From: Lutibacter sp. | Lineage (GTDB): Bacteria; Bacteroidota; Bacteroidia; Flavobacteriales; Flavobacteriaceae | Assembly (NCBI RefSeq): GCF_016342705.1 | Contig: NZ_JAEINV010000018.1 | Location: 1 to 64,000, forward strand | DNA: 64,000 bases | Reading direction: 5' to 3' | Shown here: positions 1-64,000 of the stretch, piece after piece | How positions within the stretch are numbered: the stretch's first letter is position 1 | How the letters are laid out: the number at the start of each line of letters is the position of its first letter | Made by a program: the position numbers and the translations under genes | Notes under the pieces: generated by a model | Told to the model about the DNA's origin: nothing | The model's database searches: none | Seen by the model: the letters and a program-made list of their open reading frames with translations, nothing else

Positions 1-117
1 TCTTATGAAGAAAATAGAGCCAGACCTCCCATTAGTTTTTTAATTGCCTTATCTGATTATTCTAAGATTACTATGGATACGTTAATTAAAAAGAACGTGA
101 ACGAATTAGAATACTAA
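1..117 (+). CDS. C-terminal end of an unidentified protein (partial)
   Basis: An open frame enters from the left edge and ends with TAA at 115-117, giving 38 residues that finish in VNELEY. The piece is too short to assign to a family. It ends about 95 bp before the convergent lipoprotein gene. The frame is open from base 1, but no start is visible, so the only claim is that coding is likely. Confidence 0.5.
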   Translation, partial: SYEENRARPPISFLIALSDYSKITMDTLIKKNVNELEY

Positions 118-211
118 TTCATTCCTCTTAAAAATATTTGGATGTTTCTAAAAAGAAACCTTCAAAGAAGTTCCTTTAAAATAACTTGTCCATTTTTTAA
201 ATCTATATTTG

Positions 212-592
212 TTATCTAATACCTGTATCAAAATACAAATCTAAATTTGTAATCTCCACAGAATTAACAATAACCTCTTTCGTTTGAAACTCAGCACCTA
301 AAATTGGCGCAGATTTATCCGGTACAACTTTGTAATTTCCAGGAGAAAGTAAAACCATATATTCCCCATTTTCATTAGAAACAAATGAAGTTATTTTCTT
401 ATTTTTTGAAGTATATATAAAAAATTTAGCACTAAATGGCGCATCGTTTAATTGTCCATCTACTACCACTGGAGCAATAGGTCCTCTAAACATTTGGCCT
501 TTAAGTCCTGTTGTTATTAACTGCTCATTATTTGTACAGCCATTAAAAATAAGTAGAAAAGATAGCGCTATAAAAATATTTCTATGTAGCAT
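212..592 (-). CDS. small lipoprotein with carboxypeptidase-regulatory-like fold
   Basis: A 126-residue protein with a lipoprotein signal: a hydrophobic segment from residue 6 followed by the lipobox-like FNGC, with the lipidated cysteine at position 19. The rest has the pattern of a carboxypeptidase-regulatory or SdrD-B-like beta domain, with a phrase SNENGEYMVLLSPGNYKVVP near residues 73-92 that matches the usual 'dG.Y.f.l.pG.Y.v' signature. Such domains sit in many Bacteroidota envelope proteins. The protein is probably anchored in the outer or inner membrane on the periplasmic side. It has no enzyme motif, and its function is unknown. It is transcribed alone, convergent with the truncated gene on its downstream side. 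Confidence 0.75.
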   Translation of the reverse strand: MLHRNIFIALSFLLIFNGCTNNEQLITTGLKGQMFRGPIAPVVVDGQLNDAPFSAKFFIYTSKNKKITSFVSNENGEYMVLLSPGNYKVVPDKSAPILGAEFQTKEVIVNSVEITNLDLYFDTGIR

Positions 593-841
593 ATTTTACA
601 TTTTATCACAATTCAAAAGTATTAAAATTAGATATGCAATCGTCTTAAAAAAATATATTATTTTACGCGCCGCTTTTAAATAAACTTCTATCTTCCATAA
701 AAATATTATTAAAAAAGGTAAAGGAACTATTTTAATAGTTCATACAATTTATGTAGCTTTAATAAAAGTTTACTAAAACACGATGTATTTAGACCTTATT
801 ATTTATGGCTATTAATTGCTACATCTTTATTTTAAAATTAA

Positions 842-1486
842 ATGTGTTATCAAACTAAAATTACAAAAGAAAAAGAAGCCATTGCAGCGCTTTTTAATGC
901 TGAAGTTAGTAATTTGAATAGTTATGAACCTCAAGAATTTTGTAGTGCTTTTGAGTATCCAAAAACACCAGTTATAACACATGAAGCACCCAATAAAGTT
1001 CAATTATTTCATTGGGGATTAATTCCAAGCTGGTCTGAAGATGACACTATTAAAAAGCACACTTTAAATGCGCGTATAGAAACATTGACTGAAAAAAAGA
1101 GTTTTAAAGATGTGATACAGAACCGCTGCTTAATCATTGCGGATGGTTTTTATGAATGGCAATGGAGAACTAAAAGTGGTTCTAAAAAAGAAAAATACTT
1201 AATTACGCTTCCTAATCAGGAGCTTTTTGCTTTTGCCGGTATTTACACGCAATGGATAGCTTTTAATAATGAAATTGTAAATTCCTACAGCATTGTTACT
1301 ACCCAAGCCAATGAATTGATGCGTGAAATTCATAATACCCAGCAACGAATGCCTGTTATTTTAAAAAAACAAGATGAACAACACTGGCTACACTGTGAAA
1401 ATTACAAAGATTTTGCGTTTCCTTATAGTTGTAATTTGGTGGCTACTTCTTTAGAAAATACTACTGGACAATTGGGGTTGTTTTAA
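842..1486 (+). CDS. SRAP-family protein (YedK/HMCES-like abasic site crosslinker)
   Basis: This 214-residue protein has the usual length of the SOS response-associated peptidase (SRAP) family. Such proteins form a thiazolidine crosslink with abasic sites in single-stranded DNA through Cys2 after removal of Met1. Seen here: MCYQ at the N-terminus (Cys2), LNAR with Asn76, DGFYEW with Glu105, and the NELMREIHNTQQRMPVIL block that carries the catalytic His. All of the expected active-site positions are present, so the protein should be functional. It is a single-gene unit with about 250 bp of A+T-rich upstream sequence. I saw no SOS box that I could defend. Confidence 0.93.
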   Translation: MCYQTKITKEKEAIAALFNAEVSNLNSYEPQEFCSAFEYPKTPVITHEAPNKVQLFHWGLIPSWSEDDTIKKHTLNARIETLTEKKSFKDVIQNRCLIIADGFYEWQWRTKSGSKKEKYLITLPNQELFAFAGIYTQWIAFNNEIVNSYSIVTTQANELMREIHNTQQRMPVILKKQDEQHWLHCENYKDFAFPYSCNLVATSLENTTGQLGLF

Positions 1487-1635
1487 GGATTGGTAGTAGA
1501 ATAGTATTTTGTAGTAAATATATTGTTGGCGTGGCAAATACATAATAATCTTTTACCGCTTGACTATCCCATTTCTTGTAATCGCAGCTACTGATAAATG
1601 ATAAATAAGTTTTATAGATTTGAAAGCTTGTAATG

Positions 1636-1689
1636 TATCATATAAAAGAAAACCCTGACAGCGCCTTTGCAAAGTCACTGCCAGGGTTT
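1636..1689 (-). terminator. rho-independent terminator downstream of DUF1566 remnant
   Basis: Stem 1650-1661 pairs with 1678-1689 (AAACCCTG and CAGGGTTT arms plus an inner CAG/CTG, with one A-C mismatch). It is G+C-rich for this genome. Read on the minus strand it is followed by a T-rich run (complement of 1636-1649). It probably ended the transcript of the minus-strand gene whose remnant lies at 1704-2050. Confidence 0.6.
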
Positions 1690-1703
1690 CAGAAATAGCG
1701 TTG

Positions 1704-2050
1704 TTAAAAAGACCGAATAGCACGCACACGGTATAAGTTAGTCTTTTCAACGATCCAAGCGATGTAAGGGGATACAGGAGATAAGGAAAATGCTCTAGTG
1801 TCATTGTTGCCCTCGGTGGAAGTCCAATAGTTTTTCTCAGTATTAATATTAAAAACAGAATCCCCTAGACTGAATAGTAGTTTTAACTCATATGAGGATG
1901 GTAAGTACCAGTCCGCATAGGTAACACCACCATCTGCAACTGAATAATAGACACAAACTTTTGCAGCAAAATTTCCCCATTGGTCATCTGACATTTCATC
2001 TATTAAGTTTGAACCTGAAAATACTCAGCAATTAGTCCTTTTTTGTTAAA
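1704..2050 (-). pseudogene. decayed 3' fragment of a DUF1566 (Lcl C-terminal domain) gene
   Basis: The minus-strand frame ending at 1704 encodes a recognisable DUF1566/Lcl-type domain end: GGVTYADWYLPSSYEL, then NYWTSTE, then YRVRAIRSF. The methionine at 1994 is not a convincing start, because the same frame is open further up to a TGA near 2022-2029. A neighbouring frame encodes KKGLIAEY, the phrase that normally opens this domain, and ends just after. This pattern fits one frameshift followed by loss of the whole N-terminal part, since a stop lies directly before KKGLIAEY. I read it as a gene remnant next to the large T9SS protein, not as a working 96-residue gene. Confidence 0.6.
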
Positions 2051-2121
2051 TCCTTATGCCGAACTCAGGTTTTAAGTTAAGACATGTTATGTTACTTAGC
2101 TTGGGAGAAAAGATTTAAAAT

Positions 2122-2142
2122 TATTAAACTTACTTTTCTTTT
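2122..2142. repeat. 21-bp direct repeat, left copy
   Basis: The 21 bases at 2122-2142 (core TTAAACTTACTTTTC) recur exactly at 5223-5243. The two copies bracket the T9SS gene at 2228-5071. The bases just outside differ between the copies. Confidence 0.7.
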
Positions 2143-2227
2143 AAGTAATGATTCATTTTTTCTTCCAATACATTGTGCTTTGCGGGTTTTGAAAGAAAAT
2201 GATTTCCTTGTTAATTTTTATTAGCTG

Positions 2228-5071
2228 TTATTCAATAATAATTCTTTTATTTATTGTGCCATTTATGGTATTTATTTGAACTATATAAACACCTGTTGCT
2301 AATTTTAGAGGTAAAGAAATAATCCTTCTGTTAAGGTCAGTCTTCCAGGTTCTCATGGTTAGTCCTAAATAATTAAATAGGGTTACCCCTGTTATTTCCG
2401 TATTCACAATTTTATTAATTTGCAATTCCGAAATCTTATTATTCATATAAATAAAAATACTATTATCTAAAGCAACTTCCTGCAATGTTTTTAAAGAAGG
2501 TTGAAAAACAAGGGAAAATCTCTCCAAATATTCTCCAGCTTCCAAAATTACTTCAAATGGCTGACTGTTTATTTTATAAGTTTCACCCGTTAAATGATCC
2601 TTCATAAAAAGCTCAACACCCTCTTCTATATTTTCAAGTGCTTCTATTTTAATGCTTGCCAAGCCAGTTTCACTAATTTTCAATCCTAAAGGTAAAACCT
2701 GTTCCAAATCAAAGTTATTTACACCTTGAATTACAAATTTACCATTATCAATAATCCAAAACATATCCTCTTTACCATCTTCATTGAGAGGGGCATCATA
2801 ACCAATATCAAATTGATTAGAAGCATATTCATCCAGACCAACCAATAACGGACGACGATACCCTAATGGAGAATCAAATATCAATCTTATTTTTGGTCTC
2901 GTATCGGTAGTTGTTTCTTGGGTTTCCTGGGTTTTCGATTTTTTGGACACAACTGTTTTCATAAATAACGATCCACTGTTTGTTCCAGTAACAACTTCTC
3001 GTTGAAATACCCGCTGACCGTTTTTGAAATATAAATTTCCCGTATCGAAAGCATTTACAAAAAACCCTTGTCCAACAGGAATATACCGTTCAGGTACTTT
3101 TGAACCTGAATTACCCGTAATTGCAGTTAATGGAACATCTGACTTGGCACTAACACCACCCATTAAGTTATAAATTGCATATCCCGCCTCGTATTGGGCC
3201 AATAAATGATTATTGGATAAACCAAAATGATCCCAAAAATAAAGGGTGCCATCAAACACATTAGCACTACCGGTGCAGCCTACACAATCCTTTATGTTGT
3301 TTCTTATAAATTCGTTGGCATCCAGCGCCGACGGAAACGGATTTCCTATCAAATAAGTTTGATCTTCGTTTAAATAGGAGGTCATAATATCCCCGGAATT
3401 AGGTTTTCCAATAAAAACATAATTTTGAAGTGCATCAATAGCTGCCACTCCACCACTTCCTTTCATGCAAAATCCATCTCCTACATCAATTGCTACTGAA
3501 CTTCCAACATAATTCCACTGATAATAATTTTGCCAATCAGTATTAGTATTAGGAGTCGTAGAATTGTAAGTCCATATCCATCGGTTACTTATTTTTATTG
3601 CTCCTGAATTTGAAGTATCTGCAAAATAAGCGTCATCTCCAAAGGTGATGGAACCGGGACTAAAATTAGATACATCTGTAAAAGTATTTGTCATTAATGA
3701 TCCATCTCTTAATACGCCACCAACTGAATAGGTTAAATTATCGGCACTTACCGGTGAAGACCAATTATTGTAGATAAAACTATTTTTCTGCCCTTGCTGG
3801 TCTATCAAAATATTTCCCGTGCCTCCAGTAGGATTTGGATTTATTCCGATTCCTGCCTGAACCAATTGAGCTTCACCAGTCAATCTGATATCACCATTTG
3901 TTAAAGATAAAATATTTGAAACCGTTAATTCAAATTTATCCTCTACACTAATTCCTAAAGCTCCACCCGAATTGTTTGTAGTTAAATTGTAAAAAGTTTC
4001 ATTGGTTTTAATTCCTGCATTTATCGTCTGAATTTGATTTAAAGTGGCACCATTAAAGGTTACGGTTCCCGTTCCAGGAATAAAAGCTCCACTGTTTTTC
4101 CAATCACGACTTACTTGTAATTCTGAATTACTGGTACTTACCATGGTAACTGAAGCGCTAGGCGATATAATCAAATCTCGGGAACTCGCTATAAAACTAT
4201 ACAAAGACGCTAACGGAGAATCTCTGTTTATTACCGGCATTCTTGAACCTCCGGAAGGTGTAGTAGGAATTTGAGCATCTATGGTGCTTGATGGCAAGCC
4301 TCCTGCCCAATTAAGACAATCAAACCAATCTGTACTTACCAATCCGGTCCATAATCCATCGGTTCCATTTAGAACAGTAACGCAGAAAATTTCTGAATAT
4401 TTATCTTCCGTATCAATAACGCCTATATTACCGCCACAAATATTATCAACAAGTGCACGGAAACAAGTAGACGAAGTAAGATTGGAGTATGAATATTGGT
4501 ATGTAGTGTTGGCTATATCTGTCCAGGTGCCAGTACTTGTTGGTGCAGATTGCCATTTTAAAATCGGACCAGTATGTCCTTGCAATGTCAAAGTACCACT
4601 AGACCCTAAACAAATTGGGTTTTCACCCGTTATTATTCCTCCTGAAATACTGCCCAAGTCATCTGAATAATATAGAAAAGCAGGTTCTGAAACATTAGTA
4701 CATCCGGAAGAGGCGTCAGCGACTATTCTCCTTATCCTATAATCACCTGAGGCATTAGAATTAGGCACTAATATAAAGTCGGTGATGTTCTTTTGAGCTA
4801 AATTTGAAGTTGTGATAGGCACATAGCTCGCATCTACAATTGTTGTATAAGCTCCTCCAAAGAATGAAACCTCCCAGCTATAGGTTAGGGTACTACCCGA
4901 AGGAGTTGTTCCATTAAGATTTTGCCAACTGTTATTACCGCAAGCAGAATTGAAAATTGGTTCTCCTCCTATAAATGATAGTGAGTTTGGCGTACACTGA
5001 GCATATATTTTCGTTATGGCAGTCGAAAATATTAATAAACAAAGCATTAATATTTGGCTAAATACCTTCAT
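2228..5071 (-). CDS. large T9SS-secreted surface or extracellular protein
   Basis: A 947-residue exported protein. Residues 1-24 form a signal peptide ending in IYAQC. Residues 25-220 look like Ig/PKD-like beta modules with paired cysteines. Around residue 240 there is the phrase GLVSTDWFDCLNWAGGLPS, typical of flavobacterial cell-surface proteins. A long Ser/Thr/Asn/Gly-rich region follows. The last 70 residues form a type A sorting domain of the type IX system, ending in LATGVYIVQINTINGTINKR. It is therefore likely exported through T9SS and anchored or released after sorting-domain removal. No catalytic motif was seen; adhesion or polymer binding is a guess. The gene stands alone, with a 1.3-kb non-coding region upstream that may hold its control sites. 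Confidence 0.88.
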   Translation of the reverse strand: MKVFSQILMLCLLIFSTAITKIYAQCTPNSLSFIGGEPIFNSACGNNSWQNLNGTTPSGSTLTYSWEVSFFGGAYTTIVDASYVPITTSNLAQKNITDFILVPNSNASGDYRIRRIVADASSGCTNVSEPAFLYYSDDLGSISGGIITGENPICLGSSGTLTLQGHTGPILKWQSAPTSTGTWTDIANTTYQYSYSNLTSSTCFRALVDNICGGNIGVIDTEDKYSEIFCVTVLNGTDGLWTGLVSTDWFDCLNWAGGLPSSTIDAQIPTTPSGGSRMPVINRDSPLASLYSFIASSRDLIISPSASVTMVSTSNSELQVSRDWKNSGAFIPGTGTVTFNGATLNQIQTINAGIKTNETFYNLTTNNSGGALGISVEDKFELTVSNILSLTNGDIRLTGEAQLVQAGIGINPNPTGGTGNILIDQQGQKNSFIYNNWSSPVSADNLTYSVGGVLRDGSLMTNTFTDVSNFSPGSITFGDDAYFADTSNSGAIKISNRWIWTYNSTTPNTNTDWQNYYQWNYVGSSVAIDVGDGFCMKGSGGVAAIDALQNYVFIGKPNSGDIMTSYLNEDQTYLIGNPFPSALDANEFIRNNIKDCVGCTGSANVFDGTLYFWDHFGLSNNHLLAQYEAGYAIYNLMGGVSAKSDVPLTAITGNSGSKVPERYIPVGQGFFVNAFDTGNLYFKNGQRVFQREVVTGTNSGSLFMKTVVSKKSKTQETQETTTDTRPKIRLIFDSPLGYRRPLLVGLDEYASNQFDIGYDAPLNEDGKEDMFWIIDNGKFVIQGVNNFDLEQVLPLGLKISETGLASIKIEALENIEEGVELFMKDHLTGETYKINSQPFEVILEAGEYLERFSLVFQPSLKTLQEVALDNSIFIYMNNKISELQINKIVNTEITGVTLFNYLGLTMRTWKTDLNRRIISLPLKLATGVYIVQINTINGTINKRIIIE

Positions 5072-5222
5072 CTTATCAACTATTTTATGTGGGTATACTG
5101 GTTTATATTATTACTCCTTAGACTTTTAATTAAAGCTTTAGGTAACTTATAATATTTTATTCCCCCTTATAATTCAACATAAGAACAGAACCCATTAAAC
5201 ATATTTTAGATGTAACAAATAA

Positions 5223-5243
5223 TATTAAACTTACTTTTCTTTT
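5223..5243. repeat. 21-bp direct repeat, right copy
   Basis: Exact copy of the 21 bases at 2122-2142, in the same orientation, 152 bp upstream of the T9SS gene start. Confidence 0.7.
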
Positions 5244-5850
5244 GATGTTTTTACAAATCATTGATTGCCTTAAAGTTACAATAAAAAAACCATTTGTTTC
5301 AATTTTAATACCATTTATTTAATTTTATGAGACCGCTTCTCATTTTTATATAAACTAAAGAAACTTAAACCTTCCATTCAGCCTCAAACTTCATCTGAAC
5401 TTGCAACAAAAAGTCGGATAAATTTCTAAAAGCTATAATTCTTCTATTATACCAAATCTATATATATTCAAATACAGCTAATTTAGCTTCTTATATGATT
5501 TTAAAACTATGATGAAACGGGTTTTATCAATTTTTTTAGTGGGTTTCATATATATTCTTTGTATTTAAATTTAAACATTTCAAAAAAAATATCAAAAAAT
5601 TTCTGGTAAAAATTCCTTTTTGGCAAGGGAAGGGTATTATTCTATGCGTGTATATGTATAAAAAGATGGGATGCCCATGGTATTTTTGAATGAAGAATAA
5701 GACGTATTGAAAGCTGTTAGTGCTTGGTAAACATCAATTGAATAAGAATATTTTTAATTAAAGTAAGCACTTAACACAGGTAATAGTTTAAATTTAACCT
5801 ACTTCTGTAACTTTTATAAAATAAACTGCTATACTAAACTTTGTAAAGTT

Positions 5851-6004
5851 CTTAGTATTTCTTATAAAAACACTTAGTCTTTCTTATAAAAGCTCTTCGT
5901 CTTTTTAATAAAAGTTGTACAAGTATTCACTAATTAAATGTAGAATTATTTTTAAAATATTGTAGAATTATTTCAAAAAAATTGTAGAATATTTAGAAAG
6001 GCTT
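5851..6004. repeat. array of seven 22-bp phased units, two repeat types
   Basis: Units start at 5851, 5873, 5895, 5917, 5939, 5961 and 5983. Units 1-3 share the pattern CTTAGTCTTTCTTATAAAAG (with small changes), and units 5-7 share TGTAGAATTATTT followed by an A-rich tail. Unit 4 matches neither but keeps the 22-bp spacing, so both types are in the same phase over 154 bp. A period of 22 bp is about two DNA helix turns, which suits a row of bound protein dimers on one face. No protein is known to bind here; this is inferred from spacing alone. Confidence 0.65.
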
Positions 6005-6399
6005 TATTTAAGATGAAGTATGGTTTCCCATGTTTTTCAGAATAAAGATAGTGATTTACATGAATTGAAACCTTCTTTCGCCCTTTTTTTTATCAACAAT
6101 TTATGGACAGTAGTTACTTCCTATGTTTATTAAATATATTCATAGTTCGAAATCCTAAAAACCGGAACGATTTATATGTTCAGCAAAAAGGACTAACATT
6201 AGTATTATTTAATTTTATTTCTCCAAAATGCCTTGTTGCAGCAATTTCTAAATTTTGACTATTAATTCTAGAAGGTTACATTTGGTTCTAATAAGCCTAA
6301 CTGATATTACAACCCTACGTTTTGGGAAAGTAAAATGATTTTAGTTAGAGAGTTTAGGTTATGTTTAATCCCTTCACCAACGCAGTTTTTTAATAAAAT

Positions 6400-8004
6400 T
6401 TAGTTCTTTTTTACACGTTTTAAATCTAAGTGATTTACGGGATTAATTCCTAAACCAGAAACATTTTTTTGTGTAAAGCGCACCACCTCATCATAATACA
6501 ACGGAATGATTACCGATGATTCCATCACCAAACTATCCATTTTTTGGTACAATGCTCTGCGTTTAAAATTATCGGTAATTGTAATAGATTGTTCATACAA
6601 AGCATCAAATTCTTTAGAGCTATAATGCGTGTAATTTGGTCCGTTTGGCGAAAAGTTTTTACTATGAAATATAAATAAATAATTCTCCGCATCGGGATAA
6701 TCAGCCACCCAACTACCTCTAAAAATACTAAGTTTACCATTTACTTTTGTTTGTCGTAATGTGGAAGGTGGTAACACATCAACTTTAACTTCTAAACCCG
6801 TTTTACCAACTTCGCGCTGAATATATTCACACAAATCTAAATATTGACTGTTGGTACTTATGGTTATGGAAGGATTTGCGTTTCCAGTTTCCTGTATATA
6901 CTCTTGCACCAATTGTTTTGCTTTTTCTGGCTGATAGGTATACCCTTTCATATTATTAAACGATGGTAATCCTTTAGGAATAAACCCATTAACCGCTGGA
7001 GTTCCAATGCCATTTCTTAAATATTGAATCATTTTTACACGGTCAAATCCATAATTTAAGGCTTTTCTAATTTTTATTGAGTTGACTTCTTTCTCATCAG
7101 CATCCACATAAACACCTAAATATTCTGTATTTAAATAAGGACCAGAAACCATATCAATTTTTTCTTTATGAACCTCTTTTAATTTTCCATCCGTAGTTAA
7201 TAAATCATCTTTATAAGAAGCATCAATACTACTCATAAAATCTATATTTCCTTGAATAAATTGCAAAAATTCACTTTGTTTGTCTGGCAAAAAAGTAATG
7301 GCAACGGCTTCTAAATACGGTAGTTTATTTCCTTTCTCATCTTTCTCGTAATAATTATTATTTTTTCTGAACACCAATTTGGTATTTTCAATCCATAATT
7401 TAAATTGAAAGGGGCCAGTACCAATTGGGTTTGCTCTAAAAGTACTTCCAAAATAGTCTACCGCTTCTTTAGGAACCACTGAACAATATTTCATACTAAG
7501 TATGCTTAAAAAAGGAGGAAAAGATTGCTTTAAATGTATCACAAACGTACTGTCATTTTTTGCTTCAAAAGTATCCACAAAATCTAACACCCATTTTCCA
7601 GAAGCTGCAATAGTTGGGTCTAACAATCTATTAAAACTATACACAAAATCGTTGGCCACAACTGCTCTGGTGGAATCTTTTCCAAACAATATATGCTTAT
7701 GAAAATTCACATCTTTTCTTAAATTAAAAGCATATGTTTTTCCATCTTCAGAAATTACCCAAGAATGCGCAATATCAGGTTGTACTTCTAACTGATCATC
7801 TAATTGTACCAATCCATTAAACAATTGGTTTGTTGCCCAAATAGTCCGTAAATCTTTTGCAAAAGCCGGATCTAGCGTTGTAATATTAGCGTGTTCATTA
7901 TATCTAAAAACCTGATTATCATTATATTTTGAAGTATGCTTTGTACACGAAACCAACAACAAACTACCAACAACCAACAACCAAAACTTACTTTTCAAAC
8001 CCAT
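6400..8004 (-). CDS. ABC transporter substrate-binding lipoprotein, oligopeptide/SBP_bac_5 type
   Basis: A 534-residue protein of the dipeptide/oligopeptide binding family. Residues 1-20 are a lipoprotein signal with VSC, so Cys20 is the likely lipid anchor. The family hallmark near the N-terminus is visible: ITTLDPAFAKDLRTIWATNQLFNGLVQL followed by DIAHSWVISEDGKTYAFNLRKDVNFH. The C-terminal half contains the usual RKALNYGFDR and GSWVADYPDAENYLFIF segments. It should capture peptides or similar solutes in the periplasm. No permease or ATPase genes are adjacent, so the transporter core must be encoded elsewhere. The start overlaps the end of the upstream monooxygenase-like gene by 17 bp, suggesting one operon. 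Confidence 0.92.
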   Translation of the reverse strand: MGLKSKFWLLVVGSLLLVSCTKHTSKYNDNQVFRYNEHANITTLDPAFAKDLRTIWATNQLFNGLVQLDDQLEVQPDIAHSWVISEDGKTYAFNLRKDVNFHKHILFGKDSTRAVVANDFVYSFNRLLDPTIAASGKWVLDFVDTFEAKNDSTFVIHLKQSFPPFLSILSMKYCSVVPKEAVDYFGSTFRANPIGTGPFQFKLWIENTKLVFRKNNNYYEKDEKGNKLPYLEAVAITFLPDKQSEFLQFIQGNIDFMSSIDASYKDDLLTTDGKLKEVHKEKIDMVSGPYLNTEYLGVYVDADEKEVNSIKIRKALNYGFDRVKMIQYLRNGIGTPAVNGFIPKGLPSFNNMKGYTYQPEKAKQLVQEYIQETGNANPSITISTNSQYLDLCEYIQREVGKTGLEVKVDVLPPSTLRQTKVNGKLSIFRGSWVADYPDAENYLFIFHSKNFSPNGPNYTHYSSKEFDALYEQSITITDNFKRRALYQKMDSLVMESSVIIPLYYDEVVRFTQKNVSGLGINPVNHLDLKRVKKN

Positions 8005-8305
8005 ACTCTTTTTCTACTTTACAAATTCTAAGTTGATATTTTTTATACCACAAGGCTCTACCCTTTTCACGAGCAACCGTATGCTCCACATTATTTTTCC
8101 AATTTAAAATAGCCTCTAAACTTTCCCAGTAACTTACCGTAATTCCCAAACTATCTCTGGCGGATTCAATACCCAAATACCCTGGTTGCAACTTGGCTAG
8201 TTCTTCCATTCTGTGGGCTGTTTCCAAATATCCATCATCAACAGTTGTTCTAATGGTTGAAAAAATGACCGCAAAATAAGGTGGTTTTGGTGTGGAAGCA
8301 ATCAT
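7988..8305 (-). CDS. antibiotic biosynthesis monooxygenase (ABM)-fold protein
   Basis: A 105-residue protein with the small ferredoxin-like ABM fold. Visible marks are PYFAVIFSTIR at the start, AHRMEELAKLQPGYLGIESARD in the middle, and SYWESLEAILNWKNNVEHTVARE, the usual 'W.s.e....W..h..H' block. Members include haem-degrading and quinol monooxygenases, but many have no known substrate. It overlaps the following binding-protein gene by 17 bp. Its start lies near the divergent mtaB gene, so the two promoters share a short region of about 50 bp. Confidence 0.82.
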   Translation of the reverse strand: MIASTPKPPYFAVIFSTIRTTVDDGYLETAHRMEELAKLQPGYLGIESARDSLGITVSYWESLEAILNWKNNVEHTVAREKGRALWYKKYQLRICKVEKEYGFEK

Positions 8306-8327
8306 AATTATAAAAATAAAATTCTGT

Positions 8328-8335
8328 ACTTTTGC
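8328..8335 (+). promoter_or_regulatory. -7 promoter element of mtaB
   Basis: TACTTTTG matches the Bacteroidota -7 consensus TAnnTTTG and lies 19 bp before the chosen mtaB start. No clear -33 element was found at the usual distance. Confidence 0.5.
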
Positions 8336-8354
8336 ATCCGATAAATGTACAAGA

Positions 8355-9689
8355 ATGAGCGCACAAAAAAAAGTCGCATTTTACACTTTAGGATGTAAGT
8401 TAAATTTTTCGGAAACCTCCACCATTGCCAGAAGCTTTCAAAATGAAGGTTTTGACCGTGTTGAGTTTGACGAAGTTGCTGATATATACGTAATTAACAC
8501 CTGTTCTGTAACAGATAATGCCGATAAACGTTTTAAAACTATTGTAAAAAACGCATTGAAAAAAAATGAAAATGCCTTTTTAATAGCCATTGGTTGTTAT
8601 GCCCAATTAAAACCAGAGGAATTAGCTGCTGTAGATGGTGTTGATTTAGTGCTGGGAGCTACAGAAAAATTTAAAGTTACTGATTATATCAATGATCTTA
8701 GTAAAAATGAAATGGGCGAAGTGCACTCCTGTGAAATTGAAGAAGCCGATTTTTATGTTGGATCTTACTCTATTGGCGACAGAACACGGGCCTTTTTAAA
8801 AGTGCAAGATGGTTGCGATTATAAATGTACGTATTGCACCATTCCGCTGGCTAGAGGAATTTCTAGAAGTGATGAACTGCAAAATGTATTAAAAAATGCC
8901 AAAGAAATTTCTGAAAAAGGCATTAAAGAAATTGTGCTTACGGGTGTTAATATTGGCGATTACGGAAAAGGTGAATTTGGAAACAAAAAACACGAACATA
9001 CTTTTTTAGAATTGGTACAAGCGTTGGATACTGTGGAAGGAATTCATAGATTACGTATTTCCTCTATTGAGCCTAATTTATTAACCAATGAAACTATAGA
9101 TTTTGTTGCAAATTCAAACAGTTTTGTTCCTCATTTTCACATTCCATTACAAAGCGGAAGCGATACTTTGTTAAAATTAATGAAGCGTAGATATTTACGT
9201 GAAACGTATGATAACAGAGTGGAAGCCATTAAAAACACCATGCCAAACGCTTGTATTGGTGTAGATGTAATTGTTGGTTTTCCTGGGGAAACTGATGCCC
9301 TATTTTTAGAAACGTACAACTATTTAAATCAGTTAGATATATCCTATTTACACGTGTTTACCTATTCTGAACGTCCAAATACGGAGGCTGTAGAAATGGA
9401 AGGATTTGTTCCTTTAAAAACAAGAAACAAACGCAGTAAAATGTTACGCGGTTTATCCGTTAAAAAAAGAAGAGCTTTTTATGAAAGTCAACTTGGAAAC
9501 GAATCTGTGGTGCTTTTTGAAAGCGAAAATAAAGAAGGATTTATTCACGGATTTACGGAGAATTATGTAAAAGTTAAAACTCCTTGGAATCCAGCATTGG
9601 TAAATACTTTACATCCTATTAAATTAACCAACATTGATGAAGATGGAATGGTTAGATTTGATTGGTTAAAAGAACCATCATTAAACTAA
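8355..9689 (+). CDS. mtaB: tRNA t6A37 methylthiotransferase
   Basis: A 444-residue radical-SAM methylthiotransferase that adds a methylthio group to t6A at position 37 of ANN-decoding tRNAs. The N-terminal UPF0004 domain has its three cluster cysteines in LGCKLNFSE, NTCSVTDNADKR and IGCYAQ. The radical SAM motif is DYKCTYCTIP, and a TRAM-like tail follows. The spacing of NTCSVT and the DKR phrase point to the MtaB branch, not MiaB or RimO. I chose the ATG at 8355, 63 bp inside the longest open frame: family similarity begins here, and the frame further upstream overlaps the promoter element. Confidence 0.93.
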   Translation: MSAQKKVAFYTLGCKLNFSETSTIARSFQNEGFDRVEFDEVADIYVINTCSVTDNADKRFKTIVKNALKKNENAFLIAIGCYAQLKPEELAAVDGVDLVLGATEKFKVTDYINDLSKNEMGEVHSCEIEEADFYVGSYSIGDRTRAFLKVQDGCDYKCTYCTIPLARGISRSDELQNVLKNAKEISEKGIKEIVLTGVNIGDYGKGEFGNKKHEHTFLELVQALDTVEGIHRLRISSIEPNLLTNETIDFVANSNSFVPHFHIPLQSGSDTLLKLMKRRYLRETYDNRVEAIKNTMPNACIGVDVIVGFPGETDALFLETYNYLNQLDISYLHVFTYSERPNTEAVEMEGFVPLKTRNKRSKMLRGLSVKKRRAFYESQLGNESVVLFESENKEGFIHGFTENYVKVKTPWNPALVNTLHPIKLTNIDEDGMVRFDWLKEPSLN

Positions 9690-9699
9690 AAAAATTGTT

Positions 9700-10341
9700 G
9701 TGACCGAAATATATACTTTTGCTTTACTCGCTTTTACTGCATTTTTCACCATTATAAACCCTTTAGGCACTATGCCTATTTTTATGTCTATGACTGCTTC
9801 TTTAAGCAAACAACATAGAAAACAAACTGCAAAAAAAGCAACCATTGTCGCTTTTTTCACAGTGCTTGCATTTGCTTTTTCAGGGCAAATTTTATTTAAA
9901 TTCTTTGGGATTTCGGTGAACAGTTTTAGAGTTGTTGGTGGTATCATATTTTTTATGATGGGCTGGGATATGTTGCAAGCACGATTGGGACACTTTAAAC
10001 ATACTGATGATGAAGATAAAATTGATGCATACGTTGAAGATATTTCCATTACACCATTAGCAATCCCAATGATTTGTGGACCTGGAGCAATTACAAATGC
10101 CATTATTTTAATGGAAGACGCTAAAGATATTCCACAAAAAATAACATTAGTTTTAGTTATTGCACTCGTTTTATTAATTACCAATTTAGTGCTTGTTGGG
10201 GCTAGTAAAATCACTGAAAAATTGGGTTCAACCGGAAATAAAGTGATGATGCGTTTAATGGGATTAATAGTAATGGTTATTGCTGTAGAATTTTTCTTTA
10301 GCGGTTTAAAACCTATCATTCAAGGAATAATACATTCATAA
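9700..10341 (+). CDS. MarC-family integral membrane protein
   Basis: A 213-residue membrane protein of the MarC/UPF0056 family with about six hydrophobic helices. Family phrases seen are TAFFTIINPLGTMPIF in the first helix region, ISVNSFRVVGGIIFFMMGWDML, and TPLAIPMICGPGAITNAI. Its physiological role in bacteria is unsettled; some archaeal relatives are linked to amino acid transport. The start is GTG at 9700, 10 bp after the mtaB stop. The stop overlaps the ATG of the next gene by one base (TAATG), so mtaB, this gene and the hydrolase probably form one transcript. Confidence 0.9.
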   Translation: MTEIYTFALLAFTAFFTIINPLGTMPIFMSMTASLSKQHRKQTAKKATIVAFFTVLAFAFSGQILFKFFGISVNSFRVVGGIIFFMMGWDMLQARLGHFKHTDDEDKIDAYVEDISITPLAIPMICGPGAITNAIILMEDAKDIPQKITLVLVIALVLLITNLVLVGASKITEKLGSTGNKVMMRLMGLIVMVIAVEFFFSGLKPIIQGIIHS

Positions 10342-11003
10342 TGGAAAACTCAAAAACACATATTTATTTTGTTCCTGGTTTAGCCGCAAGCTCAAAAATA
10401 TTTGAATATTTACAATTTCCAGCAGAACAATTCGAATTGCATTTTTTAGAATGGATTTTACCATTATCTGAAAACGAACCTATTGAAGAATACGCCTTAA
10501 GAATGGCTAATTTTGTAAAAGAAGAACGTCCTGTTTTAGTAGGTGTTTCTTTTGGAGGCATTATTGTGCAAGAAATGAGCAAACACTTACAACCTAAAAG
10601 AGTGATTTTGGTTTCTAGTATAAAATCCAATAAAGAATTACCAAAACGATTAAAAGTTATTCAGAAAACAAAAATTTACAAGTTATTTCCTACACATGCT
10701 ATAAAAAATATTGAAGGATTCTTTAAATATGCCTTTGGTGATTATGCCAAAAAACGGGTAAAAATTTATAAAGAGTATTTATCTGTGAGAGATGAAACGT
10801 ATTTAAAATGGGCCATTTATAATGTTCTGCATTGGAATCAGAAAAAACCTATGCCTCATATTGTCCATATTCATGGGGTTGATGATGAAATTTTCCCTAT
10901 TAAACATATAAAAAATTGTATTACCATAGAAAAGGGTACGCATATTATGATATTACAAAAAGCAAAAAAAATTAGTGAAATAATTATAGATTCACTTAAT
11001 TAA
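10341..11003 (+). CDS. alpha/beta hydrolase
   Basis: A 220-residue alpha/beta hydrolase without a signal peptide. The oxyanion region is FVPGLAASSKIF near the N-terminus. The nucleophile elbow is GVSFGG. The acid is likely in HIHGVDDEIFP, and the final histidine is in EKGTHIMIL. All three catalytic positions are present. The substrate is unknown. The start codon overlaps the stop of the MarC gene (TAATG), which implies translational coupling. Confidence 0.85.
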   Translation: MENSKTHIYFVPGLAASSKIFEYLQFPAEQFELHFLEWILPLSENEPIEEYALRMANFVKEERPVLVGVSFGGIIVQEMSKHLQPKRVILVSSIKSNKELPKRLKVIQKTKIYKLFPTHAIKNIEGFFKYAFGDYAKKRVKIYKEYLSVRDETYLKWAIYNVLHWNQKKPMPHIVHIHGVDDEIFPIKHIKNCITIEKGTHIMILQKAKKISEIIIDSLN

Positions 11004-11076
11004 TTGTTAAATTGAAACATCACAAATAGGTAAGTCGAAATTATTTGTACTTTCACATCATATAAAAACTACTACT

Positions 11077-11994
11077 ATGGATAAGTCAATAAAAATTTTA
11101 GGGTTAATTGCTATTATTGCTGTATGTTCCATGTTTATTTTTGGCACTAAATCGGACAGTATAAAGAACGTTCTAAATAGCGATAAAAACACCAGCGAAA
11201 CCTATCAAATTAAAGCATTAAAAATTCCTGATAATTTAAATTTTGCAGGAGAAAAAGTTCCGTTAAACAAACCAGATATTTACGAACGTATTGATAAAGA
11301 GCTACTTGTAAACACATATTGGCAATCTAATGGATTGCTTTTATTAAAAAGAGCCAATAAATATTTTCCAATAATTGAACCAATTTTAAAGAAAAATGGT
11401 GTTCCAGATGATTTTAAATATTTAGCTGTTATTGAAAGTGGTTTACAAAATATTACATCGCCTGCTGGCGCAACTGGTTTTTGGCAACTAATGCCAGCAA
11501 CAGCCAAAGAAAATAATTTAGAAGTAAATTCTAATGTTGATGAACGCTACCATATAGAAAAATCTACAGAAGTTGCTTGTGATTATTTAAAAAAAGCCAA
11601 AAACAGATTTGGCAACTGGACACTTGCAGCTGCATCTTACAATGCGGGAATGTACGGAATTTCAAAAAAATTAGAAGAGCAATTAGTTGATGATTATTAT
11701 GATTTATTAGTTTCTGATGAAACAAAAAGATATGTTCCTAGAATTATTGCAGTAAAAGAAATTCTTTCAAACCCAGAGAAATACGGTTTTATTTTTGATG
11801 CTGAAGATTTATATACCGAACCTGAAGTGAATATTATAAAAGTAGATACCGCAATTTCAAATATTGCGCGTTTTTCTAAAGAGCTTGGCATTAATTATAT
11901 GGTTTTAAAACTGCATAATCCTTGGCTAAGAGAAAACAATTTAAATAATAGTTCCAAAAAATTATACGATATTAAAATCCCTAAAGATTTATAA
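11077..11994 (+). CDS. membrane-linked lytic transglycosylase (MltD/SLT type)
   Basis: A 305-residue protein with an N-terminal hydrophobic segment (residues 7-23) that acts as a signal or anchor. It contains a transglycosylase SLT domain: AVIESGLQNITSPAGATGFW with catalytic Glu120, then QLMPATA, then ASYNAG. These mark family 1 lytic enzymes that cut the glycan strand of peptidoglycan to give 1,6-anhydro ends. MltD proteins often carry C-terminal LysM repeats; only a short tail of about 60 residues follows here, with no clear LysM. The protein should act in the periplasm in wall turnover. It is preceded by a 73-bp gap and seems to have its own promoter. Confidence 0.92.
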   Translation: MDKSIKILGLIAIIAVCSMFIFGTKSDSIKNVLNSDKNTSETYQIKALKIPDNLNFAGEKVPLNKPDIYERIDKELLVNTYWQSNGLLLLKRANKYFPIIEPILKKNGVPDDFKYLAVIESGLQNITSPAGATGFWQLMPATAKENNLEVNSNVDERYHIEKSTEVACDYLKKAKNRFGNWTLAAASYNAGMYGISKKLEEQLVDDYYDLLVSDETKRYVPRIIAVKEILSNPEKYGFIFDAEDLYTEPEVNIIKVDTAISNIARFSKELGINYMVLKLHNPWLRENNLNNSSKKLYDIKIPKDL

Positions 11995-12024
11995 AATCGT
12001 AATTGTGGAATTGAATTTACCAAT

Positions 12025-12050
12025 AATAATGACATAAATCATTATTGGTT
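12025..12050 (+). terminator. weak hairpin after the lytic transglycosylase gene
   Basis: AATAATGA (12025-12032) pairs with TCATTATT (12039-12046) over a 6-base loop, followed by GGTTT. The stem is all A-T rich except one pair and the T-run is short, so this is only a possible terminator. Confidence 0.3.
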
Positions 12051-12207
12051 TAATGGCAGAAATACTAAGTACGTTTTTATCGTTAGTGTTTTTTTTGGCT
12101 CTAAAATTATCTTACAAATTGACGAACAAATGCTGACCGTATTTTTGGAGTTTTAGTGCTTATTGTAGCAATTGACTTATATTTACAAAAAAATAAACAA
12201 ATTAATA

Positions 12208-12444
12208 ATGGGATTATCTAATAACGATATATTTAAAAAATTAAGAGTTGCGCACAAATTAAGAGATACCGATATTGTGGATATTTGTAAATTGGTTGAT
12301 TTTAACGTCACTAAAGGTGAGTTAGGAGCTATTTTCAGAAATGAAACACATGAAAAATATATGGAATGTGGCGACCAATTATTACGTAACTTTTTGAATG
12401 GTTTAATCATTCACTTACGCGGTCCAATGCCTCCAAAAAAGTAA
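12208..12444 (+). CDS. DUF1456 (YehS-like) protein, single repeat
   Basis: A 78-residue protein starting at MGLSNNDIFKKLRVA. The segment NNDIFKKLRVAHKLRDTDIVDICKL is the hallmark of DUF1456, whose best known member is YehS. YehS-type proteins usually have about 150 residues with two copies of this unit; only one is present here. I start at the ATG at 12208, not at upstream in-frame codons, because family similarity begins there. The biochemical role of the family is unknown. The gene is convergent with the nitronate monooxygenase-like gene, with only 7 bp between stops. Confidence 0.82.
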   Translation: MGLSNNDIFKKLRVAHKLRDTDIVDICKLVDFNVTKGELGAIFRNETHEKYMECGDQLLRNFLNGLIIHLRGPMPPKK

Positions 12445-12451
12445 TTTTGAG

Positions 12452-13387
12452 TTAACAAAATTCCTTTTTTGCTTTATTAAAATCAGATACGATTTCTCGC
12501 ACTATTTCAGCAGCAGGTTTAATTGCATGAATTAATCCTGCAATTTGACCTATTTCTAATTCACCATTTTCCAAATCGCCTTCAAACATTCCTAGCTTAG
12601 CTCTACCTTTGCCTAATTTATTTTTTAATTGCTCAATATCTGCATTTTGCTGATATAATTCCTGCAATTCTGTATAAAATTTATTTTTTATCAATCTAAC
12701 AGGCGCTAATTCCTTTAAAGTTAAATGAGTGTCTCCATCTTCTGCAGTTATCACTTTTTCTTTAAAATTTATATGCGCTGAAGATTCCTCACACGCTACA
12801 AACCTACTCCCAATTTGAACGCCATCTGCACCTAAAACCATAGCTGCTAACATTCCTTTTCCTGTAGCAATACCTCCTGCTGCAATTAATGGTATTGTTA
12901 ATTTTTCTTTCACCATTGGAATTAAAGTAAACGTAGTTGTTTCTTCTCTACCATTATGTCCACCTGCTTCAAACCCTTCTGCAACAACAGCATCTACACC
13001 AGCTTGTTCAGATTTAAGCGCAAACTTCACACTACTCACTACATGTACAACGGTAATCCCGTTTTCTTTTAAATAAGGAGTCCACGTTTTTGGATTTCCT
13101 GCGGAAGTAAATACAATTTTAACACCTTCCTCTACAATAATTTTTAGTATTTCTTCAACATTTGGATACAACATTGGAACATTTACACCAAATGGCTTAT
13201 TTGTTGCATTTTTACACTTTTGTATATGTTCTCTTAAAACATCTGGATACATAGATCCCGCGCCGATTAAACCCAATCCTCCTGCATTACTAACCGCTGA
13301 AGCAAGTTTCCAACCACTATTCCAAACCATTCCTGCTTGAATAATTGGATATTCTATTTTAAATAATTCGGTAATTCGATTTTTCAT
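12452..13387 (-). CDS. nitronate monooxygenase / FabK-like FMN flavoprotein
   Basis: A 311-residue TIM-barrel flavoprotein of the nitronate monooxygenase family. Visible FMN and substrate-site phrases are EYPIIQAGM near the N-terminus, GVNVPML, VFTSAGNPKTW, EGFEAGGHNG with the conserved His, and IAAGGIATGKGM followed by GVQIGSRF. It could oxidise nitronates such as propionate 3-nitronate, or it may be an enoyl reductase of the FabK type; the sequence alone does not separate these. Its ATG overlaps the stop of the upstream subtilase gene by one base, so the two genes are probably co-transcribed. Confidence 0.88.
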   Translation of the reverse strand: MKNRITELFKIEYPIIQAGMVWNSGWKLASAVSNAGGLGLIGAGSMYPDVLREHIQKCKNATNKPFGVNVPMLYPNVEEILKIIVEEGVKIVFTSAGNPKTWTPYLKENGITVVHVVSSVKFALKSEQAGVDAVVAEGFEAGGHNGREETTTFTLIPMVKEKLTIPLIAAGGIATGKGMLAAMVLGADGVQIGSRFVACEESSAHINFKEKVITAEDGDTHLTLKELAPVRLIKNKFYTELQELYQQNADIEQLKNKLGKGRAKLGMFEGDLENGELEIGQIAGLIHAIKPAAEIVREIVSDFNKAKKEFC

Positions 13388-15048
13388 TATTGCTTTAAAA
13401 TTTTTAAAACTTGTTCTTCTAAATTAGATTGTATTTGGGCAAAATAAATACCTGCTGGTAAAAATGAAATATCCATTTTTGGGTCAGTAATAGTCACTCC
13501 TTTTACTAATATTAATTGCCCTAAGGTTGAATAAATTGAAACCTCAAAATTTGAAGTAGTATTAGGAAATGAAAAATAAATCATTTCCGTAGTTGGATTT
13601 GGGTACAATCGAATAGTTTCCTCATCAATAACTTCCTCAGTAATAGCTAAAGTATTATAAATGGTTTCAAAATTTGGTATCCCATATCCTTCCTGATTGG
13701 TTGGGTTTGCAAACAAATGGGCACTCTCACGCACTAATTGTGTTATTTCTGCATTTGTTTTATGAGGAAAAGCTTGCCATAAACAAGTCACCATTCCTGC
13801 CATAACAGGTCCAGAAAAAGATGTTCCGTTTGAAGTTGCAATGGTTCCTGCAGAATTAATAATATATACTCCAGCTCCTTCTGCACATACATCTGGTTTT
13901 ATTCTACCATCTGAGGTAGGACCATAAGAACTAAAATTTGCTATAAACCTATCTTTATCAACAGCTCCAATACTTAATACGGCAGGTGCGTCAGCAGGTG
14001 CAATAATATAGTGCCAAGCATTATTACCTTCATTTCCAGCAGAATTAACAAGTAACATCCCTCTAGAAAATGCAATTTCAGCACCTCTACTTATAAATGC
14101 AGTTTGCCCATTCATATCACTATATGAGTAATTATAACTAGTATCATCAAATTCATAATATCCTAAAGATGTATTTATTACATCAACTCCTAACCTATCT
14201 GCCTCCTCCGCTGCTTCTACCCATAAACTTTCTTCTAAAGGAGTTTCATTATTGGAATCTTCAGTAATAAATAAATAAAAACTTGCATCTGGTGCAGTAC
14301 CAACAAAATCGTTTGTAGCAATCTCATCATCCGAATAAATATACCCTGCAATGGTAGATAAAACCGATACGCCATGAGAATTCCCTGTATTATACTCAGG
14401 ATTTCTATTTACATAATCATAACCACCTAAAATCTGTCCATTATTTACAATTCTCTGAAATGCAGGAAGTGATTTTACATTCGGAAAACCAGCATCTATT
14501 ACCGCAATCTGCATTCCTTCTCCAGTAAAATTATTTTGATGTAATACTTCTCCTTTTAACATTTGAATTTGATTTGCAGCCTGACCATAGTTAAAATTTG
14601 TCGCCAATTTTAATTTATTTTCAGGCTTTCTTTTTATAAATTCTTTAGAAGATTTACCACTAACATGTATTGTTTTATCGGCAAATTCAATAGAAGCCAC
14701 AATATTCCCTCCGTTAATTTGTATCGTATTTAAAGCATCAATAGCTGATACTGTACCTCTAACGTGCAAAGCATTTAACCATTTAGATTTTGCCATAACT
14801 GAAATTCCATTGGCATTTTCAATTGCTGAAATATAACTAGCCTCAACAGGTATATCTTTAAAATCTAATGGAATATTATATCTAATTCGTCTATCTAATG
14901 CTCTTTGAGTAAGCATTGTTAAAGGAGCTTCCATATAGCTATTTTCATTGGGCTTATCCTTAAAATAAACCCATGCATCTTCTTCCTGAGCCATTAATAT
15001 ACTCATAGGAATTATTAATAAAAATAACAGTAGTTTACTTTTCACCAA
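13387..15048 (-). CDS. T9SS-secreted subtilisin-like serine peptidase
   Basis: A 553-residue S8 peptidase with all catalytic residues: Asp185 in IAVIDAGF, His225 in NSHGVSVL, Ser410 in NGTSFSGPVMAG, and the oxyanion Asn339 in NSAGNEGN. Residues 1-20 are a signal peptide ending at MAQ. Residues 25-150 form a propeptide-like N-terminal region. The last 75 residues, from RLYPNPTTEMIYF to the end, are a type A T9SS sorting domain. It is thus a secreted or surface protease. It overlaps the nitronate monooxygenase-like gene downstream by one base, an odd pairing for an exported peptidase. Confidence 0.93.
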   Translation of the reverse strand: MVKSKLLLFLLIIPMSILMAQEEDAWVYFKDKPNENSYMEAPLTMLTQRALDRRIRYNIPLDFKDIPVEASYISAIENANGISVMAKSKWLNALHVRGTVSAIDALNTIQINGGNIVASIEFADKTIHVSGKSSKEFIKRKPENKLKLATNFNYGQAANQIQMLKGEVLHQNNFTGEGMQIAVIDAGFPNVKSLPAFQRIVNNGQILGGYDYVNRNPEYNTGNSHGVSVLSTIAGYIYSDDEIATNDFVGTAPDASFYLFITEDSNNETPLEESLWVEAAEEADRLGVDVINTSLGYYEFDDTSYNYSYSDMNGQTAFISRGAEIAFSRGMLLVNSAGNEGNNAWHYIIAPADAPAVLSIGAVDKDRFIANFSSYGPTSDGRIKPDVCAEGAGVYIINSAGTIATSNGTSFSGPVMAGMVTCLWQAFPHKTNAEITQLVRESAHLFANPTNQEGYGIPNFETIYNTLAITEEVIDEETIRLYPNPTTEMIYFSFPNTTSNFEVSIYSTLGQLILVKGVTITDPKMDISFLPAGIYFAQIQSNLEEQVLKILKQ

Positions 15049-15081
15049 ATTTGATTTTAAGAATTCTAAAATACAATTAAT

Positions 15082-16269
15082 TTATGAAATAACACCTGAG
15101 CCTAACAGCTCATCATTTATATACCAAGCTACAAATTGCCCTTCAGTAATGGCAGATTGTGGATTTTCAAATTCCACATATAAGCCATTTTTAACTTTGT
15201 ATACTATGGCATTTTCTAATTTTTGGCGGTATCTAATTCTAGCCAAAACATTTAAACTATCACCGTCTTTTAGGGCTAAATCTGTTCTCACCCAATGGGT
15301 TTCTTCATTAGTAACAAATAAAACATTGCGGTATAATCCTTTATGATTTTTACCCTCACCAGTATAAATTACATTTTCAACAACATCGGTATCAATTACA
15401 AATAATGGTTCTTTTGTTCCACCCACAGCTAATCCTTTACGTTGCCCTTTGGTGAAATAGTGAGCGCCTTGATGTTTGGCTACAATTTTCCCATTATTAA
15501 TTGAATATTTTATTTTTTTTGAATAAAAAGCCAATTCTTCTTCTTTTGAGGTAAAAACTGGAATTTCTTGTTTATAAAGTTCTGAATCTGCAGGAATTTG
15601 AACTATTACACCTTCTTTTGGTTGTAATTTTTGTTGCAAGAATTCTGGTAGTCTCACTTTTCCGATAAAACACAATCCTTGTGAATCTTTTTTATCAGCA
15701 GTAATTAAATCTTGCTCGGCTGCAATTTTTCTTACTTCTGGCTTGGTTAATTCTCCAATTGGAAATAATGCTTTTGACAATTGTTCTTGAGAAAGTTGGC
15801 ATAAAAAGTAAGATTGGTCTTTATTTCCATCTTTACCCGCTAATAATTTATAAATTGGGTTTCCGTCTATTATTTCTTCACCTTTTCTACAATAATGCCC
15901 CGTTGCAACATAATCGGCACCTAATTCTAATGCTATTTTTAAAAAAACGTCAAATTTAATTTCTCTGTTGCATAAAACATCCGGATTTGGTGTGCGTCCT
16001 TTTTCATATTCATTAAACATATAATCTACAATGCGCTCTTTATATTGCTCACTTAAATCAACTACCTGAAATGGAATACCTAATTTTTCAGCCACAATCA
16101 TAGCATCATTGCTATCTTCCAACCACGGACATTCATTAGAAATAGTCACAGATTCATCGTGCCAATTTTTCATAAATAAACCAATAACTTCATATCCTTG
16201 TTCTTTTAACAAATAAGCTGCAACACTACTATCTACTCCACCCGAAAGTCCAACAATTACACGTTTCAT
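15082..16269 (-). CDS. mnmA: tRNA-specific 2-thiouridylase
   Basis: A 395-residue enzyme that thiolates U34 of Lys, Glu and Gln tRNAs in the cytoplasm. The N-terminal PP-loop GLSGGVDSS binds ATP. The catalytic cysteine is Cys100 in NPDVLCN, and the second is in GLCFIG. The length fits the family; an insert of about 30 residues follows the QLQPKEG region, rich in Glu and Lys. A good promoter lies just upstream (16288-16316). The downstream subtilase gene is 34 bp away on the same strand and may be read through. Confidence 0.96.
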
Positions 16270-16287
16270 TTTAAATTTTTTAGCCTA

Positions 16288-16316
16288 CAAAGTTACAACT
16301 TCTAGTTAGTAACAAA
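16288..16316 (-). promoter_or_regulatory. promoter of mnmA (-33 TTTG, -7 TAACTTTG)
   Basis: On the minus strand TAACTTTG (complement of 16288-16295) matches the -7 consensus TAnnTTTG, and TTTG (complement of 16313-16316) lies 17 bp further upstream as a -33 element. The -7 box is about 19 bp from the mnmA start. This is the best complete promoter of the Bacteroidota type in the window. Confidence 0.6.
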
Positions 16317-16406
16317 AAGTTAATTTCATACTTGTTTAAATATGAGCTAAATGAATTTTATTTAAAAACAAATTTTATGTTTAAATTCGCTTAAAATGAC
16401 ATTTTT

Positions 16407-17075
16407 ATGAAATTTCAATTAGTTTATTTTACATTTTTTCTTTTTTACCTAAAAACATTTGCGCAATTACCGCCAGGTTTTGTGTACGTTGGCAATGAAA
16501 TTCCTTCTGTAAAAACTGAACTAAGGTATTTTTCTGAAAATAATTTTGTTGGAAGTAATATTGAAGGGTACGAAACTAACTCAGCCATTCTTTCAAAAGA
16601 AGCTACAATGGCTTTAAAGAAGGTGCAAATGGCATTGGAAAATAAAAATTTATCGCTAAAAATTTATGATGCCTACAGACCTCAAAAAGCTGTGAATTAT
16701 TTTTGGGAATGGACAAAAAAACTAGATGATACTTTAATGAAAGAACAATATTACCCAAAATTAAAAAAGACAGATTTATTTCAGTTACACTATATTGCCA
16801 AACGTTCTGGGCATAGCAGAGGAAGCACTGTTGATCTTACAATTGTAGATAATTTAACTGGAAAAGAATTAGATATGGGTACTCCTTATGATTATTTTGG
16901 GGAAGAATCTTGGGTAAATTTTAAAGGTATTTCAATAGCACAGCAAAATAATAGAAAACTTTTGCAACGCGTAATGTTAGCCAATGGTTTTAGAAATTAC
17001 TCCAAAGAATGGTGGCATTTTACCTTAAATAATGAACCATTTAAAAACACTTATTTTAATTTTGATGTAAAATAA
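16407..17075 (+). CDS. exported D-alanyl-D-alanine dipeptidase (M15D, VanX/DdpX type)
   Basis: A 222-residue zinc peptidase that splits D-Ala-D-Ala. Residues 1-20 form a signal peptide ending in FAQ, so it acts in the periplasm. The family marks are DAYRP with Arg91, SGHSRGSTVD with zinc ligands His136 and Asp143, and EWWH with catalytic Glu201 and ligand His204. In this setting it more likely recycles peptidoglycan dipeptides than gives vancomycin resistance, since no vanHA-like genes are near. It is monocistronic and convergent with the cold shock gene. Confidence 0.93.
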   Translation: MKFQLVYFTFFLFYLKTFAQLPPGFVYVGNEIPSVKTELRYFSENNFVGSNIEGYETNSAILSKEATMALKKVQMALENKNLSLKIYDAYRPQKAVNYFWEWTKKLDDTLMKEQYYPKLKKTDLFQLHYIAKRSGHSRGSTVDLTIVDNLTGKELDMGTPYDYFGEESWVNFKGISIAQQNNRKLLQRVMLANGFRNYSKEWWHFTLNNEPFKNTYFNFDVK

Positions 17076-17102
17076 AAAAGCCTATTATAAAAATAATAGG
17101 CT
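17073..17102 (-). terminator. terminator of the cold shock gene
   Basis: AGCCTATTAT (17079-17088) and ATAATAGGCT (17093-17102) form a perfect 10-bp stem with an AAAA loop. On the minus strand a run of T (complement of 17073-17078) follows at once, so it terminates the cold shock transcript. On the plus strand it lies just after the dipeptidase stop but lacks a T-run. Confidence 0.85.
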
Positions 17103-17128
17103 CTGCATCTTAAAAGGCAAGTATATAA

Positions 17129-17320
17129 TTAAATAACTTTTACGTTTACTGCGTTTAATCCTTTTCTACCGTCTTGTAAATCGAATTCTACCTCATCACC
17201 TTCACGAATCTCATCGATTAATCCAGAAATGTGTACAAAATGTTCTTTGTTTGAACCATCTTCTTTTATGAATCCAAATCCTTTAGCTTCATTGAAGAAT
17301 TTTACTGTTCCTTTACTCAT
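17129..17320 (-). CDS. cspA: cold shock domain protein
   Basis: A 63-residue cold shock protein. The two RNA-binding motifs are present: RNP1 KGFGFI and RNP2 HFVHIS. It binds single-stranded RNA or DNA as an RNA chaperone. The -7 box at 17351-17358 and the terminator at 17073-17102 make it a single-gene transcript. The 5' untranslated part is very A+T-rich and about 25 bases or a little more, shorter than cold-inducible enterobacterial csp leaders, so this may be a constitutive copy. Confidence 0.96.
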   Translation of the reverse strand: MSKGTVKFFNEAKGFGFIKEDGSNKEHFVHISGLIDEIREGDEVEFDLQDGRKGLNAVNVKVI

Positions 17321-17350
17321 TATTAAAAATTTAAAATATTATATTAGTTG

Positions 17351-17358
17351 CAAATATA
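17351..17358 (-). promoter_or_regulatory. -7 promoter element of the cold shock gene
   Basis: On the minus strand TATATTTG fits TAnnTTTG, 31 bp upstream of the start codon. No convincing -33 element. Confidence 0.5.
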
Positions 17359-17408
17359 CTTATTTTTATTATTTAAATCTATAATTTTCAATAATTTATT
17401 TTCATTCA

Positions 17409-18035
17409 TTAAGACAATCTATAAATTTCCATGATATCTTCTAAAATTTTATTGAAATTAATTTTTAAATCTATCAATTCTCCTGTATGAATATCCCAAA
17501 CCCAACCATGAACTGTAATATTTCTTTTTTTAAATGCCTGTTGTACATCTGAAGTTTTTAAAATATTAACGCACTGTTCTTGTACATTTAATTCTACCAG
17601 TCTATCATACTTTTTTTCTTCACAAGTAATTAAATCTAATTCCGTTTTATGCAATCTATACACATCACGAATATTTCGTAACCAAGGATTTAATATTCCA
17701 AGATCTTTGGATTGCATTGCTGCTTTTACACCACCACACGAATAATGTCCGCAAACAACTACGTGTTTTACCTCTAAATGGCTTACCGCATAGTTAATAA
17801 CGGACATGGCACTTAAATCGGTATTTGGAACCATATTTGCAATATTTCTATGCACAAAAACATCACCTGGTTCAACCCCCATTAAATCTTCTGCAGAAAC
17901 TCGGCTGTCTGAACAACCAATGTATAAAATTTGGGGCGCTTGCCCTTTCCCTAATTCAGTAAAATAATCTGGATTTATTTTTAATTTTTCAGAAATCCAC
18001 TTTTTATTATTTTCAAATATAGTAGCTATGTTCAA
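17409..18035 (-). CDS. beta-carbonic anhydrase
   Basis: A 208-residue beta-class carbonic anhydrase that interconverts CO2 and bicarbonate. The zinc site is complete: Cys41 and the Asp43/Arg45 dyad in GCSDSR, then His97 and Cys100 in CGHYSCGG. There is no signal peptide, so it is cytoplasmic. It could supply bicarbonate to biotin carboxylases, although the carboxyltransferase locus in this window does not need free bicarbonate if it is a transcarboxylase. It is a single-gene unit. Confidence 0.95.
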   Translation of the reverse strand: MNIATIFENNKKWISEKLKINPDYFTELGKGQAPQILYIGCSDSRVSAEDLMGVEPGDVFVHRNIANMVPNTDLSAMSVINYAVSHLEVKHVVVCGHYSCGGVKAAMQSKDLGILNPWLRNIRDVYRLHKTELDLITCEEKKYDRLVELNVQEQCVNILKTSDVQQAFKKRNITVHGWVWDIHTGELIDLKINFNKILEDIMEIYRLS

Positions 18036-18105
18036 GGTTTTTAGTTTTTAGTTAATAATTTTACAACACAAATAAAAGAAAAAAAATGATTTAAATTGTA
18101 TTTAA

Positions 18106-18765
18106 TTAATTCTTACCATCATTATAATATTTCCAATCTCCAACCCGTTCATCATTTTCATAAACACCTGTATATATTAGTTTTCCATCTACATTATAGT
18201 AATTTGCTGGTCCATTTAATACATCATTCACATAATTTAAATCCTCCAATAAAGTTCCATTATCAGCAAATCGTTTAATATTTCCATTTAATTTACCGTT
18301 TTTATATGTTAGCTGTTCACTTAATTTTGAATTTTTAAAATAGCTCGTATAATTTCCGTTTAAAACCCCATCCTCATAATTTTCTTCAATCATTAAAATT
18401 TTTCCATCAGGATAATAATATAACCACTTTCCAATGCGGTTTTTCCCTTTCATTTTTCCTTCACTTTCCTTAATTCCATCTTCTTTATAATATACAACTT
18501 CTGTAATGTCACTATCTTTAGAAAAAGTTTTAATAATTATTGGATGATCAGAGCTTAAAATACTATAATATTTAAAAACGCCAATTTCTTTATCGGCTTC
18601 AAACTGCCCTTCATATCTAATTCTATTATTATTGTGATATTTTTTCCAAATGCCCGTTTTTCTACCTTTTGCATCTAGCTGATTTATTTTTTCTTGTGCA
18701 TTTCCATATATTGGAATTAAAATACACCAACTAAAAAATATAAGTATTATTTTATAAAATTTCAT
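18106..18765 (-). CDS. exported MORN-repeat protein (YwqK-like)
   Basis: A 219-residue protein with a signal peptide (residues 1-23, ending NAQE) and a series of MORN-type repeats of about 22 residues: for example GIWKKYHNNNRIRYEGQF, GKWLYYYPDGKILMIEENY, GNYTSYFKNSKLSEQLTY and GPANYYNVDGKLIYTGVY. The nearest named family is the YwqK antitoxin group, but in Bacteroidota such proteins are common without any toxin partner, and none is seen here. Its role is unknown. It follows the haem-binding gene by 6 bp and is probably co-transcribed with it. Confidence 0.85.
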   Translation of the reverse strand: MKFYKIILIFFSWCILIPIYGNAQEKINQLDAKGRKTGIWKKYHNNNRIRYEGQFEADKEIGVFKYYSILSSDHPIIIKTFSKDSDITEVVYYKEDGIKESEGKMKGKNRIGKWLYYYPDGKILMIEENYEDGVLNGNYTSYFKNSKLSEQLTYKNGKLNGNIKRFADNGTLLEDLNYVNDVLNGPANYYNVDGKLIYTGVYENDERVGDWKYYNDGKN

Positions 18766-18771
18766 TCTAAC

Positions 18772-19203
18772 TTATTTTAGGGTTTTAACCCAATTTAGCA
18801 TTATTTTATATTGAGCTTCTGTCATTTTTGCATTTTCATGAATAATTAAATAACTTTTTAAAGGCATTTCTTTGTCTTGTAATTCTTCTTCTATATCCTT
18901 AATAATATGACTTTTTTGATTTTCATTATAAGATGCCCATTCCGAAAAATTTAAATGTTCTTTTCCTTCATTTACATGTGACGCTAAATACCAAGAAACT
19001 GGTGCAATTTCGCTATACCAAGGATAAACGGTATTGTTTGAATGGCAGTCGTTACACGATGTTTTTAATATTTCCTGAACTTCAGCAGGAACATCCATAA
19101 CTGTTGAAATAGCATTTAATTCATTATTTGAATTATTTTTTTCTGGTCTAATAAATTGTATTAAAATAATAACCGCCAATAGTGCTAAAAGTATTTTTTT
19201 CAT
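18772..19203 (-). CDS. haem-binding domain protein (single CxxCH)
   Basis: A 143-residue protein with an N-terminal hydrophobic anchor (residues 4-18) and one CNDCH motif (Cys50, Cys53, His54) followed by NTVYPWYSEIAPVSWYLASHV. This phrase identifies the small Bacteroidota haem-binding family (PF14376 type). It should be a membrane-tethered periplasmic monohaem cytochrome c. The electron partner is unknown. It lies between the DUF1028 gene (4 bp upstream) and the MORN gene (6 bp downstream), forming a likely three-gene operon of exported proteins. Confidence 0.9.
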   Translation of the reverse strand: MKKILLALLAVIILIQFIRPEKNNSNNELNAISTVMDVPAEVQEILKTSCNDCHSNNTVYPWYSEIAPVSWYLASHVNEGKEHLNFSEWASYNENQKSHIIKDIEEELQDKEMPLKSYLIIHENAKMTEAQYKIMLNWVKTLK

Positions 19204-19207
19204 TTGT

Positions 19208-20194
19208 TTAAAGTTTTAAAATTTCTTGTAATTCCTGATTTGAAATAGTTAACAATTTAGGTTTTATTAATCGCGGTGTTAACTCTTTCCATTTACTGTT
19301 TTGTTTAAATATATCTTTTAGTATTTTTTTAGCTTCAATAAGCTCTCCATTATTTGCCAAAGTTATAGCAAACCAGTATTTCATTTCTAAATTATCTGGA
19401 TTTAATTTTTGAGCATTCATATAATATTCTTTTGCAAATGTATTATCTCCTGTTTCAACAGCTAAATCACCTTTATTCATAAACTCATAAGCTGTATGAA
19501 TAGTTAACAATCTTCTCATTTCTTGCAACGGATTATCATTGTCTTCAACTCTTAAATCAACTACTTTATCTTCCCAGCTATTCCCAGTACTTTTAGCTTT
19601 CACTACTAAAATTGCCGCAGATTGTTTACCTCTTATGTCGCCTCCTTCTTTTTGCGCCGCTTCCATGGCTGTTAGCATACGTTCTGCCAAACTTCCTTTT
19701 GCGTTTTTAAAAGCCTCAGCCATAGCTGGCCAAACCGTATTTTTATCCATTAAATTTGCCTGAACAGAAAAATTATCACCAATAATATGTCCAGCAGCAT
19801 CAATACAATTTTTACCTGTAAATGCTTCTACATTTCCATGCGCATCTAAAATAGCCAATTGGCGAACTTCTCTATTCTCATCAAGTTCTAATAACGTTTT
19901 AACCGCCAATTTTGGTGTTAATCCATTTTCTAATAAACTAATTCCTCGGGGACCAAAAGAAGGATTTACAAAAGATTGAGTTGCCACAACACCAACTCCT
20001 GCTTTCCCCCAAATTACCAAACTGCCAACAGAAAACCAGTGAGATTGCACTGCAACACCCATTTCACCTGTAATTGTATCTCTGGCTACAATTGAATATG
20101 TATGTGCAAAAGGTTCTTTTTTTAAAAATACTTGTTGTGAATTTATATTAACACTAACTATTAATGTTAGCACAGTTACAAATATCCATCTCAT
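19208..20194 (-). CDS. exported DUF1028 protein with TPR tail
   Basis: A 328-residue protein with a signal peptide (residues 1-19). Residues 25-230 are the DUF1028 fold, related to Ntn hydrolases: YSIVARDTITGEMGVAVQSHWFSVGSLV, then GVVATQSFVNPSFGPRG, then GDIRGKQSAAILVV. Residues 235-315 form one or two tetratricopeptide-like helices pairs (KGDLAVETGDNTFAKEYYMNAQKLNPDN). The enzyme activity of DUF1028 is not established. It heads a likely operon with the haem-binding and MORN genes. Confidence 0.9.
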   Translation of the reverse strand: MRWIFVTVLTLIVSVNINSQQVFLKKEPFAHTYSIVARDTITGEMGVAVQSHWFSVGSLVIWGKAGVGVVATQSFVNPSFGPRGISLLENGLTPKLAVKTLLELDENREVRQLAILDAHGNVEAFTGKNCIDAAGHIIGDNFSVQANLMDKNTVWPAMAEAFKNAKGSLAERMLTAMEAAQKEGGDIRGKQSAAILVVKAKSTGNSWEDKVVDLRVEDNDNPLQEMRRLLTIHTAYEFMNKGDLAVETGDNTFAKEYYMNAQKLNPDNLEMKYWFAITLANNGELIEAKKILKDIFKQNSKWKELTPRLIKPKLLTISNQELQEILKL

Positions 20195-20259
20195 AATTAA
20201 TTAATTTTATAGAATAAAGATATCATTTTCTTTCATACTTTTAAACATATTAATAAATT

Positions 20260-20385
20260 ATGGGAATTTCAAATTTTTGGTTTTACACCATAATGGTGGT
20301 TGTTATTTTACACGTTATTGTAGGCTTTGCGTATTTATTGTACAAACTCTCGCCTAAAAAAAAGGATAAAAAAAAACATGAATAA
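20260..20385 (+). CDS. 41-residue single-span membrane protein
   Basis: A short frame starting at ATG 20260: MGISNFWFYTIM, a hydrophobic stretch through residue 28, then a very basic end (KLSPKKKDKKKHE). This is a typical single-pass small membrane protein with a positive cytoplasmic tail. It overlaps the next gene by 8 bases (ATGAATAA), which argues for translational coupling and for being real. I do not recognise a family; the name of its function cannot be given. Confidence 0.6.
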   Translation: MGISNFWFYTIMVVVILHVIVGFAYLLYKLSPKKKDKKKHE

Positions 20386-20947
20386 AGACTTTTTAATTGT
20401 TCAGCTTCATAACCTTGAAAATGCAAAACGTACTAATAGATTGCGCGTTACCAATTTAGTACTTGAAAACAATGAACTTTTTAACTATTTAATTGAACTA
20501 GTTTTTGAAGTAAAAAACAAATTATCTATAAAAGCAGCTTGGGTTTTAGAACTTGTTTGTGAAAAAAAATTGGAATGGATTGTACCACATTTAAGCTATT
20601 TTACCGAAAATATTCATACCGTTATTTTTGATAGTGCCATAAGACCAGTTTCTAAAATTTGTAATTTTTTAGCAATTGCTTATACTTCTAAAACTGAAAA
20701 CTTAATTAAAGAATGTATTTCTACAAACCATATTGAAAAAATTATAGAAGCAGGATTTGATTGGATGATTAGCAAACAAAAAGTAGCCGTAAAAGCATAT
20801 ACAATGAATGCTTTATATTTATTTGGAAAAGACTCAGATTGGGTTCATCACGAATTAAAATTAATAATTCAACAAAATATTGCAATAGAAAGTGCCGCCT
20901 ATAAAGCACGCGGAAAGATTACTTTAGCACTCATAAACAAAAAATAA
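20378..20947 (+). CDS. HEAT-like helical protein upstream of purB
   Basis: A 189-residue soluble, all-helical protein beginning MNKDFLIVQLHNLENAKR. The helices come in pairs (IKAAWVLELVCEKKLEWIVPHL, VAVKAYTMNALYLFG) like HEAT or Armadillo repeats. I place the start at 20378, where it overlaps the small membrane gene, instead of the longer frame that would begin at 20327 inside that gene. Its place before purB is, as far as I recall, common in flavobacteria and has led to mis-naming as adenylosuccinate lyase; it has no lyase signature. Confidence 0.75.
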   Translation: MNKDFLIVQLHNLENAKRTNRLRVTNLVLENNELFNYLIELVFEVKNKLSIKAAWVLELVCEKKLEWIVPHLSYFTENIHTVIFDSAIRPVSKICNFLAIAYTSKTENLIKECISTNHIEKIIEAGFDWMISKQKVAVKAYTMNALYLFGKDSDWVHHELKLIIQQNIAIESAAYKARGKITLALINKK

Positions 20948-20973
20948 AACTATCTAATTTGGCTTAATTTCAT

Positions 20974-20981
20974 TAATTTTG
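20974..20981 (+). promoter_or_regulatory. -7 promoter element of purB
   Basis: TAATTTTG fits TAnnTTTG, 24 bp upstream of the purB start. It indicates that purB has its own promoter in addition to any read-through. Confidence 0.5.
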
Positions 20982-21005
20982 CGTTTTTCAACTCAAAACT
21001 AACAA

Positions 21006-22349
21006 ATGATATTAACAAGTTTAAATGCCATATCTCCAATTGACGGTAGATACAGAAATAAAGTAGAAAATTTAGCGCCGTTTTTTTCGGAAGAAGCACT
21101 AATAAAATATCGTGTAAAAGTAGAAATTGAATATTTTATTGCGTTATGCGAAATTCCTTTACCGCAATTAGCAGATTTTAACACTTCCTTATTCTCTGAA
21201 CTAAAAAATATCTATGTTAATTTTTCTTCAGATGATGCACAAAAAATAAAAGACATTGAAAAAGTTACAAATCATGATGTTAAAGCTGTTGAATATTTTA
21301 TAAAAGAAAAATTTGACGCTTTAAATCTTCAAAAATATAAAGAGTTTATCCATTTTGGATTGACTTCTCAAGATATTAATAATACCTCAGTACCATTATC
21401 AATAAATGATGCTTTTGATGCTGTTTATTATCCTGAATTGGCGCTATTATTACAAAAACTGTGTGAATTAGCTGCTGAATGGGCACACATACCTATGTTG
21501 GCGCGCACACATGGACAACCAGCCTCTCCAACGCGTTTAGGAAAGGAAATTGACGTTTTTATAGAGCGAATTGAACAACAAGTAAAACAATTGCAAAATG
21601 TGCCTTATGCTGCTAAATTTGGTGGTGCAACTGGTAATTTTAACGCACATAAAGTAGCATACCCAAACATCGACTGGAAAGCTTTTGGAACAAATTTTGT
21701 TGAAAAAGTTTTAGGTTTACACCACTCTTTTCCAACCACTCAAATTGAACATTACGATCATTTAGCGGGTATTTTTGATGCTCAAAAACGCATCAACACT
21801 ATTTTAATAGACTTTAACCGAGATATTTGGACATACGTTTCAATGGATTATTTCAAACAAAAAATTAAAGCCGGTGAAGTTGGTTCATCTGCTATGCCAC
21901 ACAAAGTAAATCCTATAGATTTTGAAAACTCTGAAGGAAATTTAGGAATTGCCAATGCTATTTTTGAACATTTATCGGCAAAATTACCTATTTCTCGTTT
22001 ACAACGCGATTTAACCGATTCTACAGTTTTAAGAAATGTTGGTGTTCCTTTTGCACACACAATTATTGGTTTTAGTTCTACGTTAAAAGGATTAAATAAA
22101 TTAATTATTAATGAAGCAAAATTTGCTGAAGATTTAGAAAATAATTGGGCGGTTGTTGCGGAAGCAATTCAAACAATATTGCGTAGAGAAGCATATCCAA
22201 ATCCATATGAAGCTTTAAAAGGGTTAACAAGAACTAACGAAAAGATTACACAAAAATCAATGGCTGATTTTATTGAAAGTTTAGCTATTTCTGAAACATT
22301 AAAAACAGAATTAAAAGCTATTACACCAAGTAATTACACAGGTATTTAA
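21006..22349 (+). CDS. purB: adenylosuccinate lyase
   Basis: A 447-residue homotetrameric lyase acting twice in purine synthesis: SAICAR to AICAR, and adenylosuccinate to AMP, each with release of fumarate. The family signature GSSAMPHKVNP is intact near residue 295, with THGQPASPTRLGKE and HFGLTSQDINNTS supplying the other active-site parts. The length matches the E. coli-type enzyme. It has its own -7 box. The small lipoprotein gene follows 10 bp later and may be on the same transcript. Confidence 0.96.
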   Translation: MILTSLNAISPIDGRYRNKVENLAPFFSEEALIKYRVKVEIEYFIALCEIPLPQLADFNTSLFSELKNIYVNFSSDDAQKIKDIEKVTNHDVKAVEYFIKEKFDALNLQKYKEFIHFGLTSQDINNTSVPLSINDAFDAVYYPELALLLQKLCELAAEWAHIPMLARTHGQPASPTRLGKEIDVFIERIEQQVKQLQNVPYAAKFGGATGNFNAHKVAYPNIDWKAFGTNFVEKVLGLHHSFPTTQIEHYDHLAGIFDAQKRINTILIDFNRDIWTYVSMDYFKQKIKAGEVGSSAMPHKVNPIDFENSEGNLGIANAIFEHLSAKLPISRLQRDLTDSTVLRNVGVPFAHTIIGFSSTLKGLNKLIINEAKFAEDLENNWAVVAEAIQTILRREAYPNPYEALKGLTRTNEKITQKSMADFIESLAISETLKTELKAITPSNYTGI

Positions 22350-22359
22350 ACATTTAAAT

Positions 22360-22731
22360 ATGAAAAAGTTAATTTTATTAATTTGTGTTTTAACAGTAAC
22401 TATTTGCTGTAAAGAGGAAGGTTTAAATGCAGACCGTTTTAAAACCGGAACTTTTGAAATTCCAGAAGGAAAAGGGTATGAAAAAACCATTCTTATAAGG
22501 AAAGACTCACTTCAAATTGAAAAATATGAAGATAGAATAGACACATTATCAATTACTTGGAAAAATAATTTTAACTACACTTTAAAAATGTTGCACCCAA
22601 AATCTGCTATTGATGAAGATCCAATACACGTTAAAATTACCAATGTAAAAAAAGATTCGTATGAATTTGAAGCTGTTATTGGACATTCAAATTTTGTACA
22701 AAAAGGAGAAATTATAAAAAAATCTAATTAA
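22360..22731 (+). CDS. small lipoprotein of unknown function
   Basis: A 123-residue protein with a lipoprotein signal (hydrophobic residues 4-15, then TICC; Cys16 or Cys17 is lipidated). The mature part is beta-rich: TGTFEIPEGKGYEKTILIRKDSLQIEKYEDRIDTLSITW. I know similar proteins only as conserved flavobacterial lipoproteins next to purB; no function is assigned. It ends 3 bp before the TerC gene. Confidence 0.7.
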   Translation: MKKLILLICVLTVTICCKEEGLNADRFKTGTFEIPEGKGYEKTILIRKDSLQIEKYEDRIDTLSITWKNNFNYTLKMLHPKSAIDEDPIHVKITNVKKDSYEFEAVIGHSNFVQKGEIIKKSN

Positions 22732-22734
22732 AAA

Positions 22735-23514
22735 ATGGAAATATTTTTACACGCAGACACTTGGATTGCTTTACTTACATTGACATTTTTAGAAATAATT
22801 TTAGGAATAGATAATATTATTTTTATTTCTATTACGGCAGGTAAATTACCTAAAGACCAGATTAAAAAAGCTACGAGATTAGGATTACTATTAGCGCTTG
22901 TTTTTAGAATTATTTTATTAATGGGTGTTACGTGGCTCATATCTATGAAAGCACCATTTTTAAGTTTTGATTTATCTTGGTTTAAAGGAGGAATTACAGG
23001 TCAAAGTGTAATTTTGGTTTTAGGTGGAATATTTTTATTATACAAAAGCACCAAAGAAATTCACCATAAAGTAGAAGGAGATGAAAAAACTGAAGGCGAC
23101 TCAACATCTGTAAAAAGTAAAGTGGCAGCTACATTTGGAATGGTGATTGTGCAAATTGTAATGATTGACATTGTGTTCTCTTTTGATTCAGTTTTAACGG
23201 CCGTTGGTATGACAAACGGGATTCCTGGAGCCTTACTTATTATGATTACCGCCGTTATTGTTTCTATGATTATTATGATGATTTTTGCAGTACCTGTTGG
23301 TGATTTTGTAAACAAACATCCAACCATTCAAATGTTGGCATTATCGTTTTTAATTTTAATTGGTTTTATGCTAATTACAGAAGGCGCACATTTATCTCAT
23401 ATTGAAATTTTTAATAAACCCGTTGGAGCAATTCCAAAAGGTTATTTATATTTCGCTATTGCTTTTTCATTAGGTGTTGAAGCGCTTAATATGAAAATTA
23501 GAAAAAAGGATTAA
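22735..23514 (+). CDS. TerC-family integral membrane protein
   Basis: A 259-residue membrane protein with about seven hydrophobic helices. The TerC signature is clear: LTFLEIILGIDNIIFISI with the acidic residues in helix 1-2, and the second DIVFSFDSVLTAVGMT. Members are linked to tellurite resistance and, more recently, to manganese export and metal loading of exported proteins. The acidic motifs suggest divalent metal binding. It directly follows the lipoprotein gene (3 bp) and is followed by a palindromic repeat at 23584-23661. Confidence 0.92.
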   Translation: MEIFLHADTWIALLTLTFLEIILGIDNIIFISITAGKLPKDQIKKATRLGLLLALVFRIILLMGVTWLISMKAPFLSFDLSWFKGGITGQSVILVLGGIFLLYKSTKEIHHKVEGDEKTEGDSTSVKSKVAATFGMVIVQIVMIDIVFSFDSVLTAVGMTNGIPGALLIMITAVIVSMIIMMIFAVPVGDFVNKHPTIQMLALSFLILIGFMLITEGAHLSHIEIFNKPVGAIPKGYLYFAIAFSLGVEALNMKIRKKD

Positions 23515-23583
23515 TTAAAAGTAAACACTTGATACATTATTATTTACAAATTTAAAATAGATTATTTAAAAAGAAATATTTTC

Positions 23584-23661
23584 GTCAACGTGAACTTGTT
23601 TCAGGTTCTCATACTAAAGGATAATTAGCATATTGAGATTCTGAAACAAGTTCAGAATGAC
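23584..23661. repeat. dispersed palindromic repeat, copy A
   Basis: Left arm 23584-23611 and right arm 23634-23661 (28 bases each) are inverted copies around a 22-base spacer; the core is CTGAAACAAGTTCAG on the right. A second element of the same build lies at 60650-60726. Similar palindromes are, from memory, common between genes in Flavobacteriaceae. It may also act as a transcription end for the TerC gene. Confidence 0.75.
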
Positions 23662-23723
23662 AACACTAACCACTTTTTATACAGCTTTTTATTAAATTTA
23701 CAAATCATACCACACAATAAATT

Positions 23724-24791
23724 ATGAACGAACGCAGGACCACCAATATTTTATTATTAATAATTGTAGTTCCAGTAATTTTTTATTTACTTAAAATATT
23801 ACATTTCATTCTAATTCCATTAGTAGCCTCCTTATTTATAGCGTTATTATTTTTACCATTAATGAGATGGCTTTCAAAAAGAAATATTCCAAATTCTTTA
23901 AGTGTCATTATTGTTTTATTAATTTTTGTAGCAAGCTTTTTAGTAGGTGGAGAAATTATAAAATTGGCAAGCAAAGAAATTATGGAAACTCAGGGTGCTT
24001 TTATGGCAAAAGCACAAATTAAGTTAACAGATTTGGCTTATACAATTGAAGATTTTTTAGGTATTAAAATCATAGAAAATGGCAACCTAATGAATGTTTT
24101 TATAAATAAAGAGGATGTTGGGAAAAATTTTGGTTTAACCATTGGTTTAATTGGAAATATTGTATCCATGCTACTGATGACAGCCTTTTTTGTTGTGCTT
24201 TGGCTTGCCGAATCTCTTAATTTTTACAAAGTTTTAAGTAGTACTATTTTTAAACAAAAATATGCTTCTGCAAAAATTTTCATGAAAATTGAAAGTGATT
24301 TAATCACTTTTGTAAAAGTTAAATTTTTTGTAAGTGCTTTAACTGGCATTGGATTTGGGCTTGCTTGTTACTTTTTTGATGTTAGTTTTCCAATATTTTG
24401 GGGCTTATTTGCATTTTTAATTAATTTTGTTCAAATGATTGGCTCTGTGGTATCTGTAATTTTATTAGCATTATTTGCATTTGTAGAATTAGATCCAACT
24501 AGCACATTACTATTCTTTATTTTATCTATAACCTTGGTACAAGTAATTTTTGGAAGTATTTTAGAACCTATTTTTATGGGAAAATCATTCTCCATAAATG
24601 TAATTGCCATTCTTGTTTCTTTAATGTTTTGGGGTTATATCTGGGGAGTTCCCGGACTTATTATGTCTATACCAATAACTGTCTTTTTAAAAATAATTTT
24701 TGAACAATTCCCTCAAACAAAGTTGTTTGCAACTTTACTAAAAGGTGCTGATCAAAAAATAAAGATACCAATCATTAAAAAACAGCACTAA
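23724..24791 (+). CDS. AI-2E-family (PerM/TqsA) transporter
   Basis: A 355-residue membrane protein of the AI-2E transporter family, with about eight hydrophobic helices: pairs at residues 9-45, 56-80, then a soluble loop, then a C-terminal set beginning SALTGIGFGLACYFFDV and including PIFWGLFAFLINFVQMIGSV, the usual family phrase. Substrates vary (autoinducer-2 export, sodium/proton exchange), so no substrate is claimed. It lies between the palindromic repeat and the RND operon and seems to be a single gene. Confidence 0.9.
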   Translation: MNERRTTNILLLIIVVPVIFYLLKILHFILIPLVASLFIALLFLPLMRWLSKRNIPNSLSVIIVLLIFVASFLVGGEIIKLASKEIMETQGAFMAKAQIKLTDLAYTIEDFLGIKIIENGNLMNVFINKEDVGKNFGLTIGLIGNIVSMLLMTAFFVVLWLAESLNFYKVLSSTIFKQKYASAKIFMKIESDLITFVKVKFFVSALTGIGFGLACYFFDVSFPIFWGLFAFLINFVQMIGSVVSVILLALFAFVELDPTSTLLFFILSITLVQVIFGSILEPIFMGKSFSINVIAILVSLMFWGYIWGVPGLIMSIPITVFLKIIFEQFPQTKLFATLLKGADQKIKIPIIKKQH

Positions 24792-24932
24792 ATTCAATAT
24801 TATTTTGTAAATTCATAATGTCTTTAACATACTATTTTTCAAATAGTTGTTAAATTCAAATTTTGTGTTTTAAAGTAATATTAGTTACATACAACTGTAA
24901 TGTTTATTACGGTTTACACTTTTCACCTCCTA

Positions 24933-24940
24933 TACATTTG
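24933..24940 (+). promoter_or_regulatory. -7 promoter element of the RND operon
   Basis: TACATTTG fits TAnnTTTG, 23 bp before the TolC-like gene start. An element with TTTA about 16 bp further upstream could serve as a weak -33 box. Confidence 0.5.
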
Positions 24941-24963
24941 CACCAAACTAAAAAGCAAAAACT

Positions 24964-26274
24964 ATGAGAGTTTCTTATATTTTATTTATTTCAATTTTAT
25001 TTCTAAATCTAACAACTATTTATGCTCAACAAGAAATTTCAATTTCTTTAAGTGATGTTTTAGAAAAAGTTGATAACAACAATCATACGGTTAAAATTGC
25101 AGAACAAAATTATAATGCAGCTAAGGCTGATTTTAATCAAACAAACTCAATTTTATTGCCAAACATTTCCATTTCACACGCTGCAATTTCTACAACCAAT
25201 CCTTTAATGGCATTTGGTTCAAAATTGAATCAGGAAATTTTAACACAAGCCGATTTTAATCCAGCTTTATTAAATGATCCTGATGAAATTAAAAACTTCA
25301 CCACAAAAATTGAAGTGCAACAACCAATTTTTAATGCCGACGGTATTTTTATGCGTAAAGCGGCAAAAGCTAAAATGAATGCTTTTGAATTGCAAACTAC
25401 AAGAACTAAAGATGCTATGAAGCTAGAAGTAACCAAAGCTTATATGCAATTACAAGTTGCTTACAAAGCTGTTGAAGTTTTAGAAAAGGCAAAAGAAGCT
25501 GCTTTAGAAAGCAAAAAAATTGCAGATAATAATTTTAAACAAGGTTATATGCAAAAAGCTGATATTTTATCTGTTGAAGTTCACGTTACAGAAGTTGAAA
25601 ATCAATTATTAACAACTAAAAGCAACGTTAAAAATGCATCAGATTATTTATTGTTTTTAATGAACGAAGATAGTGAAGGCACATTAAAACCATCAAATGA
25701 ATTAGTTGCTGATTTAAATTTAGACGTTTATAACCAACAATTATCTGAAAACAGAGCAGATATTGAAGCCATGCAAAAAAGTACAGAAGCATATAGCAAT
25801 ATGCACAAGGCCGATAAAATGAGCTTTTTACCAAGATTAAATGCATTTGGAACCTATGAATTATATGACGACCAACTTTTTGGCACCAATGCAAAAGGTT
25901 ATTTGGTAGGTGCTCAACTTTCTTGGAATGTTTTTGATGGGTTTAAAAGCATTGGAAAAGCACAAAAAAGTAAAGCTGAATTGGATAAAGCTGAAATTAG
26001 TTTAGATCAATACAAAAACCAAAGTCAGTTAGAATTTAACAAAGCAAAACGCCAATTAAAAGATGCTGAAAACCAGTTAAAACTAACAACTTTAGCTTTG
26101 GAACAATCTAAAGAAGCTTTCAGAATAAGAAAAAACAGATTTGAGCAAGGATTAGAAAAAACCTCCGATTTATTAATTTCTGAAACTCAATATTTTCAAA
26201 AACAATTGGAACAACTACAAACAGTTTTCAATTATAATTTTACAAAAGCTTATGTAGCTTTTTTAACAAAATAA
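24964..26274 (+). CDS. TolC-family outer-membrane efflux protein
   Basis: A 436-residue outer-membrane channel of the TolC/OEP family. Residues 1-21 are a signal peptide ending in YAQQ. Two OEP repeats follow, each with long heptad-rich helices (ALESKKIADNNFKQGYMQKADILSVEV, and ALEQSKEAFRIRKNRFEQGLEKTSDLLISE). It should form the exit duct for the RND pump encoded by the next two genes, which are 45 and then 103 bp apart on the same strand. The promoter box at 24933-24940 marks the start of the operon. Confidence 0.92.
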   Translation: MRVSYILFISILFLNLTTIYAQQEISISLSDVLEKVDNNNHTVKIAEQNYNAAKADFNQTNSILLPNISISHAAISTTNPLMAFGSKLNQEILTQADFNPALLNDPDEIKNFTTKIEVQQPIFNADGIFMRKAAKAKMNAFELQTTRTKDAMKLEVTKAYMQLQVAYKAVEVLEKAKEAALESKKIADNNFKQGYMQKADILSVEVHVTEVENQLLTTKSNVKNASDYLLFLMNEDSEGTLKPSNELVADLNLDVYNQQLSENRADIEAMQKSTEAYSNMHKADKMSFLPRLNAFGTYELYDDQLFGTNAKGYLVGAQLSWNVFDGFKSIGKAQKSKAELDKAEISLDQYKNQSQLEFNKAKRQLKDAENQLKLTTLALEQSKEAFRIRKNRFEQGLEKTSDLLISETQYFQKQLEQLQTVFNYNFTKAYVAFLTK

Positions 26275-26319
26275 ACTAACACAATCAAGCTAATAGTAGA
26301 TCACAAAAATAAAAAATCG

Positions 26320-27393
26320 ATGAAAAATTCACTAAAAATAATAGCAATTGCAACTTTAATATTCATAGCTAGTTGCGGAGATGATAAAAATAAAACAATT
26401 GATAACCAAGTAGCTGTTGCAGTAAAAGTAAACACGCCATCATCAGAAAATGGCGCTTTTTTAACAGCAAGCGGAAAAATTGAAGCCGTTCAAAATGCAA
26501 ACTTAAGCACCAGAATGATGGGCTTTGTAAATAATGTTCACGTAAAAGTTGGACAGAAAGTTTCTCAAGGTCAATTATTAGTGAGCATTAATAGCGCAGA
26601 TATTTCTGCTCAAAAAGCTCAGGTAAATGCATCTATTACAGAAGCTACCGCTGCTTTTAAAAACGCTGAAAAAGACTATAACAGATTTAAAGCATTATTT
26701 AGTGATAACAGTGCATCTCAAAAAGAAATGGATGATATGACTGCGCATTATGAAATGGCAAAAGCACGTTTAGAAGCAGCTAACCAAATGAAAAATGGTG
26801 TAAACGCACAATTATCTTACTCAAACATTACAGCTCCTTTTAGTGGTGTTGTAACGGGGAAATATGTGAATAAAGGAGATATGGCAAACCCAGGAATGCC
26901 TTTAATTAGTATGGAAACTCCTGGTTTATATCAAGTAATTGCTATGGTTCCAGAATCTGAAATTACTAAAATTACCAACGGTATTGAAGTTGCTGTTTTG
27001 GTGAAATCTACCAATCAATTATTAAAAGGAAAAGTTACGGAAGTTAGTACTTCAACTAAAAATACTGGTGGACAATATTTGGTGAAAGTTGTGTTAGACA
27101 AAACGGATGTAAAATTACTATCTGGTATGTTTACTTCGGTTCAGTTTCCTATTGAGAAAAAAGAAAATGCAAACGGATTGATTTTGATTCCGAAAAGTGC
27201 TTTAATTCAACAAGGACAATTAACTGGTATTTATACTATTGGAAATGAAAATACTGCTATTTTAAGATGGTTAAGAATTGGTAAAACTTTTGGTGATGAT
27301 GTTGAAGTTTTATCTGGCTTAAGTAAAGATGAACAATATATAGTTTCTTCGGACAGTAAATTATTTAACGGAGCAAAAGTAACTATTCAATAA
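26320..27393 (+). CDS. RND efflux periplasmic adaptor lipoprotein
   Basis: A 357-residue membrane fusion protein. The lipoprotein signal ends at Cys19 (IASC). The biotinyl-lipoyl-like domain is split around a helical hairpin: GFVNNVHVKVGQKVSQGQLLVSI, then helices of residues 95-160, then YSNITAPFSGVVTGKYVNKGD. It links the inner-membrane pump to the TolC-like channel. No His-rich metal-binding tail like that of CusB or CzcB is seen. After it comes a 103-bp spacer with a structured repeat (27404-27482). Confidence 0.92.
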   Translation: MKNSLKIIAIATLIFIASCGDDKNKTIDNQVAVAVKVNTPSSENGAFLTASGKIEAVQNANLSTRMMGFVNNVHVKVGQKVSQGQLLVSINSADISAQKAQVNASITEATAAFKNAEKDYNRFKALFSDNSASQKEMDDMTAHYEMAKARLEAANQMKNGVNAQLSYSNITAPFSGVVTGKYVNKGDMANPGMPLISMETPGLYQVIAMVPESEITKITNGIEVAVLVKSTNQLLKGKVTEVSTSTKNTGGQYLVKVVLDKTDVKLLSGMFTSVQFPIEKKENANGLILIPKSALIQQGQLTGIYTIGNENTAILRWLRIGKTFGDDVEVLSGLSKDEQYIVSSDSKLFNGAKVTIQ

Positions 27394-27403
27394 TATTAAT
27401 AGT

Positions 27404-27482
27404 AGCGTTAGGGATAGCAGTGGAAATACTTTTTTGAGAAAAAAAGATTGAAACGAATAGCCCGGCCCAAAGGGTAACGCCC
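27404..27482 (+). ncRNA. structured intergenic element inside the RND operon
   Basis: This 79-base stretch is far richer in G and C than its surroundings. The outer arms AGCGTTA (27404-27410) and TAACGC (27475-27480) can pair. Inside them GGG(A)TA can face TA(G)CCC. A hairpin CTTTTTT-GAG-AAAAAAG (27429-27446 region) forms the tip. A further CCC/GGG pair lies at the 3' side. From memory, very similar blocks recur between genes in other flavobacteria. It may be a dispersed repeat or an RNA processing site; no promoter or function is shown. Confidence 0.45.
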
Positions 27483-27496
27483 AAAAATTTTAAATT

Positions 27497-30400
27497 ATGC
27501 AAGAAGGTATATCAGGTAAAATTGCCAATGTATTTATAAATTCTAAATTAACTATATTGTTAATGGTGGCTTTAATGGCCATTGGTATTTATAGTTCTTT
27601 TTTAATTCCAAGAGAAGAAGAACCACAAATTATTGTTCCTATGGCCGATGTTTTGGTTGGCTATCCGGGAGCAAGTCCTACGGAAATTGAAAGCAGAGTT
27701 GTAAAACCGCTGGAGAAAATTATTTCGAATATTAAAGGTGTGCAACACGTGCATAGTATTGCTATGAACGGACAAAGTATGATGATTGTGCAGTTTTATG
27801 TTGGTGAAGATACAGAGCGTTCATACGTTAAATTATATGACGAATTAATGCGCTACCAAGGAATGTTTCCTCCGGGAGTTACCCAACCGTTGGTAAAAAC
27901 GCGTTCTATTGATGATGTTCCTATGTTGGGATTGACTTTTTGGAGTGAAAGTTTAAATGATTTTGAAATTCGTCAAATTGCTGAAGAAGTTACTTCGGAA
28001 ATTGAAAAAGTGAAAGATGTATCTATTACTAAAGTTATTGGTGGAAGAAACCGTGAATTAAAAGTGACTTTAGATAAAGATAAAATGGCTGAAAATGGTG
28101 TAGATGCTTTGGGAATTATGCAACTTATTCAGGCTAATAATAGCAGTTCTCAATCTGGAAGTTTTGTAAAAGGTGATGAAGAATTTTTAGTGACAACTGG
28201 TAAATTTTTAACATCTAAGGACGATGTAGAAAATTTAGTTGTTGGTGTACATCAAAATATGCCCGTGTATTTAAAACAAGTGGCAACTATACATGACGGA
28301 CCTGGCACTCCAAAAAGTTATGTGAGCTTTGGTTTTGGAAAAGGAAATGAACAATTTGCTAAAAGCCCGAGTGAATACTCTGCAGTTACACTATCAATAG
28401 CAAAAGTAAAAGGTGCTGATGCTATGAAAATTTCAGAAAAAATTCTGGAAAAAGTAGCACACTTAAAACAAAATTTAATTCCAAATGATGTCCAAGTAGA
28501 TATAACTAGAAATTATGGAGAAACAGCTTCTCACAAAGTTGGTGAACTTTTATTACACTTGGGAGTTGCTATTTTAGCCGTTACAATTTTAGTAATGTTA
28601 GCTATGGGATGGCGCGGTGGATTAGTGGTGTTTTTCTCAGTTCCACTAACATTTGCTTTAACGCTATTTAGCTATTATTTGTTAGGTTACACATTAAACC
28701 GTATTACATTATTTGCACTGGTTTTTGTGGTTGGTATTGTGGTAGATGATAGTATTATTATTGCTGAAAATATGCACAGACACTTTAAAATGAAGCGTTT
28801 ACCATTTAAACAAGCAGCTATTTATGCTATTAACGAAGTTGGAAATCCAACCATTTTAGCAACATTTACTGTAATTGCGGCAATTTTACCAATGGCTTTT
28901 GTTTCTGGTATGATGGGACCTTACATGAGTCCAATGCCAATTGGAGCATCTATCGCTATGATACTTTCATTATTTGTGGCTTTAACCGTAACTCCTTATT
29001 TGGGATACCATTTATTACAAGAAAAAGACGAACAAGCTCATAAAGAAGAAGAAGGCTTAGAAACTGGTCTGATTTATAAAATCTACAAAAAAGTAGAACA
29101 ACCTTTTTTAGATAGTAAGAAAAAACGATTTGTAATGTTAGGTATTACAGTAGTTTTATTACTAGGTTCTGTTTTAATGTTTTTTACAAAATCGGTAGCT
29201 GTAAAAATGTTGCCTTTTGATAATAAAAATGAGTTTCAAGTAGTTATTGATATGCCTGAAGGAACTACTCTAGAAAGAACTGCAGTAGTTACAAAAGAAA
29301 TTGCGCAATATTTATCTACAATTCCAGAAGTTGTAAATTATCAGAATTATATAGGAACCTCTGCACCTATTACATTTAACGGATTGGTTCGTCATTACGA
29401 TGTTCGTGGTGGAAGTAATATGGCAGATATTCAGGTGAATTTATTATTGAAGGAAAATAGAGATTTACAAAGTCATGATATTGCTAAAAAAGTACGTCCA
29501 CAAGTTCAAAAAATAGCAAAAAAATATGGTGCAAACGTAAAATTAGTGGAAGTTCCACCAGGACCTCCAGTATTATCAACGTTGGTTGCAGAAATTTATG
29601 GACCTAATTATGATGAGCAAATTAAAGTTGCCAAACAAGTTAAAACTATTTTAGAAAACACAACCGATGTTGTGGATATTGACTGGATGGTTGAAGATGC
29701 TCAAACTGAATATAAATTAGAAGTAGACAAAGAAAAAGCAATGTTAAACGGCATTGCACCTCAACAAATAGTTGGAAACTTAACGTATTTATTAACCGAA
29801 TATCCAATCTCTTATTTATATGATGAAAATTCTTTTGACGAAGTAAACATTGTTTTAGGTTTAAATGATGATGACAAAACTAGTTTACAAGATATTCAAA
29901 ACATAAAAATTAAAGGTAGTACCGGAAATATTGTTCCTATTAGTGATTTGGTAAAAGTAAAAGTAGACTCATTACAAAATAACATTTATAGAAAGGACCA
30001 AAAACGCGTAGTTTATGTTACTGCAGATATGGCAGGTGGTTTAGAAAGTCCTGTATATGCTATTTTAGGAATGAAAGAAAAATTGCAAAAAATAGAAATT
30101 CCTAAAGGTTATAAAATTAATGAGTTGTATTTAGATACTCCATCTGATGAAAGTGACTTTACCGTAAAATGGGATGGTGAATGGCAAATTACTTTAGAAG
30201 TTTTTAGAGATTTAGGAGCTGCATTTATAATAGTTATTATTATTATTTATATGTTAATTGTTGGATGGTTTCAAAACTTTAAAACACCAATGGTTATGAT
30301 GGCCGCTATTCCACTTTCATTAATTGGAATTGTATTAGGTCACTGGTTATTAGGCGCTTTCTTTACTGCAACTTCATTTATTGGAATGATTGCTTTGGCT

Positions 30401-30700
30401 GGGGTTATGGTTAGAAATTCAGTATTATTAATTGACTTTATTGAAATTCGTTTAAACGATGGAATTCCTTTAAAACAAGCAATAATTGATGCAGGAGCAG
30501 TAAGAACTACACCAATTTTATTAACAACAGGAGCAGTAGTTATTGGGGCATCTATTATATTATTTGATCCAATTTTTCAAGGGTTGGCAATTTCGTTAGT
30601 AGCAGGAGCAATTGTATCAACACTCTTAACATTAATTGTTGTGCCATTAATTTATTATATGACCGAAAAGAAAAAATGGGAAAATAATAACAAAAATTAA
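27497..30700 (+). CDS. RND efflux transporter permease
   Basis: A 1067-residue inner-membrane proton-driven pump of the AcrB/CzcA superfamily. Twelve helices are expected: TM1 at residues 14-33, TM2-TM6 around 345-510, TM7 at 545-565 and TM8-TM12 at the end. The proton-relay region in TM4 is VVGIVVDDSIIIAENMHRH, with two Asp residues. Two large periplasmic loops are present. The sequence does not decide between drug (HAE) and metal (HME) type, but the genes after it (PII-like, DUF2892, His/Cys-rich protein, His-rich receptor) favour metal. It is followed at 11 bp by the next gene. Confidence 0.92.
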   Translation: MQEGISGKIANVFINSKLTILLMVALMAIGIYSSFLIPREEEPQIIVPMADVLVGYPGASPTEIESRVVKPLEKIISNIKGVQHVHSIAMNGQSMMIVQFYVGEDTERSYVKLYDELMRYQGMFPPGVTQPLVKTRSIDDVPMLGLTFWSESLNDFEIRQIAEEVTSEIEKVKDVSITKVIGGRNRELKVTLDKDKMAENGVDALGIMQLIQANNSSSQSGSFVKGDEEFLVTTGKFLTSKDDVENLVVGVHQNMPVYLKQVATIHDGPGTPKSYVSFGFGKGNEQFAKSPSEYSAVTLSIAKVKGADAMKISEKILEKVAHLKQNLIPNDVQVDITRNYGETASHKVGELLLHLGVAILAVTILVMLAMGWRGGLVVFFSVPLTFALTLFSYYLLGYTLNRITLFALVFVVGIVVDDSIIIAENMHRHFKMKRLPFKQAAIYAINEVGNPTILATFTVIAAILPMAFVSGMMGPYMSPMPIGASIAMILSLFVALTVTPYLGYHLLQEKDEQAHKEEEGLETGLIYKIYKKVEQPFLDSKKKRFVMLGITVVLLLGSVLMFFTKSVAVKMLPFDNKNEFQVVIDMPEGTTLERTAVVTKEIAQYLSTIPEVVNYQNYIGTSAPITFNGLVRHYDVRGGSNMADIQVNLLLKENRDLQSHDIAKKVRPQVQKIAKKYGANVKLVEVPPGPPVLSTLVAEIYGPNYDEQIKVAKQVKTILENTTDVVDIDWMVEDAQTEYKLEVDKEKAMLNGIAPQQIVGNLTYLLTEYPISYLYDENSFDEVNIVLGLNDDDKTSLQDIQNIKIKGSTGNIVPISDLVKVKVDSLQNNIYRKDQKRVVYVTADMAGGLESPVYAILGMKEKLQKIEIPKGYKINELYLDTPSDESDFTVKWDGEWQITLEVFRDLGAAFIIVIIIIYMLIVGWFQNFKTPMVMMAAIPLSLIGIVLGHWLLGAFFTATSFIGMIALAGVMVRNSVLLIDFIEIRLNDGIPLKQAIIDAGAVRTTPILLTTGAVVIGASIILFDPIFQGLAISLVAGAIVSTLLTLIVVPLIYYMTEKKKWENNNKN

Positions 30701-30711
30701 AACTCAGAATT

Positions 30712-31017
30712 ATGAAATTATTAATAATTACCGCCATTAAAGTTTTTGAAAAGGAAGTTAAACAAATGCTGAAAAAATCAGGAGTTAAGGTGTTTTCTTA
30801 TACAGATATAAACGGCTTTAGAGACGCAACAGAACAAGCTGTTGAAAGTAATTGGTTTGGATCTGAAATGAATGAAAATGAAAGTTTAATGTTCTATTCT
30901 TTTGCTGATCAAGAAAAAACAGATCTATTATTTAAATATGCGAATGAATTTAATGAAACTCAAAAAACATTATCAAAAATTCATGTAGTTATTTTAAACG
31001 TTGAAAAATCTAATTAA
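30712..31017 (+). CDS. PII/CutA-like small protein (DUF3240-like)
   Basis: A 101-residue soluble protein with the beta-alpha-beta pattern of a ferredoxin-like PII/CutA fold: MKLLIITAIKVFEKEVKQMLKKSG, then KVFSYTDINGFRD, then KIHVVILNVEKS at the end. Small PII-like proteins often follow heavy-metal RND pumps (for example the DUF3240 group), and this one starts 11 bp after the RND pump gene. It lacks the classic T-loop of nitrogen PII. I infer a metal or ligand sensor that binds the pump or a regulator; this is not shown. Confidence 0.6.
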   Translation: MKLLIITAIKVFEKEVKQMLKKSGVKVFSYTDINGFRDATEQAVESNWFGSEMNENESLMFYSFADQEKTDLLFKYANEFNETQKTLSKIHVVILNVEKSN

Positions 31018-31023
31018 TAAATT

Positions 31024-31209
31024 ATGAAAACTAGAATTATACATGTTGTTGCAGGACTTTTTATATTAATAAGCTTAATTCTTGCTGTAAAAGTAAATAT
31101 TAATTGGCTATGGTTTACTGCATTTGTTGGAGCCAATTTGTTTCAATCTGGAATTACTAAATGGTGTCTAATGGGCATTATTTTAGAGAAATTTGGCATA
31201 AAAGACTAA
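31024..31209 (+). CDS. DUF2892 (YgaP-type) membrane protein
   Basis: A 61-residue protein with two hydrophobic helices (residues 5-24 and 27-43) and the phrase NWLWFTAFVGANLFQSGITKWCLMGIIL, which is the DUF2892 domain found at the C-terminus of the rhodanese YgaP. It comes without a rhodanese domain. The conserved Cys in TKWC may carry sulfur or metal chemistry. It lies 6 bp after the PII-like gene in the same operon. Confidence 0.8.
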   Translation: MKTRIIHVVAGLFILISLILAVKVNINWLWFTAFVGANLFQSGITKWCLMGIILEKFGIKD

Positions 31210-31242
31210 AAATAGTTTGTAATATTGTGTTTAAATTAAAGT

Positions 31243-31569
31243 ATTATTAAAAAGTTTTTTAAACATATAATTTCAATACTACTAGTTACAACTATACTGC
31301 TACCTTTTGCAGTACAGTTTGTGCATTCCTTTGAAAAACATGAACAATCAATTTGTCACGAGCAAAATAAAACACATTTTGATACTCATGAAATTGATTG
31401 TTCTGTTTTTCATTTTAAAATAAATAACAATACTGTAAATTTTTCTTCTACAGTATTTAAAACTATTATTACCAATGTTGAAGAAAAAATAATTTCTGTT
31501 GAACATCAATTTTCATCAGAAAAACCTCAACATAAATCATCTAGAGCTCCCCCGTATTTATTGATATAA
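31243..31569 (+). CDS. small exported His/Cys protein with probable ATT start
   Basis: The ATG/GTG-only reading of this gene begins at GTG 31321, but the same frame stays open upstream to a stop at 31237-31239 and encodes a perfect signal peptide: IIKKFFKHIISILLVTTILL then PFAVQF. No ATG, GTG or TTG lies in that stretch before the basic residues; ATT at 31243 or 31246 is the best start. The mature part has spaced His and Cys (HSFEKHEQSICHEQNKTHFDTHEIDCSVFHF split into two phrases by residue 40). This could bind a metal in the periplasm. It sits between the DUF2892 gene and the TonB receptor. No family recognised. Confidence 0.6.
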   Translation: MIKKFFKHIISILLVTTILLPFAVQFVHSFEKHEQSICHEQNKTHFDTHEIDCSVFHFKINNNTVNFSSTVFKTIITNVEEKIISVEHQFSSEKPQHKSSRAPPYLLI

Positions 31570-31607
31570 ACTGAATTTTTAATTAGTTATCAATAAAATA
31601 TTTAAAC

Positions 31608-33857
31608 ATGAAAACACTAAGTACCATCCTTTTAATAGGATTATCCATTTTTGCCCATGGTCAAAATAAACTATCGGGAAAAATAACTACTCATTTAAAT
31701 GAACCAATATTTGGTGCAGAAATTTATATTGAAGAACTCAATAAAGGAACTTCTTCAAATGAAAACGGTTACTATGACTTAACCAATTTACCTAATAATC
31801 CAATTAAAATTACGATTTCATTTATAGGCTTTGAAACTAAAGTAATCACTTTTATTCCAACAGAAAAAGAAAATACCCTAAATATTGTTTTAATGGATGC
31901 CATTTTTAAAATGGATGAAATTATAATTTCAACACCTTTTAATAAATTACAATCGGAAAATGTTGTAAAAATTGAACGCGCAAGTTTACAGCAATTAAAA
32001 AATAAAGGTGCCGCTACATTAATTGATGGTATTGGAGCGCTACCAGGCGTTTCCGTAGTTTCAACTGGTGTTGGCATAGGAAAACCAGTAATTAGAGGTT
32101 TACGAGGAAATAGAGTTTTGGTGTACACACAAGGAATTAGATTGGAAAACCAACAATTTGGTGATGAACACGGTTTAGGAGTTGATGAATCTAGTATTGA
32201 AAGCGTAGAAGTTATTAAAGGTCCTGCATCGCTTTTATATGGTTCAGATGCTTTGGGTGGCGTACTCTATTTTAACCCTACAAAATTTGCTGAATTAAAT
32301 AATTTCGATGTTAATTTTAATCAAACTTATTTTTCAAATACAGCAGGAAGCAACACATCTTTTGGGGTTAAAAAATCATATAATTTATGGAAGTTTTTAG
32401 CAAATGGAGCTCACAACCAACATAGTGATTACGAAACTCCAAATCAAGGAAATGTGACTAATACACGATTTAATGAAACTACCTTTAACACTGCTATAGG
32501 ATTTAATAACAGTAAATTATCCAGCACCTTACGCTTTAATTTCAATAATTCCATAGTTGGTATTCCTGAAGAAATTGGAGTGCAAAACAACCATAAAACA
32601 CCACTTTTACCTTACCAAGATTTAACCACAAAAATGGTAAGTTTAAATTCCATTTTCTTTTTACCGGCATCTAAAATTTCAACAACTTTTGGCTATACAT
32701 TAAATGTTAGAAAAGAGTTTGAAGAACACGAACATGAAGAGGGTGAAGAACATTTGGAAAATGAAACCTTAAATCCATCGTTATTTTTAAATTTAAACAC
32801 TTTTAGTTATGATGCCAAATGGCATTTGCCAAAAATAGGTAAAGTAGAATCAATTGTGGGAGTACAAGGTATTTATCAGGAAAATGAAAATTTTGGAGAG
32901 GAAATTTTAATACCAAATGCTACCACCAAAGATTTTGGAACTTTTATTACAGGATTGTATAATTGGAAACAAAATACGCTACAAGCAGGAATACGCTTTG
33001 ATACCAGACATTTAAATACTGAAGAACATTTCGTAATTCATGAAGATGAAACACATATTTTTGAAGCAATTGATAAATCGTTTGAAAACATATCATCTTC
33101 ATTAGGTTTTAAAACAGTTTTGTTTGATAAACTTATCAGCAGATTTAATATTGCGTCAGGATTTAAAGCTCCAAACTTGGCTGAGTTAACTTCCAATGGT
33201 ATTCACCACGGTTCAAATAGGTTTGAAATTGGCAATGGTAACTTAAAAAATGAACAAAACTTTCAATCGGATATTTCTTTAGAATTTAATACCAATCATT
33301 TTGAATTTTATGCCAATGGATTTTATAATTATATTAACAACTATATTTTTATAGCTCCTACTGGAGAACTAGAAGAAGAATTATACATTTATAAATATAC
33401 ACAAGATAATGCCAAATTATATGGTGGAGAAATTGGTTGGCATTTACATCCACATCCTTTAGACTGGTTGCATTTAAATAGCAGTTTTGAAATAGTTGTA
33501 GGAAAGCAAAACAATGGTAATTATTTACCTTTAATACCTGCTAATAAATTTACTAACACTTTAAAAACTGTATTTAAAGATACAAAATGGGTGCAAAATG
33601 GTTTTGGAGCCATTACATTAGAATCTAATTTTAAACAAAAAAATATTAGTGAGTTTGAAACTAGCACCAATGGCTACAATATTGTTAATATTGGAGTTGG
33701 TGGAACCATAAAATTATCTAAATACATGTTAGACGTTAGCTTAAATGCCAACAATTTATTGAACACTTCTTATATAGCTCATTTATCTAGATTAAAGGTT
33801 GATGGAATTGAAAATATTGGAAGAAATATAATTTTTAATTTAAAACTTGAACTCTAA
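31608..33857 (+). CDS. TonB-dependent receptor with His-rich loops
   Basis: A 749-residue outer-membrane receptor. Residues 1-18 are a signal peptide; residues 20-95 are a carboxypeptidase-regulatory-like domain (LSGKITTHLNEPIFGAEIYI); the plug follows (PVIRGLRGNRVLVY, VEVIKGPASLLYGSDALGGV); the rest is a 22-strand barrel. Extracellular loops are rich in His and Glu (HEHEEGEEHLE, HFVIHEDETHIFE, WHLHPHPLDWLHLN). His-rich loops suggest uptake or sensing of a transition metal such as Zn, Cu or Co. It ends the cluster begun by the RND pump, with a strong two-way terminator after it. Confidence 0.9.
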   Translation: MKTLSTILLIGLSIFAHGQNKLSGKITTHLNEPIFGAEIYIEELNKGTSSNENGYYDLTNLPNNPIKITISFIGFETKVITFIPTEKENTLNIVLMDAIFKMDEIIISTPFNKLQSENVVKIERASLQQLKNKGAATLIDGIGALPGVSVVSTGVGIGKPVIRGLRGNRVLVYTQGIRLENQQFGDEHGLGVDESSIESVEVIKGPASLLYGSDALGGVLYFNPTKFAELNNFDVNFNQTYFSNTAGSNTSFGVKKSYNLWKFLANGAHNQHSDYETPNQGNVTNTRFNETTFNTAIGFNNSKLSSTLRFNFNNSIVGIPEEIGVQNNHKTPLLPYQDLTTKMVSLNSIFFLPASKISTTFGYTLNVRKEFEEHEHEEGEEHLENETLNPSLFLNLNTFSYDAKWHLPKIGKVESIVGVQGIYQENENFGEEILIPNATTKDFGTFITGLYNWKQNTLQAGIRFDTRHLNTEEHFVIHEDETHIFEAIDKSFENISSSLGFKTVLFDKLISRFNIASGFKAPNLAELTSNGIHHGSNRFEIGNGNLKNEQNFQSDISLEFNTNHFEFYANGFYNYINNYIFIAPTGELEEELYIYKYTQDNAKLYGGEIGWHLHPHPLDWLHLNSSFEIVVGKQNNGNYLPLIPANKFTNTLKTVFKDTKWVQNGFGAITLESNFKQKNISEFETSTNGYNIVNIGVGGTIKLSKYMLDVSLNANNLLNTSYIAHLSRLKVDGIENIGRNIIFNLKLEL

Positions 33858-33879
33858 TTTCATTCTATACTAGGCATAA

Positions 33880-33915
33880 AAAAAGTAGCTTTAAATTAAT
33901 TTAAAGCTACTTTTT
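33880..33915. terminator. perfect bidirectional terminator
   Basis: A 36-bp perfect palindrome: each arm of 18 bases begins with AAAAAGTAGCTTT and ends in TTTTT on the other side. It has T-runs on both strands and lies between the convergent receptor gene and the biotin-carboxyltransferase gene. Confidence 0.9.
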
Positions 33916-33944
33916 ATTTGTAAAAATTGGCTATTTTCTAATTT

Positions 33945-35846
33945 TTATTCAATTACAAAAAGTACATCGTTCTTTTGAACAGAATCACCAGACTCAAAAA
34001 TTATTCCAGCTAAAACGCCATCTTTAGATGCTTGAAAATTGTTCATCATTTTCATAGCTTCTAAAACAACAACAATATCACCTTCTTTAACTTGGTCTCC
34101 ATTATTAAATTTATACTCAATAATCATTCCTGGAATTGGAGATTTTACAGCTCCATTTTCATCTCCATCATTTTCTCTTGCCTCTTTCTTTTTACGAGAA
34201 AATTGTCTTGCATTAGCCTTATTGGTTGGAATAGAAACACTAAAACGTTCTCCATCAACAAAAACTTCCATTTCTTGCATTGGTGTATCAGAATTTACGT
34301 TTGAAGTAGTTAATTCTCCTTTTAAAGCCTTGGCAATTAATTCTTCCTCTTTTTTAACCTCTTCCATTGTTTTAGCTTTCATATCAGCAGGCATTTCCTC
34401 TAAACCATATTTGATTTTTAAGAATTTTTTACCTGTTACTGGATATAATGCTAATAATACTTCATCATCAATATCTTTTGCTAAACCTTTTGCTCCTTCT
34501 TTAACAGCATCCATTTCTGGTTCTAAAACACTTCCTGGTCTACATTCAATATGTTGTTCACCTCTTGGATAGTCTTTTAAAGCTTTCTTTCTAAGTTCAG
34601 GATTTATTGGCAACGTAGTTTTACCATATAATCCGTAACATAAATCTTTAACCTCTTGAGTAATTTTAGAATATTCCCCTTCATAAGAATCAAACAATAC
34701 ATTGTTTACTGTTTGCACACCAACAATTTGACTAGTAGGTGTTACTAATGGAATTTGTCCTAAATCTTTTCTTACTTTAGGTAACATTTTAAATACATCA
34801 TCTAATCTATCTAATGAATCCATTGCTTTTAATTGATTCACCAAGTTAGATAACATACCTCCTGGAGTTTGATGTAAAATTACATTTGTATCAATAATTG
34901 AATATTTCGGACTGTTATCTAAATGCTTATATTTAGGTATAATAGCTTCCATTTGAGCGCTAATATCCGTTAGTTTTTTAATATCTAAGCCAGTATCTCT
35001 GTTTGTTCCTAATAAAGAAATTACTAGTGGCTCAATAGCTGCGTGAGAAGTTCTATACGCGTATGGCGACATACAAGTATCAACAATATCAACACCTGCC
35101 TCTATTGCCTTAAAAATAGCTAAATCTCCCATCCCTGAAGTAAAATGAGTATGCAAGTTTAAAGGAATATCTGTAATTTTCTTAAGTTCAACAACTAAAT
35201 TATAAATATCATAAGGAGCAATTAAACCTGCCATATCTTTAATACAGATAGAATCAACACCAAATTCCATTAATTCTTTTGCTTTGTTTAAGTAATAGTC
35301 CATATTGTACACCTCACCACCTAACCTTGGTTCTGTTAATGTATAACAAATGGTACCTTGGAAATGTTTTCCATTACGCTTTACAACTTTTGCTGCTGTT
35401 TCAAAGTTTCTATAATCATTTAATGCATCAAAACATCTGAAAATATCCATTCCATTGTCACAAGAACGTTGAACAAAATTTTCTACAACATCATCTGCAT
35501 AATTTCTATAACCAACAACATTTTGACCTCTTAACAACATAAAAAATGGTGTTTTAGGCATATATTTTTTTAATGTTCTTAATCGTTCCCAAGGATCTTC
35601 TCCTAAGTATCTGTGCATGGTATCAAACGTAGCTCCTCCCCAAGTTTCAATTGCATGAAACCCAACTTCATCCATTTGCTCAGCAAAAGGTATCATATCT
35701 TCAGTTCTACCTCTTGTTGCAAACAACGATTGGTGTCCATCACGAAAACTTAAATCTTGTATTTTTATTGGGTTTTCTGCTTTTGGTCGGTCTGCACTAT
35801 AATTCATTGGAGTCATAATTAATGCTCCGTGTTTATCATATATCAT
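33945..35846 (-). CDS. pyruvate/oxaloacetate carboxyltransferase with fused biotin domain (OadA / 5S-1.3S type)
   Basis: A 633-residue biotin enzyme. Residues 25-300 form the DRE-TIM carboxyltransferase barrel (LSFRDGHQSLFATRGRTEDM, CIKDMAGLI with the Lys that carries carbamate, LNLHTHFTSGMG with the metal histidines). Residues 320-500 are the PYC_OADA region. The last 75 residues are a biotinyl domain with EAMKM and biotin on Lys599. It moves a carboxyl group between pyruvate/oxaloacetate and biotin. With the 518-residue acyl-CoA carboxyltransferase upstream it would equal a transcarboxylase whose 5S and 1.3S parts are fused. No membrane beta subunit (OadB) is in the window. Confidence 0.9.
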   Translation of the reverse strand: MIYDKHGALIMTPMNYSADRPKAENPIKIQDLSFRDGHQSLFATRGRTEDMIPFAEQMDEVGFHAIETWGGATFDTMHRYLGEDPWERLRTLKKYMPKTPFFMLLRGQNVVGYRNYADDVVENFVQRSCDNGMDIFRCFDALNDYRNFETAAKVVKRNGKHFQGTICYTLTEPRLGGEVYNMDYYLNKAKELMEFGVDSICIKDMAGLIAPYDIYNLVVELKKITDIPLNLHTHFTSGMGDLAIFKAIEAGVDIVDTCMSPYAYRTSHAAIEPLVISLLGTNRDTGLDIKKLTDISAQMEAIIPKYKHLDNSPKYSIIDTNVILHQTPGGMLSNLVNQLKAMDSLDRLDDVFKMLPKVRKDLGQIPLVTPTSQIVGVQTVNNVLFDSYEGEYSKITQEVKDLCYGLYGKTTLPINPELRKKALKDYPRGEQHIECRPGSVLEPEMDAVKEGAKGLAKDIDDEVLLALYPVTGKKFLKIKYGLEEMPADMKAKTMEEVKKEEELIAKALKGELTTSNVNSDTPMQEMEVFVDGERFSVSIPTNKANARQFSRKKKEARENDGDENGAVKSPIPGMIIEYKFNNGDQVKEGDIVVVLEAMKMMNNFQASKDGVLAGIIFESGDSVQKNDVLFVIE

Positions 35847-35865
35847 TGTACGTCAATTTTAATAT

Positions 35866-36051
35866 TTAAGAAATTCTTACTCCTATTGTTTTCCCTTGTC
35901 TAAATAAAAATTCTCTATCATTCATTTTTCTATTCATTCCCATTTTACTCCAATTACAACTAATTACTTCATTTTCGTTATTTTCTTCAGCTTGTAAATA
36001 AAGTGAAACTGCAATAGCTGCTGCTCTTTTCTTTTTTTCTAATAATTCCAT
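35866..36051 (-). CDS. small OadG-tail-like protein
   Basis: A 61-residue protein between the two carboxyltransferase genes (12 and 19 bp gaps). KKKRAAAIAVSLYLQAEEN near the start and NWSKMGMNRKMNDREFLFRQ at the end resemble the soluble C-terminal tail of OadG gamma subunits, which holds decarboxylase complexes together. The OadG membrane helix is absent. I infer a small soluble linker subunit; similarity is weak and the call rests mostly on position. Confidence 0.55.
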   Translation of the reverse strand: MELLEKKKRAAAIAVSLYLQAEENNENEVISCNWSKMGMNRKMNDREFLFRQGKTIGVRIS

Positions 36052-36063
36052 AATTTTTAATAT

Positions 36064-37620
36064 TTATTGAGGGATGTTTCCATGTTTTTTTGCTGGTACA
36101 ATTTCAACTTTAGAGCCTAAAGCTTCTAAAGCCATTACCAATCTTTCTCTTGTTTCACTTGGTAAAATTACTTCATCAATATAACCTCTTTCAGCTGCCA
36201 AATATGGTACACCAAAAGCCGTTTCATATTCTTCAATTTTTTCTTCTCTTTTAGCTGCTTTATCTTCTGCTTGTGCAATTTCTTTTTTATAACTTGAAAT
36301 TACTTCAACAGCTCCTTTAGCTCCCATTACTGCAATTTCAGCTGTTGGCCAAGCAAAAACCATATCTGCTCCTAAATGTTTAGAACTCATTGCAACGTAT
36401 GCTCCACCATAATCTTTACGAACAACTACTGTAAATTTAGGTACAGTTGCTTCAGAGTAACTCCATAATAATTTTGCACCGTGTCTAATAATTCCGTTCC
36501 ATTCTTGTTGGACACCAGGCAAGTAACCAGGCACATCAACAAAAGTTATAATTGGAATATTAAAAGCATCACAAGTTCTAATAAATCTACTAATCTTATC
36601 CGATGCGTCAATATCTAAACAACCAGCTAAAATCATTGGTTGATTGGCAATTATACCAACAGATCTATTATTTAATCTACCAAAACCAACAATACAGTTT
36701 TCAGCAAAATATTCGTGTACTTCATAGAAATGACCGGCATCCAAAACCTCTTCAATAATATCTTTCATATTATATGGTACTTTTGAATCGTCTGGAATAA
36801 TGGTATTCAACATTTCACAAGCACGTTTTGGATCATCTCCCATTTCTAAAATTGGGGTCATTTCCATATTGTTATTTGGAAGGTAATCTATTAATTCTCT
36901 AATTTGTTCAATACAATCGGTATCATCTTCACAAGCAAAATGTGCATTTCCACTTTTTGAATTATGAACCATTGCTCCTCCTAATTCTTCGAAAGTAGTA
37001 TCTTCACCTGTTACTGTTTTAATTACATATGGACTTGTAATAAACATATTACTTGTTTTTTTCACCATAAAAATGAAATCTGTCATTGCAGGCGAATAAA
37101 CTGCTCCACCAGCACAAGGTCCCATAATTGCCGAAATCTGTGGAATTACACCAGATGCTCTTGAGTTTCTAAAGAAAACATCTCCATAACCTTTTAAAGC
37201 ATCTACACCTTCTTCTACTCTTGCTCCTCCAGAATCATTTAATCCAACAACTGGCGCTCCAGCTTTTAAAGCTAAGTCCATTATTTTACAAATTTTTGTT
37301 GCGTGCATTTCTCCTAAAGCACCTCCGCTAGATGTAAAATCTTGAGAAAAAGCAAATACTGTTCTTCCATTAACTAGTCCGTGTCCAACAATTACTCCAT
37401 CTGAAGCTATTTCAACTTGCTCCATTCCAAAATTTACAGAACGATGTTTAACCAAAGAATCTATTTCATAAAAACTTCCTTCATCAAACAATATATTAAT
37501 ACGCTCACGAGCAGTTAATTTACCTTTTGCATGTTGTTTTTCAATTCTTTGTTCACCACCCATTTGCGCGGCTTGTTCTCTACGAGTAATTAAATATGAT
37601 ATTTTATCAGAAACTTTCAT
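36064..37620 (-). CDS. acyl-CoA carboxyltransferase (MmdA/PccB, 12S type)
   Basis: A 518-residue carboxyltransferase of the propionyl/methylmalonyl-CoA class. Marks are QHAKGKLTARERINILFDEGSF at the N-terminus, NDSGGARVEEGV, the GPCAGGAVYSPA oxyanion region, the CoA-site DVPGYLPGVQQEWNGIIRHG and VVRKDYGGAYVAMSSKHLGAD. It moves a carboxyl group between biotin and an acyl-CoA. It heads the three-gene locus. No biotin carboxylase gene is near, so either transcarboxylation from methylmalonyl-CoA to pyruvate, or a carboxylase with a distant AccC, is expected. Confidence 0.93.
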   Translation of the reverse strand: MKVSDKISYLITRREQAAQMGGEQRIEKQHAKGKLTARERINILFDEGSFYEIDSLVKHRSVNFGMEQVEIASDGVIVGHGLVNGRTVFAFSQDFTSSGGALGEMHATKICKIMDLALKAGAPVVGLNDSGGARVEEGVDALKGYGDVFFRNSRASGVIPQISAIMGPCAGGAVYSPAMTDFIFMVKKTSNMFITSPYVIKTVTGEDTTFEELGGAMVHNSKSGNAHFACEDDTDCIEQIRELIDYLPNNNMEMTPILEMGDDPKRACEMLNTIIPDDSKVPYNMKDIIEEVLDAGHFYEVHEYFAENCIVGFGRLNNRSVGIIANQPMILAGCLDIDASDKISRFIRTCDAFNIPIITFVDVPGYLPGVQQEWNGIIRHGAKLLWSYSEATVPKFTVVVRKDYGGAYVAMSSKHLGADMVFAWPTAEIAVMGAKGAVEVISSYKKEIAQAEDKAAKREEKIEEYETAFGVPYLAAERGYIDEVILPSETRERLVMALEALGSKVEIVPAKKHGNIPQ

Positions 37621-38236
37621 TTTTTATATATAGTTTTTCTATTTTTTAATGCTTCTTTTTTTAACTTTCTTCAATGCTATTTTTGTTGTATAAAGATAAA
37701 GATTGTTATCTAGATTATGGCCCATTTTTAATATAAAAAAAACAAAAAAACCCAATTCCCGTTATTTTTAATGAACAATTTTGTTGTTTATTTGTTATTT
37801 TTAGCCTTGTTTTTTACATTATATTTAATTTTTAAATACATTTTTCGTTTATTTATTGAATTATTCATAAAAATATTTTTCTGTAACATTTGTGTTTTTA
37901 CATTTTCTACACACCTCTTAAAAAGGAAAAAAATCGTGTTTTAGAGAGCTGAAAAATGCTATTTACAACGATTTCGAAATGACAAATAAAAAAAGTAAAT
38001 AAGTATTTTTTTTTTAGTGCTTTTTCCCTTCAAAATAGCTCGTTTTTGGCAAAAAAAGCAGGTGAAAAATGAAATTTGAGTAAAAAATTGACTCAAATAT
38101 TCTTAAAATGAAAAATATTGAAGTAAAATTTAATGTTTTTTTTATAGAATGATTCTAAATTTCTATGTAAAAAGCAATCTTTTAAGGTTTTTAAAAATAT
38201 ATAGTTAAATTAGCTCGATTTAAAAAAAACATCCAA
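37621..38236. other. divergent intergenic region
   Basis: A 616-bp gap between the divergent carboxyltransferase and UraA genes, very A+T-rich with T-runs. A small inverted repeat, ATTTGAGT (38074-38081) with ACTCAAAT (38091-38098), lies about 140 bp before the permease start and might be an operator. No riboswitch that I could recognise, and no gene I would defend. Confidence 0.5.
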
Positions 38237-39445
38237 ATGAAACCTTCTCAAAACCAAACTCTAACAGACACTTCAAACCCAATAAAAAGAATAATTATTG
38301 GTGTGCAATTTTTATTTGTAGCTTTTGGCGCTACAGTTTTAGTGCCTTTATTAATTGACATTGATCCTTCAGTTGCATTATTTACAGCTGGTGTTGGAAC
38401 ATTAATTTTTCATATAATAACCAAAGGAAAAGTACCAGTATTTTTAGGGAGTAGTTTTGCTTTTATTGCTCCAATTATAGCTGCAACTAAAATTTACGGT
38501 TACCCTGGAACCTTAGGTGGTATTATTGCGGTGGGATTGGTATACGGAATTGTTTCTGCAATTATTAAATTATGGGGATTACGCATAATTGAAAAAATAT
38601 TTCCTGCTGTTGTAGTAGGTCCTGTAATTATGATTATTGGATTATCACTTGCAACTGTTGGCGTTGACATGGCGAAAACAAATTGGCCAATTGCTTTAGT
38701 TGTTTTAGCAACTGCAATTATTATAGTAACATTTACTAAAGGTTTAATTAAACTCATACCTATTTTTATAGGAATTATTGTTGGTTATATTATTTCAATT
38801 ATAATTGGGATTGTAGATTTTTCTTCGGTTAATGAAGCTGCTTGGTTTGCTTTACCTAAGTTTACTACTCCTGAATTTAATTGGGGAGCCATTTTATATA
38901 TGATACCTGTTGCTATTGCTCCTATTATTGAACATATTGGAGATATGTATGCTATTAGTGGTGTTGCAGAAAAACAATTTGTTAAAGATCCTGGATTACA
39001 TAGAACTTTATTAGGAGATGGTATAGCTACAGCTTTTGCTGGATTTATGGGTGGTCCTCCAAACACAACCTACTCTGAGGTTACTGGAGCTGTCGCTTTA
39101 ACTAAAATTACCGACCCTAGAGTATTACGAATTGCAGCTGTAACGGCTATTGTGTTTTCTTTGGTTGGAAAAATTAGTGCAATATTGAAAACCATCCCTG
39201 CAGCAGTATTAGGCGGTATAATGTTGTTACTTTTTGGTATGATTGCTAGTATTGGTATTAAAACCTTAATTGATAATAAAACCGATTTTTCAATTACCAG
39301 AAATCAAGTAATTGTTTCAATTATATTAACAATTGGTATTGGTGGCGCACAATTAGGTTACGGAAACTTTTCATTAGCTGGTATTGGTTTAGCTTCTGTT
39401 GTTGGTGTTATTCTAAATTTAGTTTTGCCAAACCCTTCTAAATAA
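38237..39445 (+). CDS. uracil-xanthine permease family transporter (NCS2, UraA type)
   Basis: A 402-residue inner-membrane symporter of the NCS2 family with about 14 spans. Family marks are FVAFGATVLVPLL in helix 1, GSSFAFIAPI in helix 3, IEHIGDMYAISGVAEKQF with the substrate-site Glu and His, and GGPPNTTYSEVTGAVALTK. Uracil is the likeliest substrate; xanthine cannot be excluded. A bidirectional terminator follows at 39480-39522. Confidence 0.93.
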   Translation: MKPSQNQTLTDTSNPIKRIIIGVQFLFVAFGATVLVPLLIDIDPSVALFTAGVGTLIFHIITKGKVPVFLGSSFAFIAPIIAATKIYGYPGTLGGIIAVGLVYGIVSAIIKLWGLRIIEKIFPAVVVGPVIMIIGLSLATVGVDMAKTNWPIALVVLATAIIIVTFTKGLIKLIPIFIGIIVGYIISIIIGIVDFSSVNEAAWFALPKFTTPEFNWGAILYMIPVAIAPIIEHIGDMYAISGVAEKQFVKDPGLHRTLLGDGIATAFAGFMGGPPNTTYSEVTGAVALTKITDPRVLRIAAVTAIVFSLVGKISAILKTIPAAVLGGIMLLLFGMIASIGIKTLIDNKTDFSITRNQVIVSIILTIGIGGAQLGYGNFSLAGIGLASVVGVILNLVLPNPSK

Positions 39446-39479
39446 GATAAAAAAAACCGACTACAATTAATTTTAAAAA

Positions 39480-39522
39480 CATTAAAAAACCTTTTGAAAA
39501 TTTTCAAAAAGGTTTTTTAATG
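39480..39522. terminator. bidirectional terminator between the two permease genes
   Basis: Left arm 39480-39500 (CATTAAAAAACCTTTTGAAAA) pairs with 39501-39522 with one bulged base. A- and T-runs flank both sides, so it can end both the UraA and the AzgA transcripts. Confidence 0.85.
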
Positions 39523-39539
39523 TATAGAATTCTAATTAT

Positions 39540-40835
39540 TTATACATAAAATTTTATAATGAATAGAATTGCAATAATTACCATAATTGGTTTTATTTCT
39601 TTATATCTGCCGGTTAGCAGTTTTAATAAAACGAATGATAACATTCCAAAAACAATTCCCTCCGCTATACTATATGTAAGTGGCATCATTATTATAGTGA
39701 AAAATGCAGGAATAGATTCCGTAAAATCATCTAAATCTATTTTCATTATTGGAGATATCATAAACAAACCTACAATTATTAAAGCTGGTGCTGTTGCAGC
39801 TGCTGGAATAATCATAAAAATTGGAGCGAAAAACAATGCCAATGCAAACATTCCTGCAACAGTTAATGCTGTCATCCCTGTTTTTCCTCCTTCAGCAACA
39901 CCTGCAGCACTTTCTACATAAGTTGTAACTGTTGATGTCCCTAAAATTGCTCCAACAAAAGTTCCAATTGCATCTGCAAATAATGCTTGTTTAACTCTTG
40001 GAACATTTCCTTCTTCATCCAACATTCCTGATTTTGATGATACGCCAACCAATGTTCCCACAGTATCAAACATATCAACAAATAAAAACGTGAATAACAC
40101 TATTAACATATCTAAACTAAATACTTGAGAAAAATCAAATTTGAAGAAAATTGGCTCTAATGATGGAGGTAAACTTACAAAGCTAAAATTCTCAGGAATC
40201 ACAGTTACACCAGCAATTAAACCTATTATAGTTGATGCTAAAATTCCAATTAAAATGGCTCCTTTTATTTTTTTTGTTAATAAAACACCTATTATTAATA
40301 CACCTGCCATACCTACTAAAACTTCAGGATTTTTCATGCTTCCTAAAGTTACTAGTGTTGCTGGATTATCAACTATTAATCCAGTTCCTTTTAAACCTAT
40401 AAAAGCAATAAACAGACCTATTCCAACGGAAACTGCATGTTTTAAATTTAAAGGTATTGAATTTACTATAAGTTCACGAATATTAAACGCCGTTAAAATA
40501 ATAAAGATGATTCCTTCAAGAAAAACAGCTGTTAATGCAAATTCCCAAGAATAGCCCATTCCTAAAACTACTGTAAATGCAAAAAAGGCATTTAAACCCA
40601 TACCTGGAGCAAGTGCAAATGGTAATTTTGCATATAACGCCATAATTAATGTGGCAATAACTGCCGATAATGCTGTTGCTGTAAAAACGGCATCTTTATC
40701 CATTCCTGCCGCACTTAAAATACTTGGATTAACTGCCAAAATATATACCATAGTCATAAAAGTGGTAATTCCTGCAATTATTTCCGTTTTTAAGGTTGAT
40801 TTATTTTCTGTTATTTTAAAAAACTTGTCTAACAT
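39540..40835 (-). CDS. AzgA-type purine permease (NCS2)
   Basis: A 431-residue membrane transporter for adenine, guanine or hypoxanthine. The AzgA branch is shown by EIIAGITTFMTMVYILAVNPSIL, the APGMGLNAFFAF loop, DMFDTVGTLVGV with the substrate-site Asp, and STVTTYVESAAGVAEGG. It lies 10 bp after the Tsx-like outer-membrane gene, so the pair should bring nucleobases or nucleosides across both membranes. Confidence 0.94.
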   Translation of the reverse strand: MLDKFFKITENKSTLKTEIIAGITTFMTMVYILAVNPSILSAAGMDKDAVFTATALSAVIATLIMALYAKLPFALAPGMGLNAFFAFTVVLGMGYSWEFALTAVFLEGIIFIILTAFNIRELIVNSIPLNLKHAVSVGIGLFIAFIGLKGTGLIVDNPATLVTLGSMKNPEVLVGMAGVLIIGVLLTKKIKGAILIGILASTIIGLIAGVTVIPENFSFVSLPPSLEPIFFKFDFSQVFSLDMLIVLFTFLFVDMFDTVGTLVGVSSKSGMLDEEGNVPRVKQALFADAIGTFVGAILGTSTVTTYVESAAGVAEGGKTGMTALTVAGMFALALFFAPIFMIIPAAATAPALIIVGLFMISPIMKIDLDDFTESIPAFFTIIMMPLTYSIAEGIVFGMLSFVLLKLLTGRYKEIKPIMVIIAILFIIKFYV

Positions 40836-40845
40836 AATTTATTTT

Positions 40846-41511
40846 TTAAATATTCCACTTAATTCCTAATGTTGGTCTTCCTTTTATAGCGTCATTTCCA
40901 CCCGCAAAATTTGATGAAATTTCTAACTCTCCACCTACAGAAAAAGTTTTATTTAAATGATACCATATTTGTGGTTCAGACAAAAACACGGTTAAGTCTT
41001 TCGCTCCTTTATAATTTTGAGTCCACAAATCAGCAAAACCAGTAAATGTTAATTTATTTTCAATTAAATTAACATACCAAGTTCCAGTAACTTGAAAGTT
41101 TCCTTTTTCAGCTCCAGTAAAAGCTTTATACCCCGCATATGTTGAAAATCCCCATTTAGCATTTCCTTTTCCATAATTAGCTCCAAAAATCCAAGCTTCG
41201 TCAATTGTATAACCACCTGTAGAATTTCCCGCTTTAAATGTTCCCAAACCTGCATTATATTCAACATGTAAACCAACTGGCATTTTTTCTGTTTTTAATA
41301 CTCTTGCAATTTCATAATATGAACCACTTACACCTGTTGAAGCATCATAATCAAAATCAATAAAGGTAAAAGTATTACCATATTTGTCTATTTTAAACAT
41401 TTCAAAAGTAGTTGTGAAATGGCCTCTTTCAAAATCTCTATGCAATTGAAAGTTTTGTGCTGTAACAGAAACTGTTACAAAAATTGTAATAAGGGTGATT
41501 AGTTTTTTCAT
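40846..41511 (-). CDS. Tsx-like outer-membrane channel (DUF5020)
   Basis: A 221-residue protein with a signal peptide (residues 1-19, ending TAQ) and an all-beta barrel pattern of alternating aromatic residues, ending in PTLGIKWNI with the aromatic/hydrophobic C-terminus of barrel proteins. FERGHFTTTFEMFKIDKYGNTFTFIDFDYD matches the DUF5020 group, which resembles the nucleoside channel Tsx. With the downstream AzgA gene 10 bp away it likely serves nucleoside or nucleobase entry. The name rests on fold-level likeness. Confidence 0.8.
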   Translation of the reverse strand: MKKLITLITIFVTVSVTAQNFQLHRDFERGHFTTTFEMFKIDKYGNTFTFIDFDYDASTGVSGSYYEIARVLKTEKMPVGLHVEYNAGLGTFKAGNSTGGYTIDEAWIFGANYGKGNAKWGFSTYAGYKAFTGAEKGNFQVTGTWYVNLIENKLTFTGFADLWTQNYKGAKDLTVFLSEPQIWYHLNKTFSVGGELEISSNFAGGNDAIKGRPTLGIKWNI

Positions 41512-41724
41512 TGTGTTTGTTTGTTAATTGTTATAAAAAAATTAAGGACAAAAATACTACAATAAACACTAAATAGTCCTATTCATTTTTTTCAATTATT
41601 AACACGTAATTAACTATTTAAAATGAAAATAAATAACGTAAATGTTAAAACCTTAATTTTAATTAATATAAATTGAAATATTCCTATAAAAACTAAATTA
41701 CCTCTAACCTATTTTACTCATTTC

Positions 41725-41758
41725 ATTCGTAAAATAATATTATAATTATTTTACGAAT
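41725..41758. promoter_or_regulatory. perfect 14-bp inverted repeat upstream of hoxF1
   Basis: ATTCGTAAAATAAT (41725-41738) and ATTATTTTACGAAT (41745-41758) are exact reverse complements around a 6-base spacer ATTATA. It lies 89 bp before the hoxF1 start and about 210 bp before the divergent Tsx-like gene. There is no T-run after it and no gene end near it, so an operator is more likely than a terminator. Confidence 0.55.
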
Positions 41759-41794
41759 TATTTATAATTTATAAGAAAAAAGAAGACAATTAAG

Positions 41795-41825
41795 TTGATT
41801 TACACATACTTATGTTGTAAATTTA
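41795..41825 (+). promoter_or_regulatory. possible promoter of hoxF1
   Basis: TTG at 41795 and TAAATTTA at 41818-41825 are 20 bp apart, close to the Bacteroidota -33/-7 layout (last base A instead of G). It is 21 bp before the start codon, just after the inverted repeat. Confidence 0.35.
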
Positions 41826-41846
41826 TTGTAACTAAATTATTTAACT

Positions 41847-43580
41847 ATGAAACGGACAAGGCTATTATCTCGCCTTTGGGAGTTTCAGAATAAGTATGGT
41901 TACATCCCTGACAATGCTATTTCAGAAATTGCTCAAAAATTAAGAGTATCAAAAATTGAAATTGAAGGAGTTATCTCTTTTTATCATTTCTTCCACAGAA
42001 AACCAACTGGTAAATATATTGTTTACCTTAATAACAGCATTATTTCAGAATTAAATGGATTTAAGGATATAAAAGCTGCTTTTGAAAAAGAAACGGGTTG
42101 CACTTTTAATAGTTACGACAACAATCCACTGTTTTCATTATTCGAAACATCTTGTATTGGACTTAGCGATCAAGAACCAGCAGCACTTATAAATTTTCAT
42201 GCATTTACTCATTTAACTCCTGAAAAAGTTAAATCAATTATTGAAAAGCTAAAAAATTATGTAAAATTAGATTCCATTGCAAATAATCCAGTTTGTAAAA
42301 TTCAATATACACCTTCTGAAAATAAAACAATTTTCTTCAGAAATTACATCTTAGGTAACTCATTAAAAAAAATAAAACCTAACACCCAAAATAAACTTTT
42401 AGCACAAATTGAAAAAGCTGAGTTAAAAGGAAGAGGTGGTGCATTCTTTTCAACCGCAGCAAAATGGAATGCTTGTAAAACTTCAAATAGTACAAAAAAA
42501 TACATAATTTGTAATGCTGATGAAGGTGAACCAGGTACTTTTAAAGATAAAGCATTACTAACTAATTATCCTGGTTTAGTAATTGAAGGTATGATTTTAG
42601 CAGCCTATATTACAGGTGCCAAAACTGGATATATTTATTTAAGGACCGAATATAAATATTTACTAAAAAAACTAAAAAATACTTTAATGGAATTTGAAGA
42701 AAAAGGGTTTTTAGGTAAAAATATACAAGGCATTGATAATTTTAATTTTAAAATAAAAATTGAATTAGGTGCAGGAGCATATGTTTGCGGAGCCGAAACT
42801 GCTTTAATAGAATCTTTAGAAGGTTTTAGAGGAGAACCAAGGATTCGGAAACATTTCCCTACAGAAAATGGATATTTAGGCTATTCCACTATTGTAAATA
42901 ATGTAGAAACCTTTGCTATGGCTTCTAGAATTATTGAATTAGGTGCTAACTTTATAAATACTATAGGAACAAAACAAAGTAAAGGAACCAAAATAATTAG
43001 CCTAGCTGGCGATATTGCAAAACCGGGAATTTATGAAATTGAATGGGGAATGTCTGTACAAGAAATACTTCATTTAAGCCAAGCAACAGCACCACATTTT
43101 GTGCAAATTAGTGGACCTTCTGGAGAATGTATTAATGAAACCGAATTTCATAGAAAAATATGTGAGGAAGATTTAGTTTGTGGTGGCTCCATAATGGTTT
43201 TTAATAAATTTAGAAGCATTATTCAAATATTAGAAAACTTTAGTAAATTCTTTAAAATTGAATCTTGTGGCGCATGTACCCCTTGCCGTGCAGGAAATCA
43301 AATTTTATATGAAAAAATCCTAAAAATTAAACGAGGAATATGCACTTCAAAAGATTTAGAAGAGATAAAAGAATGGGGTAAAATTATGCAAAGCTCAAGC
43401 CGTTGTGGTTTAGGACAATATGCAGCAAACACCTTAATAATGGCCATTGATAAATTTAATGATTATTTTAGTTTAAAAGTAGCTTCGTGCACAGATAACT
43501 GTAATGTAGAATTTGATATGCAAAATGCAGTTTATGATTACGATCTTATAATAAACACTCAAATTAACGATGTTAATTAA
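41847..43580 (+). CDS. hoxF: HoxF paralogue 1: NAD(P)-linked diaphorase flavoprotein
   Basis: A 577-residue fusion of a NuoE-like thioredoxin fold (residues 5-140) and a NuoF-like flavoprotein (160-560). NADEGEPGTFKDK, GAGAYVCG and a complete 4Fe-4S motif (SCGACTPCRAG then RCGLG) are present, so FMN and one cluster are expected. The FMN loop reads GRGGAFFSTAAKW, with Phe200 where Gly is usual. The nucleotide-pocket motif reads CG-Ala316-Glu317, where HoxF and NuoF normally have two acidic residues. The second cysteine pair of the NuoE part is not conserved, as in the Ralstonia HoxF. It is followed by a second, similar gene 279 bp later. It should carry electrons between NAD(P) and the HoxU clusters. 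Confidence 0.9.
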   Translation: MKRTRLLSRLWEFQNKYGYIPDNAISEIAQKLRVSKIEIEGVISFYHFFHRKPTGKYIVYLNNSIISELNGFKDIKAAFEKETGCTFNSYDNNPLFSLFETSCIGLSDQEPAALINFHAFTHLTPEKVKSIIEKLKNYVKLDSIANNPVCKIQYTPSENKTIFFRNYILGNSLKKIKPNTQNKLLAQIEKAELKGRGGAFFSTAAKWNACKTSNSTKKYIICNADEGEPGTFKDKALLTNYPGLVIEGMILAAYITGAKTGYIYLRTEYKYLLKKLKNTLMEFEEKGFLGKNIQGIDNFNFKIKIELGAGAYVCGAETALIESLEGFRGEPRIRKHFPTENGYLGYSTIVNNVETFAMASRIIELGANFINTIGTKQSKGTKIISLAGDIAKPGIYEIEWGMSVQEILHLSQATAPHFVQISGPSGECINETEFHRKICEEDLVCGGSIMVFNKFRSIIQILENFSKFFKIESCGACTPCRAGNQILYEKILKIKRGICTSKDLEEIKEWGKIMQSSSRCGLGQYAANTLIMAIDKFNDYFSLKVASCTDNCNVEFDMQNAVYDYDLIINTQINDVN

Positions 43581-43823
43581 ATTATAATAAATGCAATATT
43601 TAGCATATAATAAATATTAATTTTATCATAAACATATTTTAATACGCCATTATTTACTTTTATATCAATTTAATATGTAGCATTTCGTATCTAACTACTA
43701 GGTATAAAATAATAAAATAATGATTTTGTTGTATAATTTTCAATAGTCTACTACTGTCTATTTAAATAACTGTAAAAAGAGTTTTCAACATTAAAAATCA
43801 ACACTTTAAATATGAATAATCCG

Positions 43824-43831
43824 TAACTTTA
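43824..43831 (+). promoter_or_regulatory. possible -7 element of hoxF2
   Basis: TAACTTTA resembles TAnnTTTG except for the last base, 28 bp before the start. The 279-bp gap after hoxF1 has no clear terminator, so hoxF2 may also be read from upstream. Confidence 0.3.
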
Positions 43832-43859
43832 AGTACCAAAAAGTACAATACAACTTCAT

Positions 43860-45587
43860 ATGGAAAGAATACATTTATTAAATAAACTTTGGGAGTACCA
43901 GCATCAGTTTGGTTACATTTCAAAAAAAGCAATTTCAGAAATTTCTATTTTATTAAATGTTTCTGCAATTGAAATTGAAAGTGTAATTTCATTTTATCAT
44001 TTTTTTCAAAAAAATCCAACAGGAAAACATACCATTTATTTAAGTAACAATATTATTTCTGAATTAAAAGGATTTGCTGAAGTTAAAACTGCTTTTGAAA
44101 AAGAAACTGGTTGTACATTTAATGAACTCGGAAACGAAGAATTTTCTTTGTTTGAAACATCATGTATCGGTTTAAATGATCAAAGTCCAGCTGCACTTAT
44201 AAATTTTCAACCTTTTGCAGATTTAACTCCAAAAAAAGTATCGTTAATAATTCAAAAAATACGAAATGGCGAAAATGTAATAAATTTTGCAAGTAAAGTG
44301 AAAAGTAAAATACATTTTATTCCTACAAATAATAAAGCTGTTATTTTTAAACCTTATGAAATAGGAACAAGTATTAAAGAAGGCTTAAAATATACACCTC
44401 AACAAATAATAGATAAAATTTCTAAATCTAAACTATTGGGCTGTGGTGGCGCTTTTTTTGAAGTAGGCTACAAATGGCAATCCTGCAAAAACAATGAAGC
44501 CGATGCAAAATATATTATTTGCAATGCAGACGAAGGAGAACCCGGAACATTTAAAGATAGAGCTTTGCTTCAACACCTTCCTGGTTTAGTTATTGAAGGC
44601 ATGATTTTAGCAGGTTATGCAACCGGAGCAAGAGAAGGTATTTTCTATTTAAGAGCCGAATATCAATTTTTATTAAAAGAATTGGAACAACAAATTAAAC
44701 AGTTTCATGATAAAAATTTATTGGGAAAAAACATTCAAGAAATTGAAGGTTTTAATTTTGAAATAAGAATTCAATTAGGTGGAGGATCTTATGTTTGCGG
44801 CGCCGCATCTGCATTAATTGAATCTTTAGAAGGTCGCAGAGGAGAACCACCCGTTAGAACTTGGTCTGCGACAAAATACGGCTTTAAAAACAAACCTACA
44901 GTAGTAAACAACGTAGAAACATTAGCTTACGCATCCAGAATTATTGAATTAGGTGAAGATTTCTTTTTAACTATTGGAACACCAAAATCACCGGGAACAA
45001 AATTAATTAGTATATCAGGCGATGTTGCAAAACCAGGTATTTATGAAATTGAATATGGAACCACAATTGGAGATTTATTAAGTATTGAAATGAGCCAAGC
45101 AACATCTCCTTATCTAGTACAAGTTAGTGGGCCATCTGGAGAATGTTTAAATACTACCGAATTCAATCGTAAAATTTGTAAAGAAGATATTTTGTGTGGC
45201 GGTTCATTTATGGTATTTAATAGAAACCGAGACATATTGCAGATTTTAAGAAATTTTATGGAATTTTTTAAAGAAGAATCTTGCGGTGTTTGTACACCTT
45301 GTAGAGCTGGTAATTTTATTTTAACAGAAAAAGTAAAGAAAATTCAACGCGGCTTATGTACACAAGAAGATTTAGATGAAATTCAACAATGGGGAAACAT
45401 AATTAAACTTTCAAGCAGATGCGGATTAGGAAAGGCATCTCCAAATGCTTTAATAATGGCAACTGAAAAGTTTAAAGATTATTTTAATGTAAAAATAGCG
45501 CCAAACAATGGAAACCAAAATGTAGAATTTGATATGGAAAATGCTATTTATGAATTTGATAGTTTAATAAAAGACACACAACTTTAG
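43860..45587 (+). CDS. hoxF: HoxF paralogue 2: diverged diaphorase flavoprotein
   Basis: A 575-residue protein with the same two-domain plan as the preceding gene and clear similarity over its whole length, so the pair arose by duplication. The 4Fe-4S motif is intact (SCGVCTPCRAG, RCGLG). The FMN loop is more altered: GCGGAFFEVGYKW, with Cys195 in place of the usual Arg. The nucleotide-pocket motif reads CG-Ala315-Ala316, so both usual acidic residues are gone. NADEGEPGTFKDR is kept. It lies 14 bp before the HoxU-HoxY fusion and is the copy physically tied to the hydrogenase genes. It may bind NADPH or another partner, or pair with paralogue 1. Confidence 0.88.
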   Translation: MERIHLLNKLWEYQHQFGYISKKAISEISILLNVSAIEIESVISFYHFFQKNPTGKHTIYLSNNIISELKGFAEVKTAFEKETGCTFNELGNEEFSLFETSCIGLNDQSPAALINFQPFADLTPKKVSLIIQKIRNGENVINFASKVKSKIHFIPTNNKAVIFKPYEIGTSIKEGLKYTPQQIIDKISKSKLLGCGGAFFEVGYKWQSCKNNEADAKYIICNADEGEPGTFKDRALLQHLPGLVIEGMILAGYATGAREGIFYLRAEYQFLLKELEQQIKQFHDKNLLGKNIQEIEGFNFEIRIQLGGGSYVCGAASALIESLEGRRGEPPVRTWSATKYGFKNKPTVVNNVETLAYASRIIELGEDFFLTIGTPKSPGTKLISISGDVAKPGIYEIEYGTTIGDLLSIEMSQATSPYLVQVSGPSGECLNTTEFNRKICKEDILCGGSFMVFNRNRDILQILRNFMEFFKEESCGVCTPCRAGNFILTEKVKKIQRGLCTQEDLDEIQQWGNIIKLSSRCGLGKASPNALIMATEKFKDYFNVKIAPNNGNQNVEFDMENAIYEFDSLIKDTQL

Positions 45588-45601
45588 CAAAAATATTAAA
45601 A

Positions 45602-46864
45602 ATGGAAAACATAACCTTTAAATTAGATGGAAGAATTTGCACCGCCGAAAAAGGCTTAAATTTAATTGAAGCTGCAAAACAAAATGGTATCTTTATTCCA
45701 ACTTTATGCCATTTTAAACACTTAAATCCATTAGGAAGTTGCAGAGTTTGCACTGTCAACTTAAATGGCCGTTCAGTTGCTGGATGTACCATTCAAGTTC
45801 AAGAAGGAATGGATATTGAAGTAAATACTATAGAATTACTTGATACCCGAAAAGCCATTTTAGAAATGATGTTTGTTGAAGGAAATCACTTTTGTCCTTC
45901 CTGTGAAAAAAGTGGTGATTGTCAAATGCAAAATTTAGGATACGAAACAGGTATCAGATTTACACGTTTTCCTCACCTATTTGTTGACAGACTGGTAGAT
46001 GCACGTCCAGAACGCATTGTCATCAACCAAAATAGGTGCATTAAATGTAAACGCTGTATTGAAGAAGTAAAAACGGCAGATGGCTATAATGTATTTAGTT
46101 TTACCGAAAGAGGTAACAGCACTAAAGTTTCTATAGATTATAAGCAAGAAGCTAAATTATCTGAAATTGAAGCTGAACGTGCAATGCAAATTTGCCCAAC
46201 AGGTTCTATTTTGGTAAAAGGAAAAACATTCAGTAAACCATTTGGCGATCGTCAATTTGATTTAGGTCCTGAAGGCAAATTATTTTCCTTAGATAAAATT
46301 AAAAAACATAGAACTAAAAATAAGAAAAAACGAATTGCAACCACCTCATTGGCAGGTTGTTTTGGCTGCCACATGTCTATGTTAGATATAGATTTAGGCT
46401 TATTAGATTTATTAGAAGTTGTTGAATTTAACAAATCTCCATTAACTGATCTAAAAAACTTTACAGAACATTGTGATATTGGTTTAATTGAAGGTGGTTG
46501 TTGTAACACAAATAATATTGAAGTTTTAAGAGAGTTCCGTAAACATTGTGATATTTTAGTTTCAGTAGGAGAATGTGCAATTTGGGGCGGATTACCAGCT
46601 ATAAGAAATACTTTTCCACTTGAAGAATGCTTAAGAGAAGCTTATTTAGAATCTATGACAAGTGAAGAAGGAGCTACAATTATCCCTAATCACGAAGACA
46701 TTCCTAAAATATTAAACAAAGTATATTCTAACCACGAAGTGGTAAAAATAGATTATCACATTCCAGGTTGCCCACCAAATGCCAATCATATTTGGAATGT
46801 TGTAAAACATATTTTATTTGAAGAAGAATATTCCATCGCATATCCTGAATTTAAATATGACTAA
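45602..46864 (+). CDS. fused HoxU-HoxY: diaphorase Fe-S subunit plus [NiFe] hydrogenase small subunit
   Basis: A 420-residue fusion. Residues 1-235 are HoxU: a plant-type 2Fe-2S site (Cys36, 47, 50, 62), the His-Cys cluster site (His96, Cys98, 101, 107) and a NuoG N4-like site (CIKCKRC ... QICPTG). A Lys-rich stretch (KKHRTKNKKKRI) near 235-248 joins them. Residues 249-420 are HoxY: Cys253/Cys256 in GCFGCH, GGCC at 298-301, Cys325 in GECA and Cys390 in PGCPPN, giving the proximal 4Fe-4S cluster. HoxU and HoxY are separate genes in Ralstonia and cyanobacteria. The frame is continuous with no slip signal. It lies 14 bp after hoxF2 and 17 bp before hoxH. Confidence 0.93.
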   Translation: MENITFKLDGRICTAEKGLNLIEAAKQNGIFIPTLCHFKHLNPLGSCRVCTVNLNGRSVAGCTIQVQEGMDIEVNTIELLDTRKAILEMMFVEGNHFCPSCEKSGDCQMQNLGYETGIRFTRFPHLFVDRLVDARPERIVINQNRCIKCKRCIEEVKTADGYNVFSFTERGNSTKVSIDYKQEAKLSEIEAERAMQICPTGSILVKGKTFSKPFGDRQFDLGPEGKLFSLDKIKKHRTKNKKKRIATTSLAGCFGCHMSMLDIDLGLLDLLEVVEFNKSPLTDLKNFTEHCDIGLIEGGCCNTNNIEVLREFRKHCDILVSVGECAIWGGLPAIRNTFPLEECLREAYLESMTSEEGATIIPNHEDIPKILNKVYSNHEVVKIDYHIPGCPPNANHIWNVVKHILFEEEYSIAYPEFKYD

Positions 46865-46881
46865 ACCTTAAAAATTTAAAA

Positions 46882-48333
46882 ATGAGTACAAAAAAAATAG
46901 TTATAGAACCAGTAACCAGAGTTGAAGGTCATGGAAAAGTAACCATTAAAATAAATGAAAATGGTAAAGTTGAAGACGCTTTTTTACATATTGTAGAATT
47001 TAGAGGTTTCGAAAAATTTATACAAGGTCATCCCTATTGGGAAGCACCAGTTTTAGTGCAACGTTTGTGTGGTATCTGTCCTGTAAGTCATCATCTTGCA
47101 GCCGCAAAAGCAATTGATCAATTAGTTGGTGTTGATCCTGAAAACTTATCACCTACTGCTACAAAATTGCGTAAATTATTACATTACGGACAAGTATTTC
47201 AGTCTCATGCATTACACTTTTTCTACTTAGCTTCACCAGATATTTTATTTGGTATCAACGCTCCTGCTGAAAAAAGAAATATTGTTGCCGTTGCAGCAGA
47301 AAATAGAGAATTGGCAAAAAAAGGAATTTTAATGCGAAAATTTGGTCAAGAAATAATTAAAGCGCTGGCAGGCAAAAAAATTCACGGAATATTAGCTGTG
47401 CCTGGTGGAGTTCATAAAACATTTACCAAACAAGAACGTCAATATTTTTTAGATGGAATTCAAATTCCAACAATTGATACTATGATTCAATGGTCAAAAG
47501 AAATAATCGACTTTATGAAAAATTATCACACCGAAAATGCTAAATGGATTGATCATTTTGCCGCGTATCCATCAAATCATTTAGGCTTGGTTGATAAAGA
47601 AACAGGGGCTTTAGAATTATACGATGGAAGATTACGTTCTGTTGATTTTGAAGGAAAAGAACTTCTAAATATTGAAGATATTGAATATCGCTACCACTTT
47701 AAAGAAGCTGTAGAGCCTTGGTCATATTTAAAATTTCCTTATATGACAAAATACGGAAGAGAAAATGGATGGAACAGAGTTGGTCCGTTAGCGCGTTTAA
47801 ATACTGCTTCACATATTACAACCCCTTTTGCAGAAATTGAACGACAAATATTTAAGGCATACACAAAAAACAAACCTAACAATATGACCATGCACACACA
47901 TTGGGCACGTTTAATAGAAATGCTACATTGTGCAGAATTAATGAAGGAATTATTACATGATGATGCGTTAATGGGAACCGATTTAGTTAGAAAAGGAACG
48001 CCGAGAAATAAAGGAATTGGTATTATTGAAGCGCCAAGAGGAACCTTAATTCACGAATATCATACTGATGATAAAGGCTTAATCACAAAATGTAATTTAA
48101 TAGTATCTACTACGCATAATAATGAAGCAATGAACCGAGGCGTTAGAGTTGTTGCTCAGGAAGTTTTAAATGATAAACCTGAGATTACTGAACCTATGCT
48201 AAATCAAATTGAAATGGCAATTAGAGCCTACGATCCTTGTTTAAGTTGCGCAACACATGCATTAGGTGAAATGCCTTTAATTGTTCAAATAGAAGACATC
48301 CAAGGAAATTTAATAGATGAAAAAATTAGATAA
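46882..48333 (+). CDS. hoxH: [NiFe] hydrogenase large subunit, NAD-reducing type
   Basis: A 483-residue catalytic subunit. The two nickel motifs are complete: L1 RLCGICPVSHH with Cys63 and Cys66, L2 DPCLSCATHA with Cys453 and Cys456. EPVTRVEGHGK opens the protein as in all large subunits. About 24 residues follow His459 and should be removed by the HoxW-type protease after Ni insertion. The L2 form DPCLSCATHA matches HoxH of soluble NAD-reducing enzymes (group 3d). No signal peptide, so the enzyme is cytoplasmic. The following hoxW overlaps by 17 bp. Confidence 0.95.
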   Translation: MSTKKIVIEPVTRVEGHGKVTIKINENGKVEDAFLHIVEFRGFEKFIQGHPYWEAPVLVQRLCGICPVSHHLAAAKAIDQLVGVDPENLSPTATKLRKLLHYGQVFQSHALHFFYLASPDILFGINAPAEKRNIVAVAAENRELAKKGILMRKFGQEIIKALAGKKIHGILAVPGGVHKTFTKQERQYFLDGIQIPTIDTMIQWSKEIIDFMKNYHTENAKWIDHFAAYPSNHLGLVDKETGALELYDGRLRSVDFEGKELLNIEDIEYRYHFKEAVEPWSYLKFPYMTKYGRENGWNRVGPLARLNTASHITTPFAEIERQIFKAYTKNKPNNMTMHTHWARLIEMLHCAELMKELLHDDALMGTDLVRKGTPRNKGIGIIEAPRGTLIHEYHTDDKGLITKCNLIVSTTHNNEAMNRGVRVVAQEVLNDKPEITEPMLNQIEMAIRAYDPCLSCATHALGEMPLIVQIEDIQGNLIDEKIR

Positions 48334-48760
48334 AACACTTATAATAGGTATTGGAAATAACACTCGCCAAGACGATGGTCTTGGTTGGTGTTTTTTAGAT
48401 AAATTAATGGAAGATGGCTATAATGAAGATCATTTATTATACAAATATCAATTAATGGTGGAAGATGCCGAATTAATTAGCGAGTATGATACTGTTATTT
48501 TTGTTGACGCAAATAAAACTACAAATAACAATGGATTTGCTATTGAACAAATTTATCCTGCGGAAAAAGTAGCCTTTTCTACCCACTCGGTTCCTCCAAA
48601 CCAAATATTAAATTTGTGTGAAACAATTTATGATAAAAAGCCAAAAGCCTATGTAATTAAAATTGATGGCTACAGTTGGAATTTTACTATTAGTTTAACA
48701 AATAAAGCTACAGAAAATTTAAATAATTCTTTGTCCCATTTTAAATCGTTTATATTTTAA
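48317..48760 (+). CDS. hoxW: hydrogenase maturation endopeptidase (HoxW type)
   Basis: A 147-residue protease of the HycI/HybD family that trims the C-terminus of the nickel-loaded large subunit. The N-terminal motif is GIGNNTRQDDGLGW; likely Ni ligands are Asp20, Asp64 in FVDAN and His90 in STHSVPP. It overlaps the end of hoxH by 17 bp, so translation is probably coupled with its substrate. This supports HoxH being matured and active. Confidence 0.9.
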   Translation: MKKLDKTLIIGIGNNTRQDDGLGWCFLDKLMEDGYNEDHLLYKYQLMVEDAELISEYDTVIFVDANKTTNNNGFAIEQIYPAEKVAFSTHSVPPNQILNLCETIYDKKPKAYVIKIDGYSWNFTISLTNKATENLNNSLSHFKSFIF

Positions 48761-48795
48761 ATTTTATTAATTTTAATATTCAATTAAATTTAGTA

Positions 48796-50451
48796 ATGCA
48801 ACCAGAATTTACTCCTAAATTATTTTCATTAATAAAACAGGGAATTTCAAAAAAAACAATTTCAACAGATATTGTAGCCGGTATTATTGTTGGTATTGTA
48901 GCGCTTCCACTCTCAATAGCATTTGCAATTGCTTCAGGTGTTTCACCAGAAAAAGGAATAATAACTGCCATTATTGCAGGTATTTTAATTTCTGCATTTG
49001 GAGGAAGTAGAGTTCAAATTGGCGGTCCAACAGGTGCTTTTATTGTAATAGTTTACGGTATTGTTCAAAAATTTGGTATTGATGGGTTAACCATAGCAAC
49101 TTTTATGGCGGGAGTTATTATTATTGGAATGGGAATTTTAAAACTCGGAAATTTATTAAAATTTATACCTTATTCATTGGTTGTTGGTTTTACCAGTGGA
49201 ATTGCAATTATTATTTTTTCCTCTCAATTAAATGCTTTTTTTGGCCTTGGTATTGAAAAAGTTCCGGCAGATTTTATTGATAAGTGGATTGTTTACTTCA
49301 ATAATTTTAGCAAAATTAACTGGTATTCCTTTTTAATAGCAATTGGAACTGTTTTAATCATTTTAATCTTTCAAAAAATAAGTAAAAAAATTCCAGGTTC
49401 TATAATTGCAATTTTAATAGCTACAATTTCAGTTGTTTATTTTAAATTACCTGTAGAAACTATTGAAAGTAATTTTGGAAATATTTCAGGAAGCTTTTCT
49501 GCTCCATCACTTCCAAATTTTAATTACGAAACTATAAAATCATTAATTCAACCTGCATTTGCAATTGCCATTTTAGGAAGTATAGAATCATTACTTTCTG
49601 CAGTTGTTTCAGATTCTATGATTGGAGGAAAACATAGATCAAATATTGAGTTAATTGCACAAGGTTTTGCAAATATTGTATCGTCATTATTTGGTGGAAT
49701 TCCTGCAACTGGCGCCATAGCAAGAACCGCAACAAATGTAAAAAATGGAGGAAGAACTCCAATTGCTGGAATAATTCACGGATTAGTTTTATTAGCTATC
49801 ATGCTATTATTTGCTCCATACGCAAAACTAATTCCTTTATCTTGTTTAGCTGGAATTTTAGTAATTGTTGCCTATCATATGAGTGAATGGCGACAATTTA
49901 TTTCTATTTTAAAAGGGCACAGAATGGATATCATTATTTTGCTAACAACCTTCTTTTTAACTGTTGTTTTTGATTTAATTATTGCCATTGAAATAGGAAT
50001 TATCCTATCAAGTTTTATGTTTATGAAAAGAATGAGCGAATCTGTTCATATTCAAAATATTACTTCTGAAAACAAATTAAAAGAACAACTTTTTGAGCAG
50101 GAAATACATGATTTACCTAAAGGAGTTCAACTGTTTGAAATTAATGGACCATTATTTTTTGGAGCTGCGCGTCAATTTCAAGAAACTTTAACCAGTTTTA
50201 ATAACGATTGTAAAGTGGTAATTCTCAGAATGCGCTACATTCCAATGATTGACGCAACTGGGTTTCAAAGTTTAAAAGAGATTATTAAAACTTTTAATAA
50301 CAGTGGAATTTTAATCATTTTATCTGGAATTAGCCCAGAATTAAGAAGTGGTTTTAGAAAAAATGGTATTTATGAAATAATTGACAGAAAATACATTGTT
50401 AGTAATATTACTATGGCTGTTTCTAGAGCTAAAACTTATTTAGAAACCTAA
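48796..50451 (+). CDS. SulP-family anion transporter with STAS domain
   Basis: A 551-residue membrane protein. Residues 20-410 are the SulP permease with the signature GIVALPLSIAFAIASGV and GGSRVQIGGPTGAF; residues 430-545 form a cytoplasmic STAS domain (LRMRYIPMIDATGFQSLKEI). Substrates in this family include sulfate, bicarbonate and other anions. It begins 35 bp after hoxW, so it may be co-transcribed with the hydrogenase genes; whether the link is functional is unknown. Its stop overlaps the convergent YjbQ gene by 4 bp. Confidence 0.92.
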   Translation: MQPEFTPKLFSLIKQGISKKTISTDIVAGIIVGIVALPLSIAFAIASGVSPEKGIITAIIAGILISAFGGSRVQIGGPTGAFIVIVYGIVQKFGIDGLTIATFMAGVIIIGMGILKLGNLLKFIPYSLVVGFTSGIAIIIFSSQLNAFFGLGIEKVPADFIDKWIVYFNNFSKINWYSFLIAIGTVLIILIFQKISKKIPGSIIAILIATISVVYFKLPVETIESNFGNISGSFSAPSLPNFNYETIKSLIQPAFAIAILGSIESLLSAVVSDSMIGGKHRSNIELIAQGFANIVSSLFGGIPATGAIARTATNVKNGGRTPIAGIIHGLVLLAIMLLFAPYAKLIPLSCLAGILVIVAYHMSEWRQFISILKGHRMDIIILLTTFFLTVVFDLIIAIEIGIILSSFMFMKRMSESVHIQNITSENKLKEQLFEQEIHDLPKGVQLFEINGPLFFGAARQFQETLTSFNNDCKVVILRMRYIPMIDATGFQSLKEIIKTFNNSGILIILSGISPELRSGFRKNGIYEIIDRKYIVSNITMAVSRAKTYLET

Positions 50452-50870
50452 TTTCCAAAAGCGGTTAACACCAATTTTCTAGCACCACCAAAATCTCGAT
50501 GCTCGCACAAATAAATTCCTTGCCAAATTCCTATATTCAATTTTCCATTTGAAATTGGAATATGCAATGAATTACCTAAAATAGAAGCTTTAATATGAGC
50601 AGGCATATCATCTGGTCCTTCATACGTATGAATATAATAGGGCATATTTTCAGGAACTATTTTATTAAAATGACTTTCAAAATCGGTTCTTACACTGGCA
50701 TCAGCATTTTCATTAATTGTTAAACTTGCTGAAGTATGTTTAATAAAAACCTGTAATTGACCAATAGTTATTTCCTTTAATTCTGGAAAGGCAGCAATAA
50801 TTTCATTTGTAATTAAATGAAAACCTCTTTTTTTAGGTGAAATTTGTATTTCCTTTTGATAAAATTTCAT
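50448..50870 (-). CDS. YjbQ/UPF0047 family protein
   Basis: A 140-residue protein of the UPF0047 group. Marks are KHTSASLTINENAD near residue 48, PDDMPAHIKASILGNSLHIPI and LNIGIWQGIYLCEHRD, which contain the conserved His residues of the metal site. Members have weak thiamine phosphate synthase activity in vitro, but the cell role is not settled. It lies 10 bp after the LhgO-like gene and may share its transcript. Confidence 0.92.
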   Translation of the reverse strand: MKFYQKEIQISPKKRGFHLITNEIIAAFPELKEITIGQLQVFIKHTSASLTINENADASVRTDFESHFNKIVPENMPYYIHTYEGPDDMPAHIKASILGNSLHIPISNGKLNIGIWQGIYLCEHRDFGGARKLVLTAFGN

Positions 50871-50880
50871 GGGATTTAAA

Positions 50881-52080
50881 TTAATTTACTTTGCCAACAA
50901 TTTCATCAGCGATTGATAAACAGGCAGTTGCAGCCGGCGAAGGTGCATTTAACACATGAATATTATTATTGTGATGTATAATTTTAAAATCATCTACCAT
51001 ATTTCCATCAAAATCTATGGCTTGTGCTCTTACACCAGATCTTGCGGTTTGCACTTCATTAACAGTAATAGATGGCATCATTTTTTGAAGTTCTTTCACA
51101 AACAATCGTTTAGAAAAAGCCCTTTTATATTCATCAATTCCTTTACGCCAATGTTTGCCAAATAATTTCCAGGTTCCTTTAAACGTAAGTGCTTCAAAAG
51201 TATCTTTAAAACTAAAACTTGTTCTGTTATAACCTTCGCGTTTAAAAGTAAAAACGGCGTTTGGACCACATTCTATACTTCCATCCACCATTCTGGTAAA
51301 ATGAACTCCGAGAAAAGGAAATTTTGGATCTGGTACTGGATATACTAAGTTTTTAATTTTATGAGCTGCTGCTGGTTTTAACTCAAAATAATCGCCTCTA
51401 AAACCAACAATATGAATGTCTAGTTTTGCATTGTCTTTTTCTGCAATTCTATCGGACTGTAAACCTGCGCAAAAAATAACTTTAGCAGCTTCAAAAGTTT
51501 CTGAATTTGTTTCTAAAATGGTTTTATCTTTTAAAGAAGATATCTTTTTAACTTCACAAGAACTAATTAATCCACTTTCAGAATTTATCGTATTAATTTG
51601 TTGTACAAAAGCTTTACAAACACCCACGTAATCTATAATTCCTGCGGTTGGAACCCAAATGGCTTTTAAACCAACAATAAAAGGTTCTTTTTCTATAATT
51701 TCTTCTGAAGATAAATATTGAATTCCTTCCGTTCCGTTTTCAATTCCTCGGTTAAAAATACCTTCTAAAATTGGTAATTCTTCATTTTTAGTAGCTACAA
51801 TTATTTTCCCACAAACATCAACTTTTACATTATTTTCAACAGCAAAATTCACCAACTGCTTCCCTCCTTTTTTTGAATTTAATGCTTTATAGGAACCTGG
51901 TTTATAGTAAATTCCGGAATGAATTACACCTGAATTTCTACCTGTTTGATGCATTCCTACTTCAGACTCTTTTTCTAAAACAGCAATAGATTTATTTGGG
52001 AATTTTAATTGCAATTTATAGGCGGTTGCCAACCCAACAATTCCGCCTCCAACAATAATAAAATCAAATTTATTGGACAT
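50881..52080 (-). CDS. lhgO: L-2-hydroxyglutarate oxidase (LhgO type)
   Basis: About 399 residues from MSNKFDFIIVGGGIVGLATA. This is a DAO-family flavoprotein with an FAD-binding N-terminus. HQTGRNSGVIHSGIYYKPGS and RAQAIDFDGNMVDDF are typical of LhgO, which oxidises L-2-hydroxyglutarate to 2-oxoglutarate and passes electrons to the quinone pool. I begin at 52080, not at the in-frame ATG at 52098, because the FAD motif follows at once and the overlap with the upstream MFS gene becomes only 11 bp. Confidence 0.9.
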   Translation of the reverse strand: MSNKFDFIIVGGGIVGLATAYKLQLKFPNKSIAVLEKESEVGMHQTGRNSGVIHSGIYYKPGSYKALNSKKGGKQLVNFAVENNVKVDVCGKIIVATKNEELPILEGIFNRGIENGTEGIQYLSSEEIIEKEPFIVGLKAIWVPTAGIIDYVGVCKAFVQQINTINSESGLISSCEVKKISSLKDKTILETNSETFEAAKVIFCAGLQSDRIAEKDNAKLDIHIVGFRGDYFELKPAAAHKIKNLVYPVPDPKFPFLGVHFTRMVDGSIECGPNAVFTFKREGYNRTSFSFKDTFEALTFKGTWKLFGKHWRKGIDEYKRAFSKRLFVKELQKMMPSITVNEVQTARSGVRAQAIDFDGNMVDDFKIIHHNNNIHVLNAPSPAATACLSIADEIVGKVN

Positions 52081-53380
52081 ATTTTGTTTTTCCAACAAAG
52101 GTCAGCAAAACAAAAGAAATTAAAAAGAAAATAGCTAAAAACAATACACTCCATTGCATTGAACCTGTAAGGGAAACTAACAATCCAAAAACTAGCATCC
52201 CAAACACTATGGCTATTTTTTCAGTAACATCATAAAAGCTAAAATAAGTTGCGTGGTCTTTTGTTTCAGGTAATAATTTTGAATATGTAGAACGTGAAAG
52301 TGACTGAATTGCGCCCATTACTAATCCAATAAGAGCTCCTATTCCATAAAAATAATAATGAACATCCTCATTAGATTTATCCAACATAAAAGCTGTAGCA
52401 CACACTATTGCCCAAATAAAAACAGTGATTTTTAATGATGAAATATTTCCAATTCTATTAGACAATCGAGAAAATAAAAATGCCCCAGCAATTCCAACTA
52501 TTTGTACAATTAAAATTACTGCAATTAAATCTAACGTAGGTAAACCAAGCTCTTTACTGCCAAAAATTCCAGCCATTAAAATAATTGTTTGAACACCAAC
52601 ACTGTACATGAAAAATGCAGATAAAAAGAATTTTAATTCAAGGTGATTTTTTAATTCTAAAGCCACTATCTTTAATTCGTGTAAACCTTTCCAAATAAAA
52701 TCTTTTTCAGGTTTTCTGTTATAAATATTATTTGGTAATTTACTATATGTAATTTGCGCAAAACCAAACCACCAAACACCAACAATTAAAAAGGTAATTC
52801 TTGATGCAACTCCAGCGTCAGGAATTCCAAATAGTGCTGGTTTATTTATCATAACCAAACTAAAAAGCAATAAAATAATAGAACCAATATAGCCGAAAAT
52901 AAATCCCTTTGCGCTAACTTTATCTTGCTGTTCTGGATGTGCAACTTCGGGTAAATATGCATTGTAAAAAACAATACTTCCCCAAAAACCAATACTGGCT
53001 AATATTGTAAAAACAATTCCTATCCAAAGTGTTTCTTCACCTTTAAAAAAATACAAACTCATTACAGATAAAGAGCCTAATAAACAAAAAGCCTTTAAAA
53101 ATTTTAATTTATTACCCGTATAATCTGCAATACCTGATAAAATTGGAGAAATAAAAGCCACAATAAGAAATGAAAAAGCTAATGTATAATCATACAATGT
53201 TGTTGGATTCCATTGTGTTCCTAAAAAATTAATTTTCCCTTCAATATTTGAGAAAGATTCTGTTAAACTACTATAATAAATTGGAAAAACTGCTGTACTA
53301 ATAACTAATGAATATACCGAATTTGCCCAATCATAAAAGGCCCATGCGTTTATTAACTTCTTATCTCCTTTTTTTAACAT
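52070..53380 (-). CDS. MFS transporter, UMF1 type
   Basis: A 436-residue membrane protein with 12 predicted spans and the start NAWAFYDWANSVYSLVISTAVFPIYY, the signature of the UMF1 branch of the major facilitator superfamily. This branch includes a vacuolar protein, Atg22, but bacterial members have unknown substrates. It overlaps the LhgO-like gene by 11 bp, so the two are probably co-expressed; 2-hydroxyglutarate transport is a pure guess. Confidence 0.88.
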   Translation of the reverse strand: MLKKGDKKLINAWAFYDWANSVYSLVISTAVFPIYYSSLTESFSNIEGKINFLGTQWNPTTLYDYTLAFSFLIVAFISPILSGIADYTGNKLKFLKAFCLLGSLSVMSLYFFKGEETLWIGIVFTILASIGFWGSIVFYNAYLPEVAHPEQQDKVSAKGFIFGYIGSIILLLFSLVMINKPALFGIPDAGVASRITFLIVGVWWFGFAQITYSKLPNNIYNRKPEKDFIWKGLHELKIVALELKNHLELKFFLSAFFMYSVGVQTIILMAGIFGSKELGLPTLDLIAVILIVQIVGIAGAFLFSRLSNRIGNISSLKITVFIWAIVCATAFMLDKSNEDVHYYFYGIGALIGLVMGAIQSLSRSTYSKLLPETKDHATYFSFYDVTEKIAIVFGMLVFGLLVSLTGSMQWSVLFLAIFFLISFVLLTFVGKTKYVQ

Positions 53381-53389
53381 ATTCTAAAA

Positions 53390-53425
53390 AATAAAAAACC
53401 GTTCTAATTTATTTTAGAACGGTTT
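53390..53425 (-). terminator. terminator of the M48 peptidase gene
   Basis: AAACCGTTCTAA (53396-53407) pairs perfectly with TTAGAACGGTTT (53414-53425). On the minus strand a T-rich run follows (complement of 53390-53396), and the peptidase gene ends 30 bp upstream of the stem. Confidence 0.85.
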
Positions 53426-53455
53426 ACAATATACTATAATTATTTTTTAATGCTA

Positions 53456-54277
53456 TTAACTTTTTGTAGGTGCAACATTATATTTTTTTGCCAATTCAAT
53501 AGCTGTTGGTAAATATGCTTTTAAATCTTGAATTCTAGTTTCATTGGATGGATGTGTACTCATAAACTCTGGTGGCGCACTAGACGCATCTGCACGCTGA
53601 CTCATTCTAATCCAAACATTTATAGCTTCTTCTGGTTTATAACCAGCCATAATCATAAACACCATTCCTAATTTATCAGCTTCTGTTTCATGACTTCTAC
53701 TAAATGGTAAAGCTATTCCATATTGAGCTCCTAAACCAAAAGCTGTATTCCAAATTTGTTGTGTTTTTGGGTCTTTATTAGCAGTTCCAAGCGCAACTGC
53801 TGTGCCACCTAATTGTAATAAAGTACCTGTAGACATTCTTTCTTGCCCATGTTTTGCAAAAGCATGCGCAACTTCGTGCCCCATAACCGCAGCAATTCCA
53901 TCTGTATTTGCACACATTGGTAAAATACCTGTATAAAAAACCACCTTTCCTCCTGGCATACACCAAGCGTTAATAGTTGGATCATCAATTAAATTAAATT
54001 CCCAACGGTAACTATCTGCTTCTGCCACCATTCCATTTGCCCTCATAAATTTATCAACAGCTTTTGAAATGTTTAAACCAACTGTTTGTATTTCAGCGGT
54101 CTGTTTTTTGTCTGTAGAAATTTTGTTCTCTTTCAAAAATCCTTCATATTGAGCAAAACTTGCCGGCAATACTTCTGCATCAGTCACAAAATTAATCCTT
54201 TTTCTTCCAGTAATGGGCACTGTACTACAACTCACAATAAATAAAAACACAAGTGACAGTGAAATAAATTTTTTCAT
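53456..54277 (-). CDS. M48-family zinc metallopeptidase lipoprotein
   Basis: A 273-residue peptidase. Residues 1-17 are a lipoprotein signal with VSC (Cys17). The zinc motif HEVAH is at residues 134-138, and the third ligand is in SHETEADKLG. The shape (PITGRKRINFV after the lipid site, NAWCMPGGKV before the HEXXH) matches BepA/LoiP-like periplasmic M48 proteins that help in outer-membrane protein quality control. It has no TPR tail as in BepA. It stands alone, ended by the hairpin at 53390-53425. Confidence 0.93.
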   Translation of the reverse strand: MKKFISLSLVFLFIVSCSTVPITGRKRINFVTDAEVLPASFAQYEGFLKENKISTDKKQTAEIQTVGLNISKAVDKFMRANGMVAEADSYRWEFNLIDDPTINAWCMPGGKVVFYTGILPMCANTDGIAAVMGHEVAHAFAKHGQERMSTGTLLQLGGTAVALGTANKDPKTQQIWNTAFGLGAQYGIALPFSRSHETEADKLGMVFMIMAGYKPEEAINVWIRMSQRADASSAPPEFMSTHPSNETRIQDLKAYLPTAIELAKKYNVAPTKS

Positions 54278-54352
54278 TTTTCAGTTTTTTTAATTTCTAG
54301 TTAATCTTTAAAAATACAAATTCTATATTTACAAACAAAATTAAACAATTAA

Positions 54353-55234
54353 ATGAATAAAATTGAATCTGATAAAAGTAAGCCTTCAAATAATGTTCCA
54401 AAAATTCCAAAATCTATTTTATATACAGGAAAAATATTGCAATTTTTTTCTATTACGCTTGCTACCAAATTTGCCGTAAAATTATTTAGAACTCCCATTA
54501 GATACAAAACTCCTGAGCGTGAAAAAATGATGGCAAAAAGTGCTCAAAAGGAACTTATTAAAATTCCTGAACTAAATAAAGAAGTGATGGTATATAGCTA
54601 TGGATATTCTAAAAGAAAAGTGCTTTTGGTTCACGGATGGTCTGGTAGAGGAACTCAATTATATAAAATTGCCGATAAATTATTAGAAAATGGATTTATG
54701 ACTATAAGTTTTGATGCGCCTGCCCACGGAAAATCTTCTGGCAAAACTACTATGATGACAGAATTTATTGCAACATCAAAATATTTGGAAGAAAAATATG
54801 GTCCTTTTGAAATTGCAATCGGACATTCTTTAGGTGGAATGTCAGTTTTAAATAGTGTAAAACGATTTTTAAAAGTTAAAAAAGCAATTATAATTGGTTC
54901 TGGTGATATTATTACTGATATAATGATTGGTTTTATTTCAAAATTAGAACTAAGTAGAAAGCTAGTTGATAAAATGAAATACTTTTTTCAGAAAAAATTT
55001 GGTGAAGACATTGATAATTATTCTGGGAGTGTTGCTGCACTCCAAGTTAAAATACCAACTTTAGTGATTCACGATACCGCAGATAAAGAGGTGCCTGTTG
55101 AATGTGCATATAATATTCGAAAAAATTTAGATTTTGGTGAAATATTAATTACCAATGGTTTAGGTCATACTCGAATTTTAAAGGATAATTTTGTTATAGA
55201 GCGAATTATAGATTTTATTCATAAAACCAATTAA
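54353..55234 (+). CDS. alpha/beta hydrolase
   Basis: A 293-residue hydrolase. The core begins near residue 80 with LLVHGWSGRGTQ; the nucleophile elbow is GHSLGG; the acid is in HDTADKEVPV and the final His in GLGHTRI. An N-terminal part of about 75 residues (FRTPIRYKTPEREKMMA) is shared with membrane-near lipase-like relatives; no signal peptide. Substrate unknown. The gene is divergent from the M48 gene. Confidence 0.87.
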   Translation: MNKIESDKSKPSNNVPKIPKSILYTGKILQFFSITLATKFAVKLFRTPIRYKTPEREKMMAKSAQKELIKIPELNKEVMVYSYGYSKRKVLLVHGWSGRGTQLYKIADKLLENGFMTISFDAPAHGKSSGKTTMMTEFIATSKYLEEKYGPFEIAIGHSLGGMSVLNSVKRFLKVKKAIIIGSGDIITDIMIGFISKLELSRKLVDKMKYFFQKKFGEDIDNYSGSVAALQVKIPTLVIHDTADKEVPVECAYNIRKNLDFGEILITNGLGHTRILKDNFVIERIIDFIHKTN

Positions 55235-55283
55235 AATAGTAAGTAATTTTAACTATTTACGTCTATTACAGAAATTTGTATTT

Positions 55284-55766
55284 ATGAAGAAATTATATTT
55301 TATAGTATTTTTGATGTCATTATTATATTTTCAAGGAAATTCTCAAGTTAAAAATAACAAAACAATGGTTAAAAAAGTTACTAAAACTGAAGCTGAGTGG
55401 AAAAAAGAATTATCGCCACAACAATATTTTGTATTAAGACAAAAAGGAACTGATGCACCAAGTGAAAGTGGTTTAACTTCTCATTTTGAAAAAGGAACTT
55501 ACCATTGTGCAGCATGTAATTTACAGCTATTTAAGTCTAACAGTAAATTTGAATCGCATTGTGGTTGGCCTTCTTTTGATGATGCCATAAAAGGCACTGT
55601 TGAATTTGTTTTGGATAAATCGCATGGAATGATTAGAACTGAAATTATTTGTGCTTCTTGTGGTGGTCATTTAGGACATGTTTTTAATGATGGTCCAAAA
55701 GAAACAACAGGACAACGCTATTGTGTGAATACTTCATCTATAAAATTTGTAAAAGCAACAAAATAA
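55284..55766 (+). CDS. msrB: exported methionine-R-sulfoxide reductase
   Basis: A 160-residue MsrB that reduces methionine-R-sulfoxide in proteins. Residues 1-20 look like a signal peptide (ending GNSQ), so it acts in the periplasm, unlike most cytoplasmic copies. Zinc ligands Cys75, Cys78, Cys123 and Cys126 are all present, and the catalytic Cys147 is in RYCVNT. A resolving cysteine may be in SKFESHCGWP (Cys93). It is about 50 bp after the hydrolase gene and 33 bp before the next gene. Confidence 0.94.
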   Translation: MKKLYFIVFLMSLLYFQGNSQVKNNKTMVKKVTKTEAEWKKELSPQQYFVLRQKGTDAPSESGLTSHFEKGTYHCAACNLQLFKSNSKFESHCGWPSFDDAIKGTVEFVLDKSHGMIRTEIICASCGGHLGHVFNDGPKETTGQRYCVNTSSIKFVKATK

Positions 55767-55799
55767 TTTTTGTAATTTGGTATTTTAAAATAATCATAA

Positions 55800-56402
55800 A
55801 TGACTAAAGCAAATCCAACAGCAACACTTTTAATTGATGATTATATTGAAAGTTTACCTACTTTTTCGAAAGAAATTTGTGAAACTATTCGATTCTTAAT
55901 TCATAAAACTGAACAACAAATAATTGAAGATTGGAAGTGGAATAGGCCAATATTTATTAACCATAAAATGGTTTGTGGGTTTTCAGCACATAAAAATCAC
56001 GTATCGCTTACTTTTTTTAATGGGGCAAATATGAGTGACCAATATCAATTATTTACAGGTGATTGTAGTGCTCAGCATACAAGAAATATTAAATTTGAAA
56101 CTTCTTCAGAAATAAATAAAAAACAGCTACTAGATTATTTTAAGGAAGCCTTTTTGTTAGAAAATACCGTTAAACAAACAAAAACTAGTAAAAAAGTAGA
56201 AATTCCAGAATTACTTAAAAATGCTTTAGAAAAAAATAAATTAGCTAAAACTAATTTTGAAAATATGGCGTATACTTATAGAAAGGAATATGCACTTTAT
56301 ATTTTAGAAGCTAAAAGAGAAGCTACCAAACTGAGTAGACTTGAAAAAGTTATTTTTAATCTTGAAAAAAATATTAAAATGCACGAACAGTATAAATGTT
56401 AA
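55800..56402 (+). CDS. DUF1801 / YdeI-type protein
   Basis: A 200-residue protein. Residues 10-115 are a DUF1801 fold (YIESLPTFSKEICETIRFLIHKTEQQIIEDWKWNRPIF, HVSLTFFNGANM). Residues 130-180 resemble the OmdA/YdeI tail (VEIPELLKNALEKNKLAKTNFENMAYTYRKEYALYILEAK). Relatives bind small phosphorylated or peptide ligands in ways not yet defined. Cytoplasmic. Convergent with the CoA-disulfide reductase gene, with 65 bp between stops. Confidence 0.85.
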   Translation: MTKANPTATLLIDDYIESLPTFSKEICETIRFLIHKTEQQIIEDWKWNRPIFINHKMVCGFSAHKNHVSLTFFNGANMSDQYQLFTGDCSAQHTRNIKFETSSEINKKQLLDYFKEAFLLENTVKQTKTSKKVEIPELLKNALEKNKLAKTNFENMAYTYRKEYALYILEAKREATKLSRLEKVIFNLEKNIKMHEQYKC

Positions 56403-56467
56403 AAAAGGTTGTTCTACAAAATTTGAATTTGCAAAAACACCCTTTTACTCAAAAATAAATTATTTTT

Positions 56468-58162
56468 TTATTTCTCTTCAACCAAAACAGGTTCTGGAAT
56501 TACAATTTTATCGCTATACATTTGCCATAATTTAAAACCTCCCGCTAAGTTAAGAATAGTATCAATTTTATTTTGTTTCAATATTAATTCGGCTAAATAA
56601 CCACGTAATCCTTTTTGGCAAAAAATAATAATTGGTTTATTCAATGTTTTTATAGCATCAATATTATTTCTAATTTCATCTAAAGGAAAATTTACAGCAT
56701 TTGGAATGGTACCTTTTTCAAATTCAGCAACCGTTCTTACATCAATTAAGGTATAGTGACTTGTATTTTCATCTGTTAAAAAATCATCTAATTCCTCAAC
56801 AGAAACCTGTACACTTCTATTATTTAATATATTCTCAGCTACAAAACTTGAAACAACAACTGGATCTTTTGCCGGTGAATATGGTGGTGCATATGCTAAA
56901 TCTAATTGTGCCAAATCAGCAATTTTTAATTTCGCATAAATTGCAGTACTTAAAACATCTACTCTTTTATCAACTCCAACTTCACCAAATAATTCTGCTC
57001 CTAAAATTTGGTCAGTTTCGGCATGGTAATAAATTTCAGAAATTAAATCCTTTTGATCTGGATAATAACTTGGAGTTGAACCTGCAATAGTTAACACTGT
57101 TTTAAATGGAATTTCCAACTGGTTTAATGCTCTTGGATTTAAACCTGTACGTGCTAATGTATAATCAAATACTTTTACAATGGCCGTTTTATAAGCTCCT
57201 TTAAAATTGATATTTCCACCAACTGCATTTGCTCCTGCCGCTCTTCCCGCTTTGTTTGAATGCGTTCCTAATGGAAAATAATCGTACTCATTTGTTTGTA
57301 AATTTTTAATAGCCACATTATCTCCAGCTGCATACACATCTTTTATAGATGTTTCCATATGCTCATTTACTTTTAAAGCACCGTTTCCAATATGTTCTGC
57401 ACCGTTTTCAATTAATAAATTGGTATTTGGCTTAATTCCAACACTTAAAATTACAAAATCAGTATTTATTGTTCTACCATCTTTTAATTTTACGGTAGAA
57501 ATTTTCCAGTTTTCATCTAATTCAAATTCAGAAACTAAACCTGAAGTAATAACTTCTATACCTTTTTCTTTTAAAATTGTTTCTGCAAAATTTCCAAATT
57601 TTTGCTGCCACATATTTAAAATTTGGCTGTCACCTTCAATTAAAGTAACATTTTTACCTGCTTCTTTTAAATTTTCAGCAACTTCAACCCCAATAAGTCC
57701 AGCTCCAATAACTGTAACATGCTTTGAAGTAGCTGCTAAACCTTCAGTAGTAATTTTATCAAAATCAATCATACTTCTACAAGTAGACCAATTTGTTGCT
57801 TTTTCAATATTTTTGATAGGAGGAACAATTGATTTAGCTCCTGTTGCAAAAACTAATTTATCGTAACTATATTCACCTTTTGGAGAATAAACAATTTTAT
57901 TTTGGGTATCAATTTTTACAATTTCCTCGTTTAATCTAACATCAATATTAAACCTATTTTGTAATAATTCTGGCTTTACAACAATTAAATTACTTCTATC
58001 TTCAATAACACCTGAAAACGCATATGGCATTCCGCAAGTGGCATAACTTATATGTGCGCCTTTTTCAAAGAGGATAATTTCTGCATTTTCATCTTCTCTT
58101 CTTGCTTTTGCTGCTGCTGATGGCCCTGCAGATAAACCACCAATTATAACTATTTTCGCCAT
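56468..58162 (-). CDS. CoA-disulfide reductase with C-terminal rhodanese domain
   Basis: A 564-residue flavoprotein of the pyridine nucleotide-disulfide family. The FAD-binding start is KIVIIGGLSAGPSAAAKARR. The single redox cysteine of CoA-disulfide reductases is Cys43 in YATCGMPYAFSG. The second dinucleotide site (VIGAGLIGVEVAENL) binds NAD(P)H. Residues 465-560 form a rhodanese domain with Cys515 in FCQKGLRGY. Similar fusions reduce persulfides or polysulfide with CoA. I start at 58162, where the FAD motif begins, instead of 22 codons upstream. Confidence 0.92.
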   Translation of the reverse strand: MAKIVIIGGLSAGPSAAAKARREDENAEIILFEKGAHISYATCGMPYAFSGVIEDRSNLIVVKPELLQNRFNIDVRLNEEIVKIDTQNKIVYSPKGEYSYDKLVFATGAKSIVPPIKNIEKATNWSTCRSMIDFDKITTEGLAATSKHVTVIGAGLIGVEVAENLKEAGKNVTLIEGDSQILNMWQQKFGNFAETILKEKGIEVITSGLVSEFELDENWKISTVKLKDGRTINTDFVILSVGIKPNTNLLIENGAEHIGNGALKVNEHMETSIKDVYAAGDNVAIKNLQTNEYDYFPLGTHSNKAGRAAGANAVGGNINFKGAYKTAIVKVFDYTLARTGLNPRALNQLEIPFKTVLTIAGSTPSYYPDQKDLISEIYYHAETDQILGAELFGEVGVDKRVDVLSTAIYAKLKIADLAQLDLAYAPPYSPAKDPVVVSSFVAENILNNRSVQVSVEELDDFLTDENTSHYTLIDVRTVAEFEKGTIPNAVNFPLDEIRNNIDAIKTLNKPIIIFCQKGLRGYLAELILKQNKIDTILNLAGGFKLWQMYSDKIVIPEPVLVEEK

Positions 58163-58318
58163 TTCTTTATTTTTAAAATCTGAGCAAATTTCACATGTTT
58201 TTTTAAACAAGAGGGTAATAATTATCACTAAAACGTTATTGTAATAAAGAGCACATATTTTTATTTTTAAATTACAATTTCAATTCACATTTCCATAAAA
58301 CAATTACGCAGTTTTTAT

Positions 58319-58326
58319 TATATTTG
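58319..58326 (+). promoter_or_regulatory. -7 promoter element of ffh
   Basis: TATATTTG fits TAnnTTTG, 27 bp before the start. Confidence 0.5.
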
Positions 58327-58353
58327 TGAACTCTAAAAACGAAGCGAGAAACT

Positions 58354-59685
58354 ATGTTTAATAATTTAAGTGATAAATTAGATAAGGCCTTTCATGTATT
58401 AAAAGGTCACGGAAAAATTACAGAAGTAAATGTTGCTGAAACTCTAAAAGAAGTTAGAAGAGCTTTATTAGATGCCGATGTTAACTTTAAAATAGCCAAA
58501 AATTTTACTACAACTGTTAAGGAAAAAGCTATTGGTCAGGACGTACTAACTACACTAAACCCTGGGCAATTAATGGTTAAACTTGTAAAAGATGAGTTAA
58601 CTACTTTAATGGGTGGTGAAACCGTAGGTATAAATTTATCTGGTGCACCAACAGTAATTTTAATGTCTGGTTTACAAGGTTCTGGTAAAACTACTTTTTC
58701 TGGAAAATTAGCCAATTATTTAAAAACTAAAAAAACAAAACAAGTTTTACTAGTTGGTTGTGACGTATATCGTCCTGCGGCTATTAATCAGTTGAGAGTT
58801 GTTGGGGAGCAAGTTGGGGTTGAAGTTTATGCTGAAGAAGGAAATAAAAATCCGGTTGAAATTTCATTAAACGCCATAAAACACGCAAAAGCAACAGGTA
58901 AAAATGTTGTTATTATAGATACTGCTGGTCGTTTAGCTGTTGATGAAGAAATGATGAATGAAATTTCTAATATTCACAAAGCCGTAAATCCACAAGAAAC
59001 ATTGTTTGTTGTAGATTCTATGACAGGGCAAGACGCTGTTAATACAGCAAAAGCTTTTAATGATATTTTAAATTTTGATGGAGTAATTCTAACAAAATTA
59101 GATGGTGATACACGCGGTGGAGCAGCATTATCAATAAAATCTGTTGTAAATAAACCTATTAAATTTATTGGTACTGGTGAAAAAATGGAGGCTATTGATG
59201 TTTTCCATCCAGACCGTATGGCTGATAGAATTTTGGGAATGGGTGACGTTGTTTCGTTAGTAGAACGCGCACAAGAACAATATGATGAAGAAGAAGCTCG
59301 TAAAATTCAAAAGAAAATTGCAAAAGATCAATTTGGTTTTGATGATTTCTTGAAACAAATTCAACAAATCAAAAAAATGGGTAACATGAAAGATTTGATG
59401 GGAATGATTCCTGGAGCTGGAAAAATGATGAAAGATGTAGATATTGATGATGACGCATTTAAAGGAATTGAAGCTATCATACATTCTATGACTCCTGGGG
59501 AAAGAACAGAACCAAGAACTATTGATGCAAGCAGAAAGAAAAGAATAGCAAAAGGATCTGGAACTACAATTCAAGATGTAAATCAACTGTTAAAGCAATT
59601 TACTCAAATGAGTAAAATGATGAAAATGATGCAAGGTGGCGGTGGAAGGCAAATGATGCAGATGATGAAAGGAATGGGAAGATAA
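58354..59685 (+). CDS. ffh: signal recognition particle protein Ffh
   Basis: A 443-residue SRP GTPase. The N domain (residues 1-90) and G domain (100-290) carry GLQGSGKTT, DTAGR and TKLDGD. The M domain (300-443) is methionine-rich (KMGNMKDLMGMIPGAG) and includes GSGTTIQDVNQLLKQF, which binds the SRP RNA and signal peptides. A terminator follows at 59695-59721. The SRP RNA gene was not found near it. Confidence 0.97.
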   Translation: MFNNLSDKLDKAFHVLKGHGKITEVNVAETLKEVRRALLDADVNFKIAKNFTTTVKEKAIGQDVLTTLNPGQLMVKLVKDELTTLMGGETVGINLSGAPTVILMSGLQGSGKTTFSGKLANYLKTKKTKQVLLVGCDVYRPAAINQLRVVGEQVGVEVYAEEGNKNPVEISLNAIKHAKATGKNVVIIDTAGRLAVDEEMMNEISNIHKAVNPQETLFVVDSMTGQDAVNTAKAFNDILNFDGVILTKLDGDTRGGAALSIKSVVNKPIKFIGTGEKMEAIDVFHPDRMADRILGMGDVVSLVERAQEQYDEEEARKIQKKIAKDQFGFDDFLKQIQQIKKMGNMKDLMGMIPGAGKMMKDVDIDDDAFKGIEAIIHSMTPGERTEPRTIDASRKKRIAKGSGTTIQDVNQLLKQFTQMSKMMKMMQGGGGRQMMQMMKGMGR

Positions 59686-59694
59686 TATTAATAA

Positions 59695-59721
59695 GGTAAA
59701 CAGTTTTGTTTGCCTTTTTTT
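59695..59721 (+). terminator. terminator of ffh
   Basis: GGTAAAC (59695-59701) pairs with GTTTGCC (59708-59714, one T-G pair) around a 6-base loop, followed by a run of seven T. Confidence 0.85.
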
Positions 59722-59737
59722 ATAAAAAATACATAAA

Positions 59738-60613
59738 ATGATTTTACTAGACGGAAAAAAAACATCCGCAGATTTAAAAGTTGAAATAGCTGCATCTGTA
59801 AAACAATTAAAAGAACAAGGTAAAAAAACGCCACATTTAGCTGCAATCTTGGTTGGAACAGATGGTGCTAGTATGACCTATGTAAATGCAAAAGTGAAAG
59901 CTTGTGAATTAGTTGGATTTAATTCTACATTAATAGATTTACCTGAAGAAACTTCTGAAACAAAGCTATTACAAGAAATTGAAAAATTAAATACAAACAC
60001 AGATATAGATGGTTTTATAGTTCAATTACCATTACCGAAGCATATTGATGAACAAAAAGTTTTAATGGCAATAAGCCCAGATAAAGATGTTGATGGTTTT
60101 CATCCAACAAATGTTGGCAGGATGACATTAGATTTACCTTCTTTTTTACCAGCAACTCCTTATGGAATATTAGAATTATTAGAACGTTACAAAGTAGAAA
60201 CTTCAGGAAAACATGTAGTTGTAATTGGAAGAAGTCATATTGTTGGGCGACCAATGAGTATTTTAATGAGTCAGAAACGTCCTGCTGGCGATGCTACAGT
60301 TACCGTTGCTCATAGCCGAACAAAAAACTTAAAAGAATTAACTTTACAAGCTGATATTATTGTAGCAGCATTAGGAATTCCTGAATTTTTAACTGGTGGT
60401 ATGGTGAAAGATGGCGTTGTAATAATTGATGTTGGAATTACAAGAATTGAAGACACTAGTAAAAAAGCTGGTTATCGTTTAGCTGGTGATGTTCATTTTG
60501 AAAGTGTGAGTCCAAAATCTTCATTTATTACGCCAGTTCCAGGGGGAGTTGGACCAATGACTATTGCTATGCTTATGAAAAATACATTGTTGGCGTGTGA
60601 AAGAAAAGCTTAA
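59738..60613 (+). CDS. folD: bifunctional methylenetetrahydrofolate dehydrogenase/cyclohydrolase
   Basis: A 291-residue FolD that interconverts 5,10-methylene-, methenyl- and 10-formyl-tetrahydrofolate with NADP. Marks are [16 protein letters not shown] with the catalytic Lys, [10 protein letters not shown], the NADP-site [11 protein letters not shown] and [15 protein letters not shown]. Cytoplasmic. It follows the ffh terminator by 16 bp, so its own promoter must lie within or before that hairpin or read-through is partial. Confidence 0.96.
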
Positions 60614-60649
60614 AATTTAAACAAGGTTCCCTAAAAAACTTTTAGAATC

Positions 60650-60726
60650 GTCATTCTAAATTTAATTCAGAATCTCAACATACTGTTTTCAATCCAAATG
60701 AGAATCTGAAACAAGTTCAGGTTGAC
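60650..60726. repeat. dispersed palindromic repeat, copy B
   Basis: Left arm 60650-60677 and right arm 60699-60726 are imperfect inverted copies around a 21-base spacer. The right arm shares CTGAAACAAGTTCAG with copy A at 23634-23661, with the same arm length and spacing. It lies between convergent folD and the cupin gene. Confidence 0.75.
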
Positions 60727-60754
60727 GAAATTAGACTTTTTATGTAACCTTTTT

Positions 60755-61114
60755 TTATGCTTCTCTATGTACTAAATCCATTGAAAATGCAGGTAAACAA
60801 ACCGCTAAATATTCACATTCTTTATTAAAAGGGTTAGAATATTGCACACGAGCTCCTTTTTCAATTTTAATAGATTCTCCTGCTTTTAAAACAACTATTT
60901 CTCCATTAATATTAAATTGCTTTTTACCTTTAATTATGTATGTATATTCTTCAAATTCAGGAGTTTGAAAAGGCTCACTCCAATTTGGTGGAGCAATCAT
61001 ATGAGCAATACTTAATTCAGACTTTATACTTGCATTTCCAAAATGCTCTTCTATTAATTTTCCATCATTAGTTGGTACAACAAATGGTTTTTTTTGAATT
61101 GTATATTTTTTCAT
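60755..61114 (-). CDS. single-domain cupin protein
   Basis: A 119-residue cupin. The first motif is represented by YTYIIKGKKQFNINGE, the second by VLKAGESIKIEKGARVQYSNPF. The metal-ligand histidines of classic cupins are mostly absent: only scattered His residues remain, so a metal-dependent enzyme is doubtful. It may bind a small ligand. It has its own -7 box (61133-61140). Confidence 0.8.
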   Translation of the reverse strand: MKKYTIQKKPFVVPTNDGKLIEEHFGNASIKSELSIAHMIAPPNWSEPFQTPEFEEYTYIIKGKKQFNINGEIVVLKAGESIKIEKGARVQYSNPFNKECEYLAVCLPAFSMDLVHREA

Positions 61115-61132
61115 TTTAAATAATTATTTCTT

Positions 61133-61140
61133 CAAATTTA
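61133..61140 (-). promoter_or_regulatory. -7 promoter element of the cupin gene
   Basis: On the minus strand TAAATTTG fits TAnnTTTG, 18 bp upstream of the start. Confidence 0.45.
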
Positions 61141-61260
61141 TTGATAAAATTATGTTTTGTGAAATATAAATCTTAAAATAAAATTAACTTATCAGTTTAA
61201 AATCGTAAATTAGAGAAGGAATTCAACTGAATTTTTTACTCATATTTAAATACTCTAATT

Positions 61261-62619
61261 ATGAAATTAACATTTTTAGGTGGAGCTGGAACAGTAACTG
61301 GATCAAAAATAGTATTAGAAGCCAATTATACTAAAATTATGATTGACTGTGGTTTGTTTCAAGGATTAAAAGATTTAAGAGAAAAAAACTGGGAAAAACT
61401 GCCAATAAATTTAGCTGAATTAGATTTTGTAATTCTAACCCACGCACATTTAGACCATTGCGGTTATTTACCTGTTTTGGTAAAAGAAGGTTTTAAAGGA
61501 AAAATTTATTGTACAAAACCAACCAAAGATTTAACAAAAATTATTTTATTAGATAGTGGTAAAATTCAAGAAGAAGATGCCAGAAGAGCCAATGAATATA
61601 ATTATTCTAATCATAGCCCTGCAAAACCACTTTATACAGTTGATGATGCTAAAATAGCCGTTAGTAAAATTGAAACTATTGACTTTGACAATTGGTTTAT
61701 TGTTAACGATTCCATTAAATTTAAATTTTTAAATAGCGGACATATTTTAGGAAGTGCAATTGCTATTGTAGAAATTGATGGAAAAACTGTTGTTTTTTCT
61801 GGAGATCTTGGTAGAAAAAAACCAATTCTTTTAGAACAGTATGAATATATTGAACAAGCAGATTATTTAGTTGTTGAGTCTACCTACGGAAATAGAATTC
61901 ACGAAACAATGTCTATTGAAGATGAATTACTTGAATACATAACTAGAACATTTCTAAAAAAAGGAATTTTAGTGATACCATCATTTTCTGTTGAAAGAGC
62001 TCAGGAAATAATTTACTTATTAAGTAAATTAAAAAAACAAAAACTACTTCCAAACATTCCTATTTATTTGGATAGCCCAATGGGTGTTAATGCTACCGAA
62101 ATTTATTTTAAGCATAAAAACAACCATAAACTAACCGATGAAGACATAAATGACATGTTATCTACAGTTCATTTGATAAGTGAGATAGAAGAATCTAAAG
62201 CAATAGTAAATGATACAAACCCAAAAATTGTAATTGCTGGAAGCGGCATGATTACTGGAGGAAGAGTACTTCATTATTTAGATAAACTAATTTCTGACAG
62301 TAAAAACAGTGTGCTCATTGTTGGTTTTCAAGCCGAAGGAACTAGAGGAAGATCCCTGCTAGCTGGAGATAAAGAAGTGAAGTTTTTTGGAGAATATCAT
62401 CCAATTAAAGCAGATATCTTTAAAATAAATGCGTTTTCTGGTCATGCAGATCAAACCGAATTGTTAGATTGGCTTTCTCACTTTAAAAAACCACCAATTT
62501 TAACTTTTATAAATCACGGAGAACCACATCAAAGTCAAGCTTTTAGAACAAAAATAAAAACTGTTTTAAACTGGAATTGTACGGTTGCAAAGTTAAATAA
62601 TGAATATTATATAGATTAA
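61261..62619 (+). CDS. beta-CASP metallo-beta-lactamase RNase-like protein
   Basis: A 452-residue protein of the MBL-fold RNA-processing group (YSH1/CPSF73-like). Motif 2 is THAHLDHCGYLP; others are FSGDLG, the beta-CASP Asp/Glu in VVESTYGNR and SFSVERAQE, SGMITGGR, and FSGHADQTELLDW at the end. It probably cuts RNA in the cytoplasm with two zinc ions. It is distinct from RNase J, lacking its C-terminal domain. Single gene. Confidence 0.93.
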   Translation: MKLTFLGGAGTVTGSKIVLEANYTKIMIDCGLFQGLKDLREKNWEKLPINLAELDFVILTHAHLDHCGYLPVLVKEGFKGKIYCTKPTKDLTKIILLDSGKIQEEDARRANEYNYSNHSPAKPLYTVDDAKIAVSKIETIDFDNWFIVNDSIKFKFLNSGHILGSAIAIVEIDGKTVVFSGDLGRKKPILLEQYEYIEQADYLVVESTYGNRIHETMSIEDELLEYITRTFLKKGILVIPSFSVERAQEIIYLLSKLKKQKLLPNIPIYLDSPMGVNATEIYFKHKNNHKLTDEDINDMLSTVHLISEIEESKAIVNDTNPKIVIAGSGMITGGRVLHYLDKLISDSKNSVLIVGFQAEGTRGRSLLAGDKEVKFFGEYHPIKADIFKINAFSGHADQTELLDWLSHFKKPPILTFINHGEPHQSQAFRTKIKTVLNWNCTVAKLNNEYYID

Positions 62620-62631
62620 AATTAATCCAAA

Positions 62632-63207
62632 CTAATTAAACCAAATAGTAAAATATTTAACCTTAGCATTATCTGGTATTTGTTCAACAGAAATTTCTTC
62701 TCTACTAAAACCATTTAATCCTAAATCTTTTTTATCAATAGATATTGTTGCATTTAATTCATCAATAAATAAGGTTGCAGAAGTTAAGGTAGATTCTACT
62801 TTATTAATTAAATAATGTTCGTTAATTTCTTTAAAGGTAGACTTTAATGATATTCCCTTTTCTGTTTTATAGTTTGAATTAAATATCTGTATACTTTTTA
62901 TTGTAGAAGTTTCATCATTTAATTTTTCAGGTGAAATTTCTAATAATTTATCTCCATTTTTGGAGTATATTATGTATTCATCATCTTCATTTGAAAATAA
63001 ATTTTCTCGACTATTTGCAACAGAATCAAATAATTTTGATACAATTGAATCATTTTTAAAAATTACTGATAAATCTTTAATTTGGGTTTCTTTAGTTATA
63101 ACACCAACTTTCCCCTTTTCAATTGTAAAATTATTCTTTTTTGAACACTGAATACTTATTAAAGACACAAGAATAACTATAACTAAGAGCTTTTTATTAA
63201 CTAACAT
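62632..63207 (-). CDS. lipoprotein of unknown function
   Basis: A 191-residue protein with a lipoprotein signal (hydrophobic residues 7-19, then IQCSKK; Cys21). The mature part is acidic and beta/alpha mixed (GVITKETQIKDLSVIFKNDSIVSKLFD). I have seen similar short DUF1131-like proteins in Bacteroidota, but I cannot assign a family. Convergent with the beta-CASP gene, 12 bp between stops. Confidence 0.7.
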   Translation of the reverse strand: MLVNKKLLVIVILVSLISIQCSKKNNFTIEKGKVGVITKETQIKDLSVIFKNDSIVSKLFDSVANSRENLFSNEDDEYIIYSKNGDKLLEISPEKLNDETSTIKSIQIFNSNYKTEKGISLKSTFKEINEHYLINKVESTLTSATLFIDELNATISIDKKDLGLNGFSREEISVEQIPDNAKVKYFTIWFN

Positions 63208-63276
63208 TGATTGACTATATTTTTTAATTTCTTCTTTAAACGTATTTTTACACTAAATATTTAATAAAAATTTAAA

Positions 63277-64000
63277 TTAAATTACACGTTTTAAAATTCC
63301 TAAAATTCCGCGAATAAAAGTAGCACTAGTTACAACTTTTAAAATAGGATTCATTCGTGTACTTCTGCTTCTTGTAGAAGTTGATGTAGATTTATTTGCC
63401 TCTTTTTTTCTTTCCTCTACTTCTTCTTTCTCATTTATTTTTTCAATTTTTTCAGTTAAAATTTCAAACGCACTTTCTCTATCAATAATCTCATTATATT
63501 TATAATATAAACGAGAATTTTTAATCAGATCGTTTAATTCTTTATCTGTTAGAATATCCATTCTACTCATTGGAGCTCTTAACATTGTACAAGCCAATGG
63601 CGTTGGAATCCCTTTTTCATTTAATGCTGAAACAAAAGCTTCTCCAATTCCCATTTTAGTCAAAACTTCATCAACATCATAATATTCAGAACTTGGATAA
63701 TTTTCGGCAGCAAGCTTTATGGCTTTTCTATCTTTCGCAGTAAAAGCTCGCAATGCATGTTGCACTTTTAAACCTAATTGGCCTAATACATCATCTGGTA
63801 CATCATTCGGGTTTTGAGTTACAAAAAATAATCCAATTCCTTTAGAACGAATTAGTTTAACAATACTTTCAATTTGAGATAATAAAGCTTTTGAAGCTTC
63901 TTTAAAAATAAGATGAGCTTCATCTATAAAAATAACTAACTCAGGTTTTCCACTATCTCCTTGTTCTGGAAAAGTTGCATAAATTTCCGCTAATAATTGC
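63277..64000 (-). CDS. HerA-like (DUF853) ATPase, C-terminal part (partial)
   Basis: The frame runs off the right edge; about 240 residues are in the window. The Walker B region VIFIDEAHLIF is followed by KALLSQIESIVKLIRSKGIG and FFVTQNPNDVPDDVLGQLG, all typical of DUF853/HerA-type helicase-like ATPases, then VQHALRAFTAKDRKAIKLAAE. The last 60 residues have a coiled, charged stretch (EKIEKINEKEEVEERKKEANK) and a Ser/Arg/Thr-rich linker before a hydrophobic end. The Met at 63765 is internal, not a start. Role unknown; HerA proteins work in DNA end processing or in phage defence pairs, but the neighbours here do not suggest defence. Confidence 0.92.
   Translation of the reverse strand, partial: QLLAEIYATFPEQGDSGKPELVIFIDEAHLIFKEASKALLSQIESIVKLIRSKGIGLFFVTQNPNDVPDDVLGQLGLKVQHALRAFTAKDRKAIKLAAENYPSSEYYDVDEVLTKMGIGEAFVSALNEKGIPTPLACTMLRAPMSRMDILTDKELNDLIKNSRLYYKYNEIIDRESAFEILTEKIEKINEKEEVEERKKEANKSTSTSTRSRSTRMNPILKVVTSATFIRGILGILKRVI

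Follow-up and report, generated by a model that had tools for sequence, protein, structure and literature searches.

A Lutibacter [NiFe] hydrogenase locus with two HoxF paralogues, one of them with a rebuilt adenosine side of its NADH pocket

A soluble-type [NiFe] hydrogenase locus in Lutibacter carries two full-length HoxF genes side by side. In all 14 proteins found of the lineage of the second gene, hoxF2, the part of the NADH pocket that receives adenosine has been rebuilt, while the residues that hold the flavin, the nicotinamide and the 4Fe-4S cluster are intact. This change in the pocket is the new observation here. The explanation that we favour, and regard as finely balanced between right and wrong, is that the two proteins are exchangeable subunits of one hydrogenase core, HoxF1 (F1) serving NAD and HoxF2 (F2) probably serving NADP. 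From the sequences we infer the NADP preference of F2, the exchange at one docking site and the separate regulation of the two subunits.

The hox locus and its two HoxF proteins

The window, i.e. the whole stretch of DNA analysed, comprises positions 1-64,000 (forward strand) of contig NZ_JAEINV010000018.1 from Lutibacter sp., Flavobacteriaceae (GCF_016342705.1). The hox locus occupies 41847-48760 and consists of five complete, open reading frames, all on the + strand: hoxF1 (41847..43580, 577 aa), hoxF2 (43860..45587, 575 aa), a hoxU-hoxY fusion (45602..46864, 420 aa) starting 14 bp past hoxF2, hoxH for the [NiFe] large subunit (46882..48333, 483 aa) and hoxW for a hydrogenase maturation protease (48317..48760, 147 aa), which overlaps hoxH by 17 bp. 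The spacer between the HoxF genes (43581..43859, +) is 279 bp long. The original prediction of a five-gene locus with two full-length HoxF copies and this gap is thus borne out, both by the complete reading frames and by Pfam domains above their cut-offs.

Profile searches find homologues of HoxF, HoxU, HoxY and HoxH together with a dedicated protease gene at the one locus, with U and Y fused. The first half of the fusion protein matches HoxU with an NCBIfam score of 176.7, under the model cut-off of 333, and the second half matches the small-subunit family Oxidored_q6; cysteine is present at 19/19 conserved cysteine columns. HoxH contains both nickel ligand motifs, L1 (RLCGIC, starting at residue 61) and L2 (DPCLSC, starting at residue 451), followed by a C-terminal tail of 24 residues beyond the histidine of the last motif, which resembles the tail of Cupriavidus necator HoxH, and every NCBIfam large-subunit match to HoxH is under its cut-off. 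HoxW matches TIGR00072 above the cut-off and no Pfam family. These profile matches support assignment of the locus to the group-3d-like, soluble [NiFe] hydrogenases linked to NAD(P), in agreement with the cytoplasmic enzyme originally proposed, and the nickel ligands, tail and overlapping protease gene that the proposal took as signs of an active enzyme are all present. A close known counterpart, C. necator HoxFUYHI2 (group 3d, pHG1, NC_005241), has the same order F-U-Y-H-W with an overlapping protease gene, and its HoxF (44% identical to F1) likewise has FMN and 4Fe-4S regions and a NuoE-like domain without the full cluster site. In contrast to the Lutibacter locus it has one HoxF, with E341 present, and separate U and Y.

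F1 and F2 are 59% identical across 576 columns and each contains 2Fe-2S_thioredx, Complex1_51K and NADH_4Fe-4S domains (Pfam, all above cut-offs). The best solved relative of both is chain 5xf9_A, an NAD-reducing [NiFe]-hydrogenase; 5xf9/5xfa is the enzyme of Hydrogenophilus thermoluteolus. An AlphaFold model of F2 (mean pLDDT 73) confirmed the fold, with 5xf9/5xfa among the top folds, and is too weak for reading the pocket. We rejected the possibility that a complex I NuoF makes up a third copy, since the third PF01512 match in the genome is RnfC (TIGR01945, 572 bits against a cut-off of 246).

Two FMN-binding-type subunits next to one NiFe core had been put forward as a possible layout for electron bifurcation. 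We consider a two-flavin bifurcating hydrogenase extremely improbable. In the available text on the HydABC(SL)/Bfu family (NiFe-HydABCSL included), where HydB is a homologue of HoxF, the known bifurcating enzymes have a single flavin ringed by extra clusters, located in HydB and HydC and absent from Hox enzymes (PMC8880783, PMC9304861). None of these extra clusters is seen here: a Pfam search finds no Fer4 domain in F1 or F2, and each retains 1/4 of the NuoE-type cluster cysteines.

A spacer of 277-308 bp occupies the corresponding position in 8 further genomes of Lutibacter. Within the spacer of the window, upstream of hoxF2, lies a putative promoter-like element, CGTAACTTTAAGTAC (43822..43836, +; family form CGTAACTTTAGTTAC), which at two or fewer mismatches is found in 8/9 tandem loci, 0/9 hoxF1 upstreams and 1/5 F2 loci of other genera. 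The site upstream of hoxF1 closest to TTGATTATCAA (41795..41805, +) has 3 mismatches in the window and is weak here; both this pattern and the hoxF2 element were picked by eye from the very sequences later counted. hoxF1 and hoxF2 are thus preceded by unlike elements. A strict palindrome, GTAACNNNNGTTAC, was dropped as a candidate, being exact in 2/14 F2, 0/9 F1 and 2/15 single-HoxF upstreams, and a scan for sigma-70 promoters and terminators was uninformative (48 promoter-like sites against 43.2 in shuffled sequence, 2 terminator-like against 2.9).

The coenzyme pocket of HoxF2

In complex I, as described in the available part of PMC11677225, the adenosine half of NADH is held by Glu185 and by Phe70 and Phe205. 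We use Escherichia coli NuoF numbering, in which E183 corresponds to E341 of C. necator HoxF and to residue 185 of Thermus thermophilus, and F203 to T. thermophilus 205; residues were counted in 14 F2 proteins (including the partial L028_F2) and 44 other HoxF, a set without the RnfC row and L046. The adenosine-ribose glutamate is kept in F1 (E317 of the window protein) and, at position 183, in 44/44 non-F2 HoxF, 9/9 F1 among them, while all 14 F2 have alanine. The adenine-stacking F203, F or Y in 44/44 non-F2 proteins, is serine in 14/14 F2; P204, invariant in the 44, is alanine in 14/14; and position 206, which is E, D, Q or H in the 44, is lysine in 14/14. In the window these changes fall within F2 residues 310-341 (44787..44882, +), which include S310, A316 (position 183), S336 (position 203), A337 and K339. 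The same glutamate is present in 5xf9/5xfa, and in the single-HoxF operons of other Flavobacteriaceae, which share the order HoxF-HoxUY-HoxH-HoxW and the UY fusion, 20/20 of the HoxF compared keep both glutamates, 182 and 183, as well as an intact FP motif.

Could F1 and F2 simply be redundant duplicates, carrying out the same reaction from different promoters? Their identical domain set, their degree of identity and their unlike upstream elements fit such a view. However, 5/14 of the F2-specific losses of conserved residues lie inside 30 residues at the coenzyme site (hypergeometric 0.0004, for a span picked post hoc), and we judge plain redundancy very unlikely.

A second possibility is that F2 gave up pyridine nucleotides altogether and passes electrons to ferredoxin, free flavin or another protein, leaving F1 as the sole NAD(P) subunit. 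The joint loss of the adenosine contacts E183 and F203 in 14/14 could abolish dinucleotide binding, and soluble hydrogenases can reduce free flavins, according to the accessible portion of PMC12809855. Against this, the FMN-loop glycines and the nicotinamide-side E95, F67 and K72 are unchanged in 14/14, the four 4Fe-4S cysteines are kept in 13/13 F2 long enough to cover them, and Pfam finds no added ferredoxin-like domain. The replacement loop (A183, S203, A204, T205, K206) is itself constant in 14/14, which points to changed specificity and not decay, and so we regard loss of pyridine nucleotides as unlikely.

Changed specificity, with F2 turned towards NADP, has a precedent in engineering. 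As reported in the available sections of PMC10127272 and PMC11563201, the E341A/S342R change of Preissler and colleagues lets the C. necator enzyme take NADP+, with turnover about four times slower with this coenzyme. F2 naturally has alanine at the E341 position. At the 342 position, by contrast, 14/14 F2 carry Ser where the engineered enzyme carries Arg, so that the second half of the switch is absent, which counts against the NADP reading, and F2 has in addition Ser at 203, Ala at 204 and Lys at 206. Lys206 and Arg200, the latter common to F1, are candidates for a base facing the 2'-phosphate. Among natural enzymes, the soluble hydrogenase of Hydrogenophaga pseudoflava, compared here through its published description, shows some NADP+ reduction (0.8 U per mg), but the accessible account gives one HoxF and NAD+ as the main substrate (PMC12809855). 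Alanine at 183 also occurs in L046, a single-copy HoxF of another family, so this change requires no partner HoxF. Loss of the GRGG arginine was dropped as the key change in F2, since the position varies in F1 and single HoxF as well; there are also structure entries that by their titles show Aquifex aeolicus NuoF R66G with bound NADH, where R66 is presumably the GRGG arginine.

Distribution, phylogeny and selection

The genome search for the hoxF-hoxF-hoxUY-hoxH arrangement, proposed with the original prediction, found the five-gene order with tandem hoxF1-hoxF2 in 8 further Lutibacter genomes, which excludes an assembly artefact or a one-off duplicate. In the HoxF tree, from which RnfC and the incomplete L028_F2 were omitted, F2 forms a clade of 13 rows (support 100/100), whose sister is a clade of 24 rows (100/99) made up of 9 F1 and 15 single Lutibacter HoxF; the split between the two is therefore old. 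L029, a copy of L009, was omitted from the HoxF sequence comparison and from the UY and HoxH trees, and the fragmentary same-genus HoxF G003, G006 and G025 were left out of the sequence set. Median dN/dS over 36 pairs is 0.104 for F2, 0.158 for F1, 0.076 for UY and 0.054 for HoxH, ratios that are rough at a dS of about 1.1-1.3. Both F1 and F2 are under purifying selection, F2 more strongly. F2 as a decaying gene is excluded by its dN/dS below that of F1 and its intact flavin and cluster residues.

One HoxF is the usual state in the genomes sampled, in line with the original prediction: with about three candidates scored per genome, a single HoxF was found in 17/21 matching genomes of one survey and in 46/47 of another, the exception in the latter being the window's own genome. 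Nor is the pair common and redundant: F2 occurs rarely, and its coenzyme site has diverged. Among the papers listed by searches of an open-access collection, none describes two HoxF at one locus, judged by title, term matches and abstract opening. The UY fusion, present in 43/44 distinct loci with a UY match (the window uncounted and L029 omitted; the sole split is L046), is ordinary for the family and not peculiar to this locus.

An E183-type (NAD-type) HoxF lies within 5 kb of F2 in 13/14 F2 genomes, and one metagenome-assembled genome (MAG), L008/G454, yielded no HoxF other than F2, so F2 does not have to act as a partner module. The hyp genes were confirmed in L008. Conversely, 15/36 same-genus genomes have a single full-length F1-type HoxF alone, in one of them (G005) at a contig end. 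These distributions bear on whether F1 and F2 are joined in a larger complex, e.g. a dimer of cores, either H2-driven with two nucleotide sites or acting as a transhydrogenase. The genes are adjacent and have long been co-inherited in Lutibacter, which speaks for such a complex. Nevertheless, the pair comes with a single hoxU, the 277-308-bp spacer and unlike upstream elements set the genes apart, and each HoxF type can occur by itself, so a joint complex appears distinctly unlikely. Of the two arrangements first offered, module swap or joint complex, the differing upstream elements, the rebuilt pocket and the lone F2 favour the swap.

In other genera an F2-hoxUY-hoxH-hoxW unit adjoins the resident hox operon, and in the trees F2 and its partner UY from these genera nest within Lutibacter F2 and UY. 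From this nesting, F2-UY-H-W looks like a unit able to move without F1. Three Winogradskyella HoxH fall outside Lutibacter in the HoxH tree, so any transfer could have gone in either direction. Winogradskyella and a Seonamhaeicola MAG have two adjoining hox operons, with one hoxH missing in Winogradskyella, and these loci suggest how the two-HoxF arrangement may have originated.

A model of exchangeable HoxF subunits

What would the two HoxF proteins do, then? We propose that a single cytoplasmic HoxUY-HoxH core is made, for whose one HoxU docking site F1 and F2 would compete. Cleavage of H2 at the HoxH NiFe site would release electrons, which would travel along the HoxY and HoxU clusters and reach the 4Fe-4S cluster and FMN in the HoxF that happens to be docked. 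F1 would deliver these electrons to NAD+, and F2 most likely to NADP+, or with a preference for it, the lost glutamate being thought to exclude the 2'-phosphate. hoxF1 has an upstream element of its own, and hoxF2 forms a single gene string with hoxUY, hoxH and hoxW. The F1:F2 ratio would set how hydrogen electrons are divided between the two coenzyme pools. The fuller form of this proposal, a naturally coenzyme-switchable hydrogenase in which a single HoxUY-HoxH core takes NAD-type or NADP-type HoxF in turn, each expressed from a promoter of its own, the NADP-type site having arisen through the same Glu-to-Ala change that engineers made in the C. necator enzyme, is possible and in our opinion leans to the doubtful side. 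The genome also encodes PntB, another possible route to NADPH.

Soluble hydrogenases are sought as H2-driven regenerators of NADPH, and the C. necator enzyme, strictly NAD+-dependent, needed engineering for this, while the activity of a natural relative with NADP+ is only weak, as stated in the available parts of PMC10127272, PMC11563201 and PMC12809855. A HoxF lineage kept under long selection, its adenosine pocket rebuilt, would give a ready template for this use, and its pairing with a NAD-type twin on a shared core would allow a clean test of coenzyme choice in the HoxF/NuoF family. If the model is true, this hydrogenase steers electrons between two coenzyme pools through the swap of one subunit. 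The E183/E341-type glutamate, which contributes to the NAD specificity of related enzymes, is lost in F2, and the cell may therefore be able to send the electrons of hydrogen to either NAD or NADP.

Tandem HoxF locus and its distribution

The original prediction of a five-gene hox locus with two HoxF proteins was correct as an observation. All five reading frames are open on the + strand with the predicted limits: hoxF1 (41847-43580; F1), hoxF2 (43860-45587; F2), a hoxU-hoxY fusion (45602-46864; UY), hoxH (46882-48333; H) and the protease gene hoxW (48317-48760; W). F1 and F2 are 59% identical; domain searches found NuoE-like, FMN-binding and 4Fe-4S domains in each, and the top solved match for both is 5xf9, a NAD-reducing hydrogenase. 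The fused protein has HoxU first, then HoxY, while HoxH keeps both nickel motifs and has a tail resembling that of C. necator HoxH. Gaps of 14 bp (F2-UY) and 17 bp (UY-H) and a 17 bp hoxW/hoxH overlap follow an F1-F2 gap of 279 bp, which is 277-308 bp at the other eight tandem loci. Upstream of hoxF1 lie two xanthine/uracil-type permease genes on opposite strands (38237-39445 and 39540-40835), then a DUF5020 protein; a SulP transporter with a STAS domain lies downstream of the locus.

The genome (GCF_016342705.1; 3.63 Mb, 35 contigs) groups with Lutibacter, and the closest named locus is that of L. maritimus (HoxF1 89%, HoxUY 95% identical). Its hypB, hypF, hypD and hypE score above the cut-offs and hypA slightly below; they adjoin a membrane-bound-type [NiFe] hydrogenase with a b-type cytochrome and a protease (5071-15259 of contig C8, locus L054). 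Since these hyp genes stand on a different contig from the hox locus, maturation of the Hox hydrogenase in trans is plausible. PntB and RnfC are also encoded; a PF01512 search of this genome found no separate NuoF, the third Complex1_51K match (C3:493108-493548; L047 710-2050) being RnfC.

A scan of genome contigs with F2 found 12 loci. All eight from Lutibacter are ordered F1-F2-UY-H-W; the four from other genera are Fx-UY-F2-UY-H-W in Winogradskyella vincentii and W. alexanderae (Fx being HoxF of a resident hox operon), Fx-UY-H-F2-UY-H-W in a Seonamhaeicola MAG, and F2-UY-H-W in a Winogradskyella MAG (L008), there preceded by hypA (slightly below cut-off), hypF, hypD and hypE. The family search added one two-HoxF locus (G106/L028), where the contig end cuts F2. 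F2 is thus found in 14 genomes, the window included, and another HoxF lies within 5 kb in 13 of them; the exception is L008, a MAG of unstated completeness in which a search of the whole assembly showed one HoxF. The Winogradskyella loci L009 and L012 (Fx-UY-F2-UY-H-W, 4.6-13 kb) hold two complete HoxF-HoxUY modules and a single HoxH, with Cys at 19/19 conserved Cys columns in each UY. L010, from the Seonamhaeicola MAG (3-12.9 kb), has tandem operons, Fx-UY-H then F2-UY-H-W, adjoined by a distant second hydrogenase large subunit (3-1328).

Among 36 same-genus genomes, several of them incomplete, F1 and F2 occur together in 8, one full-length F1-type HoxF in 15 (the lone copy of G005 at a contig end), HoxF fragments in 3 (G003, G006, G025) and no such HoxF in 10, including G031, which has only a 40% match of another type. 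Matches were found in 21/397 genomes of the family (E <= 1e-125), 3/296 of the order and 47/395 of the phylum (both E <= 1e-105; some phylum matches are of HydABC type). Two HoxF were seen in 4 of the 21, this genome included, and in this genome alone at order and phylum level, with ~3-4 candidates scored per genome, so that a second copy could escape. Inspection of ~14 kb around each of 14 of the 45 newly met phylum loci revealed no two-HoxF locus. The locus is a genuine, conserved and rare variant of a known enzyme.

Coenzyme site of HoxF2

We compared 14 F2 with 44 other HoxF (20 Fx, 15 single Lutibacter HoxF, 9 F1), counting as F2-specific losses those positions with one residue in at least 80% of the latter that is lost in at least 90% of F2. 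Five of the 14 such positions fall within 30 residues: A177S, E183A, F203S, P204A and 206 to Lys in E. coli NuoF numbering (hypergeometric probability 0.0004, for a span picked after the data were seen). In the alignment E183 corresponds to C. necator E341, F1 E317 and F2 A316; the T. thermophilus Nqo1 counterparts of E183 and F203 are residues 185 and 205. In complex I the adenosine half of NADH is held by Glu185 and two aromatics, Phe70 and Phe205 in T. thermophilus, according to excerpts of PMC11677225. Unchanged in all 14 F2 are the FMN-loop glycines, N90, D92, E93, E95, Y178, G181, N217 and N218, and the four cluster cysteines are kept in the 13/13 that extend to them; F2 therefore appears to be a functional flavoprotein whose adenosine end has changed.

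The C. necator variant E341A/S342R accepts NADP+ with a KM close to that for NAD+ and a turnover about four times lower, as excerpts of PMC11563201 and PMC10127272 describe. The changed end of F2 argues for NADP(H) use, short of proof because the 342 position is Ser rather than Arg. Matching E. coli work, on E183, was reportedly carried out by Morina in 2011. The glutamate is present in 14/14 further Bacteroidota HoxF/HydB-like proteins. The F2-like Ala can arise without a partner HoxF, since a lone HoxF (L046, 6099-7871, - strand) from a member of a different family in the order carries it (CGEASAL); hoxU and hoxY are split there. A natural soluble hydrogenase, that of Hydrogenophaga, shows weak NADP+ reduction according to an excerpt of PMC12809855.

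In the CG(E/D)E motif, F1 (9/9), F2 (14/14) and 4/15 single Lutibacter HoxF have Ala in place of the first acidic residue, which is Glu in the remaining 11 and in 20/20 Fx; the Ala shared by F1 and F2 may be a parallel change or the result of gene conversion.

History, selection and upstream elements

In a midpoint-rooted HoxF tree of 60 rows (E. coli NuoF, C. necator HoxF and L046 flagged as long branches), the F2 clade (13 rows, 100/100) is sister to 24 Lutibacter rows (100/99) comprising 9 F1 and 15 full-length single HoxF. F2 of Winogradskyella and Seonamhaeicola nest within Lutibacter F2 (99/89 and 100/96), as does their adjoining UY within Lutibacter UY, with modest support. In the HoxH tree the second HoxH of Seonamhaeicola falls within Lutibacter, and three Winogradskyella HoxH lie just outside (24 Lutibacter-side rows, 84/85). 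Together these trees make it likely that F2-UY-H-W, in whole or in part, was transferred between genera, in one direction or the other. The UY and HoxH trees have no deep split of the F1/F2 kind; in the UY tree five single-HoxF Lutibacter are intermixed with tandem genomes and eight others form their own clade. Taken in sequence, Fx-UY-H/F2-UY-H-W, Fx-UY/F2-UY-H-W and F1/F2-UY-H-W suggest successive gene losses in which both HoxF were retained; the Lutibacter pair may have had another origin.

The 9 tandem genomes give 36 pairwise comparisons, in which amino-acid identity averages 72% (F1), 80% (F2), 86% (UY) and 91% (H), and median dN/dS is 0.158, 0.104, 0.076 and 0.054, respectively, approximate values given a median dS of 1.1 to 1.3. 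Both F1 and F2 are under purifying selection, F2 being the more constrained.

The element CGTAACTTTAGTTAC begins 31-39 bp before F2, with at most two mismatches, in 8/9 tandem loci, against 0/9 F1 upstreams and ~0.001 of shuffles; it precedes 2/11 and 0/4 single HoxF of two kinds and 1/5 other-genus F2. At the same threshold TTGATTATCAA precedes F1 in 8/9 loci (one out of place) and F2 in 2/9; 7 to 12% of shuffles per sequence reach the same score, and the window copy has three mismatches. Each pattern was picked out by eye in the very sequences then counted, so different elements before F1 and F2 are only suggested. A near-palindrome, GTAACTTTAGTTAC (43822-43836, ~38 bp before hoxF2), also stands upstream of certain single hoxF genes and is exact in loci L011, L028, L014 and L017; it may serve as a site for a regulator.

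Proposed sharing of one core by two HoxF proteins

The original prediction offered exchange of flavoprotein modules, or both HoxF in one complex, perhaps splitting electrons with two flavins. The bifurcating layout finds no support. In alignment with E. coli NuoE, F1 and F2 each keep one of its four cluster cysteines, and the domain search found no Fer4 in either. Known bifurcating enzymes, as excerpted descriptions have them, use a single flavin together with clusters B2-B5, which Hox enzymes lack. The best reading is that of two alternative HoxF proteins serving one core, with F1 linked to NAD and F2 probably linked to NADP.
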